A stretch of DNA of 40,957 bases. Source: an uncultured Pelagibacteraceae bacterium. Its GTDB lineage: Bacteria; Pseudomonadota; Alphaproteobacteria; Pelagibacterales; Pelagibacteraceae. Both the position numbers and the translations under genes were made by a program. The stretch's first letter is position 1, and the number at the start of each line of letters is the position of its first letter. Under the pieces are notes generated by a model, which was not told where the DNA came from, searched no databases, and saw only the letters and a list, made by a program, of their open reading frames with translations. Where the stretch lies: the NCBI GenBank assembly GCA_902516425.1, contig CABXYE010000006.1, forward strand, positions 1-40,957, in the 5' to 3' direction. Positions 1 to 40,957 of this stretch are shown here, one piece after another.

Positions 1-305
1 ATTTACATAAAGATTTCATAGATGTGGTAGAAAAAAGCAGGTCATCAAAACTTAAAAAATCTGAGATAGAATTATTTTCAGGTGAATTTTGGTCAGGTAG
101 AAAAGCTAAAGATCTTGGTTTGATAGATGAGATTGGAAATGCAAATCAAATATTAAGAGAACAATTTGGTGAAGATGTTGTTATTAAAAAATTTGAAAAA
201 TCAAAAAGCTGGCTCAGTAAAAAATTATCATCTTCAAATGACCATGTTGATCAATTAGCAAATATATTAGAGGAAAAATCGGTTTGGCAAAAATATGGCC
301 TCTAA
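1..305 (+). CDS. S49 family (SppA/SohB-like) signal peptide peptidase, 3' end only
   Basis: This is the C-terminal 100 or so residues of a serine peptidase of family S49, cut by the window's left edge; the reading frame is open from base 3. The family cleaves membrane-retained signal peptides and other membrane peptides at the inner membrane. The recognisable parts are [12 protein letters not shown], matching the family's 'DF...V...R' helix, and [19 protein letters not shown], the typical 'G.vw.G..A..lGLvDeiG' block near the S49 C-terminus. The catalytic Ser and Lys would lie upstream and cannot be seen. A GTG at 24 would give a shorter ORF, but homology runs through it, so it is internal. 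The gene overlaps glyQ by 11 bases. Confidence 0.85.
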
Positions 306-1176
306 AAAAAATAAAAAAAAACCAAAATTTCAAACTTTCCAAGATACAATTATTAATCTACAAAAATTTTGGAACAAAAACGGATGTGTAATTTTACAAC
401 CTTATGACATGGAAGTTGGAGCTGGAACATTTCACCCAGCTACTACGTTAAGATCACTCGGACCCAAGTCATGGAAAGCAGCGTATGTCCAACCTTCTCG
501 AAGACCTACAGATGGAAGATATGGAGATAATCCAAATAGACTTCAGCATTATTATCAATTTCAAGTTATAATTAAACCTTCTCCACTAAATATAAAAAAA
601 CTTTATTTAAATAGTTTATCAGTAATAGGAATAAATCATAAAGACCACGATATTAGATTTATCGAAGATGACTGGGAAAGCCCAACACTTGGAGCTGCAG
701 GTCTTGGTTGGGAGGTATGGTGTGATGGAATGGAAATATCTCAATTCACATATTTTCAACAAATGGCAGGTTTCGAATGTAAACCAGTGTCAGTGGAGAT
801 AACTTATGGTCTTGAAAGAGTTTGTATGTTTACCCAACAGAAAAAAAATGTTTACGATTTAATTTGGAATGATGAAGGTGTTGAGTATAGGGAAGTTTTT
901 TATCAATCAGAAAAAGAGTTTTCAGCTTATAATTTTGAGCACGCGAATACAGAAAATTTATTTAAGATATTTGATATGCATGAGAGTGAAGCAAAATCAT
1001 TAGTTGAAAAAAGAATATCTTTACCTGCATATGATCAATGTTTGAAAGCAAGCCACATATTTAATATTTTAGATGCCCGTGGAGCTATTAGTGTTGCTCA
1101 AAGAGCAGAATATATAGGTCGAATAAGAGAAATCACAAAACAAGCTGCTGTAATTTGGGTAGAGACACAAATATAA
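295..1176 (+). CDS. glyQ: Glycine--tRNA ligase alpha subunit
   Basis: Alpha subunit of the bacterial alpha2beta2 glycyl-tRNA synthetase; it carries the class II catalytic core that activates glycine and charges tRNA-Gly. The 293 residues match the family's usual size. The blocks [39 protein letters not shown] and [11 protein letters not shown] are close to invariant GlyQ signatures, and [18 protein letters not shown] and GLERVCMF complete the active site. The ATG start lies inside the end of the S49 peptidase gene. One base separates its stop from glyS, so the two subunits are almost certainly cotranslated. Confidence 0.98.
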
Positions 1177-1177
1177 A

Positions 1178-3250
1178 ATGTCAGAATTTTTTTTAGAGCT
1201 GTTTAGTGAGGAAATTCCTGCCGGGTTACAGAAAGATTTAAGAGAAAAAATTTTTAAAGATTTTAAAAATTTATTTGAAGAAAAATCTATTAAATCAAAA
1301 AAAAATTTTTCTTTTTCAACTCCAAATAGACTGGTTTTAGTTTTTGAAGGCCTAGATAAACAAATTAAAATAAAATCTAAAGAAATAAGAGGTCCTAAAA
1401 CTAATGCTCCAGAACAGGCGTTGGAGGGTTTTTTGAGATCAAACAAAATTGACAAAAAGAATCTGTTTAAAAAGAAAACTGAAAAGGATGAGTTCTATTT
1501 TTATAAAACTGTGGCAACTACAATAAAAACACATGATTTACTTGCTGATTTCATTCCAAAAATTTTAAGTAACTACCAATGGAAAAAGTCAATGAAGTGG
1601 GGTGAATTTAATTTAAATTGGGGAAGACCATTAAAATCAATCTTATCAATATTTGATAAAAAGATTATAAGTTTTAAATTTCATCATCTAGTTTCATCTA
1701 ACCAGACTTTTTTAGATAAAGATTTTGAAGATAAAAAAAGATCTTTTGAAAATTTTAAGAAATATGAAAAATTTTTTGAAAATAATGCAGTTATTATTAA
1801 TCAAAATAGAAGGTTAAAAATAATCAATAAATCTTTTTCAAAAATATTAGAAAAAAAAGGATTAAAAATTAATATAAATCCCAAATTGATGGATGAGGTG
1901 ATAAATTTAGTAGACAGCCCAAATGTTTTATTATGCAAGTTTGATAAGAAATTTTTATCAGTTCCTAAAGAGATTTTGACCTTAACTATGGAGTCTCATC
2001 AAAAATATTTCCCAACATTTGATGATAAAGATGAAATTACGAATGAGTTTTTAATTGTAACAAATAAAAAAGACCAAAAAGGACTTATCAAAATTGGAAA
2101 TGAAAGAGTGATTGATGCAAGGTTAAGTGATGCAGAATTCTTTTGGAATAAAGATAAAACTCAAAATTTAGTTAAAAAGGTATCAGAATTAAAATCAATA
2201 AATTTTTTTAAAGGCCTTGGATCTTATTTTGATAAAGTTCAACGAATGAGAAAAATTGGTGGAATGATTTCAGATGAATTATTAATTAGTAAAGAAAAAG
2301 TAGAATTGTCAACATCAATTTGTAAGACGGATCTTACTTCTGATCTTGTTGGTGAATTTCCTGAGCTGCAAGGTCTTATGGGAGGGTATTTTTCCAAGCA
2401 TCAAGGATTTGACGATGATATCTCATTGGCTATTTCTCAGCAATATTTACCAGTTGGTCTAAATTCAACGGTCCCGAAAAAACCATTCAGTGTTGCGTTA
2501 TCAATTACAGATAAGATTGATACCTTAGTTGGCTTTTTTGGTATAAATGAGAAACCCACAAGCTCAAAAGATCCATTAGCATTAAGAAGAATTGCCCTTG
2601 GTATAATAAGAACTACTATAGAAAATAAAAAGAATTTTAAAATAAATAATCTTTTGAATTTATCTTCACGATTATTTGAGGACCAAGGACACAAACTTGG
2701 TAATAAAGATTTACAAAAAGAATTATCTGATTTTTTAAAAGATAGATTTAGATACTATCTTAAAGAGAAAGAAATACGTTATGATATAATCGAAGCTACT
2801 TTATCATCATTTTCATTAAATGAATTATTTTCATCTTTTGAAAAAGCAAAATGTCTAAACAAGGTAATTAATAGTCAAATTGGTATAGACATTAATTTAA
2901 GTTATAAAAGAGCTTCTAACATTCTAGAACATGAGATGAAAAATAATGAAATAGAGATAAATGATACGACTGATCCTGGTATTTTTAAAAGTGAATTTGA
3001 AAAAAACTTATACGAAAAAATAAATAATATTAAAAAATATTATTCTACAGTAAATAGTGATGAAAACTGTGAGAAATCACTATCAATTTTAGCTGAAACT
3101 AGAAAAGAAGTTTTTGAATTTTTTGATAACGTAAAAGTTAATGAAGATAACGAAACTTTAAGAAAAAACCGTTTGGAACTTATTAATATGTTATGTAAAA
3201 CGTTTCAAAATTATATAAATTTTCAATATTTAAAAGCTAATAATGAATAA
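1178..3250 (+). CDS. glyS: Glycine--tRNA ligase beta subunit
   Basis: Beta subunit of the tetrameric glycyl-tRNA synthetase, needed for tRNA-Gly recognition. It opens with the family's LLELFSEEIPAGLQ-like N-terminus (here FFLELFSEEIPAGLQ), followed by the TPNRL and MKWGEFNLNWGRPL blocks. The middle has VNLVDSPNVLLCKFDKKFLSVP, then TMESHQKYFP and RLSDAEFFWNKD. The C-terminal third resembles the DALR-type anticodon-binding region. At 690 residues the length is typical. Its end overlaps ppdK by 8 bases, which suggests translational coupling to a metabolic gene unrelated in function. Confidence 0.97.
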   Translation: MSEFFLELFSEEIPAGLQKDLREKIFKDFKNLFEEKSIKSKKNFSFSTPNRLVLVFEGLDKQIKIKSKEIRGPKTNAPEQALEGFLRSNKIDKKNLFKKKTEKDEFYFYKTVATTIKTHDLLADFIPKILSNYQWKKSMKWGEFNLNWGRPLKSILSIFDKKIISFKFHHLVSSNQTFLDKDFEDKKRSFENFKKYEKFFENNAVIINQNRRLKIINKSFSKILEKKGLKININPKLMDEVINLVDSPNVLLCKFDKKFLSVPKEILTLTMESHQKYFPTFDDKDEITNEFLIVTNKKDQKGLIKIGNERVIDARLSDAEFFWNKDKTQNLVKKVSELKSINFFKGLGSYFDKVQRMRKIGGMISDELLISKEKVELSTSICKTDLTSDLVGEFPELQGLMGGYFSKHQGFDDDISLAISQQYLPVGLNSTVPKKPFSVALSITDKIDTLVGFFGINEKPTSSKDPLALRRIALGIIRTTIENKKNFKINNLLNLSSRLFEDQGHKLGNKDLQKELSDFLKDRFRYYLKEKEIRYDIIEATLSSFSLNELFSSFEKAKCLNKVINSQIGIDINLSYKRASNILEHEMKNNEIEINDTTDPGIFKSEFEKNLYEKINNIKKYYSTVNSDENCEKSLSILAETRKEVFEFFDNVKVNEDNETLRKNRLELINMLCKTFQNYINFQYLKANNE

Positions 3251-5909
3251 GTTGATTTTAAATTTTAAGTCTAAAGATTCGAAAAAAATAAAAAATCCAA
3301 AAAATTTTTTAGGTGGTAAAGGAGCTAATTTGTCTGAGATGGGAAGAATGGGTTTGCCTGTACCTCCTGGTTTTACTATCTCAACAAAAGTTTGTGAAAT
3401 TTTTTATAAGGATAAAAAAAAAATAAATTTAAAATTAGTAAGCCAAATTAAGAAAGAAATTAAAGTAATAGAAAAAGATGTATCAAAAAAATTTGGAGAT
3501 TTAAAAGATCCTCTTCTTATATCGGTTCGATCTGGAGCAAGAGTTTCAATGCCGGGTATGATGGATACAATTCTGAACCTAGGGCTAAACGACAAAACAG
3601 TAGTTGCTTTGGCTAATAAAACCTCCAATGGAAGATTTGCAAAAGATAGTTATAGGAGATTCATTCAGATGTATGGAAATGTAGTTATGGGTATTGAAAG
3701 TTATAACTTTGAGGAGTTAATAGAAAATTATAAATTAACTAAGGGTGTATTGTTGGATACAGATCTTGATGAGGCAGACTGGGATGGTCTAATAAAAGAT
3801 TTTAAGAATGTAGTTAAAGAAAAGACTAATAAAGATTTTCCTCAAGATGTTTACCATCAATTATTTGGGGCAATAAGTGCAGTATTTTTATCTTGGGAAA
3901 GCAAAAGAGCCAAAGTTTATAGAAAGTTAAATCAAATTCCGTCTGAGTGGGGAACGGCTGTAAATGTTCAATCTATGGTTTTTGGAAATATGGGAGATGA
4001 CTGTGCAACGGGAGTTGTCTTCTCTAGAAACCCTTCAGATGGAACAAATAATATTTATGGAGAATATTTAATTAATGCACAGGGAGAAGATGTTGTAGCT
4101 GGAACCAGAACTCCACAATATATTACTAAGAGGGCAAGAAAAGAGGCAAAAGTTGATGATGCATCTATGGAAGAATTAATGCCAAAAGCATATCACGAAT
4201 TATTTAAAATTTTAAAAAAACTGGAGAAACATTATAAAGATATGCAAGACGTAGAGTTCACAATTGAAAGTAGTAAACTTTGGATATTACAAACTCGATC
4301 TGGTAAAAGAACATCAAAATCAGCAGTTAAAATTGCTGTTGACATGGTAAACGAGAAGTTAATTAGTAAAAATGATGCTATTTTAAGAGTTGATCCCAAC
4401 TCTTTAGACACACTTTTGCATCCTACTTTAGATGAGAAAAGTTTAATTAAGGTTATTGCAAACGGTCTTCCAGCATCTCCAGGTGCAGTAAGTGGAAAAG
4501 TAGTCTTCACCTCAGAAGAGGCTGAAAGATTAAATGATATGATGCAAGATACTATTTTAGTTAGAGTTGAAACATCTCCAGAAGATATTCAGGGGATGCA
4601 TGCTGCAAAGGGAATTTTAACTTCAAGAGGGGGCATGACTAGTCATGCTGCGGTTGTAGCCAGGGGAATGGGAAGACCTTGTGTTTCCGGATCAAGTGAA
4701 ATTGAAATTAATTATGATAAAAAAGTTTTTAAAACATCGTCAGCTGAGGTCAAAGAAGGTGAAACAATTACTATTGATGGTTCTACTGGGAGAATAATTT
4801 TAGGCACAGTTCCAACTATAAAACCTGAGATATCAGGAGACTTTTCAAAATTAATGAGCTGGGCTGATAAAATTAGAAAACTTAAAGTACGAACTAACTC
4901 TGAAACTCCACTAGACACTAAAACAGCTAGAGATTTTGGTGCAGAGGGTATTGGACTTTGTAGGACCGAACATATGTTTTTTAATGAAGAAAGAATCTTA
5001 TCAGTGCGGGAAATGATTTTATCAAAAACATTAGATGATAGATCTAATGCTTTAAAAAAAATTTTACCACATCAAAAAAAAGATTTTATGGAGATATTTA
5101 AAATTATGCATGGACTTCCAGTTACTGTAAGATTATTAGATCCACCATTACATGAATTTTTACCCAAATCTGATAAAGAAATTTCTGAAGTTGCTAATGT
5201 TATTGGATCAGACAAAAAAGATATTGAGAGCAGGATAGAAGAACTTCATGAACAGAATCCAATGTTAGGACATAGAGGCTGTAGACTTGGTATCTCGTTT
5301 CCTGAAATTTACGAAATGCAATGTAGAGCGATATTTGAGGCTCTTGCGAATTTAAAAAAAAGTAAACAAAAATTTGCATTTCCCGAGATAATGATTCCTC
5401 TAGTTTCAACTGAAGCCGAGATTAAAATAATGAAAGATTTAGTAATTAATATTGCAAGAAAGGTTCAAAAAGAAAATAAAACAAAAATTGAATTTCTTGT
5501 AGGTACAATGATTGAGTTACCTAGAGCAGCAATCAAGGCTGATGATATTGCAAAACATGCTGAATTTTTTAGTTTTGGTACCAATGATTTAACACAAACA
5601 ACTTTTGGAATAAGTAGAGACGATAGTGGTAAATTTTTAAATGATTATATAGATAACAAGATTTTTACTATTGATCCGTTCATATCTATTGATGATGGAG
5701 TGAAAGATTTAGTTGAAATAGCAGTTTCTAAAGGAAAAAAACAAAATAAAAAAATCAAGCTGGGTATATGTGGAGAACATGGTGGTGATCCAAAGAGTAT
5801 CAAATTTTGTTCAAAAGCTGGTCTTAATTATGTTTCCTGTTCACCTTACAGAGTACCTATAGCTAGATTAGCAGCAGCGCAGGCTGAGCTTTCAAGAAAT
5901 AAAAATTAA
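3243..5909 (+). CDS. ppdK: Pyruvate, phosphate dikinase
   Basis: Interconverts pyruvate + ATP + phosphate and PEP + AMP + pyrophosphate, a reversible step at the PEP/pyruvate node in the cytoplasm. Three domains are visible in order: an N-terminal ATP-grasp domain with GGKGANLSEM and SVRSGARVSMPGMMDTILNLG; the swivelling phosphohistidine domain with GGMTSHAAVVARGMGRPCVSG (phospho-acceptor His468); and the C-terminal PEP/pyruvate TIM barrel with GLCRTEHMF and GICGEHGGDP (catalytic Cys843). The length, 888 residues, is the usual one. Together with ppc in this window it gives a route from pyruvate through PEP to oxaloacetate. The gene overlaps glyS by 8 bases and ends 14 bases before convergent nadC, with no obvious terminator hairpin. 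Confidence 0.98.
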   Translation: MNKLILNFKSKDSKKIKNPKNFLGGKGANLSEMGRMGLPVPPGFTISTKVCEIFYKDKKKINLKLVSQIKKEIKVIEKDVSKKFGDLKDPLLISVRSGARVSMPGMMDTILNLGLNDKTVVALANKTSNGRFAKDSYRRFIQMYGNVVMGIESYNFEELIENYKLTKGVLLDTDLDEADWDGLIKDFKNVVKEKTNKDFPQDVYHQLFGAISAVFLSWESKRAKVYRKLNQIPSEWGTAVNVQSMVFGNMGDDCATGVVFSRNPSDGTNNIYGEYLINAQGEDVVAGTRTPQYITKRARKEAKVDDASMEELMPKAYHELFKILKKLEKHYKDMQDVEFTIESSKLWILQTRSGKRTSKSAVKIAVDMVNEKLISKNDAILRVDPNSLDTLLHPTLDEKSLIKVIANGLPASPGAVSGKVVFTSEEAERLNDMMQDTILVRVETSPEDIQGMHAAKGILTSRGGMTSHAAVVARGMGRPCVSGSSEIEINYDKKVFKTSSAEVKEGETITIDGSTGRIILGTVPTIKPEISGDFSKLMSWADKIRKLKVRTNSETPLDTKTARDFGAEGIGLCRTEHMFFNEERILSVREMILSKTLDDRSNALKKILPHQKKDFMEIFKIMHGLPVTVRLLDPPLHEFLPKSDKEISEVANVIGSDKKDIESRIEELHEQNPMLGHRGCRLGISFPEIYEMQCRAIFEALANLKKSKQKFAFPEIMIPLVSTEAEIKIMKDLVINIARKVQKENKTKIEFLVGTMIELPRAAIKADDIAKHAEFFSFGTNDLTQTTFGISRDDSGKFLNDYIDNKIFTIDPFISIDDGVKDLVEIAVSKGKKQNKKIKLGICGEHGGDPKSIKFCSKAGLNYVSCSPYRVPIARLAAAQAELSRNKN

Positions 5910-5923
5910 TAAAATCTTATAAT

Positions 5924-6757
5924 CTAGATTTCTAGTTTGAAATCTATGGCTGGTACGCTATGAGTAATGCTTCCAATTGAAATTCTATCTACCCCAGTTG
6001 CAGCAACAGATTTTACAGTTTTAAGATTAATATTTCCTGAAGCCTCTGTTTCATAATATTTTTTCATAAGTTTTACACCTACTCGAAGATTTTTAATACT
6101 CATATTATCAAACAAAATAGTATTAAATTTTAGTCCAATAATTTTTTTCAGTTGTTTTAAATTATCCACCTCGACCGTAATTTTTTTCCCTCTTTTATTT
6201 TTTATTGCTAATGAAACTAATTCTCTTAAATTAGAACTAGCAATATGATTATCTTTAATCAAAAATTCATCACTTAAATTAAATCTATGATTTGTACCAC
6301 CTCCTAATTTGACTGCATATTTTTGAATAACTCTATAATTTGGTAAAGTTTTTCTAGTGCAGCAAATTTTACATTTTTTTCCAGCTAGTTTTACAAATTG
6401 ATTTGTTTTTGTAGCTATACCAGAAATATGAGATAAAAAATTTAACGCAACCCTTTCTGCAATCAATATTGAATTAGCTTTACCCTTTATGATTGCAATT
6501 ATAGAATTTTTTTGCACTAAGGATCCATCTTTTTTTGTAATTATAATCTTAATTTTTTTGTCAACTTGCTCAAAAGACTGTTTTACAAATAGCAAACCTG
6601 CAACAATTGCTTTTTGATTAGAAATTATTTTTGCTTCAATAATTTTGTTATTATTTAGTAGATTAGATGTTATATCTCCATGAGGATATAAGTCTTCCGT
6701 TATAGCAAGTTTCACCCTGTCTTTAATAAAAGTTTCACTTAATTTAATTGTTGACAC
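5924..6757 (-). CDS. nadC: Nicotinate-nucleotide pyrophosphorylase (carboxylating)
   Basis: Quinolinate phosphoribosyltransferase: converts quinolinate and PRPP to nicotinate mononucleotide, CO2 and pyrophosphate in de novo NAD synthesis. The sequence shows LNFLSHISGIAT, the CCTRKTLPNYRVIQKYAV block and GGGTNHRFNLSDEFLIKDNHI, which hold the conserved Arg, Lys and His substrate-binding residues of the family. The C-terminal barrel has VEVDNLKQLK, ILFDNM, and EASGNINLKTV followed by a GVDRISIGSITHS motif. Length 277 is normal. It lies six bases downstream of nadA on the same strand, so the two form an operon for consecutive steps. Confidence 0.96.
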   Translation of the reverse strand: MSTIKLSETFIKDRVKLAITEDLYPHGDITSNLLNNNKIIEAKIISNQKAIVAGLLFVKQSFEQVDKKIKIIITKKDGSLVQKNSIIAIIKGKANSILIAERVALNFLSHISGIATKTNQFVKLAGKKCKICCTRKTLPNYRVIQKYAVKLGGGTNHRFNLSDEFLIKDNHIASSNLRELVSLAIKNKRGKKITVEVDNLKQLKKIIGLKFNTILFDNMSIKNLRVGVKLMKKYYETEASGNINLKTVKSVAATGVDRISIGSITHSVPAIDFKLEI

Positions 6758-6763
6758 GAAACG

Positions 6764-7768
6764 TTATCTACCGATAGCAACCATTTTTTCTACTGACAAT
6801 CTAGCTTTATCAATTGTTTCTTGGTCCATGATAATTTCACCAGTTTCATTTTCTAAACAGTCTAAAATTTTTGGTAATGTGATTTTCTTCATATGTGGAC
6901 ACATATTACAAGGTCTTATAAATTCTACGTTTGGATTTTCGACTTGAATGTTATCACTCATAGAACATTCAGTTACCATCATTACTTTTTTAGGCTGATT
7001 ATCTTTAACATAATTTATCATACCCGATGTTGATCCCGCAAAATCACTTGCTTTAATTACTTCTGGTGGACATTCAGGATGCGCAATTATTTTAATTCCA
7101 GGGTTATTTTTCCTTATATTCTTGATTTCATTTTCATTAAATTGATCATGAACAATACAAATTCCTTTCCACGATATAATTTCAACATCAGTCTGTGAAG
7201 CAACATATTTAGCTAAATAGTCATCAGGTAAAAAAATAACTTTTCTAACACCTAAAGATTTTACAATTTTAACTGCATTAGCAGAAGTACAACACACATC
7301 TGTCTCTGCTTTTACATCAGCAGATGTATTTACATACGAAACGACAGGAACTCCCGGATACTTTTCCTTTAACAATCTGACATCTTTACCTGTAATTGAA
7401 GAAGATAACGAACAACCTGCCATCATGTCAGGTAATAAAACCTTTTTGTCTGGACTCATTAATTTTGCAGTCTCAGCCATAAAGTGAACTCCAGCCATTA
7501 TAATTATATCTGCTGAAGTTTTTGATGCTTCAACGGCAAGAGCTAAAGAGTCTGCAGAAAAGTCAGCAATACCGTGATAAATTTCTGGAGTTTGATAGTT
7601 ATGAGCAAGTATTACAGCATTTTTTTCTTTTTTAAGCTTATTAATTTTATAAATATATGGCGCATGCACTGACCACTCAATTTCCGGCATAACCTTTGAA
7701 ATTTTTTGGTATATTGGGTCTGTGACTTTTTTAATTTCCTTTAAATTTTCCATACGAAATCTTATCAA
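6764..7768 (-). CDS. nadA: Quinolinate synthase
   Basis: Condenses iminoaspartate with dihydroxyacetone phosphate to quinolinate, using a [4Fe-4S] cluster. Cysteines in the three expected settings are present: MMAGCSLSSS, AHPECPPEV and PCNMCPHMK. AHNYQTPEIYHGIADFSADSLALA near the N-terminus is the family's substrate-binding block. The longest frame begins at a TTG (7768); an ATG at 7753 would remove only five residues (MENLKE start) and is equally plausible. No nadB (aspartate oxidase) or aspartate dehydrogenase gene lies in the window, so the iminoaspartate source must be encoded elsewhere. It is followed six bases later by nadC. Confidence 0.96.
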   Translation of the reverse strand: MIRFRMENLKEIKKVTDPIYQKISKVMPEIEWSVHAPYIYKINKLKKEKNAVILAHNYQTPEIYHGIADFSADSLALAVEASKTSADIIIMAGVHFMAETAKLMSPDKKVLLPDMMAGCSLSSSITGKDVRLLKEKYPGVPVVSYVNTSADVKAETDVCCTSANAVKIVKSLGVRKVIFLPDDYLAKYVASQTDVEIISWKGICIVHDQFNENEIKNIRKNNPGIKIIAHPECPPEVIKASDFAGSTSGMINYVKDNQPKKVMMVTECSMSDNIQVENPNVEFIRPCNMCPHMKKITLPKILDCLENETGEIIMDQETIDKARLSVEKMVAIGR

Positions 7769-7847
7769 TCAAACGATAAATTATCATTTCATTATTAGTC
7801 GCAGAAATCAAATAATATGATTAAATTAGCTTGAAAATATTAATATT

Positions 7848-9143
7848 CTAAATTTTAAATTTCTTTTTTAAGTAAAAAATAGGAAATAATAAGTAAATCG
7901 ATGAGGCTTCAAAAAAAACTCTATTAAGACCAGTTACTACCATCCAATAAACATCAGTACTAGTCGATAAGTAAATTATAAAGATGAAACCTAAATGGAT
8001 CAATAAATAGATATAAACAAACAAAACATTTTTAATTACCGATTTATCAAAAAGTAAGATTAAAGAAAAAATTAAACTGATTAAAATAATCGGAAATTTA
8101 AAAATTGTTAAAAAAATATTTTCCATAATTAATATAATATTTGATAGTGTTAAATTTTCTAAAAAAACTATAAAAATGTTACTGAAATTATAGTTATCTT
8201 GTAGACCAACTTCTAAGTTATAAATTTTATAAATTAAAAATCGCAATGAAATTAGAATTAGTATTAAAGAAATATTTAAAACCTTTATTTTTTTTTCATA
8301 CTTAGAAAATAATAATAGGAAATGAATAAATAAAATAAAAAAAATACCTTCGTTTTTTGTCCAGATCAACAAATTTGAGGAGATTAAAATGATTATTAAA
8401 AATTTTATTTTTGTTTGGTTCTCACAAAAAATAAAATAAAGGTACTTTGAGATAATAAGTATTAAAGAAAAAATAATAATTTCTTGATAACCTCTGAAAT
8501 GCCAATAATCGTAAATTAATGAAATAAAAACGAGCGATAGTAAAAATTTTTTAGTTCTTGATATTCTTAAAATATCCACAAAATTAAATATTGATATCAA
8601 AAATATTAATAAATAAAAAAATCTACCCATATACTCTTTTTCTAAATGAAAAAACTTCCAAAAAAATGCCCAACTTAAGGATCCAAAAAATGGATATTCA
8701 GGATGTCTTGAAAATTTTGATATCTCTAAAAGACTCTCGTCATTATAAAAACTAATAGCTTTTGGAAACCATATACTTTGAGCATCCCATCCTAATGTTA
8801 AGTAATAAGCGATATCGATGCTTAATATGAAAAATATTAAAAATAAAAATGAAAAATAATAATAAACTTCTTTTTTAAAAATATTATTTTTAATGAATTT
8901 CTTAAAAACAAATATTGTTAAAAAAATTAATAAATAAAATATGTATACAGAAAAAGAAATAGAAATTTTAAGAATTGCAAAAATTAATATTATATTTGAA
9001 AATACCAAAATATTTAAGGTAGTATAATCAAAAATATTGAATTCTAAATTTTTCTTTTTTATAAAAAAAATATTATTTATTGGAACAAATACCAATAAAC
9101 ACAAAAAAAAAACTGAGAAGCAAATATATAAAAATTCAATCAT
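7848..9143 (-). CDS. Multi-membrane GT-C-like glycosyltransferase (putative)
   Basis: A 431-residue, extremely hydrophobic protein with about ten predicted membrane spans. Before the second third, a soluble loop contains GWDAQSIWFPKAISFYND and SRHPEYPFFGSLSWAFFW. The pattern of an acidic residue after the first spans followed by an 'HPeyP' segment is that of GT-C (PMT/ArnT/GT39-like) enzymes, which use polyprenyl-phosphate sugars on the outer face of the inner membrane. I infer that role from layout and motif, not from a firm family match. The start overlaps the 3' end of the 151-residue gene at 9136 by 8 bases. A DPM1-like transferase at 9606, on the opposite strand, could supply the lipid-linked donor. 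Confidence 0.6.
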   Translation of the reverse strand: MIEFLYICFSVFFLCLLVFVPINNIFFIKKKNLEFNIFDYTTLNILVFSNIILIFAILKISISFSVYIFYLLIFLTIFVFKKFIKNNIFKKEVYYYFSFLFLIFFILSIDIAYYLTLGWDAQSIWFPKAISFYNDESLLEISKFSRHPEYPFFGSLSWAFFWKFFHLEKEYMGRFFYLLIFLISIFNFVDILRISRTKKFLLSLVFISLIYDYWHFRGYQEIIIFSLILIISKYLYFIFCENQTKIKFLIIILISSNLLIWTKNEGIFFILFIHFLLLFSKYEKKIKVLNISLILILISLRFLIYKIYNLEVGLQDNYNFSNIFIVFLENLTLSNIILIMENIFLTIFKFPIILISLIFSLILLFDKSVIKNVLFVYIYLLIHLGFIFIIYLSTSTDVYWMVVTGLNRVFFEASSIYLLFPIFYLKKKFKI

Positions 9144-9591
9144 TCTTTTCTAAAAATAAACAATTATTTTTGTGATTATGTAATATTTTATATTTATTTA
9201 ATTTAAATTTTGGGCTCCCATCATTATCAAGATTGTTTAATATTATAATTTTTTTTTTGTTAATCTCATCATAATCCTGAAAAACCCATCTTTGATTTGG
9301 TGAAATATTAAAATCTTTTATTATAGGAATTTTTTTAAGCTCAAATTTATCTTTTATAAAAAAAATATAACCTGTGCCTAAGTTTTTACTGTATTCATGG
9401 CCTGGAATTTCACAAAAACCATACGCAGTTGATTGTAGTCTTGATTCATAGTTAGTATATATAAGTTCAAATGAATTTTTAAAAAAGTTATTATTTTTAA
9501 CTAGTATGCAAATGAGAAAAAAAATAAATAAAATAGTCTGTAATTCTTTTCTCTTAAATAATTTTTTTAGGATTGTATCTGTTTTTTTCAA
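9136..9591 (-). CDS. Small membrane-anchored protein of unknown function
   Basis: I do not recognise this protein. It is 151 residues long with a Lys-rich N-terminus, one membrane span at about residues 18-35 (TILFIFFLICILV) and a soluble remainder that should lie outside the inner membrane. That part holds AYGFCEIPGHEYSKNLGTGYIFF and two further Cys near the end. The only usable start is a TTG at 9591; there is no internal Met to choose instead. It overlaps the downstream GT-C-like gene by 8 bases, and its start lies just 14 bases from the divergent start of the GT2 gene at 9606. The context suggests a partner in glycan assembly, but nothing in the sequence proves it. Confidence 0.6.
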   Translation of the reverse strand: MKKTDTILKKLFKRKELQTILFIFFLICILVKNNNFFKNSFELIYTNYESRLQSTAYGFCEIPGHEYSKNLGTGYIFFIKDKFELKKIPIIKDFNISPNQRWVFQDYDEINKKKIIILNNLDNDGSPKFKLNKYKILHNHKNNCLFLEKND

Positions 9592-9605
9592 AATAAAATA
9601 ATTTT

Positions 9606-10319
9606 ATGATATCAGTTTCAATTATTATACCAGTTTACAATGAGGAAAAAACTATAATTAAGCAATTAGGATTAATTAATCAAAAAAAAGTTCAATTAAA
9701 AGATTATGTTTTCGAAGTAATAATTGTTGATGATAACTCCAATGATAGAACCGAAATTTTATTAAAAGAGAATAAAGAACTTTATGATAAATATTATAGA
9801 AATGAAAAAAATTTTGGTAAAGGTTATAGTGTTAATGTTGGCATAAATAATTCAACCAATGATATTATACTTATACAAGACGCGGATTTAGAGTATTTAC
9901 CTGAAAATTATGATAATTTATTAAAACCATTTAAAGATTATGACGCAGACGTTGTATACGGCTCAAGATTTAAAACTACAGAAATAAATAGAGTTTTATT
10001 TTTTTTTCATTCTATTGCAAATAAAATAATTACATTTTCGTCTAATATTTTTTCTGATTTGAATTTAACTGATGTTGAAGTTGGATATAAATTATTTAAA
10101 AGGAAATTATTTGAAAAAATAAATATAAAAGAAAATTCTTTTGGTTTCGAAATTGAGGTAACTCATAAAATTAGTAATTTAAGAAAAGATTTAAAAATTT
10201 TTGAAGTAGGAATTAGTTATTTTGGTAGAAGTTATGCCGAAGGTAAGAAAATTGGAATTAAAGATGCATTTTGGGCGTTTTTCTGCATACTTAAATATGG
10301 TTTATTTAAAATTAAATAA
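9606..10319 (+). CDS. GT2 family glycosyltransferase, DPM1/polyprenyl-phosphate type
   Basis: A GT-A fold family 2 glycosyltransferase of 237 residues. It has VSIIIPVYNEEKTI at the N-terminus, IIVDDNSNDRTE (nucleotide-binding Asp), LIQDADLEYLPENY (the metal-binding DxD) and DVVYGSRF. This order is typical of dolichol/polyprenyl-phosphate mannosyl- or glucosyltransferases, which move a sugar from a nucleotide donor to a lipid phosphate at the cytoplasmic face. No C-terminal membrane helices are present, as in the short DPM1 form. It lies divergently from the small membrane protein and the GT-C-like gene, for which it may make the donor. The acceptor lipid and sugar cannot be told from the sequence. 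Confidence 0.85.
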   Translation: MISVSIIIPVYNEEKTIIKQLGLINQKKVQLKDYVFEVIIVDDNSNDRTEILLKENKELYDKYYRNEKNFGKGYSVNVGINNSTNDIILIQDADLEYLPENYDNLLKPFKDYDADVVYGSRFKTTEINRVLFFFHSIANKIITFSSNIFSDLNLTDVEVGYKLFKRKLFEKINIKENSFGFEIEVTHKISNLRKDLKIFEVGISYFGRSYAEGKKIGIKDAFWAFFCILKYGLFKIK

Positions 10320-10395
10320 CTAATTTTTCATTATAAAAAATTTATTCTTTTTAAAATCTCAAAACACATATTAATATTGACTAAATTATAATTAT

Positions 10396-10481
10396 GCGGT
10401 TGTGCTGAAATTGGTAGACAGGCACGGTTGAGGGCCGTGTGGATTTTTTCCATGAGAGTTCGATTCTCTCCGACCGCACCA
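10396..10481 (+). tRNA. tRNA-Leu (anticodon GAG)
   Basis: A complete class II tRNA. The acceptor GCGGTTG (10396-10402) pairs with CGACCGC (10471-10477), followed by discriminator A and an encoded CCA. The anticodon stem CACGG/CCGTG encloses the loop TTGAGGG, giving anticodon GAG, which reads CUC and CUU. A long variable arm (TGGATTTTTTCCA region) identifies it as a leucine tRNA. The T arm is GAGAG-TTCGATT-CTCTC. It is on the plus strand, between a glycosyltransferase gene and the RNA helicase leader. Confidence 0.96.
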
Positions 10482-10535
10482 TAATTAGTTTTTATATAAG
10501 CTTTTTTTAAAAAGAAGCAAAATTGCATCTAATCT

Positions 10536-10646
10536 ATGTTGAAGTTTTACTCACTAATGTATTTGGACAGTTAATGTCTTGTTAAGACACCATTAAAAGT
10601 ATAGAGCCAATGATGGCTTAACTTAATTAAATAAAATTAACCAACT
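10536..10646 (+). promoter_or_regulatory. Structured 5' leader of the RNA helicase gene (two hairpins and a possible leader peptide)
   Basis: The stretch 10320-10646 is the longest without a protein gene; beyond the tRNA it holds this leader. Hairpin 1 spans 10571-10596: TTAATG pairs with CATTAA and an inner TCTT pairs with AAGA around a GTT loop. Hairpin 2 is AGCCA-ATGA-TGGCT at 10605-10618. A 12-codon ORF (ATG 10536, TAA 10572-10574) ends at the base of hairpin 1. No Shine-Dalgarno-like sequence lies just before the helicase ATG at 10647. Cold- or autoregulated leaders are known for other RNA helicase genes; a similar role here is inference. Confidence 0.4.
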
Positions 10647-11921
10647 ATGAAAAACTTTTTATCTCTAAAATTGCAAGAAACTCTCATTGAGTCTTTAGCA
10701 AAAATTAATTTTAAAACACCCACACCTATTCAGGCCAAGGCTATACCTATTGCTTTGGAAGGCAAGGATATTTTAGGTACCGCACAAACTGGAACAGGAA
10801 AAACAGGAGCTTTTGGTGTTCCTTTAATAAATTTTTTACTGAAAACAAAAAAAGATACTGCGTTAGTAATGACGCCAACTAGAGAACTAGCAACACAAGT
10901 TATGCAAACTATGAATAACTTAATTGGAAGAGGAAACGTCAGAACCGCTTTATTAATTGGAGGTGACTCTATGCAAAAACAACTAAAACAAATGCGAAGA
11001 AATCCTAGATTAATTGTTGGTACACCTGGGAGGATTAATGATCATCTTAAACGCAAAACTTTAAGATTAAACAATACAACTTTTTTAGTTTTGGACGAGT
11101 CTGACAGAATGTTAGATATGGGTTTTACACCTCAAATTAATCAAGTATTAGAAACTGTTCCTAGAAAGCATCAAACATTATTATTTTCAGCTACATTACC
11201 TAATGATATTTTAAAGCTAGCTGAAAAATATTTAAATCAACCTGTTCGAATTTCAGTTGGCTCAACATCAACACCCATCGAAAAAATAAAACAAGAAGCA
11301 TTACGTTTGAATGATGTAGATAAATACAATCAACTAATTAAAGAAATTTATACAAGAAAAGGTTCTATTTTAATATTTGTAAAAACCAGAAGAAGTGCTG
11401 AAAAGATGGTTAAAAGATTAAAACATGATGATCATGATGCTGATGCAATTCATGGAAATTTACGACAAAACAAAAGAGATAGAGTAATAAAAGCATTTAG
11501 AAATAATCATTTTAGAATATTAGTGGGAACAGATGTAGCGAGCCGAGGATTGGATATACCAGCTATTAAACATGTAATTAATTTTGATTTACCTCAAGTG
11601 CCTGAAGATTTTATTCATAGAATTGGAAGAACAGCTAGAGCTGGAGCTGAGGGTTCAGCATTAAGTTTTATTGGAAATGGAGATTGGTTAAAATGGAATG
11701 CCATTCAAAAATTAATTGATCCAAATTTTAAAGCAGAACCGGGGAGTAATTTTAGACGTAAAGGAAAAAAAGACAGACGTTCTTTTGATAAAAAAGGGAG
11801 AAGAGACAAAAGGGGGAAAAAAGGCAGTAGATCTTTTAGTTTGAAAAAAAAGTTTAATGCAAAAAAAAAACGTTTTAAGAAAAAGTTTTTTAATAAAAAA
11901 AAATTTTCAGATAAAAGATAA
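10647..11921 (+). CDS. rhlE: DEAD-box family ATP-dependent RNA helicase, RhlE-like
   Basis: Unwinds RNA duplexes with ATP, probably in ribosome assembly or RNA turnover. All motifs occur in order: Q motif TPTPIQ (about 25-29), motif I AQTGTGKTG (46-54), Ia TPTRELA (77-83), TPGR (126-129), motif II DESD (150-153), SAT in motif III, then RGLDIP and HRIGRTARAG in the second RecA lobe. Motif II reads DESD where most relatives have DEAD; the Asp-Glu that bind Mg-ATP are kept. After about residue 360 comes a tail of some 60 residues made mainly of Lys, Arg, Phe and Ser, probably an RNA-binding extension. Length 424. The symbol is a best fit within the RhlE/DeaD group. Confidence 0.93.
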   Translation: MKNFLSLKLQETLIESLAKINFKTPTPIQAKAIPIALEGKDILGTAQTGTGKTGAFGVPLINFLLKTKKDTALVMTPTRELATQVMQTMNNLIGRGNVRTALLIGGDSMQKQLKQMRRNPRLIVGTPGRINDHLKRKTLRLNNTTFLVLDESDRMLDMGFTPQINQVLETVPRKHQTLLFSATLPNDILKLAEKYLNQPVRISVGSTSTPIEKIKQEALRLNDVDKYNQLIKEIYTRKGSILIFVKTRRSAEKMVKRLKHDDHDADAIHGNLRQNKRDRVIKAFRNNHFRILVGTDVASRGLDIPAIKHVINFDLPQVPEDFIHRIGRTARAGAEGSALSFIGNGDWLKWNAIQKLIDPNFKAEPGSNFRRKGKKDRRSFDKKGRRDKRGKKGSRSFSLKKKFNAKKKRFKKKFFNKKKFSDKR

Positions 11922-11932
11922 AATTTTAAAGA

Positions 11933-12820
11933 CTAAATTTTAAGCCATTCAGGTATAAATATTTTAAATGAACTATTTTTACTTTTATATACATGATTTT
12001 TATCAAAATTTTTATTCGTATATTTAACTAAAGCAAAGGGATATTCTACATTAATCAATACTTTTCCAATTTCAACATCATTAATATTAATTATTTCATC
12101 TTCATATATTTTTCCATCAATAATTTCTATTGGTAATAATCTTTTTGATAGTTTATTTTTTAACTTAATTCTCGCAGTGTTTTCTTGACCAACATAACAG
12201 CCTTTGTTAAAATCAATTCCATTTAGCTCTTCAAAGTTACATTCTATGCCAAACAATTTATTTTTTAATTTATTTGAATTTTTTGGAACGATTCCAAGTT
12301 TATGACTTTGACTATAATAATTTTCGATTTTACTGTCTTTCAAATCAAGTTTTTTAAGAGAAAGATAAAGCTTTTCTAAATTGACAATTAATCTAGCCCC
12401 TAGGTTTTTGTTTCTTGGATCTAAAATTACTGGGTCTTCTCTATATTTAAGAGTAAAGCCCAATATATCTTTTGATCCTTCAATAGATAAATATTTTTCA
12501 TATCCAAAACTTGCAACAACAAATTCATTACTAAGATTTAGAATTTCTAATTTAGATCTTAATTTGTATAGATTAAGTTGTTTAAATATTTCTTCAGATT
12601 GAGATTTTTCACAGTCAAGAAAATACCCTGTCTTATGTTTAACAACTATAAATTCATAGAGAAACTTTCCTTGAGGTGTTAATAAAGAGGCAAAACAACT
12701 TGAATTATTAGTAACTTTATTGATGTCATTACTAATTAAATTTTGTAAAAAATCTCTTGCATCATTACCATTTACATAAAGTATGGCTCTATCTTTTAAT
12801 ATATAAACACTATTATTCAT
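11933..12820 (-). CDS. ygfZ: YgfZ/IBA57-family folate-binding protein
   Basis: A GcvT-like protein of the YgfZ (COG0354) family, linked to tetrahydrofolate-dependent maintenance of certain Fe-S enzymes and to tRNA modification. The family signature K-G-C-Y-x-G-Q-E is complete (KGCYVGQE, residues 206-213, with the conserved Cys208). The N-terminal half has FLQNLISNDINKV and LLTPQGKFLYEF, both typical. At 295 residues it is slightly shorter than E. coli YgfZ. It converges with the helicase gene (11 bases between stops) and diverges from the dihydroorotase gene, with 43 bases between the two starts that must hold both promoters. Confidence 0.92.
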   Translation of the reverse strand: MNNSVYILKDRAILYVNGNDARDFLQNLISNDINKVTNNSSCFASLLTPQGKFLYEFIVVKHKTGYFLDCEKSQSEEIFKQLNLYKLRSKLEILNLSNEFVVASFGYEKYLSIEGSKDILGFTLKYREDPVILDPRNKNLGARLIVNLEKLYLSLKKLDLKDSKIENYYSQSHKLGIVPKNSNKLKNKLFGIECNFEELNGIDFNKGCYVGQENTARIKLKNKLSKRLLPIEIIDGKIYEDEIININDVEIGKVLINVEYPFALVKYTNKNFDKNHVYKSKNSSFKIFIPEWLKI

Positions 12821-12863
12821 ATTTGATTGATTATTAAATTTAATATAATACCTTTTTTCATAA

Positions 12864-14171
12864 ATGTTAGATCTAATAATTAAAAACGGGCAATGTTACG
12901 TAAACGGGAAACTAGAGGATAAAGATATTGCTGTTAAAGATGGCAAAATATTAAAGATCGGTAAAATATCAGAAGAGTCAATAGAAGTTTATGATGCCAA
13001 AAATCAAATTATATTACCTGGCTGTATAGATACCCAGACTCACTTTAGAGAACCAGGCTCTACGGATACAGAGGATCTTAATTCTGGAAGTAAAGCAGCA
13101 GTAGCTGGAGGTATTACAGGAGTATTTGAAATGCCTAACACAAACCCGCCAACCTCAAATTTAAAAGAATTTCAGAGAAAATTAGATCTTGCGAAAAACA
13201 GAATGTACTGCAATTACGCCTTTTATTTTGGTGCAACCGCAGGAAACGTAAGTCAACTTGCGGAATTAAAAAATTTAGAGGGGTGCTGTGGAATTAAATT
13301 ATTTGTAGGGTCTTCAACAGGAAATCTTTTAGTAGCACTAGAAGAAGATATTGATAAAGTTTTTCAAAATAGTTCAAAGGTAGTAGCTGTACACTCAGAG
13401 GACGAGGAAATTTTAAAAAAGAATAAAAAATTAATTAAAAATGGTGATGTTCACTCCCATCCAGTTTGGAGAAGTGAAGAGTGTGCAATTTCATCTACAA
13501 GAAGAATAGTTAGGCTTGCTGAAAAACATGATAAGAAAGCGCATATATTACACATTACTACTAAACAAGAGGTAGATTTCTTATCTCTACATAAAGGTAA
13601 TATTACTTTTGAAATTACACCACAACATTTAACGATCTATGCACCTGATTGTTATAATAAACTTGGAACATATGCTCAAATGAATCCTCCAATAAGAGAC
13701 AAGTCTCATTATGATCGATTGTGGTATGCTGTAAAAAAAAATTTGAATGATACGATTGGGTCAGATCACGCACCACATTTAAAAGAGAATAAAGATAAAG
13801 AGTACCCTAATTCTCCATCAGGTATGCCAGGTGTTCAAACACTCATGCCAGTAATGTTAGATCATGTAAATCATGGAAGGTTATCTCTTACTCAACTAAT
13901 AAATCTAGTATGTGAAAATCCAGTAAAGATTTTTGGAATTCAAAATAAAGGATTTATAAAAGAGGGATATGATGCTGATTTCACAATTATTGATATGGAT
14001 AAAAAAATTATTATCAAAAATGAAAATATAGAAAGCAAGTGTAGCTGGTCGCCTTTTAATGGTTTTGAGTTTAAAGGTACACCAGTAGCAACAATAATTT
14101 CTGGCAGAATAAAAATGAAAAATGGTAAGATTATAGGTGACCCTGAGGGCACTCCTTTAAAATTTATTTGA
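12864..14171 (+). CDS. pyrC: Dihydroorotase-family amidohydrolase
   Basis: An amidohydrolase of the class I dihydroorotase group, predicted to cyclise carbamoyl-aspartate to dihydroorotate in pyrimidine synthesis. It shows ILPGCIDTQTHFREPGST (51-68), EMPNTNPPT, GIKLFVGSSTGN (the Lys position that is carboxylated in many relatives), VAVHSEDEE, HILHITT and IGSDHAPH, giving most metal ligands. In the first metal motif, normally D-x-H-x-H, the first His is replaced by Gln (Gln58), with His60 kept. As I recall, the same change occurs in a branch of alphaproteobacterial proteins annotated as dihydroorotase. Allantoinase or another cyclic amidase is the alternative. Length 435. Confidence 0.85.
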   Translation: MLDLIIKNGQCYVNGKLEDKDIAVKDGKILKIGKISEESIEVYDAKNQIILPGCIDTQTHFREPGSTDTEDLNSGSKAAVAGGITGVFEMPNTNPPTSNLKEFQRKLDLAKNRMYCNYAFYFGATAGNVSQLAELKNLEGCCGIKLFVGSSTGNLLVALEEDIDKVFQNSSKVVAVHSEDEEILKKNKKLIKNGDVHSHPVWRSEECAISSTRRIVRLAEKHDKKAHILHITTKQEVDFLSLHKGNITFEITPQHLTIYAPDCYNKLGTYAQMNPPIRDKSHYDRLWYAVKKNLNDTIGSDHAPHLKENKDKEYPNSPSGMPGVQTLMPVMLDHVNHGRLSLTQLINLVCENPVKIFGIQNKGFIKEGYDADFTIIDMDKKIIIKNENIESKCSWSPFNGFEFKGTPVATIISGRIKMKNGKIIGDPEGTPLKFI

Positions 14172-14193
14172 AAATTTATCAATTTAAATTTAA

Positions 14194-15012
14194 ATGAAAA
14201 AAGCAAATAAAACTCCGTTAGTATCAGTAATTATAACAAATTATAATAAATCAAATTTTATATTGAAATCATTGAGATCTTGTCTTAATCAATCCTACGA
14301 AAAAAAAGAAATTATCTTTATTGACGACAAGTCTAGTGATAACTCATTAATTAAAATAAAAAATTTTAAAAAAAAAAATAAACTAAATTTTAGTGTTTTT
14401 TCAAATTCGAAAAAAAAAGAAAAATATGCAACTTTTAATCATATAGATGCTGTTAAAAAAGGATTATCTAAAGCAAAAGGTAAGTACATTTTTTTATTAG
14501 ACTCTGATGATTATTTTCATGACAATAAAATAACAAGTATAGTAAATATATTTAAAAATAATAAAAATATTAAATTTATTTTGGATTTACCAATTTTAAA
14601 ATTTAAAAATAAAGAAATCAAAAAAAGTTTTCCCTACAAAATCTTTAAGAACAAATGGCCAAAATTCCCACCAACAAGTTGTATGTGTTTTGAAAAAAAA
14701 TATTTAAAAGTAGCAATTAAAAAAATTGGATTTAAAAAATTTCCCAATTTAGCAATTGATTTTCGTTTAGCGGTTTATTATTCATTAATTTTAAAAAAAT
14801 TTTATATCTATAAGTCTCATTTTACTTATTATAGACAGGTTGATCAGAGTATGGATACCAAATATATAAAATATCGATCTAAAGAGTGGTGGGTAAGACG
14901 TAAAGAGGCATTTGACTTTTTAAATTATATTTTGAGAAAAAATAAACTACCTATTAATAAAAGTTTAGACTTTCATGTTACAAATTTTTTTAACAAAATT
15001 TTAAGTTTATGA
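14194..15012 (+). CDS. GT2 family glycosyltransferase
   Basis: A 272-residue family 2 glycosyltransferase with PLVSVIITNYNKSNFILKSL at the N-terminus, the nucleotide-binding IIFIDDKSSDNS and the metal-binding FLLDSDDYFHD. The C-terminal part is Lys- and Phe-rich with no membrane helices, so it is probably a cytoplasmic enzyme that extends a surface glycan. Donor and acceptor cannot be read from the sequence. It starts 22 bases after the dihydroorotase gene and overlaps the next gene by four bases (ATGA at 15009), so the pair is likely cotranslated. Lys/Asn/Ile content is even higher than in the flanking housekeeping genes, as is usual for accessory glycan genes. Confidence 0.85.
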   Translation: MKKANKTPLVSVIITNYNKSNFILKSLRSCLNQSYEKKEIIFIDDKSSDNSLIKIKNFKKKNKLNFSVFSNSKKKEKYATFNHIDAVKKGLSKAKGKYIFLLDSDDYFHDNKITSIVNIFKNNKNIKFILDLPILKFKNKEIKKSFPYKIFKNKWPKFPPTSCMCFEKKYLKVAIKKIGFKKFPNLAIDFRLAVYYSLILKKFYIYKSHFTYYRQVDQSMDTKYIKYRSKEWWVRRKEAFDFLNYILRKNKLPINKSLDFHVTNFFNKILSL

Positions 15013-15914
15013 ACTGTGTCATTATTGGATCAACCAAAATTGCTGAAGTACATGCGGAACAACTAATAAATAATGGAGTTAAAGAGATTACTTTTGTAAG
15101 TAGGTCAATTAAAAAGAGAAAAAAAATTATCTCAAACGTTAAAGGTAAGATTTCTAAAAAAGTTTCATTTTTCCACTCAGATATTAATGTTTTGAAAAAA
15201 AATTTTTTTAATATTATTTGTATTTGTTCTAATACAAAAATTCACGATAAACATCTTAAAATTGCACATAAATTTAAATCAGTAATAATTATTGAAAAGC
15301 CAATAATATCTCTTTTAAAATTTAAAGATAATTACGAGAATATCTTAAAAAATTTTTATAAAAAAAATAAAAAGATTATTGTTTGTTATCCATTTTTATT
15401 TTTAGCGGAAAGTTTTAAAAAATTTTCATCCAATGATAGTAAAATTAAAAAAATTTCTTTTGATTTTCAAACGGGCGGCAAAGAAAATTATAAAAATATA
15501 TGCATTAATTTAATGCCCCATGCTTTGACTTTTTTTCATATTTTTCTGAAAAATAATATTTTTAAAAGAAAAGTTACTTTTAAAGATTTGCTTGTCAAAA
15601 AGAATCAATGGCGGGCAACCCTAAATTTTGATAACTTTGTAATCAAGATAAATTTAAAAGAAAATCTCTTTAAAAAAACTATACTTAAGATTAAATATAA
15701 TAATTTATTATTAGTTAGAAAAACTAAATTACAGAAAAATAATTTTATTAATTATATAGTCAATCAAAAAACAAAGAAGGAGTATATAATTAACAATCCT
15801 ATGGGAACTTTTTACAAAAGATTATTCATGAATATAAATAATAAAAATTTTTATCATAAAAATAAAATTCTTACTTTTAATGTAATGAAAATAAATAATT
15901 TTTTACTTAACTAA
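15009..15914 (+). CDS. Gfo/Idh/MocA-like NAD(P)-dependent oxidoreductase (putative)
   Basis: The N-terminus MNCVIIGSTKIAEVHAEQL has the beta strand and turn of a Rossmann fold, although the glycine-rich loop is a variant (G-S-T-K-I-A). About 60 residues on comes IICICSNTKIHDKHLKIAH, then VIIIEKPI, the 'EKP' motif typical of the Gfo/Idh/MocA family, which oxidises, reduces or epimerises sugars and cyclitols. Total length is 301, slightly short for the family, and the C-terminal domain is diverged and very Lys/Asn-rich. It overlaps the upstream GT2 by four bases and the convergent FAD oxidoreductase by eight. A role in making the sugar used by the neighbouring transferase is inference. Confidence 0.7.
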   Translation: MNCVIIGSTKIAEVHAEQLINNGVKEITFVSRSIKKRKKIISNVKGKISKKVSFFHSDINVLKKNFFNIICICSNTKIHDKHLKIAHKFKSVIIIEKPIISLLKFKDNYENILKNFYKKNKKIIVCYPFLFLAESFKKFSSNDSKIKKISFDFQTGGKENYKNICINLMPHALTFFHIFLKNNIFKRKVTFKDLLVKKNQWRATLNFDNFVIKINLKENLFKKTILKIKYNNLLLVRKTKLQKNNFINYIVNQKTKKEYIINNPMGTFYKRLFMNINNKNFYHKNKILTFNVMKINNFLLN

Positions 15915-16983
15915 ATTTATTCAAGTACTTCTCAATACTTTTATAAGCTAGTGGAGCAGCATCTAATTTTCCACATAAAAGACTCAAGATTTTATTATTT
16001 TGCTTTACTATGGAAAGTCTTTCACTGCGTTTATCGTTAAGAATTTTTACCTTTGGAGAAATGATAAGACCATAATTGATTATCTTAATATTATCATTAA
16101 AGAATTCCCTTGAATGATTAATTATTTTTTCCTCAATAATTTTTTTATTCTTAACTGCTAAACTTGTATATTTTTTTAAGTCTGATAATTTTCGAAATTT
16201 TTTTATAGGTGTGAATTTGACACTTGAGATCGATGCTTCAGTGTTATTTCTTGGATATAATGAAACAAATGGTCCATCCATAATTGTAATTGCACTGTCT
16301 TTTAATGTATTTTTGATTTTAACCATTCCAGCAATTTCGTATTTAATTTTATATTTTTTTTTGAGACCTAGGTTAGGATTAGTATAAGAAGTGTTAATTA
16401 TACAATCAAATTTTTTGACTTTATTATTTTTGTCAAAAATTTCTCCCTTAACAGAATTTACCTTTCTAATTTCGTTTTTGAAATTTACTTTACAATTTTT
16501 TTTCACAAATTGAGTAAGACTTGGAATAAGTTTATCAATTAAAATTACTTGTTCATTAGTATTTATTACTCCCTGATACATCTCTTTATTTTTTAAAAAA
16601 TTTATATCTTTTAAATTCATTTCTTTAAATTTTATATTTAAACTTTTAAATATTTTTTTATATTTAGCATAAGTTATCAGACTTTTTTTATGGATTAGAT
16701 AGAGATTTTTTTTTGGTTTTGAGATAAATCTTTTAAATTCATTTATAAATATTTTTGAGCCCTTTTGAGTTTGTCTTATTGTTTCTAATGATCTTGGATA
16801 GTGAAATCCTAGATGAAGCCTATATTGATTATTTTTTCCAGCCTCAGTTATAAGGCTCATATTTTTTTCAAAGATTTCAATATCTATATTTGCATAATTC
16901 TCTTTGATTTTTTTTGCAATATAACAACCATAAAAACCACCACCGATTATACAAATTTTTTTCCTGTTATTAAATTTACTCAT
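15907..16983 (-). CDS. FAD-dependent oxidoreductase (DAO-like)
   Basis: A 358-residue flavoprotein. The N-terminus KKICIIGGGFYGCYIAKKI is a dinucleotide-binding GxGxxG motif, followed about 20 residues later by IEIFEKN, the acidic strand end that binds the FAD ribose. A block with RLHLGFHYPRSLETIRQTQKG follows, a pattern I associate with DAO-superfamily enzymes in polysaccharide loci, but the substrate is unknown. The C-terminus has LSLLCGKLDAAPLAY, consistent with the FAD-binding end. It is the last gene of a minus-strand run after the acyl-CoA synthetase and SMR transporter (two bases from the latter) and converges with the Gfo/Idh gene, overlapping it by eight bases. Confidence 0.75.
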   Translation of the reverse strand: MSKFNNRKKICIIGGGFYGCYIAKKIKENYANIDIEIFEKNMSLITEAGKNNQYRLHLGFHYPRSLETIRQTQKGSKIFINEFKRFISKPKKNLYLIHKKSLITYAKYKKIFKSLNIKFKEMNLKDINFLKNKEMYQGVINTNEQVILIDKLIPSLTQFVKKNCKVNFKNEIRKVNSVKGEIFDKNNKVKKFDCIINTSYTNPNLGLKKKYKIKYEIAGMVKIKNTLKDSAITIMDGPFVSLYPRNNTEASISSVKFTPIKKFRKLSDLKKYTSLAVKNKKIIEEKIINHSREFFNDNIKIINYGLIISPKVKILNDKRSERLSIVKQNNKILSLLCGKLDAAPLAYKSIEKYLNKFS

Positions 16984-16985
16984 AG

Positions 16986-17315
16986 TTAGATTGTTTCACT
17001 GAAAGAATTTACCAAAATAACACCAACAATAATTAAGAATAAGCCCAACACAGCTTGCCAACTTAGATTTTGTTTAAAAAAAATATAGCCTAAAATTGAT
17101 ATTGTAAAAATACCAAGGCCGCTCCAAGTTGCATAAACAATTGCAATTGGTAATTTATTGACTACAAAAGTCAAAAGGTAGAGCGCAGAAATGTAAGATA
17201 TTCCAAGCGCTACAGTTGGAAGAATTTTTGTAAAATTTTGAGAAATAGGTAATAACATTGTTCCTGCTACTTCACAAAAGATCGCTCCACCAAGAAAAAA
17301 ATAAGTTTTAAGCAC
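16986..17315 (-). CDS. Small multidrug resistance (SMR/EmrE family) transporter
   Basis: A 109-residue protein of four membrane spans, the standard SMR size. The essential membrane-embedded glutamate of helix 1 is present (Glu15 in FCEVAGTMLL), and helix 3 carries AIVYATWSGLGIF, close to the family's 'AYAvWsGlG' motif. SMR proteins swap protons for cations such as quaternary amines, guanidinium or, in some, osmolytes. In an organism of this type a compatible-solute or polyamine substrate is as likely as a drug. Its start overlaps the end of the acyl-CoA synthetase gene by eight bases, so they are probably translationally coupled. Confidence 0.93.
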   Translation of the reverse strand: MLKTYFFLGGAIFCEVAGTMLLPISQNFTKILPTVALGISYISALYLLTFVVNKLPIAIVYATWSGLGIFTISILGYIFFKQNLSWQAVLGLFLIIVGVILVNSFSETI

Positions 17316-19209
17316 TTTTTAGAATTTTAGTTTTAATTAATTCCTCTTTAATTTCGTCTAAAATAGTGGGATCATCAATCGTTGGTGGAATTTTGTATTG
17401 AACACTATCTGCAATTTTTCTTATTGTACCTCTTAAAATTTTACCTGATCTTGTTTTTGGAAGTCTTTTAATAACAATTGCAACTTTAAAAGCTGCAACT
17501 GGACCAATTTTATCTCTTACCATTTTTATACATTCCTTCGATATAGTTTCATTATCTTTTTCGACACCTGTTTTTAAAACTATAAGCCCAATAGGAAGTT
17601 GACCTTTTAATTTATCAGCGATTCCAAGAACAGCGCATTCAGCAACTGATTGATGCTCAGATAGAACCTCCTCAATTGCTCCAGTGGACAATCTATGGCC
17701 TGCTACATTTATAATGTCATCAGTTCTCGACATAATCCATATATATCCATCTTCATCTATATGACCTGCATCATAAGTTTGATAGTAGCCATCATAATTT
17801 GACATATAATTTTCTTTATATCTTTGATCTGCATTCCAAAGAGTAGGAAAAGTTCCTGGCGGCAAAGGAAGCTTAACTACTATGTCTCCCATTTCATTAG
17901 GTTCAGCTAAAGTTTTATCTGATTTTATTATTTTTACATCATAACCTGGAACAGCCTTGCATGCCGAACCATATTTTGTTTTCATCATTTCAATTCCTGT
18001 ACAATTAGAGCTAATCGCCCAGCTAGTTTCAGTTTGCCACCAATGGTCAATCACTGGAACTTTTAATAAATTTTCTGCCCATTTAATTGTATCAGGATCT
18101 GCCCTTTCACCAGCAAGAAATAAGCTTTCAAAGTTAGTAAGATCATATTTAGAAAAAAATTTTCCTTCGGGATCCTCTTTCTTAATTGCTCTAAAGGCTG
18201 TTGGAGCTGTAAATAATGATTTTACTTTATAATCTGAAATAATTTTCCAAAATGCACCTGCATCTGGAGTCCCTACTGGTTTACCTTCAAACAGTACTGT
18301 TGTACATCCTTTAAACAATGGCGCATAAACAATATAAGAATGACCTACAATCCACCCAATATCACTAGCAGACCACCAAATTTCTCCTTCATCAATGTTG
18401 TAGATATTTTTCATAGTCCATTTCAAAGCCACTATGTGACCCCCGATATCTCTTACTATTCCTTTAGGTGTTCCTGTTGTACCCGAGGTATATAGTATAT
18501 AGGCAAACTCATTTGAATTCATCTCTACACAGTCAGTATCCTTAGCATTAGCTAATGCTTCGTGCCAACTAATTTCGTTTGGTGCATTTAATTTAACTTC
18601 ATGACCTTTTCTTTGAAATAAAATCATCTTACTAATCTTATGTTTTGCTAGTTTGATAGCTTCATCAACTAATGGTTTGTATTCAACTGTTCTTCCAGGC
18701 TCAAAACCACATGACGCTGTTACAAGAATTTTAGCTTTACTATCATCTATTCTGCTTGCAAGTTCATTTGACGCAAATCCACCAAAAACAACTGAGTGAA
18801 TTGCTCCAAGTCTTCCGCAAGCAAGCATCGCAATGACTGCTTCAGAGATCATTGGCATATAAATTATTACTCTATCCCCCTTACTCACACCTTGATTTTT
18901 TAACGCTCCTGCAAATTTAGACACTTTTGATCTTAACTCCTCATATGTAAGATTACTTTTGTTTCCTGTGATCGGACTATCGTAGATAAGTGCAGTTTTC
19001 TTTCCTTGACCCTTATCAATATGAATATCTAAGGCATTGTAGCAAGTGTTTGTAACTCCATCTTCAAACCATTTGTAAAAAGGTGGGTTTAATTTGTTTA
19101 AAATTTTTGTGGGTTTTTTAAACCAAAAGATATCGTCAGATGCTTCTCTCCAGAAATTTTCAGGACTTTCAATTGATTTTTTATAAATTTCCTTAAATTT
19201 ATCCGACAT
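17308..19209 (-). CDS. prpE: Propionyl/acetyl-CoA synthetase (PrpE/ACSS3 type)
   Basis: An acyl-CoA ligase of the ANL superfamily; it activates a short acid (propionate or acetate) with ATP and CoA. It has the AMP-binding motif YTSGTTGTPKG, HWWQTETSWAI at the acyl site, YQTYDAGHIDEDGYIWI in the A5/A7 region and KTRSGKILRG with the catalytic, acetylation-prone lysine (Lys590). ASCGFEPGRTVEYKPLVDEA and KGIVRDIGGHIVALKW are more like PrpE/ACSS3 than classical AcsA, so propionate is the better guess. Length 633 fits. It starts divergently from proteorhodopsin across a 215-base spacer and heads a three-gene minus-strand run with the SMR and FAD genes. Confidence 0.9.
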   Translation of the reverse strand: MSDKFKEIYKKSIESPENFWREASDDIFWFKKPTKILNKLNPPFYKWFEDGVTNTCYNALDIHIDKGQGKKTALIYDSPITGNKSNLTYEELRSKVSKFAGALKNQGVSKGDRVIIYMPMISEAVIAMLACGRLGAIHSVVFGGFASNELASRIDDSKAKILVTASCGFEPGRTVEYKPLVDEAIKLAKHKISKMILFQRKGHEVKLNAPNEISWHEALANAKDTDCVEMNSNEFAYILYTSGTTGTPKGIVRDIGGHIVALKWTMKNIYNIDEGEIWWSASDIGWIVGHSYIVYAPLFKGCTTVLFEGKPVGTPDAGAFWKIISDYKVKSLFTAPTAFRAIKKEDPEGKFFSKYDLTNFESLFLAGERADPDTIKWAENLLKVPVIDHWWQTETSWAISSNCTGIEMMKTKYGSACKAVPGYDVKIIKSDKTLAEPNEMGDIVVKLPLPPGTFPTLWNADQRYKENYMSNYDGYYQTYDAGHIDEDGYIWIMSRTDDIINVAGHRLSTGAIEEVLSEHQSVAECAVLGIADKLKGQLPIGLIVLKTGVEKDNETISKECIKMVRDKIGPVAAFKVAIVIKRLPKTRSGKILRGTIRKIADSVQYKIPPTIDDPTILDEIKEELIKTKILKSA

Positions 19210-19236
19210 AATAATATTGATTCGATAGTTAATTTA

Positions 19237-19256
19237 TTGTGGTTTTTAAATCACAA
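19237..19256. promoter_or_regulatory. Inverted repeat in the prpE/proteorhodopsin divergent spacer
   Basis: TTGTGGTTT at 19237-19245 and AAATCACAA at 19248-19256 pair over nine positions with one G-T. The half-site TTGTGGTT recurs in reverse orientation as AACCACAA at 19342-19349. It lies 28 bases upstream of the prpE start and could be an operator for that gene, or for both divergent genes. The assignment rests only on symmetry. Confidence 0.3.
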
Positions 19257-19352
19257 ATTGTATTTAATTTTAAAAAATGAGTAAAATCAATGTAAATTAA
19301 TGACAATTATGTCTTCTATTAAGTGTTTTTATTTGGTATTTAACCACAACTT

Positions 19353-19418
19353 TTGCTTGGGGAAGCCTAAGCTTAGTTTATATAAACTAAAATAAGTAAA
19401 AACTAACTAAAGAGGGAG
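19353..19418 (+). promoter_or_regulatory. Proteorhodopsin upstream region: 18-bp palindrome and ribosome binding site
   Basis: A perfect 18-base palindrome, TTAGTTTATATAAACTAA, occupies 19373-19390, 34 bases before the start codon. It overlaps a second palindrome, CTAAGCTTAG, at 19367-19376. A TTGCTT at 19353 could act as a -35 element with the TTTATA inside the palindrome as -10 (spacer 18), which would place an operator over the promoter. The ribosome binding site AGGGAG (19413-19418) is six bases from the ATG and is much stronger than at most genes here, in keeping with high expression. Confidence 0.45.
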
Positions 19419-19424
19419 TTTTTT

Positions 19425-20201
19425 ATGAAAAAACTTAAACTGTTTGCTCTAGCAGCCTTAGCCCTTGTGGGTTATGCAGGTGTTGCTAACGCAGCAGACG
19501 CAACGATGTTAGCTCAGGATGACTTTGTTGGAATATCTTTTTGGATAATTTCAATGGGTATGTTAGCTAGTACAGCTTTTTTCTTTATGGAAAGAGGTAC
19601 TGTTAACCCTGCGTGGAAAACATCAGTAACTGTTGCTGGTCTAGTAACTGGTATTGCTTTCATTCACTACATGTACATGAGAGAAGTATGGGTTGCTACA
19701 GGTGACTCACCAACAGTATATAGATATATTGACTGGTTAATTACTGTGCCATTACAGATGGTTGAATTCTACTTAATTCTAGTAGCAGTAAGAAAAGCAA
19801 ATTCTGGAATGTTCTGGAGATTGTTAATCGGTTCATTAGTAATGTTAATCGGTGGATATTTAGGAGAAGCTGGATACATCAACGCTACACTTGGTTTCGT
19901 AATCGGTATGGCTGGATGGATCTACATTCTCTATGAAATATTCTCTGGTGAAGCTGGAAGAGCTGCCGCTAAGAGTGGAAATAAAGCTCTAGTAACTGCG
20001 TTCGGTGCAATGAGAATGATTGTAACCGTTGGTTGGGCTATTTATCCATTAGGTTATGTATTTGGTTACTTAACAGGTGGTGTAGATGCTAACTCATTAA
20101 ACGTTGTTTACAACTTAGCTGACTTCATTAACAAAATTGCATTTGGTCTTGTAATCTGGGCTGCTGCAATGAGTTCTGGAGCTGGTGCAAGAGCTAGATA
20201 A
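19425..20201 (+). CDS. Proteorhodopsin, predicted blue-absorbing light-driven proton pump
   Basis: A seven-helix retinal protein that pumps protons outward when lit. Residues 1-23 form a signal peptide ending in ANA. Numbering runs six ahead of the classic green proteorhodopsin: His81 (His75), proton acceptor Asp103 (Asp97) in RYIDWLITVPLQ, Gln111 at the spectral tuning site (105), proton donor Glu114 (Glu108), and the retinal Schiff-base Lys237 (Lys231) in ADFINKIAFG. The Asp/Glu pair indicates a proton pump; Gln at the tuning site predicts blue absorption, common in open-ocean types. No retinal or carotenoid synthesis gene is in the window. Codon choice looks less AT-biased than in its neighbours. 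A strong terminator follows directly. Confidence 0.98.
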   Translation: MKKLKLFALAALALVGYAGVANAADATMLAQDDFVGISFWIISMGMLASTAFFFMERGTVNPAWKTSVTVAGLVTGIAFIHYMYMREVWVATGDSPTVYRYIDWLITVPLQMVEFYLILVAVRKANSGMFWRLLIGSLVMLIGGYLGEAGYINATLGFVIGMAGWIYILYEIFSGEAGRAAAKSGNKALVTAFGAMRMIVTVGWAIYPLGYVFGYLTGGVDANSLNVVYNLADFINKIAFGLVIWAAAMSSGAGARAR

Positions 20202-20221
20202 TTACTATTTAAACTAAATTT

Positions 20222-20262
20222 ATAGGGCGAGTATGTTTTGCATACTTGCCCTATTTTTTTTT
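20222..20262 (+). terminator. Rho-independent terminator after proteorhodopsin
   Basis: Left arm 20222-20235 and right arm 20241-20254 pair over 14 positions with a single G-T wobble, around a five-base loop (TTTTG). A run of nine T follows at 20254-20262. This is the best-formed terminator in the window. It ends only 18 bases before the ferredoxin start, so it separates a presumably abundant proteorhodopsin message from the genes behind it. Confidence 0.93.
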
Positions 20263-20280
20263 AGCCTTATATACATCCAT

Positions 20281-20601
20281 ATGCCAAAAATAACCTACAA
20301 TACCCATGACAATGAAACTTATACCATAGAGGTTCAAAATGGATTGACAGTTATGGAGGGTGCAGTCCAAAATGATATTCCAGGAATAGATGCTGACTGT
20401 GGTGGCGGAATGGCTTGTGCGACTTGCCATGTTTATGTCAAAGAAGATTGGTTTAATAAATTACCAAAAAAAGAGGACGGTGAAGAAGACATGTTAGATA
20501 TGGCATTTGAACCAAAACCATATAGCAGACTTAGTTGTCAAATAATTGTTTCAGACGATTTAGATGGATTAGAAGTAAATATACCATCTAAGCAAGCTTA
20601 G
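20281..20601 (+). CDS. [2Fe-2S] ferredoxin, adrenodoxin/ISC type
   Basis: A 106-residue electron carrier. Cluster ligands follow the adrenodoxin pattern: Cys40, Cys46 and Cys49 in [17 protein letters not shown], and Cys86 in SRLSCQIIV. The ATG at 20281 (MPKITYN) is the proper start; a longer frame upstream runs back through the terminator and would add an unrelated hydrophobic leader. There is no Shine-Dalgarno sequence ahead of it. TTATAT at 20267-20272 is a possible -10 box that would give a nearly leaderless message. The stop codon abuts the start of the reductase gene, so the pair is likely a functional couple in which the reductase hands NADPH electrons to this ferredoxin. Confidence 0.95.
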
Positions 20602-21618
20602 ATGAATAAAACCGATGCATTAATTATTGGAGCAGGTCCGACAGGATTATTTACTGCACATCAACTAAAATTAATTGGGTTAAATTGTGAGATTATTGAT
20701 AACTTGGATAAGATTGGAGGTCAATGTATTGAGCTCTATCCAGATAAACCAATTTATGACATACCAGCTGTACCTGAGTGCACAGGTGAGGAATTAACAA
20801 ATAATTTATTAAATCAATTAAAACCTTTTGATATCAAATTTCATTTAAATGAGAGAGTTGATGAGGTTAAGAAAGAAAATGACAATTGGTTAGTAAAAAC
20901 TAGTGGTGGAAACTCTTTTAAAACACCCAATGTAATTATTGCAGGTGGTGTTGGCTCATTTGAACCTCGAAAATTTTCGCCAAAAGAATGTGAGAAATTT
21001 GAGAATAAATCATTATTTTATTCTGTAAAAAATAAGAGTGTATTTAAAGGAAAAACTGTTTCGATTTTTGGAGGAGGAGATAGTGCACTGGATTGGGCTA
21101 TTGAATTATCAAAAGATAGCAATGTTAATTTGATACACAGAAGAGATGAATTTAGAGGCGCACGAGCAACAGTAAATAAAATGTATGAACTTAAAAAAGC
21201 TGGTAAAATTAATCTATTTACAAAATATCAAATGAGTAATGTGCATGGAAATGAAAAAATTGAAAGTATAGATATTAAACATGACAATAGTGAAATACAA
21301 AACCTAAAATCTGATTATGTTCTAGGGTTTTTTGGTCTTATTATGCAATTAGGACCAATTGCTAATTGGGGACTTAATTTGAATAAAAAAACTATTGAAG
21401 TTGATACTGAAAAATTTGAAACAAATCAAAAAGGTATTTACGCAGTGGGTGATATTTGTAACTATCCTGGTAAATTAAAACTAATTTTATCAGGCTTCCA
21501 CGAAGGTGCTTTAGCAGCGAGAGCATGTTTTAAATTAGCAAGACCTAACGAAAAATATAGATTTGAATTTACAACTACTTCGACAAATTTATTGAAAAGA
21601 CTAGGAAAAAAAGAGTGA
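20602..21618 (+). CDS. Ferredoxin--NADP reductase, thioredoxin-reductase-like
   Basis: A two-Rossmann-fold flavoenzyme of 338 residues. The FAD motif is IIGAGPTGLFTAHQL (8-22), the NADP motif IFGGGDSALDWAIEL near residue 160, and the C-terminal FAD site YAVGDICNYPGKLKLILSGFHEGALAA. The CxxC redox pair that thioredoxin reductases carry just before the NADP motif is absent (that stretch reads SLFYSVKNKSVFKGKTVSI). This is therefore the TrxR-like type of ferredoxin-NADP reductase (YumC class), despite frequent annotation as thioredoxin reductase. It starts at the base after the ferredoxin stop and overlaps the next gene by four bases. Confidence 0.92.
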   Translation: MNKTDALIIGAGPTGLFTAHQLKLIGLNCEIIDNLDKIGGQCIELYPDKPIYDIPAVPECTGEELTNNLLNQLKPFDIKFHLNERVDEVKKENDNWLVKTSGGNSFKTPNVIIAGGVGSFEPRKFSPKECEKFENKSLFYSVKNKSVFKGKTVSIFGGGDSALDWAIELSKDSNVNLIHRRDEFRGARATVNKMYELKKAGKINLFTKYQMSNVHGNEKIESIDIKHDNSEIQNLKSDYVLGFFGLIMQLGPIANWGLNLNKKTIEVDTEKFETNQKGIYAVGDICNYPGKLKLILSGFHEGALAARACFKLARPNEKYRFEFTTTSTNLLKRLGKKE

Positions 21619-22244
21619 TAGATCTTTACTCAGCTAATACACCTAATGGTAAAAAAATTAGTATTATGCTTGAGGAAATTGGATTTAGCTATAAAGTTAT
21701 TAAAGTTGATATTAATAATGGCGAACAATTTAATGAAGACTTTAAAAAAATCAGTCCTTTAAGCAAGATTCCAGTAATAATCGATCAAGAAAATAAAAAA
21801 ACAGTATTTGAATCCGGGGCAATCCTGATTTACTTAGCTGAATTAAGTGGAAAATTTTATAACTCTGAAGAAAGATTAGAAATCAACCAATGGCTTATGG
21901 CTCAGATGGGTTATGTGGGTCCAATGTTAGGTCAACATCATCAATTTCATCATTATAATCCTGGAAAAAGTAAATTTGGTGAGGATAGATATTTTAATAT
22001 TTCTAAACGCATATACAAAGAATTAGATGAAAGACTATCTAATTCAAAATACTTATCAGGGAGCAATTACACAATTGCAGATATTGGCACGTACCCATGG
22101 ATAGCAAGACACGAGTGGCATGATATAGGACTTAAAAATTATAAAAATCTTACTAGATGGTACGAAGAAATTTCTGAAAGAGAAGGTGTAAAAAGAGGTT
22201 TTGCATTTATGAATGAGAGTGAAACACCACCTAAACCTTTCTAA
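21615..22244 (+). CDS. Glutathione S-transferase, YfcG/YghU-like
   Basis: A 209-residue thioredoxin-fold plus all-helical protein. MIDLYSANTPNGKKISIMLEEIG with the Thr-Pro-Asn-Gly turn is characteristic of Nu-class (YfcG/YghU) enzymes, which act as glutathione-dependent disulfide reductases rather than classic detoxifying transferases. The N-terminal domain has KIPVIID and FESGAILIYLAE (glutathione gamma-glutamyl site), and the C-terminal domain NYTIADIGTYPW. It starts at a GTG that overlaps the reductase stop (GTGA). This third gene of the ferredoxin operon may use or buffer redox equivalents, but its substrate is unknown. It converges with a minus-strand microprotein ORF, overlapping it by four bases. 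Confidence 0.9.
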   Translation: MIDLYSANTPNGKKISIMLEEIGFSYKVIKVDINNGEQFNEDFKKISPLSKIPVIIDQENKKTVFESGAILIYLAELSGKFYNSEERLEINQWLMAQMGYVGPMLGQHHQFHHYNPGKSKFGEDRYFNISKRIYKELDERLSNSKYLSGSNYTIADIGTYPWIARHEWHDIGLKNYKNLTRWYEEISEREGVKRGFAFMNESETPPKPF

Positions 22245-22345
22245 TTCATTGAAGATAGCAATCTAAATAAAGAAGCAAAAATTCCGTGACCTGAAACCTC
22301 TATTGCAAGGACAATGATAACTATTAAGATTATTTTTGTATCCAT
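22241..22345 (-). CDS. Predicted 34-residue membrane microprotein
   Basis: A short ORF, MDTKIILIVIIVLAI followed by EVSGHGIFASLFRLLSSMN, with a single membrane span and a short polar tail containing Gly-His-Gly. Its ATG shares a base with the stop of the ORF before it (TAATG at 22343-22347), a hallmark of coupled translation, and without it the stretch between dksA and gst would be unexplained. I do not recognise it, and an ORF this short can arise by chance; the exact stop/start overlap and hydrophobic design are what support it. Confidence 0.5.
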   Translation of the reverse strand: MDTKIILIVIIVLAIEVSGHGIFASLFRLLSSMN

Positions 22346-22470
22346 TAACTAAATACAATGAATAACAAAATTATCCAAAACAGACCATAATAATAATATA
22401 TATACTTTTTAGTAAAATAATAAGTTACTGGATTATGAACTTTCTTAGTTTTTTTCTTTTTTTTAGTCAT
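22345..22470 (-). CDS. Predicted 41-residue membrane microprotein behind dksA
   Basis: Starts at the ATG inside the last codons of dksA (ATGACTAA; the dksA stop is the TAA) and ends in TAATG with the next ORF. The product begins MTKKKKKTKKVHNPVTYYF, then has a Tyr-rich juxtamembrane run and one membrane span, GLFWIILLFIVF. The very basic N-terminus should face the cytoplasm. A longer reading of the same frame from 22530 lies wholly within dksA and is not needed. Unknown function; possibly a membrane anchor or a small regulator. Confidence 0.55.
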   Translation of the reverse strand: MTKKKKKTKKVHNPVTYYFTKKYIYYYYGLFWIILLFIVFS

Positions 22471-22987
22471 CTGCGTGAACTTTTTCATCCTTTTCATGTT
22501 TTTCTTGAGCGGCAATAGTATACTTTGCAACTGGTCTGGCCATAAGTCTTTTTAACCCTATAGGCTCCGCTGTATCAAGACAATAACCATAGGTATCGTC
22601 TTTTATTCTTATTAAAGCTTTATCTATTTCAGATATTAATTTTATTTGTCTATTGATTGCTTTCATTTCAACATTTTTATCAGTATAGGAACTCGCTTGA
22701 TCTACTATATCTGCAGAAATACTGTTGTCATCCATACTCCCATTATATAGGGCTTCATTATTTGCTTTAACTAATTCTTTTCTCCATTCTTGTAATTTTA
22801 TTCTGAAAAATACCCTATGCTTTTCACACATGTATTTCTCTGTATCTTTCGGTAAGTAGTTTTTTGAAATTTTGACAGGATTTTTTTTAATTTCTTTAGC
22901 CTTAATTAAAGCTTTTGTCCTTATCTTACTCGCAGTCTTTGTCTTAGATTTAGATACTTTTTTTTTTACTTTCTTAGTTTTAGCCAT
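22463..22987 (-). CDS. dksA: DksA-family transcription factor with a reduced zinc finger
   Basis: Binds in the secondary channel of RNA polymerase and, with ppGpp in many bacteria, adjusts rRNA and amino-acid gene transcription. Starting at the ATG at 22987 gives 174 residues with a Lys/Ser-rich N-terminal extension (about 1-45), then the coiled coil, whose tip carries the DxxDxA motif (Asp93, Asp96, Ala97). The C-terminal globule, YGYCLDTAEPIGLKRLMARPVAKYTIAAQEKHE, aligns with the four-cysteine zinc finger, but only Cys136 of the four remains, so it probably folds without zinc, as in known Cys-poor DksA proteins. A longer frame to 23041 lacks homology. Two microprotein ORFs overlap its end in series. 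Confidence 0.92.
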   Translation of the reverse strand: MAKTKKVKKKVSKSKTKTASKIRTKALIKAKEIKKNPVKISKNYLPKDTEKYMCEKHRVFFRIKLQEWRKELVKANNEALYNGSMDDNSISADIVDQASSYTDKNVEMKAINRQIKLISEIDKALIRIKDDTYGYCLDTAEPIGLKRLMARPVAKYTIAAQEKHEKDEKVHADD

Positions 22988-23066
22988 AATTTCAAATTGA
23001 ATTCGACGGAGTATATTCAGCAAAATAAGGGTGTCAAGCAACGTTAATTATTGTAATTATTCGTTT

Positions 23067-24389
23067 ATGAATGTTTTAAATAGGAACATAAATAATATTT
23101 TTTTTATTTTCGCTGTATCACATTTAATCATTTGGACGCTTGTACCTTCTTTAACTAATAGTAATTTACCCCTGGACACTATAGAGGCTTTGGCCTGGGG
23201 AAGTAATTTAGATTGGGGATTTAATAAACATCCACCAATGAGTGCATTTTTTTTAGAAATTTTTTTTAAAATTTTTGGTTCTCAAGATTGGGCTTTCTAT
23301 TTATTAAGCCAAATTTTTGTTGTGATTGCCTTTTATTATGTTTTCAAATTGGCTTATGAAATTTTACAAGACCTTAAATTAAGCCTAATTTCAGTATTAT
23401 TATTAGTTTCAATTTATTTCTATAACTTCACTTCTCCAGAGTTTAATGTAAATGTTTGCCAATTACCTTTTTGGTCAATGGTTGTCTATTATACTTGGAA
23501 AATTTACGACTCCAATTCAGTAAATTTTTTAGATTGTTTTTTTGTTGCAATATTTGGAGCGATAGGTTTTTTATCGAAATATTTATTTATATATTTATTA
23601 GTTTCGATTGATTTACTTTTCATTTATTTAATTTTTTTTAAAAAATCAAAAAAATTTGATTTTAAATACATTGTAACTCTTGAAGTATTTATCGTTTTAT
23701 TAATACCCCATTTAATTTGGCTTTATAATAACGATTTCGTTACAGTTCTATATGGTCTAAAACGAACAGGTTTAGAATATGGCAGTATATTAAATCATCT
23801 TTATCAACCACTTGTATTTTTGATCAAACAAATTGGGATTTTAATTCCTTTTTTCTTTTTGGTTTGGTTATTAGTAAAAAAGATTAAATTTAGATTTAAT
23901 CTAAAAGATAAAAAATTAATTTTTTTGATAGCAATAAATATTCTTCCAATCTTTTTAATGTTATTAACATCAATGATTACTGGTTCAAAAATTAGGACAA
24001 TGTGGATGACACCTTTTTATTTATTTTTTGGTGTTTTCTTAGTCTACTTACTTAAATCTCAAATTAATTTAAAAAAAATTAATTTATTTTTACTTGGTTG
24101 TTTTTTTTTATTTTTTATTTCCCCAGTAATTTATTCATATGTATCGATATCTCAAACTGATAAAAGAACAGATTACCAAGGAAAAGAAATTGCTTTAAAA
24201 GCCCAAATTACTTGGAATCAAGAATTTAAAAAAGAGATTGAGTTTGTAACTGGTGATGAATGGAAAGCTGGCAATCTCTCATATCATCTTGAATCTAGAC
24301 CCACATGGGAAGGATTCACTACTGATGAGATATTGAACAATTCATCTCAATTTATTTGTATAGGTGAGATATGTTTAGGTAGATATTAA
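23067..24389 (+). CDS. GT39/ArnT-like membrane glycosyltransferase
   Basis: A polytopic membrane protein of 440 residues with about ten spans. After the first span comes LPLDTIEALAWGSNLDWGFNKHPPMSAFFLEIFFKIFG. The Asp-x-x-Glu pair and the 'KHPP' motif are typical of GT39-type (PMT/ArnT-like) transferases, which take a sugar from a polyprenyl-phosphate donor on the periplasmic side. The C-terminal 60 residues are soluble (WNQEFKKEIEFVTGDEWKAGNLSYHL). I chose the ATG at 23067; a GTG at 23031 would add 12 residues. It runs divergently from dksA and lies 12 bases ahead of a DPM1-like gene, its likely donor synthase. Confidence 0.82.
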   Translation: MNVLNRNINNIFFIFAVSHLIIWTLVPSLTNSNLPLDTIEALAWGSNLDWGFNKHPPMSAFFLEIFFKIFGSQDWAFYLLSQIFVVIAFYYVFKLAYEILQDLKLSLISVLLLVSIYFYNFTSPEFNVNVCQLPFWSMVVYYTWKIYDSNSVNFLDCFFVAIFGAIGFLSKYLFIYLLVSIDLLFIYLIFFKKSKKFDFKYIVTLEVFIVLLIPHLIWLYNNDFVTVLYGLKRTGLEYGSILNHLYQPLVFLIKQIGILIPFFFLVWLLVKKIKFRFNLKDKKLIFLIAINILPIFLMLLTSMITGSKIRTMWMTPFYLFFGVFLVYLLKSQINLKKINLFLLGCFFLFFISPVIYSYVSISQTDKRTDYQGKEIALKAQITWNQEFKKEIEFVTGDEWKAGNLSYHLESRPTWEGFTTDEILNNSSQFICIGEICLGRY

Positions 24390-24401
24390 AAAGAAAAATA
24401 A

Positions 24402-25271
24402 ATGAAAATTAAAATTTTAATCCCAATATTTAATGATTGGAAATCAGTTCTAAAGTTATTAGATGAAATAAATAATTTATCTCTAGATAATGAGTTTGAG
24501 TTATCAATATTTATTTTAAATGATGCCTCAAATTTTGATCGTCCAGATATTAAAAAATCTTTTGAAAATATTCAATCGTTGAAGATTTTAAATATGAAAC
24601 ACAATCAAGGTCACTCGAGATGTATTGCTACAGGATTAAAGTATATTTTTGAAAAAGATGATTTTGATTTTGCTATTCCAATGGATGGAGATGGCGAAGA
24701 TAGGCCAGAGGAAATAAAAATTTTTTTAGACCAGATAAAAAAATCTCATGAAAAACCGATTATTGGTGAAAGAATTAAAAGATCCGAAAGTTTGATTTTT
24801 AAAATTTGTTATCAATTACATAAGCTCATTACTTTTGTGTTTACAGGTAAATCAATTAAATTTGGGAATTACACTTGTTTACCAAAATCAACTGTGGAGA
24901 AAATGATTAAAGAAAAATCTACTTGGAATAGTTTTTCTGGATCATTAAAGAAAATCGAAAACGATTTAATTCCAATTCCCTCTATAAGAGGATCAAGATA
25001 TTTTGGACCCTCAAAAATGAATTTTATGAATTTAATAAAACACTCGCTCTCAATTATGAGTGTTTTTAGAAAAACATTCTTAATTCGATCAGCACTCTTT
25101 ATCGTAATATATATTTTGCTAATAAAGAGTAATGCCTCTATAGTTACGTCTATACCATTAATTTTATTGTTGATCGCTGTCTACTCAGTATCAAATCTAG
25201 CGCTTAGAGAAAATATGGAGGAATTTAAGAATTCATTAAGTCAAATAAAAGATATTGATCAAATAAAATGA
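24402..25271 (+). CDS. GT2 glycosyltransferase with C-terminal membrane helices (DPM1/GtrB-like)
   Basis: A 289-residue family 2 transferase: KILIPIFNDWKSVLKLL at the start, FILNDASNFDRPD at the nucleotide site and AIPMDGDGEDRPEEI with the DxD-type metal site. Two membrane helices near the C-terminus (about 225-265) recall GtrB/DPM-like enzymes that load a sugar onto a polyprenyl phosphate. With the GT39-like gene just upstream it makes a matched donor-synthase/transferase pair. It overlaps ppc by four bases (ATGA at 25268), an odd partner for a cell-surface gene. Confidence 0.85.
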   Translation: MKIKILIPIFNDWKSVLKLLDEINNLSLDNEFELSIFILNDASNFDRPDIKKSFENIQSLKILNMKHNQGHSRCIATGLKYIFEKDDFDFAIPMDGDGEDRPEEIKIFLDQIKKSHEKPIIGERIKRSESLIFKICYQLHKLITFVFTGKSIKFGNYTCLPKSTVEKMIKEKSTWNSFSGSLKKIENDLIPIPSIRGSRYFGPSKMNFMNLIKHSLSIMSVFRKTFLIRSALFIVIYILLIKSNASIVTSIPLILLLIAVYSVSNLALRENMEEFKNSLSQIKDIDQIK

Positions 25272-27952
25272 AAAAAAAGGATTTATATTACGAAAGAATT
25301 CCAACAAAACTTTTAAGAGAAGATGTTAAATATTTAGGTAACATACTTGGTAAAGTTATTATTACTCAGGAAGGTCAAAAGTTTTTCGATTTAGTTGAAA
25401 AAGTTAGAAAATTATCAAAAGCTAATAAAAAAAACCCAAACCAAAAAAGATTAAATAGCAGAGTGATAAACGTCATTAAGAAGCTAGATCCCAAGAATAC
25501 TCTTAAATTAACAAGAGCATTTTCACACTTTATGAATTTTATTAATTTAGCAGAATTAGTAGATGCCTCTAGAAGTTTAAATAAGTATGAAAATAATAAA
25601 AAAAAATTAAATAAGCAGAACCTATTTATTGAAGAAATTTTTGAAGATTTATTTAATAAAGATATTTCAAAAAATAAAATATATAACTTAGCCAAAAACT
25701 TAAATATTGGTATAGTTTTGACAGCCCATCCTACTGAGGTTAAAAGAAGAACTTTAATTCAAAAGCATCATAAGATTATAGAGATACTCGAGCAAAGGGA
25801 GTTATTAAAAAATTTTCCGTCAAAACTAAAAATACTTGATAAAGAACTTTTTGATGAATTAACAATTATTTGGAATACGGATGATTTAAAAAGAGTAAGA
25901 CCATCACCTTTTGATGAAGCTAGGTGGGGACTTGCTATAATTGAAGATAGTTTGTGGGATACAGTTCCGAAAGTGTACAGAAAATTAAACTCTATATTTG
26001 TAAAAAATATGGGTAAAAATTTACCTAAAAATTTTAATCCCATAGTATTCGGTTCATGGATGGGAGGTGATCGAGATGGCAATCCAAATGTAACTGCTGA
26101 TGTTACAAGAAAAGTAATTTTACTATCCAGATGGGAAGCTGCAAAACTTTATGAGAAAGCCCTTACTAAAATAATAAGGTCTTATTCTATGAAAAAATGC
26201 TCAAAAAAAATCCAAAAAAAAGTTGGAAAATCATTTGAGCCTTATAGAGTTTTTTTAAGACCTTTGAGAGATAAAATTCGATTAACTCATAGATCTATCG
26301 AACAGCATTTAGTCAATAAAAAACCTTTAAATCACAAAGAATTAATAAGTTCTCGTGAAGAAATATTAAAACCATTAAGAGTAGTAAGAGAGTCTCTTGA
26401 GCAAAACCAAAATGAAAATATAGCTAGTGGTGAATTGTTAGATTTAATGAGAAGAGCTAAATGTTTTGGCATTAATTTAGCAAGACTAGATATCAGGCAA
26501 GAGTCTTCTAGACATAGTCAATTGATAAACGAATTTGTGCAAAGAAAATATAATAAAAGTTATTTAAAATTTAGTGAAGATAAAAGAATAGAATTTCTAA
26601 AAAAACAAATACTTGGAAAAAAAAATCAAATTAACGATTTGCAAATAAGAAATAAAGAGAATAAAGAGGTTTGGTCTACTTTTAAGACTCTAGCTAGTGA
26701 GCCGAGTGAAAGTTTAGGAGCCTATGTTATATCAATGACAACCTCAGCCTCTGATATATTATCTGTAGTATTTTTACAGAAGGAGGCAAAAATTAAAGAT
26801 AAATTAAGAGTTGTTCCTTTATTTGAAACTTTGGATGATCTTATTAATTCAAAATCAATAATGCAGACTTTATTTTCACAAAGATGGTATAGAAAATTAA
26901 TTAATAACAAACAAGAAGTGATGATCGGATATTCAGACTCCAGCAAGGACGCTGGTAAAATATGTGCGAGCTGGCATCAGTATAAGGCTCAAGAGGAAAT
27001 TGTGAATTTAGCTAAGAAATTTAAAATAGATGTAATTTTTTTTCATGGACGAGGTGGATCTGCAGGAAGAGGTGGTGGTCCAATTCAAGCAACTCTCAGA
27101 TCTTTACCTCCCAACTCTGTTAAGGGTAAAATTAGAATTACTGATCAAGGTGAAGTTATTCAGCAAAAATATGGTTATGAGCCTTTAGCTAATTATAATT
27201 TGTGTAGTTACATAGGCGCTGTTACTGAAGCTACTTTAAATCCACCACCATCCCCAAAAAATAACTGGAGAAACCTAATTGAAAAAATGTCAGATATATC
27301 CAAAAGCTCTTATAGAAAGAATATTAATCAAAGTTTAGAATTTATAAAATACTTTGAAACAGTCACTCCACACAAGGCACTTGGAAAGCTTTCAATAGGT
27401 TCGAGACCATCGAAAAGAAAAAATATTGATAATATAAAAAGTTTAAGAGCTATACCTTGGGTTTTTGCCTGGACACAAATTAGACTTATGCTCCCAGCAT
27501 GGCTTGGGAGTGCTGAGGCTCTAAGATACTCCTATATAGATAAATTTAGAAGAACCTTAGTAGACATGGAAAAAAATTGGCCATTTTTTAATTCTATGCT
27601 TGATACATTAGATATGGTTATTGCAAAAGCTGATCCGGAGATATCAAAAATATATGAAGAATATTTAGCAGATGAAAGTTTAAAGAGAGTTGGTAAGAAA
27701 CTTAGGTTTCAATTTGATGTTATTAAAAAATTGAATAAGAAAATTACACCTAAAGAGATTGCTGTTATTAGAAAACAATTTAGATCTCCAATTATCGCTA
27801 GAAGTATATACTCTGAGGTATTAAATATTATTCAACCTACCGTGATTAAAAAACTTCAAGTTAATAAAAACCCTAGAAATAAGCAATATCTAAACGATGC
27901 TTTGCTAACTTCAATAGCTGGGATTTCAGCTGCAATGAAAAACACTGGTTGA
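25268..27952 (+). CDS. ppc: Phosphoenolpyruvate carboxylase
   Basis: Carboxylates PEP with bicarbonate to oxaloacetate and phosphate, refilling the TCA cycle. It has VLTAHPTEVKRRT with the catalytic His154, GSWMGGDRDGNPNV, FHGRGGSAGRGGGP (the mobile Arg-Gly-rich loop) and DQGEVIQQKYG, and ends with the C-terminal allosteric segment (last residues NTG, as is usual for the enzyme). Length 894 matches the bacterial type. Expression is probably tied to the upstream glycosyltransferases through the four-base overlap, unless an internal promoter exists. It converges with umuC, with only eight bases between the two stops. Confidence 0.97.
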   Translation: MKKKDLYYERIPTKLLREDVKYLGNILGKVIITQEGQKFFDLVEKVRKLSKANKKNPNQKRLNSRVINVIKKLDPKNTLKLTRAFSHFMNFINLAELVDASRSLNKYENNKKKLNKQNLFIEEIFEDLFNKDISKNKIYNLAKNLNIGIVLTAHPTEVKRRTLIQKHHKIIEILEQRELLKNFPSKLKILDKELFDELTIIWNTDDLKRVRPSPFDEARWGLAIIEDSLWDTVPKVYRKLNSIFVKNMGKNLPKNFNPIVFGSWMGGDRDGNPNVTADVTRKVILLSRWEAAKLYEKALTKIIRSYSMKKCSKKIQKKVGKSFEPYRVFLRPLRDKIRLTHRSIEQHLVNKKPLNHKELISSREEILKPLRVVRESLEQNQNENIASGELLDLMRRAKCFGINLARLDIRQESSRHSQLINEFVQRKYNKSYLKFSEDKRIEFLKKQILGKKNQINDLQIRNKENKEVWSTFKTLASEPSESLGAYVISMTTSASDILSVVFLQKEAKIKDKLRVVPLFETLDDLINSKSIMQTLFSQRWYRKLINNKQEVMIGYSDSSKDAGKICASWHQYKAQEEIVNLAKKFKIDVIFFHGRGGSAGRGGGPIQATLRSLPPNSVKGKIRITDQGEVIQQKYGYEPLANYNLCSYIGAVTEATLNPPPSPKNNWRNLIEKMSDISKSSYRKNINQSLEFIKYFETVTPHKALGKLSIGSRPSKRKNIDNIKSLRAIPWVFAWTQIRLMLPAWLGSAEALRYSYIDKFRRTLVDMEKNWPFFNSMLDTLDMVIAKADPEISKIYEEYLADESLKRVGKKLRFQFDVIKKLNKKITPKEIAVIRKQFRSPIIARSIYSEVLNIIQPTVIKKLQVNKNPRNKQYLNDALLTSIAGISAAMKNTG

Positions 27953-27960
27953 TAATTTTT

Positions 27961-29241
27961 TTAGACAGCCCTAATTGTTGGCAGACAATAAAAATCAGCT
28001 GTATCTATCTTAGAGGAATACTGTCTTCTCATATTCCATTTTTTATGAACACCTGCACTTGCAAGACTTAGTGTAGATCTTCCATACCTATAGTTGGTAT
28101 TGTCAATTGATTGCATTAGACTTTTTATCTTCTCATCTTTTTCCGATGAAAATAAATTCTTTCTTCCATCATCATTACACAATCCTGCAAGCATGACACC
28201 TGCTTTTTGGTACCGATATCCATTTTTGAAAATACTTTCTAAAATCGAGACTGCAGTTTTAACAGTTTCAATACTATTATTTGTTGCGATTGGAAAATCA
28301 ATTGTCTTTGCATTTGAATAATAACCATAGTCTCTTTGAAAAGGACTAGTTCTGACAAAAACTGTAATTGCTTTTGCAACTAAAGATTCTGATCTAATCT
28401 TTTCGGATGCGTTCAAACAATAATTTGCAACTGCCTCTTTTAACTCTTGAAATTTTTCAATTCTTTTTCCAAACGATCTTGAAACTACACAGCTCTTTCT
28501 TTTTGCGTGCGTTGTCTCTAAATCGATACACGGTACCCCTCTAAGTTCCATTGCAGTCCTAGAACTTAAAACATTGGAACATTTTTTGATCCATGTATTG
28601 GATTTATTTTTAAGTTGTTTTGCATTATAAATTCCATTTTTTTGATAAAACTTCGTAAGTTGTCTGCCAACACCCCACACATCATTAATCTCGACTTTTT
28701 CTAAGATAGGATCTAAGTTTTCAATACCAATTAAACTAGTAACACCCGATTGTTTTTTCTTTGCAATATGATTTGCAACTTTACTTAAAGTCTTAGTTTT
28801 AGCAATTCCAATACTAGTTGGAATACCTGTCCATTGTAAAACTGTTTCTCTAATTTCTCTCCCAACTTTTTCAACATCAGAGTCTGGAAAGTTAGATAAA
28901 TCTATAAATGCTTCATCAATTGAGTAAACTTCTATTTCAGTATTAAATCTTTTAAGTGTTCTCATTACCCTTCTAGATAAATCTCCATACAAAGAATAAT
29001 TTGATGAAAAAACTTCAACTTTATTTTTAACGATGATATCTTTTGCTTTAAAATAAGGTTCACCCATTTTAATTCCCAAAACTTTTGCCTCATTAGATCT
29101 AGAAATGATACAACCATCATTATTCGATAACACAACTACAGGTTTTTTTCTTATTCTTGGATTGAATAATCTTTCACATGAAACATAGAAAGAATTACAG
29201 TCAACTAGAGCTAACTTTTTAGTACGTAGAATGGATGACAT
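27961..29241 (-). CDS. umuC: UmuC, catalytic subunit of translesion DNA polymerase V
   Basis: A Y-family polymerase that copies damaged templates with UmuD'. The N-terminus LALVDCNSFYVSCERLFNP carries the first metal ligand (Asp14); VVVLSNNDGCIISRSNEAK is the UmuC-specific fingers block, and EVYSIDEAFIDL carries Asp109-Glu110. TSIGIAKTKTLSKVANHIAKK and WGVGRQL are the thumb/HhH region. Length 426 is typical. The start ATG at 29241 lies 23 bases inside the end of umuD, so the two subunits are coupled. Control should come from the SOS promoter upstream of umuD. Confidence 0.96.
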   Translation of the reverse strand: MSSILRTKKLALVDCNSFYVSCERLFNPRIRKKPVVVLSNNDGCIISRSNEAKVLGIKMGEPYFKAKDIIVKNKVEVFSSNYSLYGDLSRRVMRTLKRFNTEIEVYSIDEAFIDLSNFPDSDVEKVGREIRETVLQWTGIPTSIGIAKTKTLSKVANHIAKKKQSGVTSLIGIENLDPILEKVEINDVWGVGRQLTKFYQKNGIYNAKQLKNKSNTWIKKCSNVLSSRTAMELRGVPCIDLETTHAKRKSCVVSRSFGKRIEKFQELKEAVANYCLNASEKIRSESLVAKAITVFVRTSPFQRDYGYYSNAKTIDFPIATNNSIETVKTAVSILESIFKNGYRYQKAGVMLAGLCNDDGRKNLFSSEKDEKIKSLMQSIDNTNYRYGRSTLSLASAGVHKKWNMRRQYSSKIDTADFYCLPTIRAV

Positions 29242-29614
29242 AAGTCACAACCCCCCAAATAAAAACATCTTCTTCTTCGTTAATTAAAATTCTATTAGAA
29301 AAATCTTTAGAACCAGATGATAGAAATTTTTTATCTCTTTCTTGAACTAAAGTTTTAACCACAAGCTCATCATGAACATTTGCAATAACGGTTGAAAAGT
29401 TTTTTGGTTTTAAACTTTTATCAACAACTAATAGATCTCCATCATTAATTCCAACATCCACCATGGATTTTCCCTGAACTCTGATAATAAAAGTAGCCGG
29501 AACATTTTTGATTAAATGCATGTTGAGATCGATATCTTCTTCGATATAATCAGTGGCAGGTGAGGGAAAACCAGCACCAGCTTTATGCAGATAATAAGGA
29601 ATAGTGAGCTTCAT
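29219..29614 (-). CDS. umuD: UmuD, LexA-type self-cleaving subunit of polymerase V
   Basis: RecA filaments trigger its autocleavage to UmuD', which activates UmuC. With numbering ten behind E. coli UmuD, the key residues align: the cleavage bond Ala14-Gly15 in KAGAGFPSPATDYIEEDIDLN, the Ser50 nucleophile in VQGKSMVDVGINDGDLLVV, and the general base Lys87 in HDELVVKTL. At 131 residues it is slightly shorter than E. coli UmuD, mostly in the N-terminal arm. The ATG at 29614 directly abuts the SOS operator, leaving no room for a Shine-Dalgarno sequence, so the message probably has a leader of about 12 bases without one. Confidence 0.96.
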   Translation of the reverse strand: MKLTIPYYLHKAGAGFPSPATDYIEEDIDLNMHLIKNVPATFIIRVQGKSMVDVGINDGDLLVVDKSLKPKNFSTVIANVHDELVVKTLVQERDKKFLSSGSKDFSNRILINEEEDVFIWGVVTYVIHSTY

Positions 29615-29661
29615 GTTCTTGTTTTGTTCTTATTTGTAGCGCACTTATACAATGCAGTCAA
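29615..29661 (-). promoter_or_regulatory. umuDC SOS promoter with alphaproteobacterial LexA box
   Basis: Read on the minus strand: a -35 element TTGACT (29661-29656), a spacer of exactly 17 bases, a -10 element TACAAA (29638-29633), then GAAC-N7-GAAC (29629-29615), which is the established LexA operator of alphaproteobacteria. The operator covers the predicted transcription start and ends one base before the umuD ATG, a position where bound LexA would block transcription. Confidence 0.85.
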
Positions 29662-29685
29662 TAGGTTGTATTTTGAGTCCGTAAT

Positions 29686-29720
29686 TGAATCAAAAGTGAA
29701 TCAAAACATGAACATCAAAA
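29686..29720 (+). repeat. Tandem TGAATCAAAA repeats upstream of the GFA-type gene
   Basis: TGAATCAAAA occurs at 29686-29695 and again at 29697-29706, an 11-base period (about one helical turn). A related TGAACATCAAAA follows at 29709-29720. The array lies between the umuDC promoter and the GFA-type gene, 55 bases before the latter's start. Same-face repeats of this spacing often bind a regulator, but no known site is recognised. Confidence 0.4.
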
Positions 29721-29774
29721 CTATATTTTGTATGCTTGTGGATAACTTCAACCAAGGATAGTTTAAATTATCAA

Positions 29775-30137
29775 ATGAAAAAATTAATTTGTCATTGTGG
29801 AGCTGTCGAAGCAGAAATTAATTTAGATGGAGATCTAGCTAAGGTAATAAAATGTAATTGTTCTATTTGTAAAAGAAAAGGAGCAATCATGTCGATGGTA
29901 AAAAATGAAGATTTTAAAATTACCAAAGGGGAAGACAAATTAAAACTTTATCAATTTCATTCGAAAGTTGCCAAACATTACTTTTGTTCTGATTGCGGGA
30001 TTTATACTCATCATAATCCAAGGATAAACCCAGCTATGACAGGATTCAATGTTGGATGTATTGATGAAATTAATACTTTTGACATAAAAGAAGTCCCAGT
30101 AAACGATGGTCAAAATCATCCATTAGATAAAAAATAA
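29775..30137 (+). CDS. GFA/CENP-V family zinc-binding protein
   Basis: A 120-residue protein of the glutathione-dependent formaldehyde-activating (GFA) fold. Zinc-ligand cysteines are in LICHCGAVEAEI, IKCNCSICKRKGAI and YFCSDCGIYTHHNPRINP, the usual CxC, CxxC and CxxC arrangement. The family is named for an enzyme thought to help join formaldehyde to glutathione, but most members have no proven function. The ATG at 29775 (MKKLICHCG) is chosen over a frame extended to 29736, which adds 13 residues without homology. It is followed five bases later by the glycerate-kinase-like gene. Confidence 0.88.
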   Translation: MKKLICHCGAVEAEINLDGDLAKVIKCNCSICKRKGAIMSMVKNEDFKITKGEDKLKLYQFHSKVAKHYFCSDCGIYTHHNPRINPAMTGFNVGCIDEINTFDIKEVPVNDGQNHPLDKK

Positions 30138-30142
30138 TTTTC

Positions 30143-31066
30143 ATGGAACAATTTAGTTTATGCTTTGGAAGAGTAAAAAAAGATTGTTTAAGGTTCATTA
30201 AATCTCAAGAAACAAAAGCTGATAAATTTAAAAATAAAGAAAGAATGATTAAGTCTTTCTTAATTCCATTGTGTTTTTGGATTAATAAAAAAGCTAATAA
30301 AACAAGACCTTATTTTGTGGGTTTAGCAGGGGGTCAAGGAACTGGTAAAACTACGATTAGCTCTTTAATCAGAATTATTTTGACCAAATACTTTAAATTA
30401 AATGTTTTTAGGATTTCGATAGATGACTTTTATAAAACAAGAAAAGAGCGAATAAACTTATCAAAAAGAGTTCATCCTATGCTTTTAACTAGGGGAGTTC
30501 CTGGGACACATGATATAAATATGATGTTAAATTTCTTTAGAAAGTCAAAAAGTAAAAAATTTAAAAGGTTAAAATTACCAACATTTAATAAAGCCATCGA
30601 TGACAGGTATAATAAAAAAAAATGGTATGATTTAAAAAAGAAACCAGATGTAATCATTTTTGAGGGGTGGTGTGTTGGTGCAAAATCTGAGAAAAATACC
30701 ACTTTAAATAAAGCAATAAATTCATTGGAAAGAGCAAAAGACCAAAAAAAAATTTGGAGAAAACATGTTAACCATCAACTCAACTCAAAGTACAAAAACT
30801 TATACTCACAATTAAATTGTTTAATTTACCTTAAAGCAAAAAATTTTAGCTTATTACAAAAATGGAGATTAAAACAAGAGAGGAAACTTTGGGTGAAAAG
30901 TAAAGTGAAATCGAAAATAATGAGCAGGGGAGATGTATTAAATTTTATGCAAACTTATCAAAGAATAACCCAAAACATGTTTAGAAATATGCCTAAGTAT
31001 GCGTCAGTAATATTTAATTTAAATAGTAACCATCAAATTAAATCTGCTGTATATAAAAAGAAATGA
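30143..31066 (+). CDS. D-glycerate 3-kinase-like P-loop kinase
   Basis: A P-loop kinase of 307 residues: YFVGLAGGQGTGKTT (Walker A 63-70), FRISIDDFYKTRKER, the substrate loop RGVPGTHDINMML, and VIIFEGWCVGA (Walker B region). This is the layout of the plant GLYK/yeast YGR205W group, related to uridine and pantothenate kinases; D-glycerate is the best-known substrate, yielding 3-phosphoglycerate. In this type of organism it could serve glycolate/glycerate use, though no partner gene lies nearby. It overlaps the TolC gene by four bases (ATGA). Confidence 0.85.
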   Translation: MEQFSLCFGRVKKDCLRFIKSQETKADKFKNKERMIKSFLIPLCFWINKKANKTRPYFVGLAGGQGTGKTTISSLIRIILTKYFKLNVFRISIDDFYKTRKERINLSKRVHPMLLTRGVPGTHDINMMLNFFRKSKSKKFKRLKLPTFNKAIDDRYNKKKWYDLKKKPDVIIFEGWCVGAKSEKNTTLNKAINSLERAKDQKKIWRKHVNHQLNSKYKNLYSQLNCLIYLKAKNFSLLQKWRLKQERKLWVKSKVKSKIMSRGDVLNFMQTYQRITQNMFRNMPKYASVIFNLNSNHQIKSAVYKKK

Positions 31067-32358
31067 TTAGAATTTTAATTATAATTACAAGCTTTATATT
31101 TTTAATTAGTAATGCTAATGCCGAAACTTTTTCTGCAGCATTAAAAAAAGCTTATAATGACAATAATGAGCTAAATGCCGAAAGAGAAAGTTTAAATATT
31201 TCTGAGCAAGATTTAAAAATCTCAATAAGTTCGTATTTACCCTCGGTTACTTTAAGTGGCAGCAAAAGCTCAGAAGATACCAATAAATTAACTAACCAAA
31301 ATGGAACAGATGCAACAATTTCAGATGTAGACCCAACTGTACAATCATTAACAATTACCCAAACATTAATCGATTTTGGAAGAGGGGCAGAATTAAGTAA
31401 AAGCAAAATTGGTATTGAATTAGCTAAAGCAAAGCTTTTAAAAAAAGAGCAAGAAATTCTATATAAATCAATCGAAGCTTATACGGGATTAATCGCAGCT
31501 AACGAAAAACTTAAGATTAATAGATCGAATGTTGATTTATTAGATCGTCAAGTTGAAACAGATAGAATTAGACTTGAAAGAGGTAATATATCTTTATCAG
31601 ATGTTGCTCAGTCAGAGTCTTCTTTGGCTGGAGCACAGGCAAAATTAATCCAAGCTGAAAACGGTTTTCTAACCAGTAAACTAAATTATGAAAATGTGAT
31701 TGGCACTATTAATGATGCAGAGTCGTTAGATAAATCATCTATCGTAATAGTTAATTTACCGAATGAACTAAACTCTGCAATAGAGATATCAAAAAAAGGC
31801 AATCCAGATTTAATTATAGCTCAACTTGAATATGAACAATCAAAAAAAGATACTACTAGTGCAAGATCTGATTTAGCACCAACAGCAACATTATCTTTTG
31901 ATAGATCAAAAACGGATGACCTAAGTTCCACCTATGATGAAAAAGAACAAGATACTTTAAAAGCAACTGTGACGTGGCCATTTTTTTCAGGCGGTAAGAA
32001 TTATGCAAATCTAAATAAAAATAAAAGTTTAGAGACACAAAAAAATCTCCTTTTAAATAACACAATTAAAAAGAACCAAACAGATGTTGCAAGTGCTTGG
32101 TCAAATTATCAATCAAACAAAAGTCTACTCAGTTCAGTAAGAGCCCAAGTGAATGCTGCTGAAATTGCAAATGAAGGGATTGTAGCTGAATATAATAGTG
32201 GTTCAGATAGAACTACTTTAGAGGTTATTCAGTCCAACTCTTTATTATTGAATGCTCAGATTTCGTTGGCAGACTCAGAGAGAAACTACATTCTTTCGCA
32301 GTTTAATCTTTTAAAATCTATCGGTTTATTAAATAGCGAATATCTTAAATTAAGATAA
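31063..32358 (+). CDS. tolC: TolC family outer membrane efflux/secretion protein
   Basis: An outer membrane channel protein of 431 residues. The first 21 form a signal peptide ending in ANA before ETFSAALKKAYNDNNEL, the typical start of TolC helix 1. Long amphipathic helices with Gln, Asn and Ser alternate with two beta segments (TLSGSKSSED and TLSFDRSKTDD), giving the two-fold internal repeat of the family. DRTTLEVIQSNSLLLNAQISLADSERNYILSQF near the end is the well-known 'G..t..dvl.aq..l..a...l..a..dy' motif. No inner-membrane pump or adaptor gene is adjacent, so the export partner must lie elsewhere. Confidence 0.93.
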   Translation: MIRILIIITSFIFLISNANAETFSAALKKAYNDNNELNAERESLNISEQDLKISISSYLPSVTLSGSKSSEDTNKLTNQNGTDATISDVDPTVQSLTITQTLIDFGRGAELSKSKIGIELAKAKLLKKEQEILYKSIEAYTGLIAANEKLKINRSNVDLLDRQVETDRIRLERGNISLSDVAQSESSLAGAQAKLIQAENGFLTSKLNYENVIGTINDAESLDKSSIVIVNLPNELNSAIEISKKGNPDLIIAQLEYEQSKKDTTSARSDLAPTATLSFDRSKTDDLSSTYDEKEQDTLKATVTWPFFSGGKNYANLNKNKSLETQKNLLLNNTIKKNQTDVASAWSNYQSNKSLLSSVRAQVNAAEIANEGIVAEYNSGSDRTTLEVIQSNSLLLNAQISLADSERNYILSQFNLLKSIGLLNSEYLKLR

Positions 32359-32391
32359 TTATTACCTTTTTTAACATTAAATAAATAAATC

Positions 32392-32419
32392 TTGCCAATG
32401 AGAACAAAATGTGTACATT
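32392..32419 (+). promoter_or_regulatory. Candidate recA promoter with a degenerate SOS box
   Basis: GAAC-AAAATGT-GTAC at 32402-32416 matches GAAC-N7-GAAC in seven of eight fixed bases. It lies between a TTGCCA (32392-32397) and a TACATT (32414-32419) that can be read as -35 and -10 with a 16-base spacer. The start codon is at 32467. The match to the umuD operator in this window is what makes it credible. Confidence 0.5.
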
Positions 32420-32466
32420 TATAAGCATGATTCGAGTGATAAAAATATTAAAAAAAAAGGCAAAAA

Positions 32467-33615
32467 ATGACTAAAAATAACTTAAAAGTAGTTAAATCTA
32501 CTAAAAATCAAGAATTGGAAAACAAAGAAAAAAATAAAGCATTAGATGCTGCGATCAGCCAGATAACTGACAACTTCGGAAAAGGCTCAGTTATGAAGCT
32601 TGGTGAAAAAAGAGCTATGGATATCGAGTCGATATCTACGGGTTCTTTAAGCTTAGATTTGGCTTTAGGAATAGGTGGTTTACCAAAAGGAAGAATTGTT
32701 GAAGTTTATGGACCAGAGTCTTCTGGAAAAACAACATTAGCATTACAAGTTGTTGCTGAAGCACAAAAAGCTGGTGGAATTTGTGCATTCGTTGATGCTG
32801 AACATGCTTTGGACCCAGTTTATGCAAAAAAATTAGGAGTAAACACTGAAGAGCTTTTGATTTCACAACCGGACGCTGGTGAGCAAGCTTTAGAAATAGC
32901 AGATACATTAGTAAAATCAGGCTCTATTTCGGTTATCGTAATTGACTCTGTTGCAGCTTTGACTCCAAGAGCTGAAATTGAAGGTGAGATGGGCGATCAT
33001 CACGTTGGTCTTCAATCAAGATTAATGAGTCAGGCTTTAAGAAAATTAACTGGTTCAATTTCAAATACCAACACTATGATGATTTTCATTAACCAAATCA
33101 GAATGAAAATAGGAGTTATGTTTGGAAGTCCTGAAACAACATCAGGTGGAAATGCGTTGAAGTTTTATTCATCTGTGAGAATGGATATTAGAAGAATTGG
33201 TGCCATCAAAGATAAAGATGAAATTATTGGTAACTCTACAAGAGTTAAAGTAGTTAAGAATAAAGTTGCACCACCATTTAAAGTTGTTGAGTTCGATTTA
33301 ATGTATGGAAGAGGAATTAGTAAAATGGGTGAGTTAGTAGACCTAGGTTCTAAAGCTGACATTATTGAAAAATCAGGAGCATGGTATGCTTACAAGGGTG
33401 AGAAAATTGGACAAGGTAGAGAAAATGCTAAAGTCTATTTAGCTCAAAATCCACAAGTTGCTGCAGAAATTGAAATGGCAATTAGAGAAAAAGCAGGTGT
33501 GATTTCTAAAAAAATTGAAGGGAATCCGTTAAGTCCTGAAAAAATTGAAAAAGAGAAGAAAGTAGCAGAAAAAGAAGAGGCAGATAAAGAAGCTACTCCT
33601 CCTAAAAAGAACTAG
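32467..33615 (+). CDS. recA: RecA recombinase
   Basis: Forms filaments on single-stranded DNA, drives strand exchange and triggers self-cleavage of LexA and UmuD. The Walker A motif GPESSGKT is at 82-89; [11 protein letters not shown] is Walker [22 protein letters not shown] and [26 protein letters not shown] cover the DNA-binding loops. Compared with E. coli RecA it has an N-terminal Lys/Asn-rich extension of about 20 residues and a charged tail rich in Lys and Glu (382 residues in all). It lies 3 kb from umuDC and is followed by a perfect hairpin. Confidence 0.99.
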
Positions 33616-33639
33616 AATTAAAGGTCATCTTTAAATTAC

Positions 33640-33664
33640 AAAGGCGCTTATTATAAGCGCCTTT
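33640..33664 (+). terminator. Perfect hairpin between recA and alaS
   Basis: AAAGGCGCTTA and TAAGCGCCTTT pair over 11 positions with a TTA loop. GC content is high for this genome, which argues for function. The bases after it are CCCCCTTATCG instead of a T run, so it is not a standard intrinsic terminator; it may halt transcription weakly, protect the recA 3' end, or bind Rho or other factors. It lies 50 bases before the alaS start. Confidence 0.6.
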
Positions 33665-33714
33665 CCCCCTTATCGTTATCTAGACATAGAACAAAAAAGC
33701 TGTATTTTAAAAAT

Positions 33715-36381
33715 ATGGCGGACAAATCATTAAATGAAATAAGAAGCACGTTTCTTAAATACTTCAAAAAAAATGATCATAAGATTGTTGAATCTAGCAA
33801 TTTAGTCCCAAATAATGACCCAACCTTAATGTTTGCCAATTCAGGAATGGTTCAGTTTAAAAATGTATTTACTGGTTTAGAAAAAAGAGATTATCAAAGG
33901 GCAACCACCTCACAAAAGTGTGTAAGAGCAGGAGGTAAGCATAATGATTTAGAAAATGTCGGTTACACACCAAGACACCATACTTTTTTTGAAATGTTGG
34001 GAAATTTTTCTTTTGGAGATTATTTTAAAGAAAGAGGTATTGAACTCGCATGGAATTTAATCACTAAAGATTTTGGTTTAGATAAAAACAGAATTTATGT
34101 AACCGTTTTTCATGAGGATGATGAGGCTTTCAATTTTTGGAAGAAAATAGCGGGTTTTAGCGATGATAGAATAATTAGAATTTCAACATCAGATAACTTT
34201 TGGTCAATGGGGGAGATAGGACCTTGTGGACCTTGTTCTGAAATATTTTACGATCATGGTGATCATTTAAAAGGCGGTTTGCCTGGAACTAAAGATCAAG
34301 ACGGAGATCGTTTTATTGAAATTTGGAACTTAGTTTTTATGCAGTATGAGCAAGTCTCAAAAGATAAAAGAATAGATTTACCAAAACCATCTGTTGATAC
34401 AGGAATGGGATTAGAGAGAATTGCAGCTCTTTTACAAGGCACACATGATAATTATCAAACGGATCACTTTAAGAAACTAATAAGCTCAATATCTGAGGCA
34501 ACTAAAGTTAAACAAGAAGACAAAAATATATCTAGTTTTAGAGTAATTGCCGATCATTTAAGAGCAAGCTCATTTCTTTTAGCTGAAGGTGTTTTACCTT
34601 CAAATGAAGGCCGTGGATATGTTCTTAGAAGAATTATGAGAAGGGGAATGAGACATTCTCATTTGTTAGGATCTAAAGAACCAATCTTTTATAAAATTTT
34701 CGACACCTTAAAAAAAGAGATGTTAGGAAATTATCCAGAGCTTGAGCGGTCTCAATCTTTAATTAAAGAAACGTTAAGGATGGAAGAAGAAAAATTTTTA
34801 GTTTTACTTGATAGAGGTATTAAAATTTTAAATGATGAAATTGCGAAAATAGATAAAGTTTTACCTGGTGATGTAGCATTCAAATTATATGACACCTATG
34901 GTTTTCCATTAGATCTTACAGAAGACATCTTAAAGAATAAATCATTGAAAGTTGATCATAAGAAATTTGATGAATTGATGAAAAAAAGCAAAGAACTTGC
35001 AAAAAAGAACTGGAAAGGTTCTGGAGATAGTTCTGAGGAAGCAATATGGTTTTCAATTAAAGATAAAGCTGGTCCGACAGAATTTCTAGGTTACGAGTCT
35101 AATCAGTCTGAAGGTATCGTATTAAATTTAATTAAAGATAATAAAGAAGTAAAATCTTTATCTGGTGGTGAAGAAGGGATGATCATTACTAATCAAACTC
35201 CTTTTTACGGTGAGTCAGGAGGACAAATCGGAGACAAAGGAACAATCGTTTCTGGTAATTCTATTTTTGAAGTAGAGGACACACAAAAAAAACTTGGAGA
35301 CTTATTTGTTCATTATGGATCTTTAAAAACTGGAGAAATAAAGATTAACGATGTAATTGAAATGAAAATAGATGTGGAAAGAAGAAATAATTTAAAGGCG
35401 TACCATTCTGCTACTCACTTACTCCACGAGTCATTAAGAAGAACCTTGGGTAATCATGTTATGCAAAAAGGATCATTAGTTGCTCCAGATAGGTTAAGAT
35501 TTGACTTTAGTCATATGAAACCAATTACCAATGATGAGTTGGAGACTATTGATAAGTTAGTTAATGAATATGTCTCAAATAGTTCTGAAGTAACTACAAG
35601 AATTATGACACCAAAGGCTGCTATCGAGAAAGGAGCACTAGCTTTTTTTGGAGAAAAATATGGAGAAGAAGTTCGTGTGGTATCTATGGGTAAGGAAAAA
35701 GAAGCATATTTCTCAACTGAGTTGTGTGGAGGAACACATGTTAAAAATACTGGTGATATTGGAAAATTTAAAACCGTAAGCCAATCGTCTATTGCCGCAG
35801 GTGTTAGAAGAGTTGAAGCGCTAAGAGATAAACAACTTGAGGATTTTATTAGGAATAAAGAAAAGTTATCAACTATATCTACTCAAAAAGATGAAGAAAC
35901 TATTAAAGACTTATCATCTCAAATTATAAAACTTGGAGGTAAACCAAATGTTGATAACGATGATTTAAAAGAAATCATAAAAAATCTTTCAAGACAACTT
36001 GAACAACTCAATGTTAGTTCAGTTCTTCAGGATAAAACAAAAAACATTATTAAAGATGATAAGATAAAAAATATAAAAGTTAGATTTCAAAAAGTGCAAG
36101 ATTTACCTCCAAAAGATTTAAGAAAATTAGTTGATAATGGTAAAAAAGAGTTGGGCGATGGTATTGTAATTGTTTTCGCAAGCAGTGAAGATAAAGTTGG
36201 GCTTGCAGTTGGTATTACAGATAAATTGGTCAATAAATATGACGCTGTAAAATTTGCAAAATTAGGATCAGAAACAATTGGTGGGAAAGGTGGTGGTGGT
36301 AGAAAAGATTTTGCTCAAGCAGGGGGTCAAGATAAGAGCAAAATTGATGAAGCTTTCGAAAAAATTAAGTCCTTAATTTAG
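33715..36381 (+). CDS. alaS: Alanine--tRNA ligase
   Basis: Charges tRNA-Ala; class II synthetase with an editing domain. The N-terminus has [25 protein letters not shown] and [24 protein letters not shown], both close to invariant, then FSFGDYF and [18 protein letters not shown]. Editing-domain zinc ligands are in the HSATHLLH (His564, His568) and CGGTH (Cys671, His675) motifs. The C-terminal DHHA1-like region ends in [16 protein letters not shown]. Length 888 is typical. It overlaps convergent icd by nine bases, so the two 3' ends are antisense to each other. Confidence 0.98.
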
Positions 36382-37587
36382 TTTCTTTTTTAAATTTTTA
36401 TCAATTTCATCCAGAAATTGATTTGTCGTTAAATACTTGCTCGACGGTCCAATTAATATAGCTAGATCTTTTGTCATCGAGCCACTTTCAACACATCCAA
36501 TGCAAACTTGTTCAATAGTATTCGCAAACTTAATAAGTTCATTATTTACATCTAATTTACCTCGATGTGCAAGGCCTCTTGTCCAGGCAAAAATTGAGGC
36601 GATAGGATTAGTTGATGTCTCTTTTCCCTGTTGATGCATTCTATAGTGTCTTGTAACAGTCCCATGGGCAGCTTCAGCTTCCATAATTTTTCCGTCAGGT
36701 GTTAAAAGTGTACTCGTCATTAAACCTAATGATCCATAGCCTTGAGCCATGGTATCAGATTGAACATCACCATCATAATTTTTACAAGCCCAAATATATT
36801 TACCACTCCATTTCATTGCACAAGCTACCATGTCATCAATTAATCTATGCTCGTAAGTTATTTTTTCTTTTTCAAATTTTTCTTTGAATTCTTTGTTAAA
36901 GACTGCCTCAAAAATATCTTTAAATCTTCCATCATATTTTTTAAGAATAGTATTTTTTGTTGAAAGATAAACTGGCCATTTTTTTATTAATCCATAATTA
37001 AAACAAGACCTTGCAAAATCCTCGATTGACTTATCTAAGTTATACATTGAAAGTGCAACTCCTGGTCCAGTAAAATTAAATACCTCATACTTAATTTCAT
37101 CCTTACCATCTTCAGATGTCCATTTAACTTCCATCTTACCTTTGCCTGGTACTTTAAAATCAGTTGCTCTGTATTGATCTCCAAAAGCATGTCTACCAAT
37201 CACCACCGGATCTGACCATGACGGTACTAATTTGGGGATGTTGGAACAAATAATTGGTTCTCTAAAAACAGTCCCACCGATAATATTTCTTATTGTTCCG
37301 TTTGGTGATCTCCACATTTTTTTTAAATTAAATTCATCAACTCGTGCTTCATCAGGCGTAATTGTTGCGCACTTTATACCTACACCAATTTTCTTAATTG
37401 CATTAGCAGAGTCAATTGTAATCTGGTCATCAGAGTTATCCCTGCTTTTCATGCCTAAGTCGTAATACTCAATGCCAATATCAAGATAAGGAAGGATTAA
37501 TTTTTTTTTGATAAATTCCCAGATTATTCTGGTCATTTCATCACCATCTAACTCTACTATGGGGTTTTTTACAGTAATTTTGCTCAC
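36373..37587 (-). CDS. icd: Isocitrate dehydrogenase (NADP-dependent)
   Basis: Oxidatively decarboxylates isocitrate to 2-oxoglutarate in the TCA cycle. This is the eukaryote-like (type II) homodimeric form: [29 protein letters not shown] at the N-terminus, [24 protein letters not shown] at the isocitrate site (Ser and Arg residues), and [28 protein letters not shown] near the NADP site. Length 404 matches. A single gene with its own spacer upstream (73 bases to divergent psd); its 3' end overlaps alaS. Confidence 0.98.
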
Positions 37588-37660
37588 TTTAATTATATCT
37601 TAATAATTGAATTTTGTAATTTTATATACATATTAATGAAAAATTATCAAATAGAAGAAC

Positions 37661-38308
37661 ATGTTTAGTAAGATATTTCCAAAAATTCACGCTGAGGGAT
37701 ACAAGTTCCTTGTTATTGCAGGAATTATTACAATCATACTTTATACTTTAAGTGATTTTTTAGGTTTGATTGGTTTAGTTTTAACAATCTGGGTTTATTA
37801 TTTTTTTAGAGATCCTGATAGAGTAATTATCGAAGATGACAATTATTTAGTTAGTCCTGCTGATGGTGAAATTTTAAAAGTCGAAGAAGTAGATGGTCCA
37901 AAAGAATTAGGTTTAGAAAATAAAAAATTTAACAAAATAAGTGTTTTCATGAATGTTTTTGATTGTCATGTGAACAGAACTCCATGTGCAGGAAAAATTG
38001 AGGAAATTTTATATAAGCCTGGAAAATTTTTTAATGCCTCTCTTGATAAAGCAAGTGAAGATAACGAGAGAAATTATTTTAAGATTAAAGATACAGATGG
38101 TAATGATGTCATTGTAGTTCAAATAGCTGGTCTTGTTGCAAGAAGAATAGTTTGTGAGTCTAATAAAGATCAAGAATTAAAACAAGGTGATAGAGTTGGA
38201 ATGATTAGATTTGGAAGCAGGGCAGATGTATATTACGAAAATTACCAACCATTAGTAAAAGTAGGTCAAAAAGCTATTTCGGGTGAAACACTATTAGCAA
38301 AAAAATAA
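37661..38308 (+). CDS. psd: Phosphatidylserine decarboxylase (short bacterial type)
   Basis: Makes phosphatidylethanolamine from phosphatidylserine at the inner membrane. The pro-enzyme cuts itself before a serine that becomes the pyruvoyl group: Gly185-Ser186 in MIRFGSRADVY. The N-terminal 45 residues hold membrane helices (FLVIAGIITIILYTL and LIGLVLTIWVYYFF), followed by FFRDPDR and VSPADGEI, the archaeal/alphaproteobacterial PSD signature. FMNVFDCHVNRTPCAG supplies the conserved His. Length 215. The stop codon abuts the pssA start, so the last two steps of phosphatidylethanolamine synthesis share an operon. Confidence 0.96.
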   Translation: MFSKIFPKIHAEGYKFLVIAGIITIILYTLSDFLGLIGLVLTIWVYYFFRDPDRVIIEDDNYLVSPADGEILKVEEVDGPKELGLENKKFNKISVFMNVFDCHVNRTPCAGKIEEILYKPGKFFNASLDKASEDNERNYFKIKDTDGNDVIVVQIAGLVARRIVCESNKDQELKQGDRVGMIRFGSRADVYYENYQPLVKVGQKAISGETLLAKK

Positions 38309-39112
38309 ATGGAACAACCAAAAAATAATTTAAAGATTGTAGCAGATAAAAAAAGAGCAAGAATGATTTTACCAAACATGCTCACATTGATTGGAGTATG
38401 CATTGGTTTATCATCAATCCGATTTGCTTTAGATGGAAGATTCGAACTAGCAATTATAGCAATCCTTTTTGCAGCTTTAATTGATGGTTTAGATGGACGT
38501 ATAGCTAGATTAATCAAAGGCACTTCCAAAGTTGGAAAAGAATTAGACTCACTTACTGATATGATCAGTTTTGGGGTGGCTCCAGCATTTATAATGTATT
38601 TCTGGAAACTTAACACACTAGGAAGATTTGGATGGTTGCTTTGTTTGGTTTATGTAATTTGTGTTGCCTTACGTTTAGCGAGATTTAACGTAAGCTCAAA
38701 CCAAGAACCATCATGGAGAGATAATTTTTTTGAAGGTGTTCCCTCACCTGCTGGTGGAATTTTGGTTTTAATTCCCTTAATTATTAGCCTAAGTGGATTT
38801 AATTTCATTCAATTAAATTATAATTTAATGGTGCCAATATTTTTTATTGGAACTTCACTTTTACTCATTAGTAAATTTCCAAGTTATTCTTTTAAAAAGA
38901 TAGTGATCCCAAGAAAAACGACAATATTTCTTTTATTTGGAATTGTTTTATTTTTTGGTCTTTTATTAATTTATACCTTTAATGTAATTGCAATAAGTTC
39001 TGCTATTTATTTGCTTTTATTACCAATAAGTTTTTTACATTTTCAAAAAATGAAGAAACAACATGAAAATGACAAAATTCAAGACGAAGATGACCTTGAA
39101 GACGTGCTTTAA
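38309..39112 (+). CDS. pssA: CDP-diacylglycerol--serine O-phosphatidyltransferase
   Basis: Joins serine to CDP-diacylglycerol, giving phosphatidylserine, the substrate of Psd upstream. The CDP-alcohol phosphotransferase motif D-G-x2-A-R-x8-G-x3-D-x3-D is complete at residues 62-84. About eight membrane spans follow the pattern of the family. The 267-residue length, with a charged C-terminus (KMKKQHENDKIQDEDDLED), is normal. Its stop overlaps the next gene's ATG (TAATG), linking the lipid genes to a glycosyltransferase. Confidence 0.96.
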   Translation: MEQPKNNLKIVADKKRARMILPNMLTLIGVCIGLSSIRFALDGRFELAIIAILFAALIDGLDGRIARLIKGTSKVGKELDSLTDMISFGVAPAFIMYFWKLNTLGRFGWLLCLVYVICVALRLARFNVSSNQEPSWRDNFFEGVPSPAGGILVLIPLIISLSGFNFIQLNYNLMVPIFFIGTSLLLISKFPSYSFKKIVIPRKTTIFLLFGIVLFFGLLLIYTFNVIAISSAIYLLLLPISFLHFQKMKKQHENDKIQDEDDLEDVL

Positions 39113-40023
39113 TGAAAAAAAATGTAATTGTTTCTTTAGCAGATGCTAATTATTTTCCTTTACTAGATGAACTAGTAGACTCTATTAAAAGATTTAAGGA
39201 AAGTGAAAATATTGCGATCTGTATTTTAGATGCAGGATTAAAACAAGGACAGTTAGAAAAATTATCAAAAAAAGTAGACGAAATTAAAACTGCAGAGTGG
39301 GATATTGAAGTACCTGATTATAAGGTTAAAGATAAGGAGTGGCTAAAAAGTCAAGTGTCAAGAGCATTTCTACCCAAATATTTCCCAAGCTATGAAAAAT
39401 ATTTGTGGATTGATTGTGATGCGTGGGTAAATGATTGGAATTGTGTAGAGCTATATTTTAAGGCTTGCGATGATGGGAAGCTTGGTATTACCCAAACAAT
39501 CGGTCCTGGATATAAAGTAACTTCAAAAGTAAATTGGTTATTTGGAAAATTAGCTTTAGTAAAGTCTCAAAATTTTAAGCATGCTGTAAAATCTAATATT
39601 AGTTATGCTGATGCAAGGAAATTAGCTTTTGCACCACATATTAATATCGGAGTTTTTTCCTTAGAAAAAGATTCTAAAGCATGGAGTATTTGGCAAAATA
39701 ATTTATCGAAAACTTTAAAAGCAGGTAATATTTTTGGATCTGAGGGTTTAGCTATAAACATGTCTGTTTACATTGATAATCAAGAGACTGAGTTTCTTCC
39801 CTTAAATTGTAATTGGATCACAAGTAATTTACTTCCTAAATACGATCAAAAACAAAGTACATTTGTTGAACCATATTTGCCAAATTATAAAATTGGTATA
39901 ATGCATCTTGCAGCAGGTATTTGGAAAGATGGTAAAGATATGAGAGTAGATAAAAGCATTAAAATTGAATTAGAAACTTTAGATAAAAATAAAATACAAA
40001 AAAGTTTAAGATATAATACTTAA
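39112..40023 (+). CDS. Putative GT8-like glycosyltransferase
   Basis: A soluble 303-residue protein that I assign loosely. It has a GT-A-like start (KNVIVSLADANYFPLLDELVDSIKRF), ICILDAGL in place of the nucleotide-binding strand, and a DxD metal motif, YLWIDCDAWVNDW (Asp101, Asp103). A later segment, SEGLAINMSVYIDNQETEFLPLNCNW, and the histidine in IGIMHLAAG resemble the C-terminal pocket of family 8 transferases. The start overlaps the pssA stop (TAATG), so it is cotranslated with phospholipid genes; a lipid acceptor is possible but unproven. Confidence 0.6.
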   Translation: MKKNVIVSLADANYFPLLDELVDSIKRFKESENIAICILDAGLKQGQLEKLSKKVDEIKTAEWDIEVPDYKVKDKEWLKSQVSRAFLPKYFPSYEKYLWIDCDAWVNDWNCVELYFKACDDGKLGITQTIGPGYKVTSKVNWLFGKLALVKSQNFKHAVKSNISYADARKLAFAPHINIGVFSLEKDSKAWSIWQNNLSKTLKAGNIFGSEGLAINMSVYIDNQETEFLPLNCNWITSNLLPKYDQKQSTFVEPYLPNYKIGIMHLAAGIWKDGKDMRVDKSIKIELETLDKNKIQKSLRYNT

Positions 40024-40635
40024 TTGAAAAAAAATAAAATTTCAAAAAATTGGGTTAATAAACAAAGACGGGACATTTATGTACGTCAATCCAAAATTGA
40101 GGGTTATAGAGCTAGATCGGCTTATAAAATAAAAGAAATAGATGAAAAATTTAAAATATTTAAAGGTGGAATGTCTGTTGTAGACATTGGAGCAGCTCCT
40201 GGGAGTTGGTCACAATATGTTAAAAAAATCGTTAAAAGTGAGAAAATAATTTCAATTGATTTAAAAGAAATGGAAAAAATAGAAAATACCATACAAATTC
40301 AAGGTGACTTTACTTCAATCGATACTCAAAATCGGATAAAAGATTATTTTAAAAGAAAACCTGATGTAGTCATGTCCGATATGGCTGTAAACACAACTGG
40401 GATAAAAAATATTGATTCAATTCAAACTGGTGAGTTATGTAAAGAGGCTATGATTTTTTCAAAAGATGTGATTTCAGATAAGGGGTTTTTCATTTCAAAA
40501 ATATTTATGGGTAGCACCTTTAATGAAATTGTCGCACTGGGAAAAAAAATTTTTAAAGAAGTTAAGGTTTTTAAACCAAAATCAAGTAGAAAAGATTCTA
40601 AAGAAAGTTTTATAATTTGTAAAAATCTTAGATAG
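40024..40635 (+). CDS. rlmE: 23S rRNA 2'-O-methyltransferase RlmE (FtsJ/RrmJ)
   Basis: Methylates the A-loop uridine of 23S rRNA (U2552 in E. coli) late in ribosome assembly. The catalytic K-D-K-E tetrad is present: Lys35 in RARSAYKIKEID, Asp119 in DVVMSDMAVNTTG, Lys159 in FISKIFMGS and Glu194 in SRKDSKESFIIC. The SAM site is VVDIGAAPGSWSQ. Length 203 is standard. The start is a TTG directly after the stop of the upstream gene (TAATTG); no ATG occurs before the first conserved block. Confidence 0.95.
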   Translation: MKKNKISKNWVNKQRRDIYVRQSKIEGYRARSAYKIKEIDEKFKIFKGGMSVVDIGAAPGSWSQYVKKIVKSEKIISIDLKEMEKIENTIQIQGDFTSIDTQNRIKDYFKRKPDVVMSDMAVNTTGIKNIDSIQTGELCKEAMIFSKDVISDKGFFISKIFMGSTFNEIVALGKKIFKEVKVFKPKSSRKDSKESFIICKNLR

Positions 40636-40666
40636 TTTCTTTTAATTTTAAAGGAATCGTATATAA

Positions 40667-40957
40667 ATGATCATGGTTCCTATAAAAGAAGCACTTACCT
40701 TTGATGATGTAACTCTTGCACCTAAATATTCTGAAATTTTACCATCAGAAGTTGATACAAGCATCAAACTTACAAATTATCTAAAATTAGATATTCCACT
40801 TTTATCCTCGGCTATGGATACTGTTACTGAAAGTAAGATGGCAATTGCAATAGCAAAGGCGGGTGGAATCGGAATTATTCATAGAAATTTAGATAAAAAA
40901 AAACAAATTCTTGAAATTAAAAAAGTAAAAAAACAAAAACTTTTAGTTGGCGCCGCA
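40667..40957 (+). CDS. guaB: IMP dehydrogenase, 5' part (cut by window end)
   Basis: First step of GMP synthesis: oxidises IMP to XMP with NAD. The first 97 codons are visible and remain open to the right edge. They hold [23 protein letters not shown], then [32 protein letters not shown], both near-invariant in GuaB; the CBS domains and the catalytic Cys loop lie beyond the window. AAGGA at 40651-40655 is 11 bases from the ATG at 40667, which I prefer over the second ATG at 40673. Its 31-base spacer from rlmE could hold a promoter or the genes may be one unit. Confidence 0.95.

Follow-up and report, generated by a model that had tools for sequence, protein, structure and literature searches.

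Two putative membrane microprotein families of Pelagibacteraceae, encoded behind dksA in one Pelagibacter clade and in other gene neighbourhoods elsewhere

Introduction

KdpF and AcrZ are small single-helix membrane proteins of the same kind as CydX, and Hok and TisB are type I toxins, that is, small hydrophobic peptides. SAR11 bacteria, whose genomes are very compact, rank among the most numerous cells on Earth. The available sections of PMC4325964 describe CydX, the small subunit of cytochrome bd, as having few conserved residues and as remaining beside cydAB except for a few orphan copies, and Fst is named among small hydrophobic toxin peptides in the available part of PMC10903887. The words SAR11 and Pelagibacter are absent from the main texts of PMC10903887 and PMC11364881. 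Among the literature matches listed, which left subscription papers mostly outside their scope, none dealt with the two genes described here, none reported coupled membrane microproteins behind dksA, and none paired SAR11 with 'small open reading frames' or Pelagibacter with 'ribosome profiling'.

Here we analyse a contig stretch of 40,957 nucleotides from an uncultured Pelagibacteraceae bacterium (the window) in which two short open reading frames, ORF1 and ORF2, follow a gene of the dksA family.

Organization of the locus

The original prediction had placed a dksA gene, a 41-codon ORF and a 34-codon ORF in series on the minus strand, joined by two exact overlaps, and this arrangement was confirmed by coordinates and sequence (Table 1). 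The tails of ORF2 and of the convergent glutathione S-transferase-like (GST) gene overlap by 4 nt.

Table 1. Features of the dksA-ORF1-ORF2 locus in the window
Feature	Position	Strand	Remarks
dksA-family gene, 174 aa	22987..22463	minus	ORF1/ORF2 host in the window's clade; Pfam, translation
ORF1, 41 aa, MTKKKKKTKKVHNPVTYYFTKKYIYYYYGLFWIILLFIVFS	22470..22345	minus	Lys-rich N terminus and one predicted membrane helix
ORF2, 34 aa, MDTKIILIVIIVLAIEVSGHGIFASLFRLLSSMN	22345..22241	minus	one predicted membrane helix, conserved I-E-x-S-G-x-G-I ... R motif
dksA/ORF1 overlap ATGACTAA	22470..22463	minus	ORF1 start within last dksA codons; exact
ORF1/ORF2 stop/start overlap TAATG	22347..22343	minus	exact; most relatives have ATGA
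GST gene, convergent	21615..22244	plus	Pfam GST_N 6e-15
PMT_2 glycosyltransferase (PMT), divergent from dksA	23031..24389	plus	Pfam PMT_2 4e-27
Sigma-70-like promoter candidate TTGACA-16-TATACT	23010..23037	minus	11/12 consensus matches

The candidate promoter ends 22 nt ahead of the dksA ATG and had the best score in a consensus scan that gave 8 promoter-like sites with 7.1 expected by chance; a plus-strand site with 9 of 12 consensus matches lies at 22362-22391. No terminator-like sites were seen in 22000-23300. Given the good promoter-like site before dksA and the lack of a terminator-like site, a single transcript is likely, and the candidate is perhaps the sole promoter of dksA, ORF1 and ORF2.

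Convergent with the dksA operon, a tight plus-strand cluster at 19425-22244 comprises genes for proteorhodopsin, a ferredoxin-like and a reductase-like protein (by eye) and GST, in an order mostly retained across the relatives' regions compared. A UmuD/UmuC-like pair (by eye; 27961-29614, minus strand, 23-nt overlap) is also found near the dksA locus in several relatives.

The host gene shares with DksA both the N-terminal domain (Pfam DksA_N, 1.7e-12) and the TraR-type C-terminal domain (zf-dskA_traR, 6.8e-8). It differs in its score against the NCBIfam dksA equivalog (101.7 bits, under the cut-off of 115.5), in a Lys-rich N-terminal extension and in its zinc finger, since the translation holds a single Cys (in YGYCLDTAEPIG...AKYTIAAQ) where four zinc cysteines would be expected of DksA. 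Set against E. coli DksA, it keeps the DxxDxA tip and one cysteine of the C4 zinc finger, whose four positions read C, T, T, A. In more distant genomes of the family the match starts only at residue 26-50.

Coding status and selection

Overlapping genes are ordinary in this compact genome. Taking the 24 same-strand neighbour pairs of the window to stand in for the whole genome, the spacing between ORF-based gene calls was zero or less in 13 of the 24, with a median of 0. The ATG of ORF1 is also partly free, because the conserved -ADD* ending of DksA, which is present even where ORF1 is absent, nearly makes an ATG. The serial overlaps had been offered as an argument against chance ORFs, and on these grounds they carry less weight than it may seem; the conclusion they were meant to support nevertheless stands, on evidence of another sort.

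This evidence comes from loci of relatives; the contig loci were the best 80 of 536 and so represent the clade closest to the window. Distinct dksA-linked loci, counted after removal of identical stretches and of loci with fewer than 200 downstream bases, numbered 79. ORF1 and ORF2 overlap in 76 of these (spacing of -4 in 52, -1 in 24) and abut in three (spacing 0). In 73 of the 79 the ATG of ORF1 is at position -8 relative to the dksA end, and the other six have in-frame ATGs at -26/-14 (three loci), +2 (two) and +3 (one). Among the loci inspected, L080 and L093 have no such pair, and L109 and L137 are cut off by the end of the contig; in L123 an ATG-only ORF scan recovers ORF2 and misses ORF1, whose start codon there seems to be GTG (by eye). 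The original prediction called for a check of relatives for conserved overlaps, dN/dS and synteny with dksA. It passed, in that the pair is joined to dksA across one large Pelagibacter clade.

Purifying selection acts on both ORFs. In Nei-Gojobori pairs among the dksA-linked relatives, the median dN/dS was 0.164 for ORF1 (72 distinct sequences; 3 of 84 loci were dropped with ORF1 out of frame with position -8), 0.114 for ORF2 (78) and 0.029 for dksA (80), at median dS values of 0.68, 1.30 and 1.31, respectively. Differences fall mainly on third codon positions, with shares at positions 1/2/3 of.25/.21/.54 in ORF1 (35 modal-length sequences) and.29/.09/.62 in ORF2 (70 sequences).

A further indication lies within the dksA/ORF1 overlap itself, where 74 of 77 linked loci (96%) use GAC for the final Asp of dksA. 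Retention of GAC gives Thr rather than Ile at codon 2 of ORF1. The codon was GAC in 73/76 linked versus 3/14 unlinked loci, a difference for which the Fisher value of 2.9e-9 is unreliable owing to shared ancestry. Since a tree-based test offered one supported independent pair only and had no power, we compared Asp columns within the linked clade instead. There, nine other conserved dksA Asp columns are 5-23% GAC, and the last Asp column has the highest C share of 30 two-fold T/C columns. This contrast points to selection on the ORF1 frame inside the overlap, and ORF1 therefore appears to be translated.

Purifying selection, codon-position bias and the retained GAC codon together make a strong case against chance. 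The idea that the small ORFs are fortuitous, or are cis elements only (a leader or attenuator), could appeal to the commonness of overlaps in the window's genome, but it is already contradicted by the selection at the amino-acid level, the codon-position bias and the residues conserved in unrelated contexts, and we find it hardly credible. An RNA element at the locus was considered and rejected: the Rfam scan of 19000-25500 at gathering scores gave no match and no antisense RNA family.

Families and distribution

In hand-picked alignments of relatives from the loci (21 rows for ORF2, 12 for ORF1), residues I15, E16, S18, G19, G21 and I22 of ORF2 are invariant and S25 and R28 nearly so; M1, F19, K21, K22, I24, Y27, Y28, W32 and L35 are invariant in ORF1. 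Searched against 147 Pelagibacteraceae genomes, the ORF2 profile gave 55 clear matches (E <= 6.4e-11, followed after a wide gap by one at 0.003), spread over 7 of the 14 genera. The ORF1 profile, searched within the family, gave 19 clear matches in three genera with a wide gap to the next match (4.5e-4). A search of 197 genomes of the order yielded 106 clear ORF2 matches, none of them outside genera g1 and g4 of the window's family, and one further match at 0.008; at class level, with 289 genomes searched, clear ORF2 matches came from two genomes, both of the window's own genus, and a 16-residue match at 0.006 lay inside a 142-aa frame. Judged by these profile searches, ORF2 is a Pelagibacteraceae family.

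Its distribution is patchy. No clear ORF2 was found in 92 of the 147 family genomes, many of which are incomplete. It was also without a clear match in five of 27 Pelagibacter genomes, four of them 99-100% complete, which indicates that ORF2 is dispensable. Within the family ORF2 is present in 18 of 19 ORF1-positive versus 37 of 128 ORF1-less genomes (Fisher 3.7e-8), and within Pelagibacter in 17/17 genomes with ORF1 versus 5/10 without (Fisher 0.003), both values ignoring shared ancestry. The one exception, G010, has ORF1 and not ORF2. In genomes with both, the two genes are adjacent in 12 of 18 and apart in six.

Neither ORF had a convincing match in Pfam, NCBIfam (a scan that took in three ORF1 sequences) or PHROG. 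The ORF1 of the window itself had no Pfam match and its ORF2 matched only Ac81, at 0.18. Weak matches of family members were judged to be due to chance, namely for ORF2 Lysis_col (2.2e-3), Mbov_0395 pilin-like (0.012), RC1041 (0.032), PorA (0.046), YobH (0.052), PsbN (0.055), xanthan lyase (0.26) and CcoS (0.29), and for ORF1 Renin_r (0.016, in 3/12 members), phrog_5885 (0.045) and PriL (0.14). As far as these three collections show, ORF1 and ORF2 would be new families, ordinary in kind. A phage origin was also considered and set aside, as the dksA-ORF1-ORF2 stretch had no match in phage records; no relative of either ORF was confirmed in viral contigs, a weak test for proteins of 34-41 aa.

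Changing gene neighbourhoods

The 27 Pelagibacter genomes sampled include nine with dksA-ORF1-ORF2, ten in which ORF2 lies at the PMT gene's end or close to it, three with ORF1-ORF2 elsewhere and the five that have no clear ORF2. The PMT-end arrangement was read in five of the ten (L038/L224, L039, L041, L058 and L060) and inferred from coordinates in the other five. PMT, represented in L038 by a copy with a Pfam PMT_2 match of 1.2e-28, sits on the other side of dksA. In the six other genera that bear ORF2, the gene is always away from dksA, as it is in 13 of the 22 ORF2-bearing Pelagibacter genomes. In those other genera it was found behind genes for a DctM TRAP permease (+3 nt), an M24 peptidase (+9 or +15), a sigma factor (-1) and a glutathione peroxidase (-4). 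Counting PMT, there are five unrelated genes directly behind which ORF2 starts, at spacings of -4 to +15 nt.

Preceded by ORF1, ORF2 occurs behind three host genes: dksA, carB and a PhyH gene. The adjacent pair was seen behind dksA (nine genomes), behind carB (G043, by Pfam) and beside GST after inserted genes (G035 and G074). In the latter two, 6.6 and 4.8 kb of other genes, including transporter-like genes (by eye) and a PhyH-type gene (by Pfam for the G074 copy), split dksA from an intact ORF1-ORF2 pair that still adjoins GST. Two genomes, G017 and G026, have dksA without the pair. Mapped on the dksA tree, linkage takes 6 changes versus 21 in shuffles, most branches being weak; such clustering would fit one gain and several losses.

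In genus g4, ORF2 of L047 lies 52 nt behind a helicase gene, and in L046, L051 and L052 no ORF of 100 aa on the strand of ORF2 ends within 300 nt of it. Because no closely coupled upstream gene is found there, ORF2 may have its own promoter in this genus. ORF2 of these four loci carries an N-terminal extension of the MEFFHKHKK or MIEFIRKRRK type.

Some further observations concern the same regions. The dksA-GST interval takes up insertions of transporter-like (by eye), PhyH and other genes, which lie between dksA and ORF1 at 5770-12265 in L222 and 5273-10077 in L223. Similar transporter-like sequence (by eye) follows ORF2 in L130 and L135 and comes directly after dksA in L011, L016 and L093. 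In six genomes, five of Pelagibacter and one of another genus (L150, L151, L153-L155 and L158), a relative of ORF1 stands apart from ORF2 and shares 4 nt with the start of an arginase-family gene (family by Pfam for one), and this junction may be the older site of ORF1.

These neighbourhoods bear on whether DksA has a meaningful place in the arrangement, as originally proposed. A functional link would mean that a DksA/ppGpp-related growth signal reaches the membrane through the microproteins, with coupling setting the ratio of the microproteins to DksA. The linkage and overlaps retained over the 79 distinct loci and the clustering on the dksA tree would agree with this. Retention of gene order is, however, expected in a compact genome, the pair stays intact where dksA has been split off, ORF2 stands beside other genes in six further genera and away from dksA in more than half of the ORF2-bearing Pelagibacter genomes, and dksA is found without the pair. 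We consider a functional link unlikely, and dksA is probably only a convenient host for an ORF1-ORF2 module.

Slightly less probable still, in our view, is that ORF2 serves the proteorhodopsin/glycosyltransferase neighbourhood. This is its usual place in Pelagibacter, with ORF2 at the dksA/PMT locus in 19 of 22 ORF2-positive genomes and within 7 kb of dksA in two more. Yet other genera have ORF2 beside unrelated genes, and proteorhodopsin was rejected as a partner because its presence does not track ORF2: rhodopsin occurs in four of the five ORF2-less Pelagibacter genomes and in many ORF2-less genomes of other genera, and none was found in some ORF2-bearing ones (G016, G018 and G047 among them).

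Predicted protein features and possible function

The description of both products as single-span hydrophobic proteins, the first with seven lysines among its first ten residues, held up. Each is shorter than 50 aa, is coding and has one hydrophobic stretch of membrane length, for which single-sequence AlphaFold models predict one helix (residues 14-40 in ORF1, 2-33 in ORF2), so that insertion into the membrane is predicted for both. ORF1 has a net charge of +9 ahead of its most hydrophobic stretch; ORF2 is neutral ahead of its stretch in the window and has Lys pairs there in many relatives. The positive residues at the N termini suggest an N-in topology. Conservation in ORF2 has a helical periodicity with a peak at 100-105 degrees, and the Glu and SGxG motif within its hydrophobic stretch suggests packing against a partner helix.

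The explanation we favour is that of inner-membrane microproteins accessory to a larger membrane protein encoded elsewhere, a proposal that we regard as evenly balanced between right and wrong. ORF2 would be the core, a single helix whose residues I15, E16, S18, G19, G21, I22, S25 and R28 would pack on a partner helix in the bilayer. ORF1 would be its partner of narrower distribution, with a single helix and a tail rich in Lys on the cytosolic side, and the two would bind and tune or stabilise the larger protein. In the window's clade both would be translated off the dksA mRNA via stop/start coupling, dksA being the host transcript and not a biochemical partner. No membrane partner was found for either ORF, which counts against an accessory role, as do the patchy distribution of ORF2, the six of 18 genomes in which the two genes are apart, the uncoupled g4 loci and G010.

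More tentatively, ORF2 could be a membrane subunit found only in Pelagibacteraceae and could move about mostly as a passenger cistron coupled to a stop codon, immediately after five unrelated genes and, with ORF1 in front as a partner, after three more. We hold this possible, though doubtful; the uncoupled loci of genus g4 are an exception that lowered our rating of it.

A toxin-like or membrane-permeabilising peptide, of the type I toxin or bacteriocin-like sort, would explain the patchiness and changing context. Size and hydrophobicity would suit such an identity, as would the g4 copies of ORF2 that are not tied to an upstream gene, and one of 21 ORF2 members had the Lysis_col match mentioned above. 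That match is weak and confined to this member, however, and the ORF2 motif is nearly invariant across seven genera. In addition, the ORFs stand mostly in series with other genes, no antisense RNA family was detected by Rfam, promoter-like sites occur at chance number, and no relative was confirmed in viral contigs, a search of limited power at 34-41 aa. We therefore judge a toxin-like identity improbable.

The main interest of ORF1 and ORF2 lies in the host organism and in the pattern of changing neighbours: two selected SAR11 gene families are added that lack a convincing match in Pfam, NCBIfam and PHROG. If the passenger reading is true, a streamlined genome would express a micro-module from whichever transcript suits the lineage, here the mRNA of the growth-control protein DksA. 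Should the products prove to be accessory subunits in the membrane, the partner could be a transporter or an energy-converting complex, important for growth in poor water, and the changing hosts would reveal a way for minimal genomes to express micro-genes with no new promoters. The ORF1 and ORF2 profiles can be used for look-up in metaproteomes.

Comparison with known systems

Type I toxins share size, hydrophobicity and patchy occurrence with ORF1 and ORF2, which differ from them in that the Rfam scan of 19000-25500 gave no antisense RNA family, in their position mostly in series with genes and in a motif kept across seven genera. CydX is, like ORF1 and ORF2, a protein of about 30-50 aa with one hydrophobic helix and few conserved residues, encoded by a short cistron beside a larger gene. 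CydX keeps its cydAB neighbours, according to the available sections of its source, whereas ORF2 has no fixed neighbour. In CydX, KdpF and AcrZ a large partner subunit is co-encoded; the neighbours of ORF2 differ between clades, and Pfam and NCBIfam scans gave no sequence match of either ORF to these three families. At most, ORF1 and ORF2 might thus work like CydX, KdpF and AcrZ and would not be members of their families.
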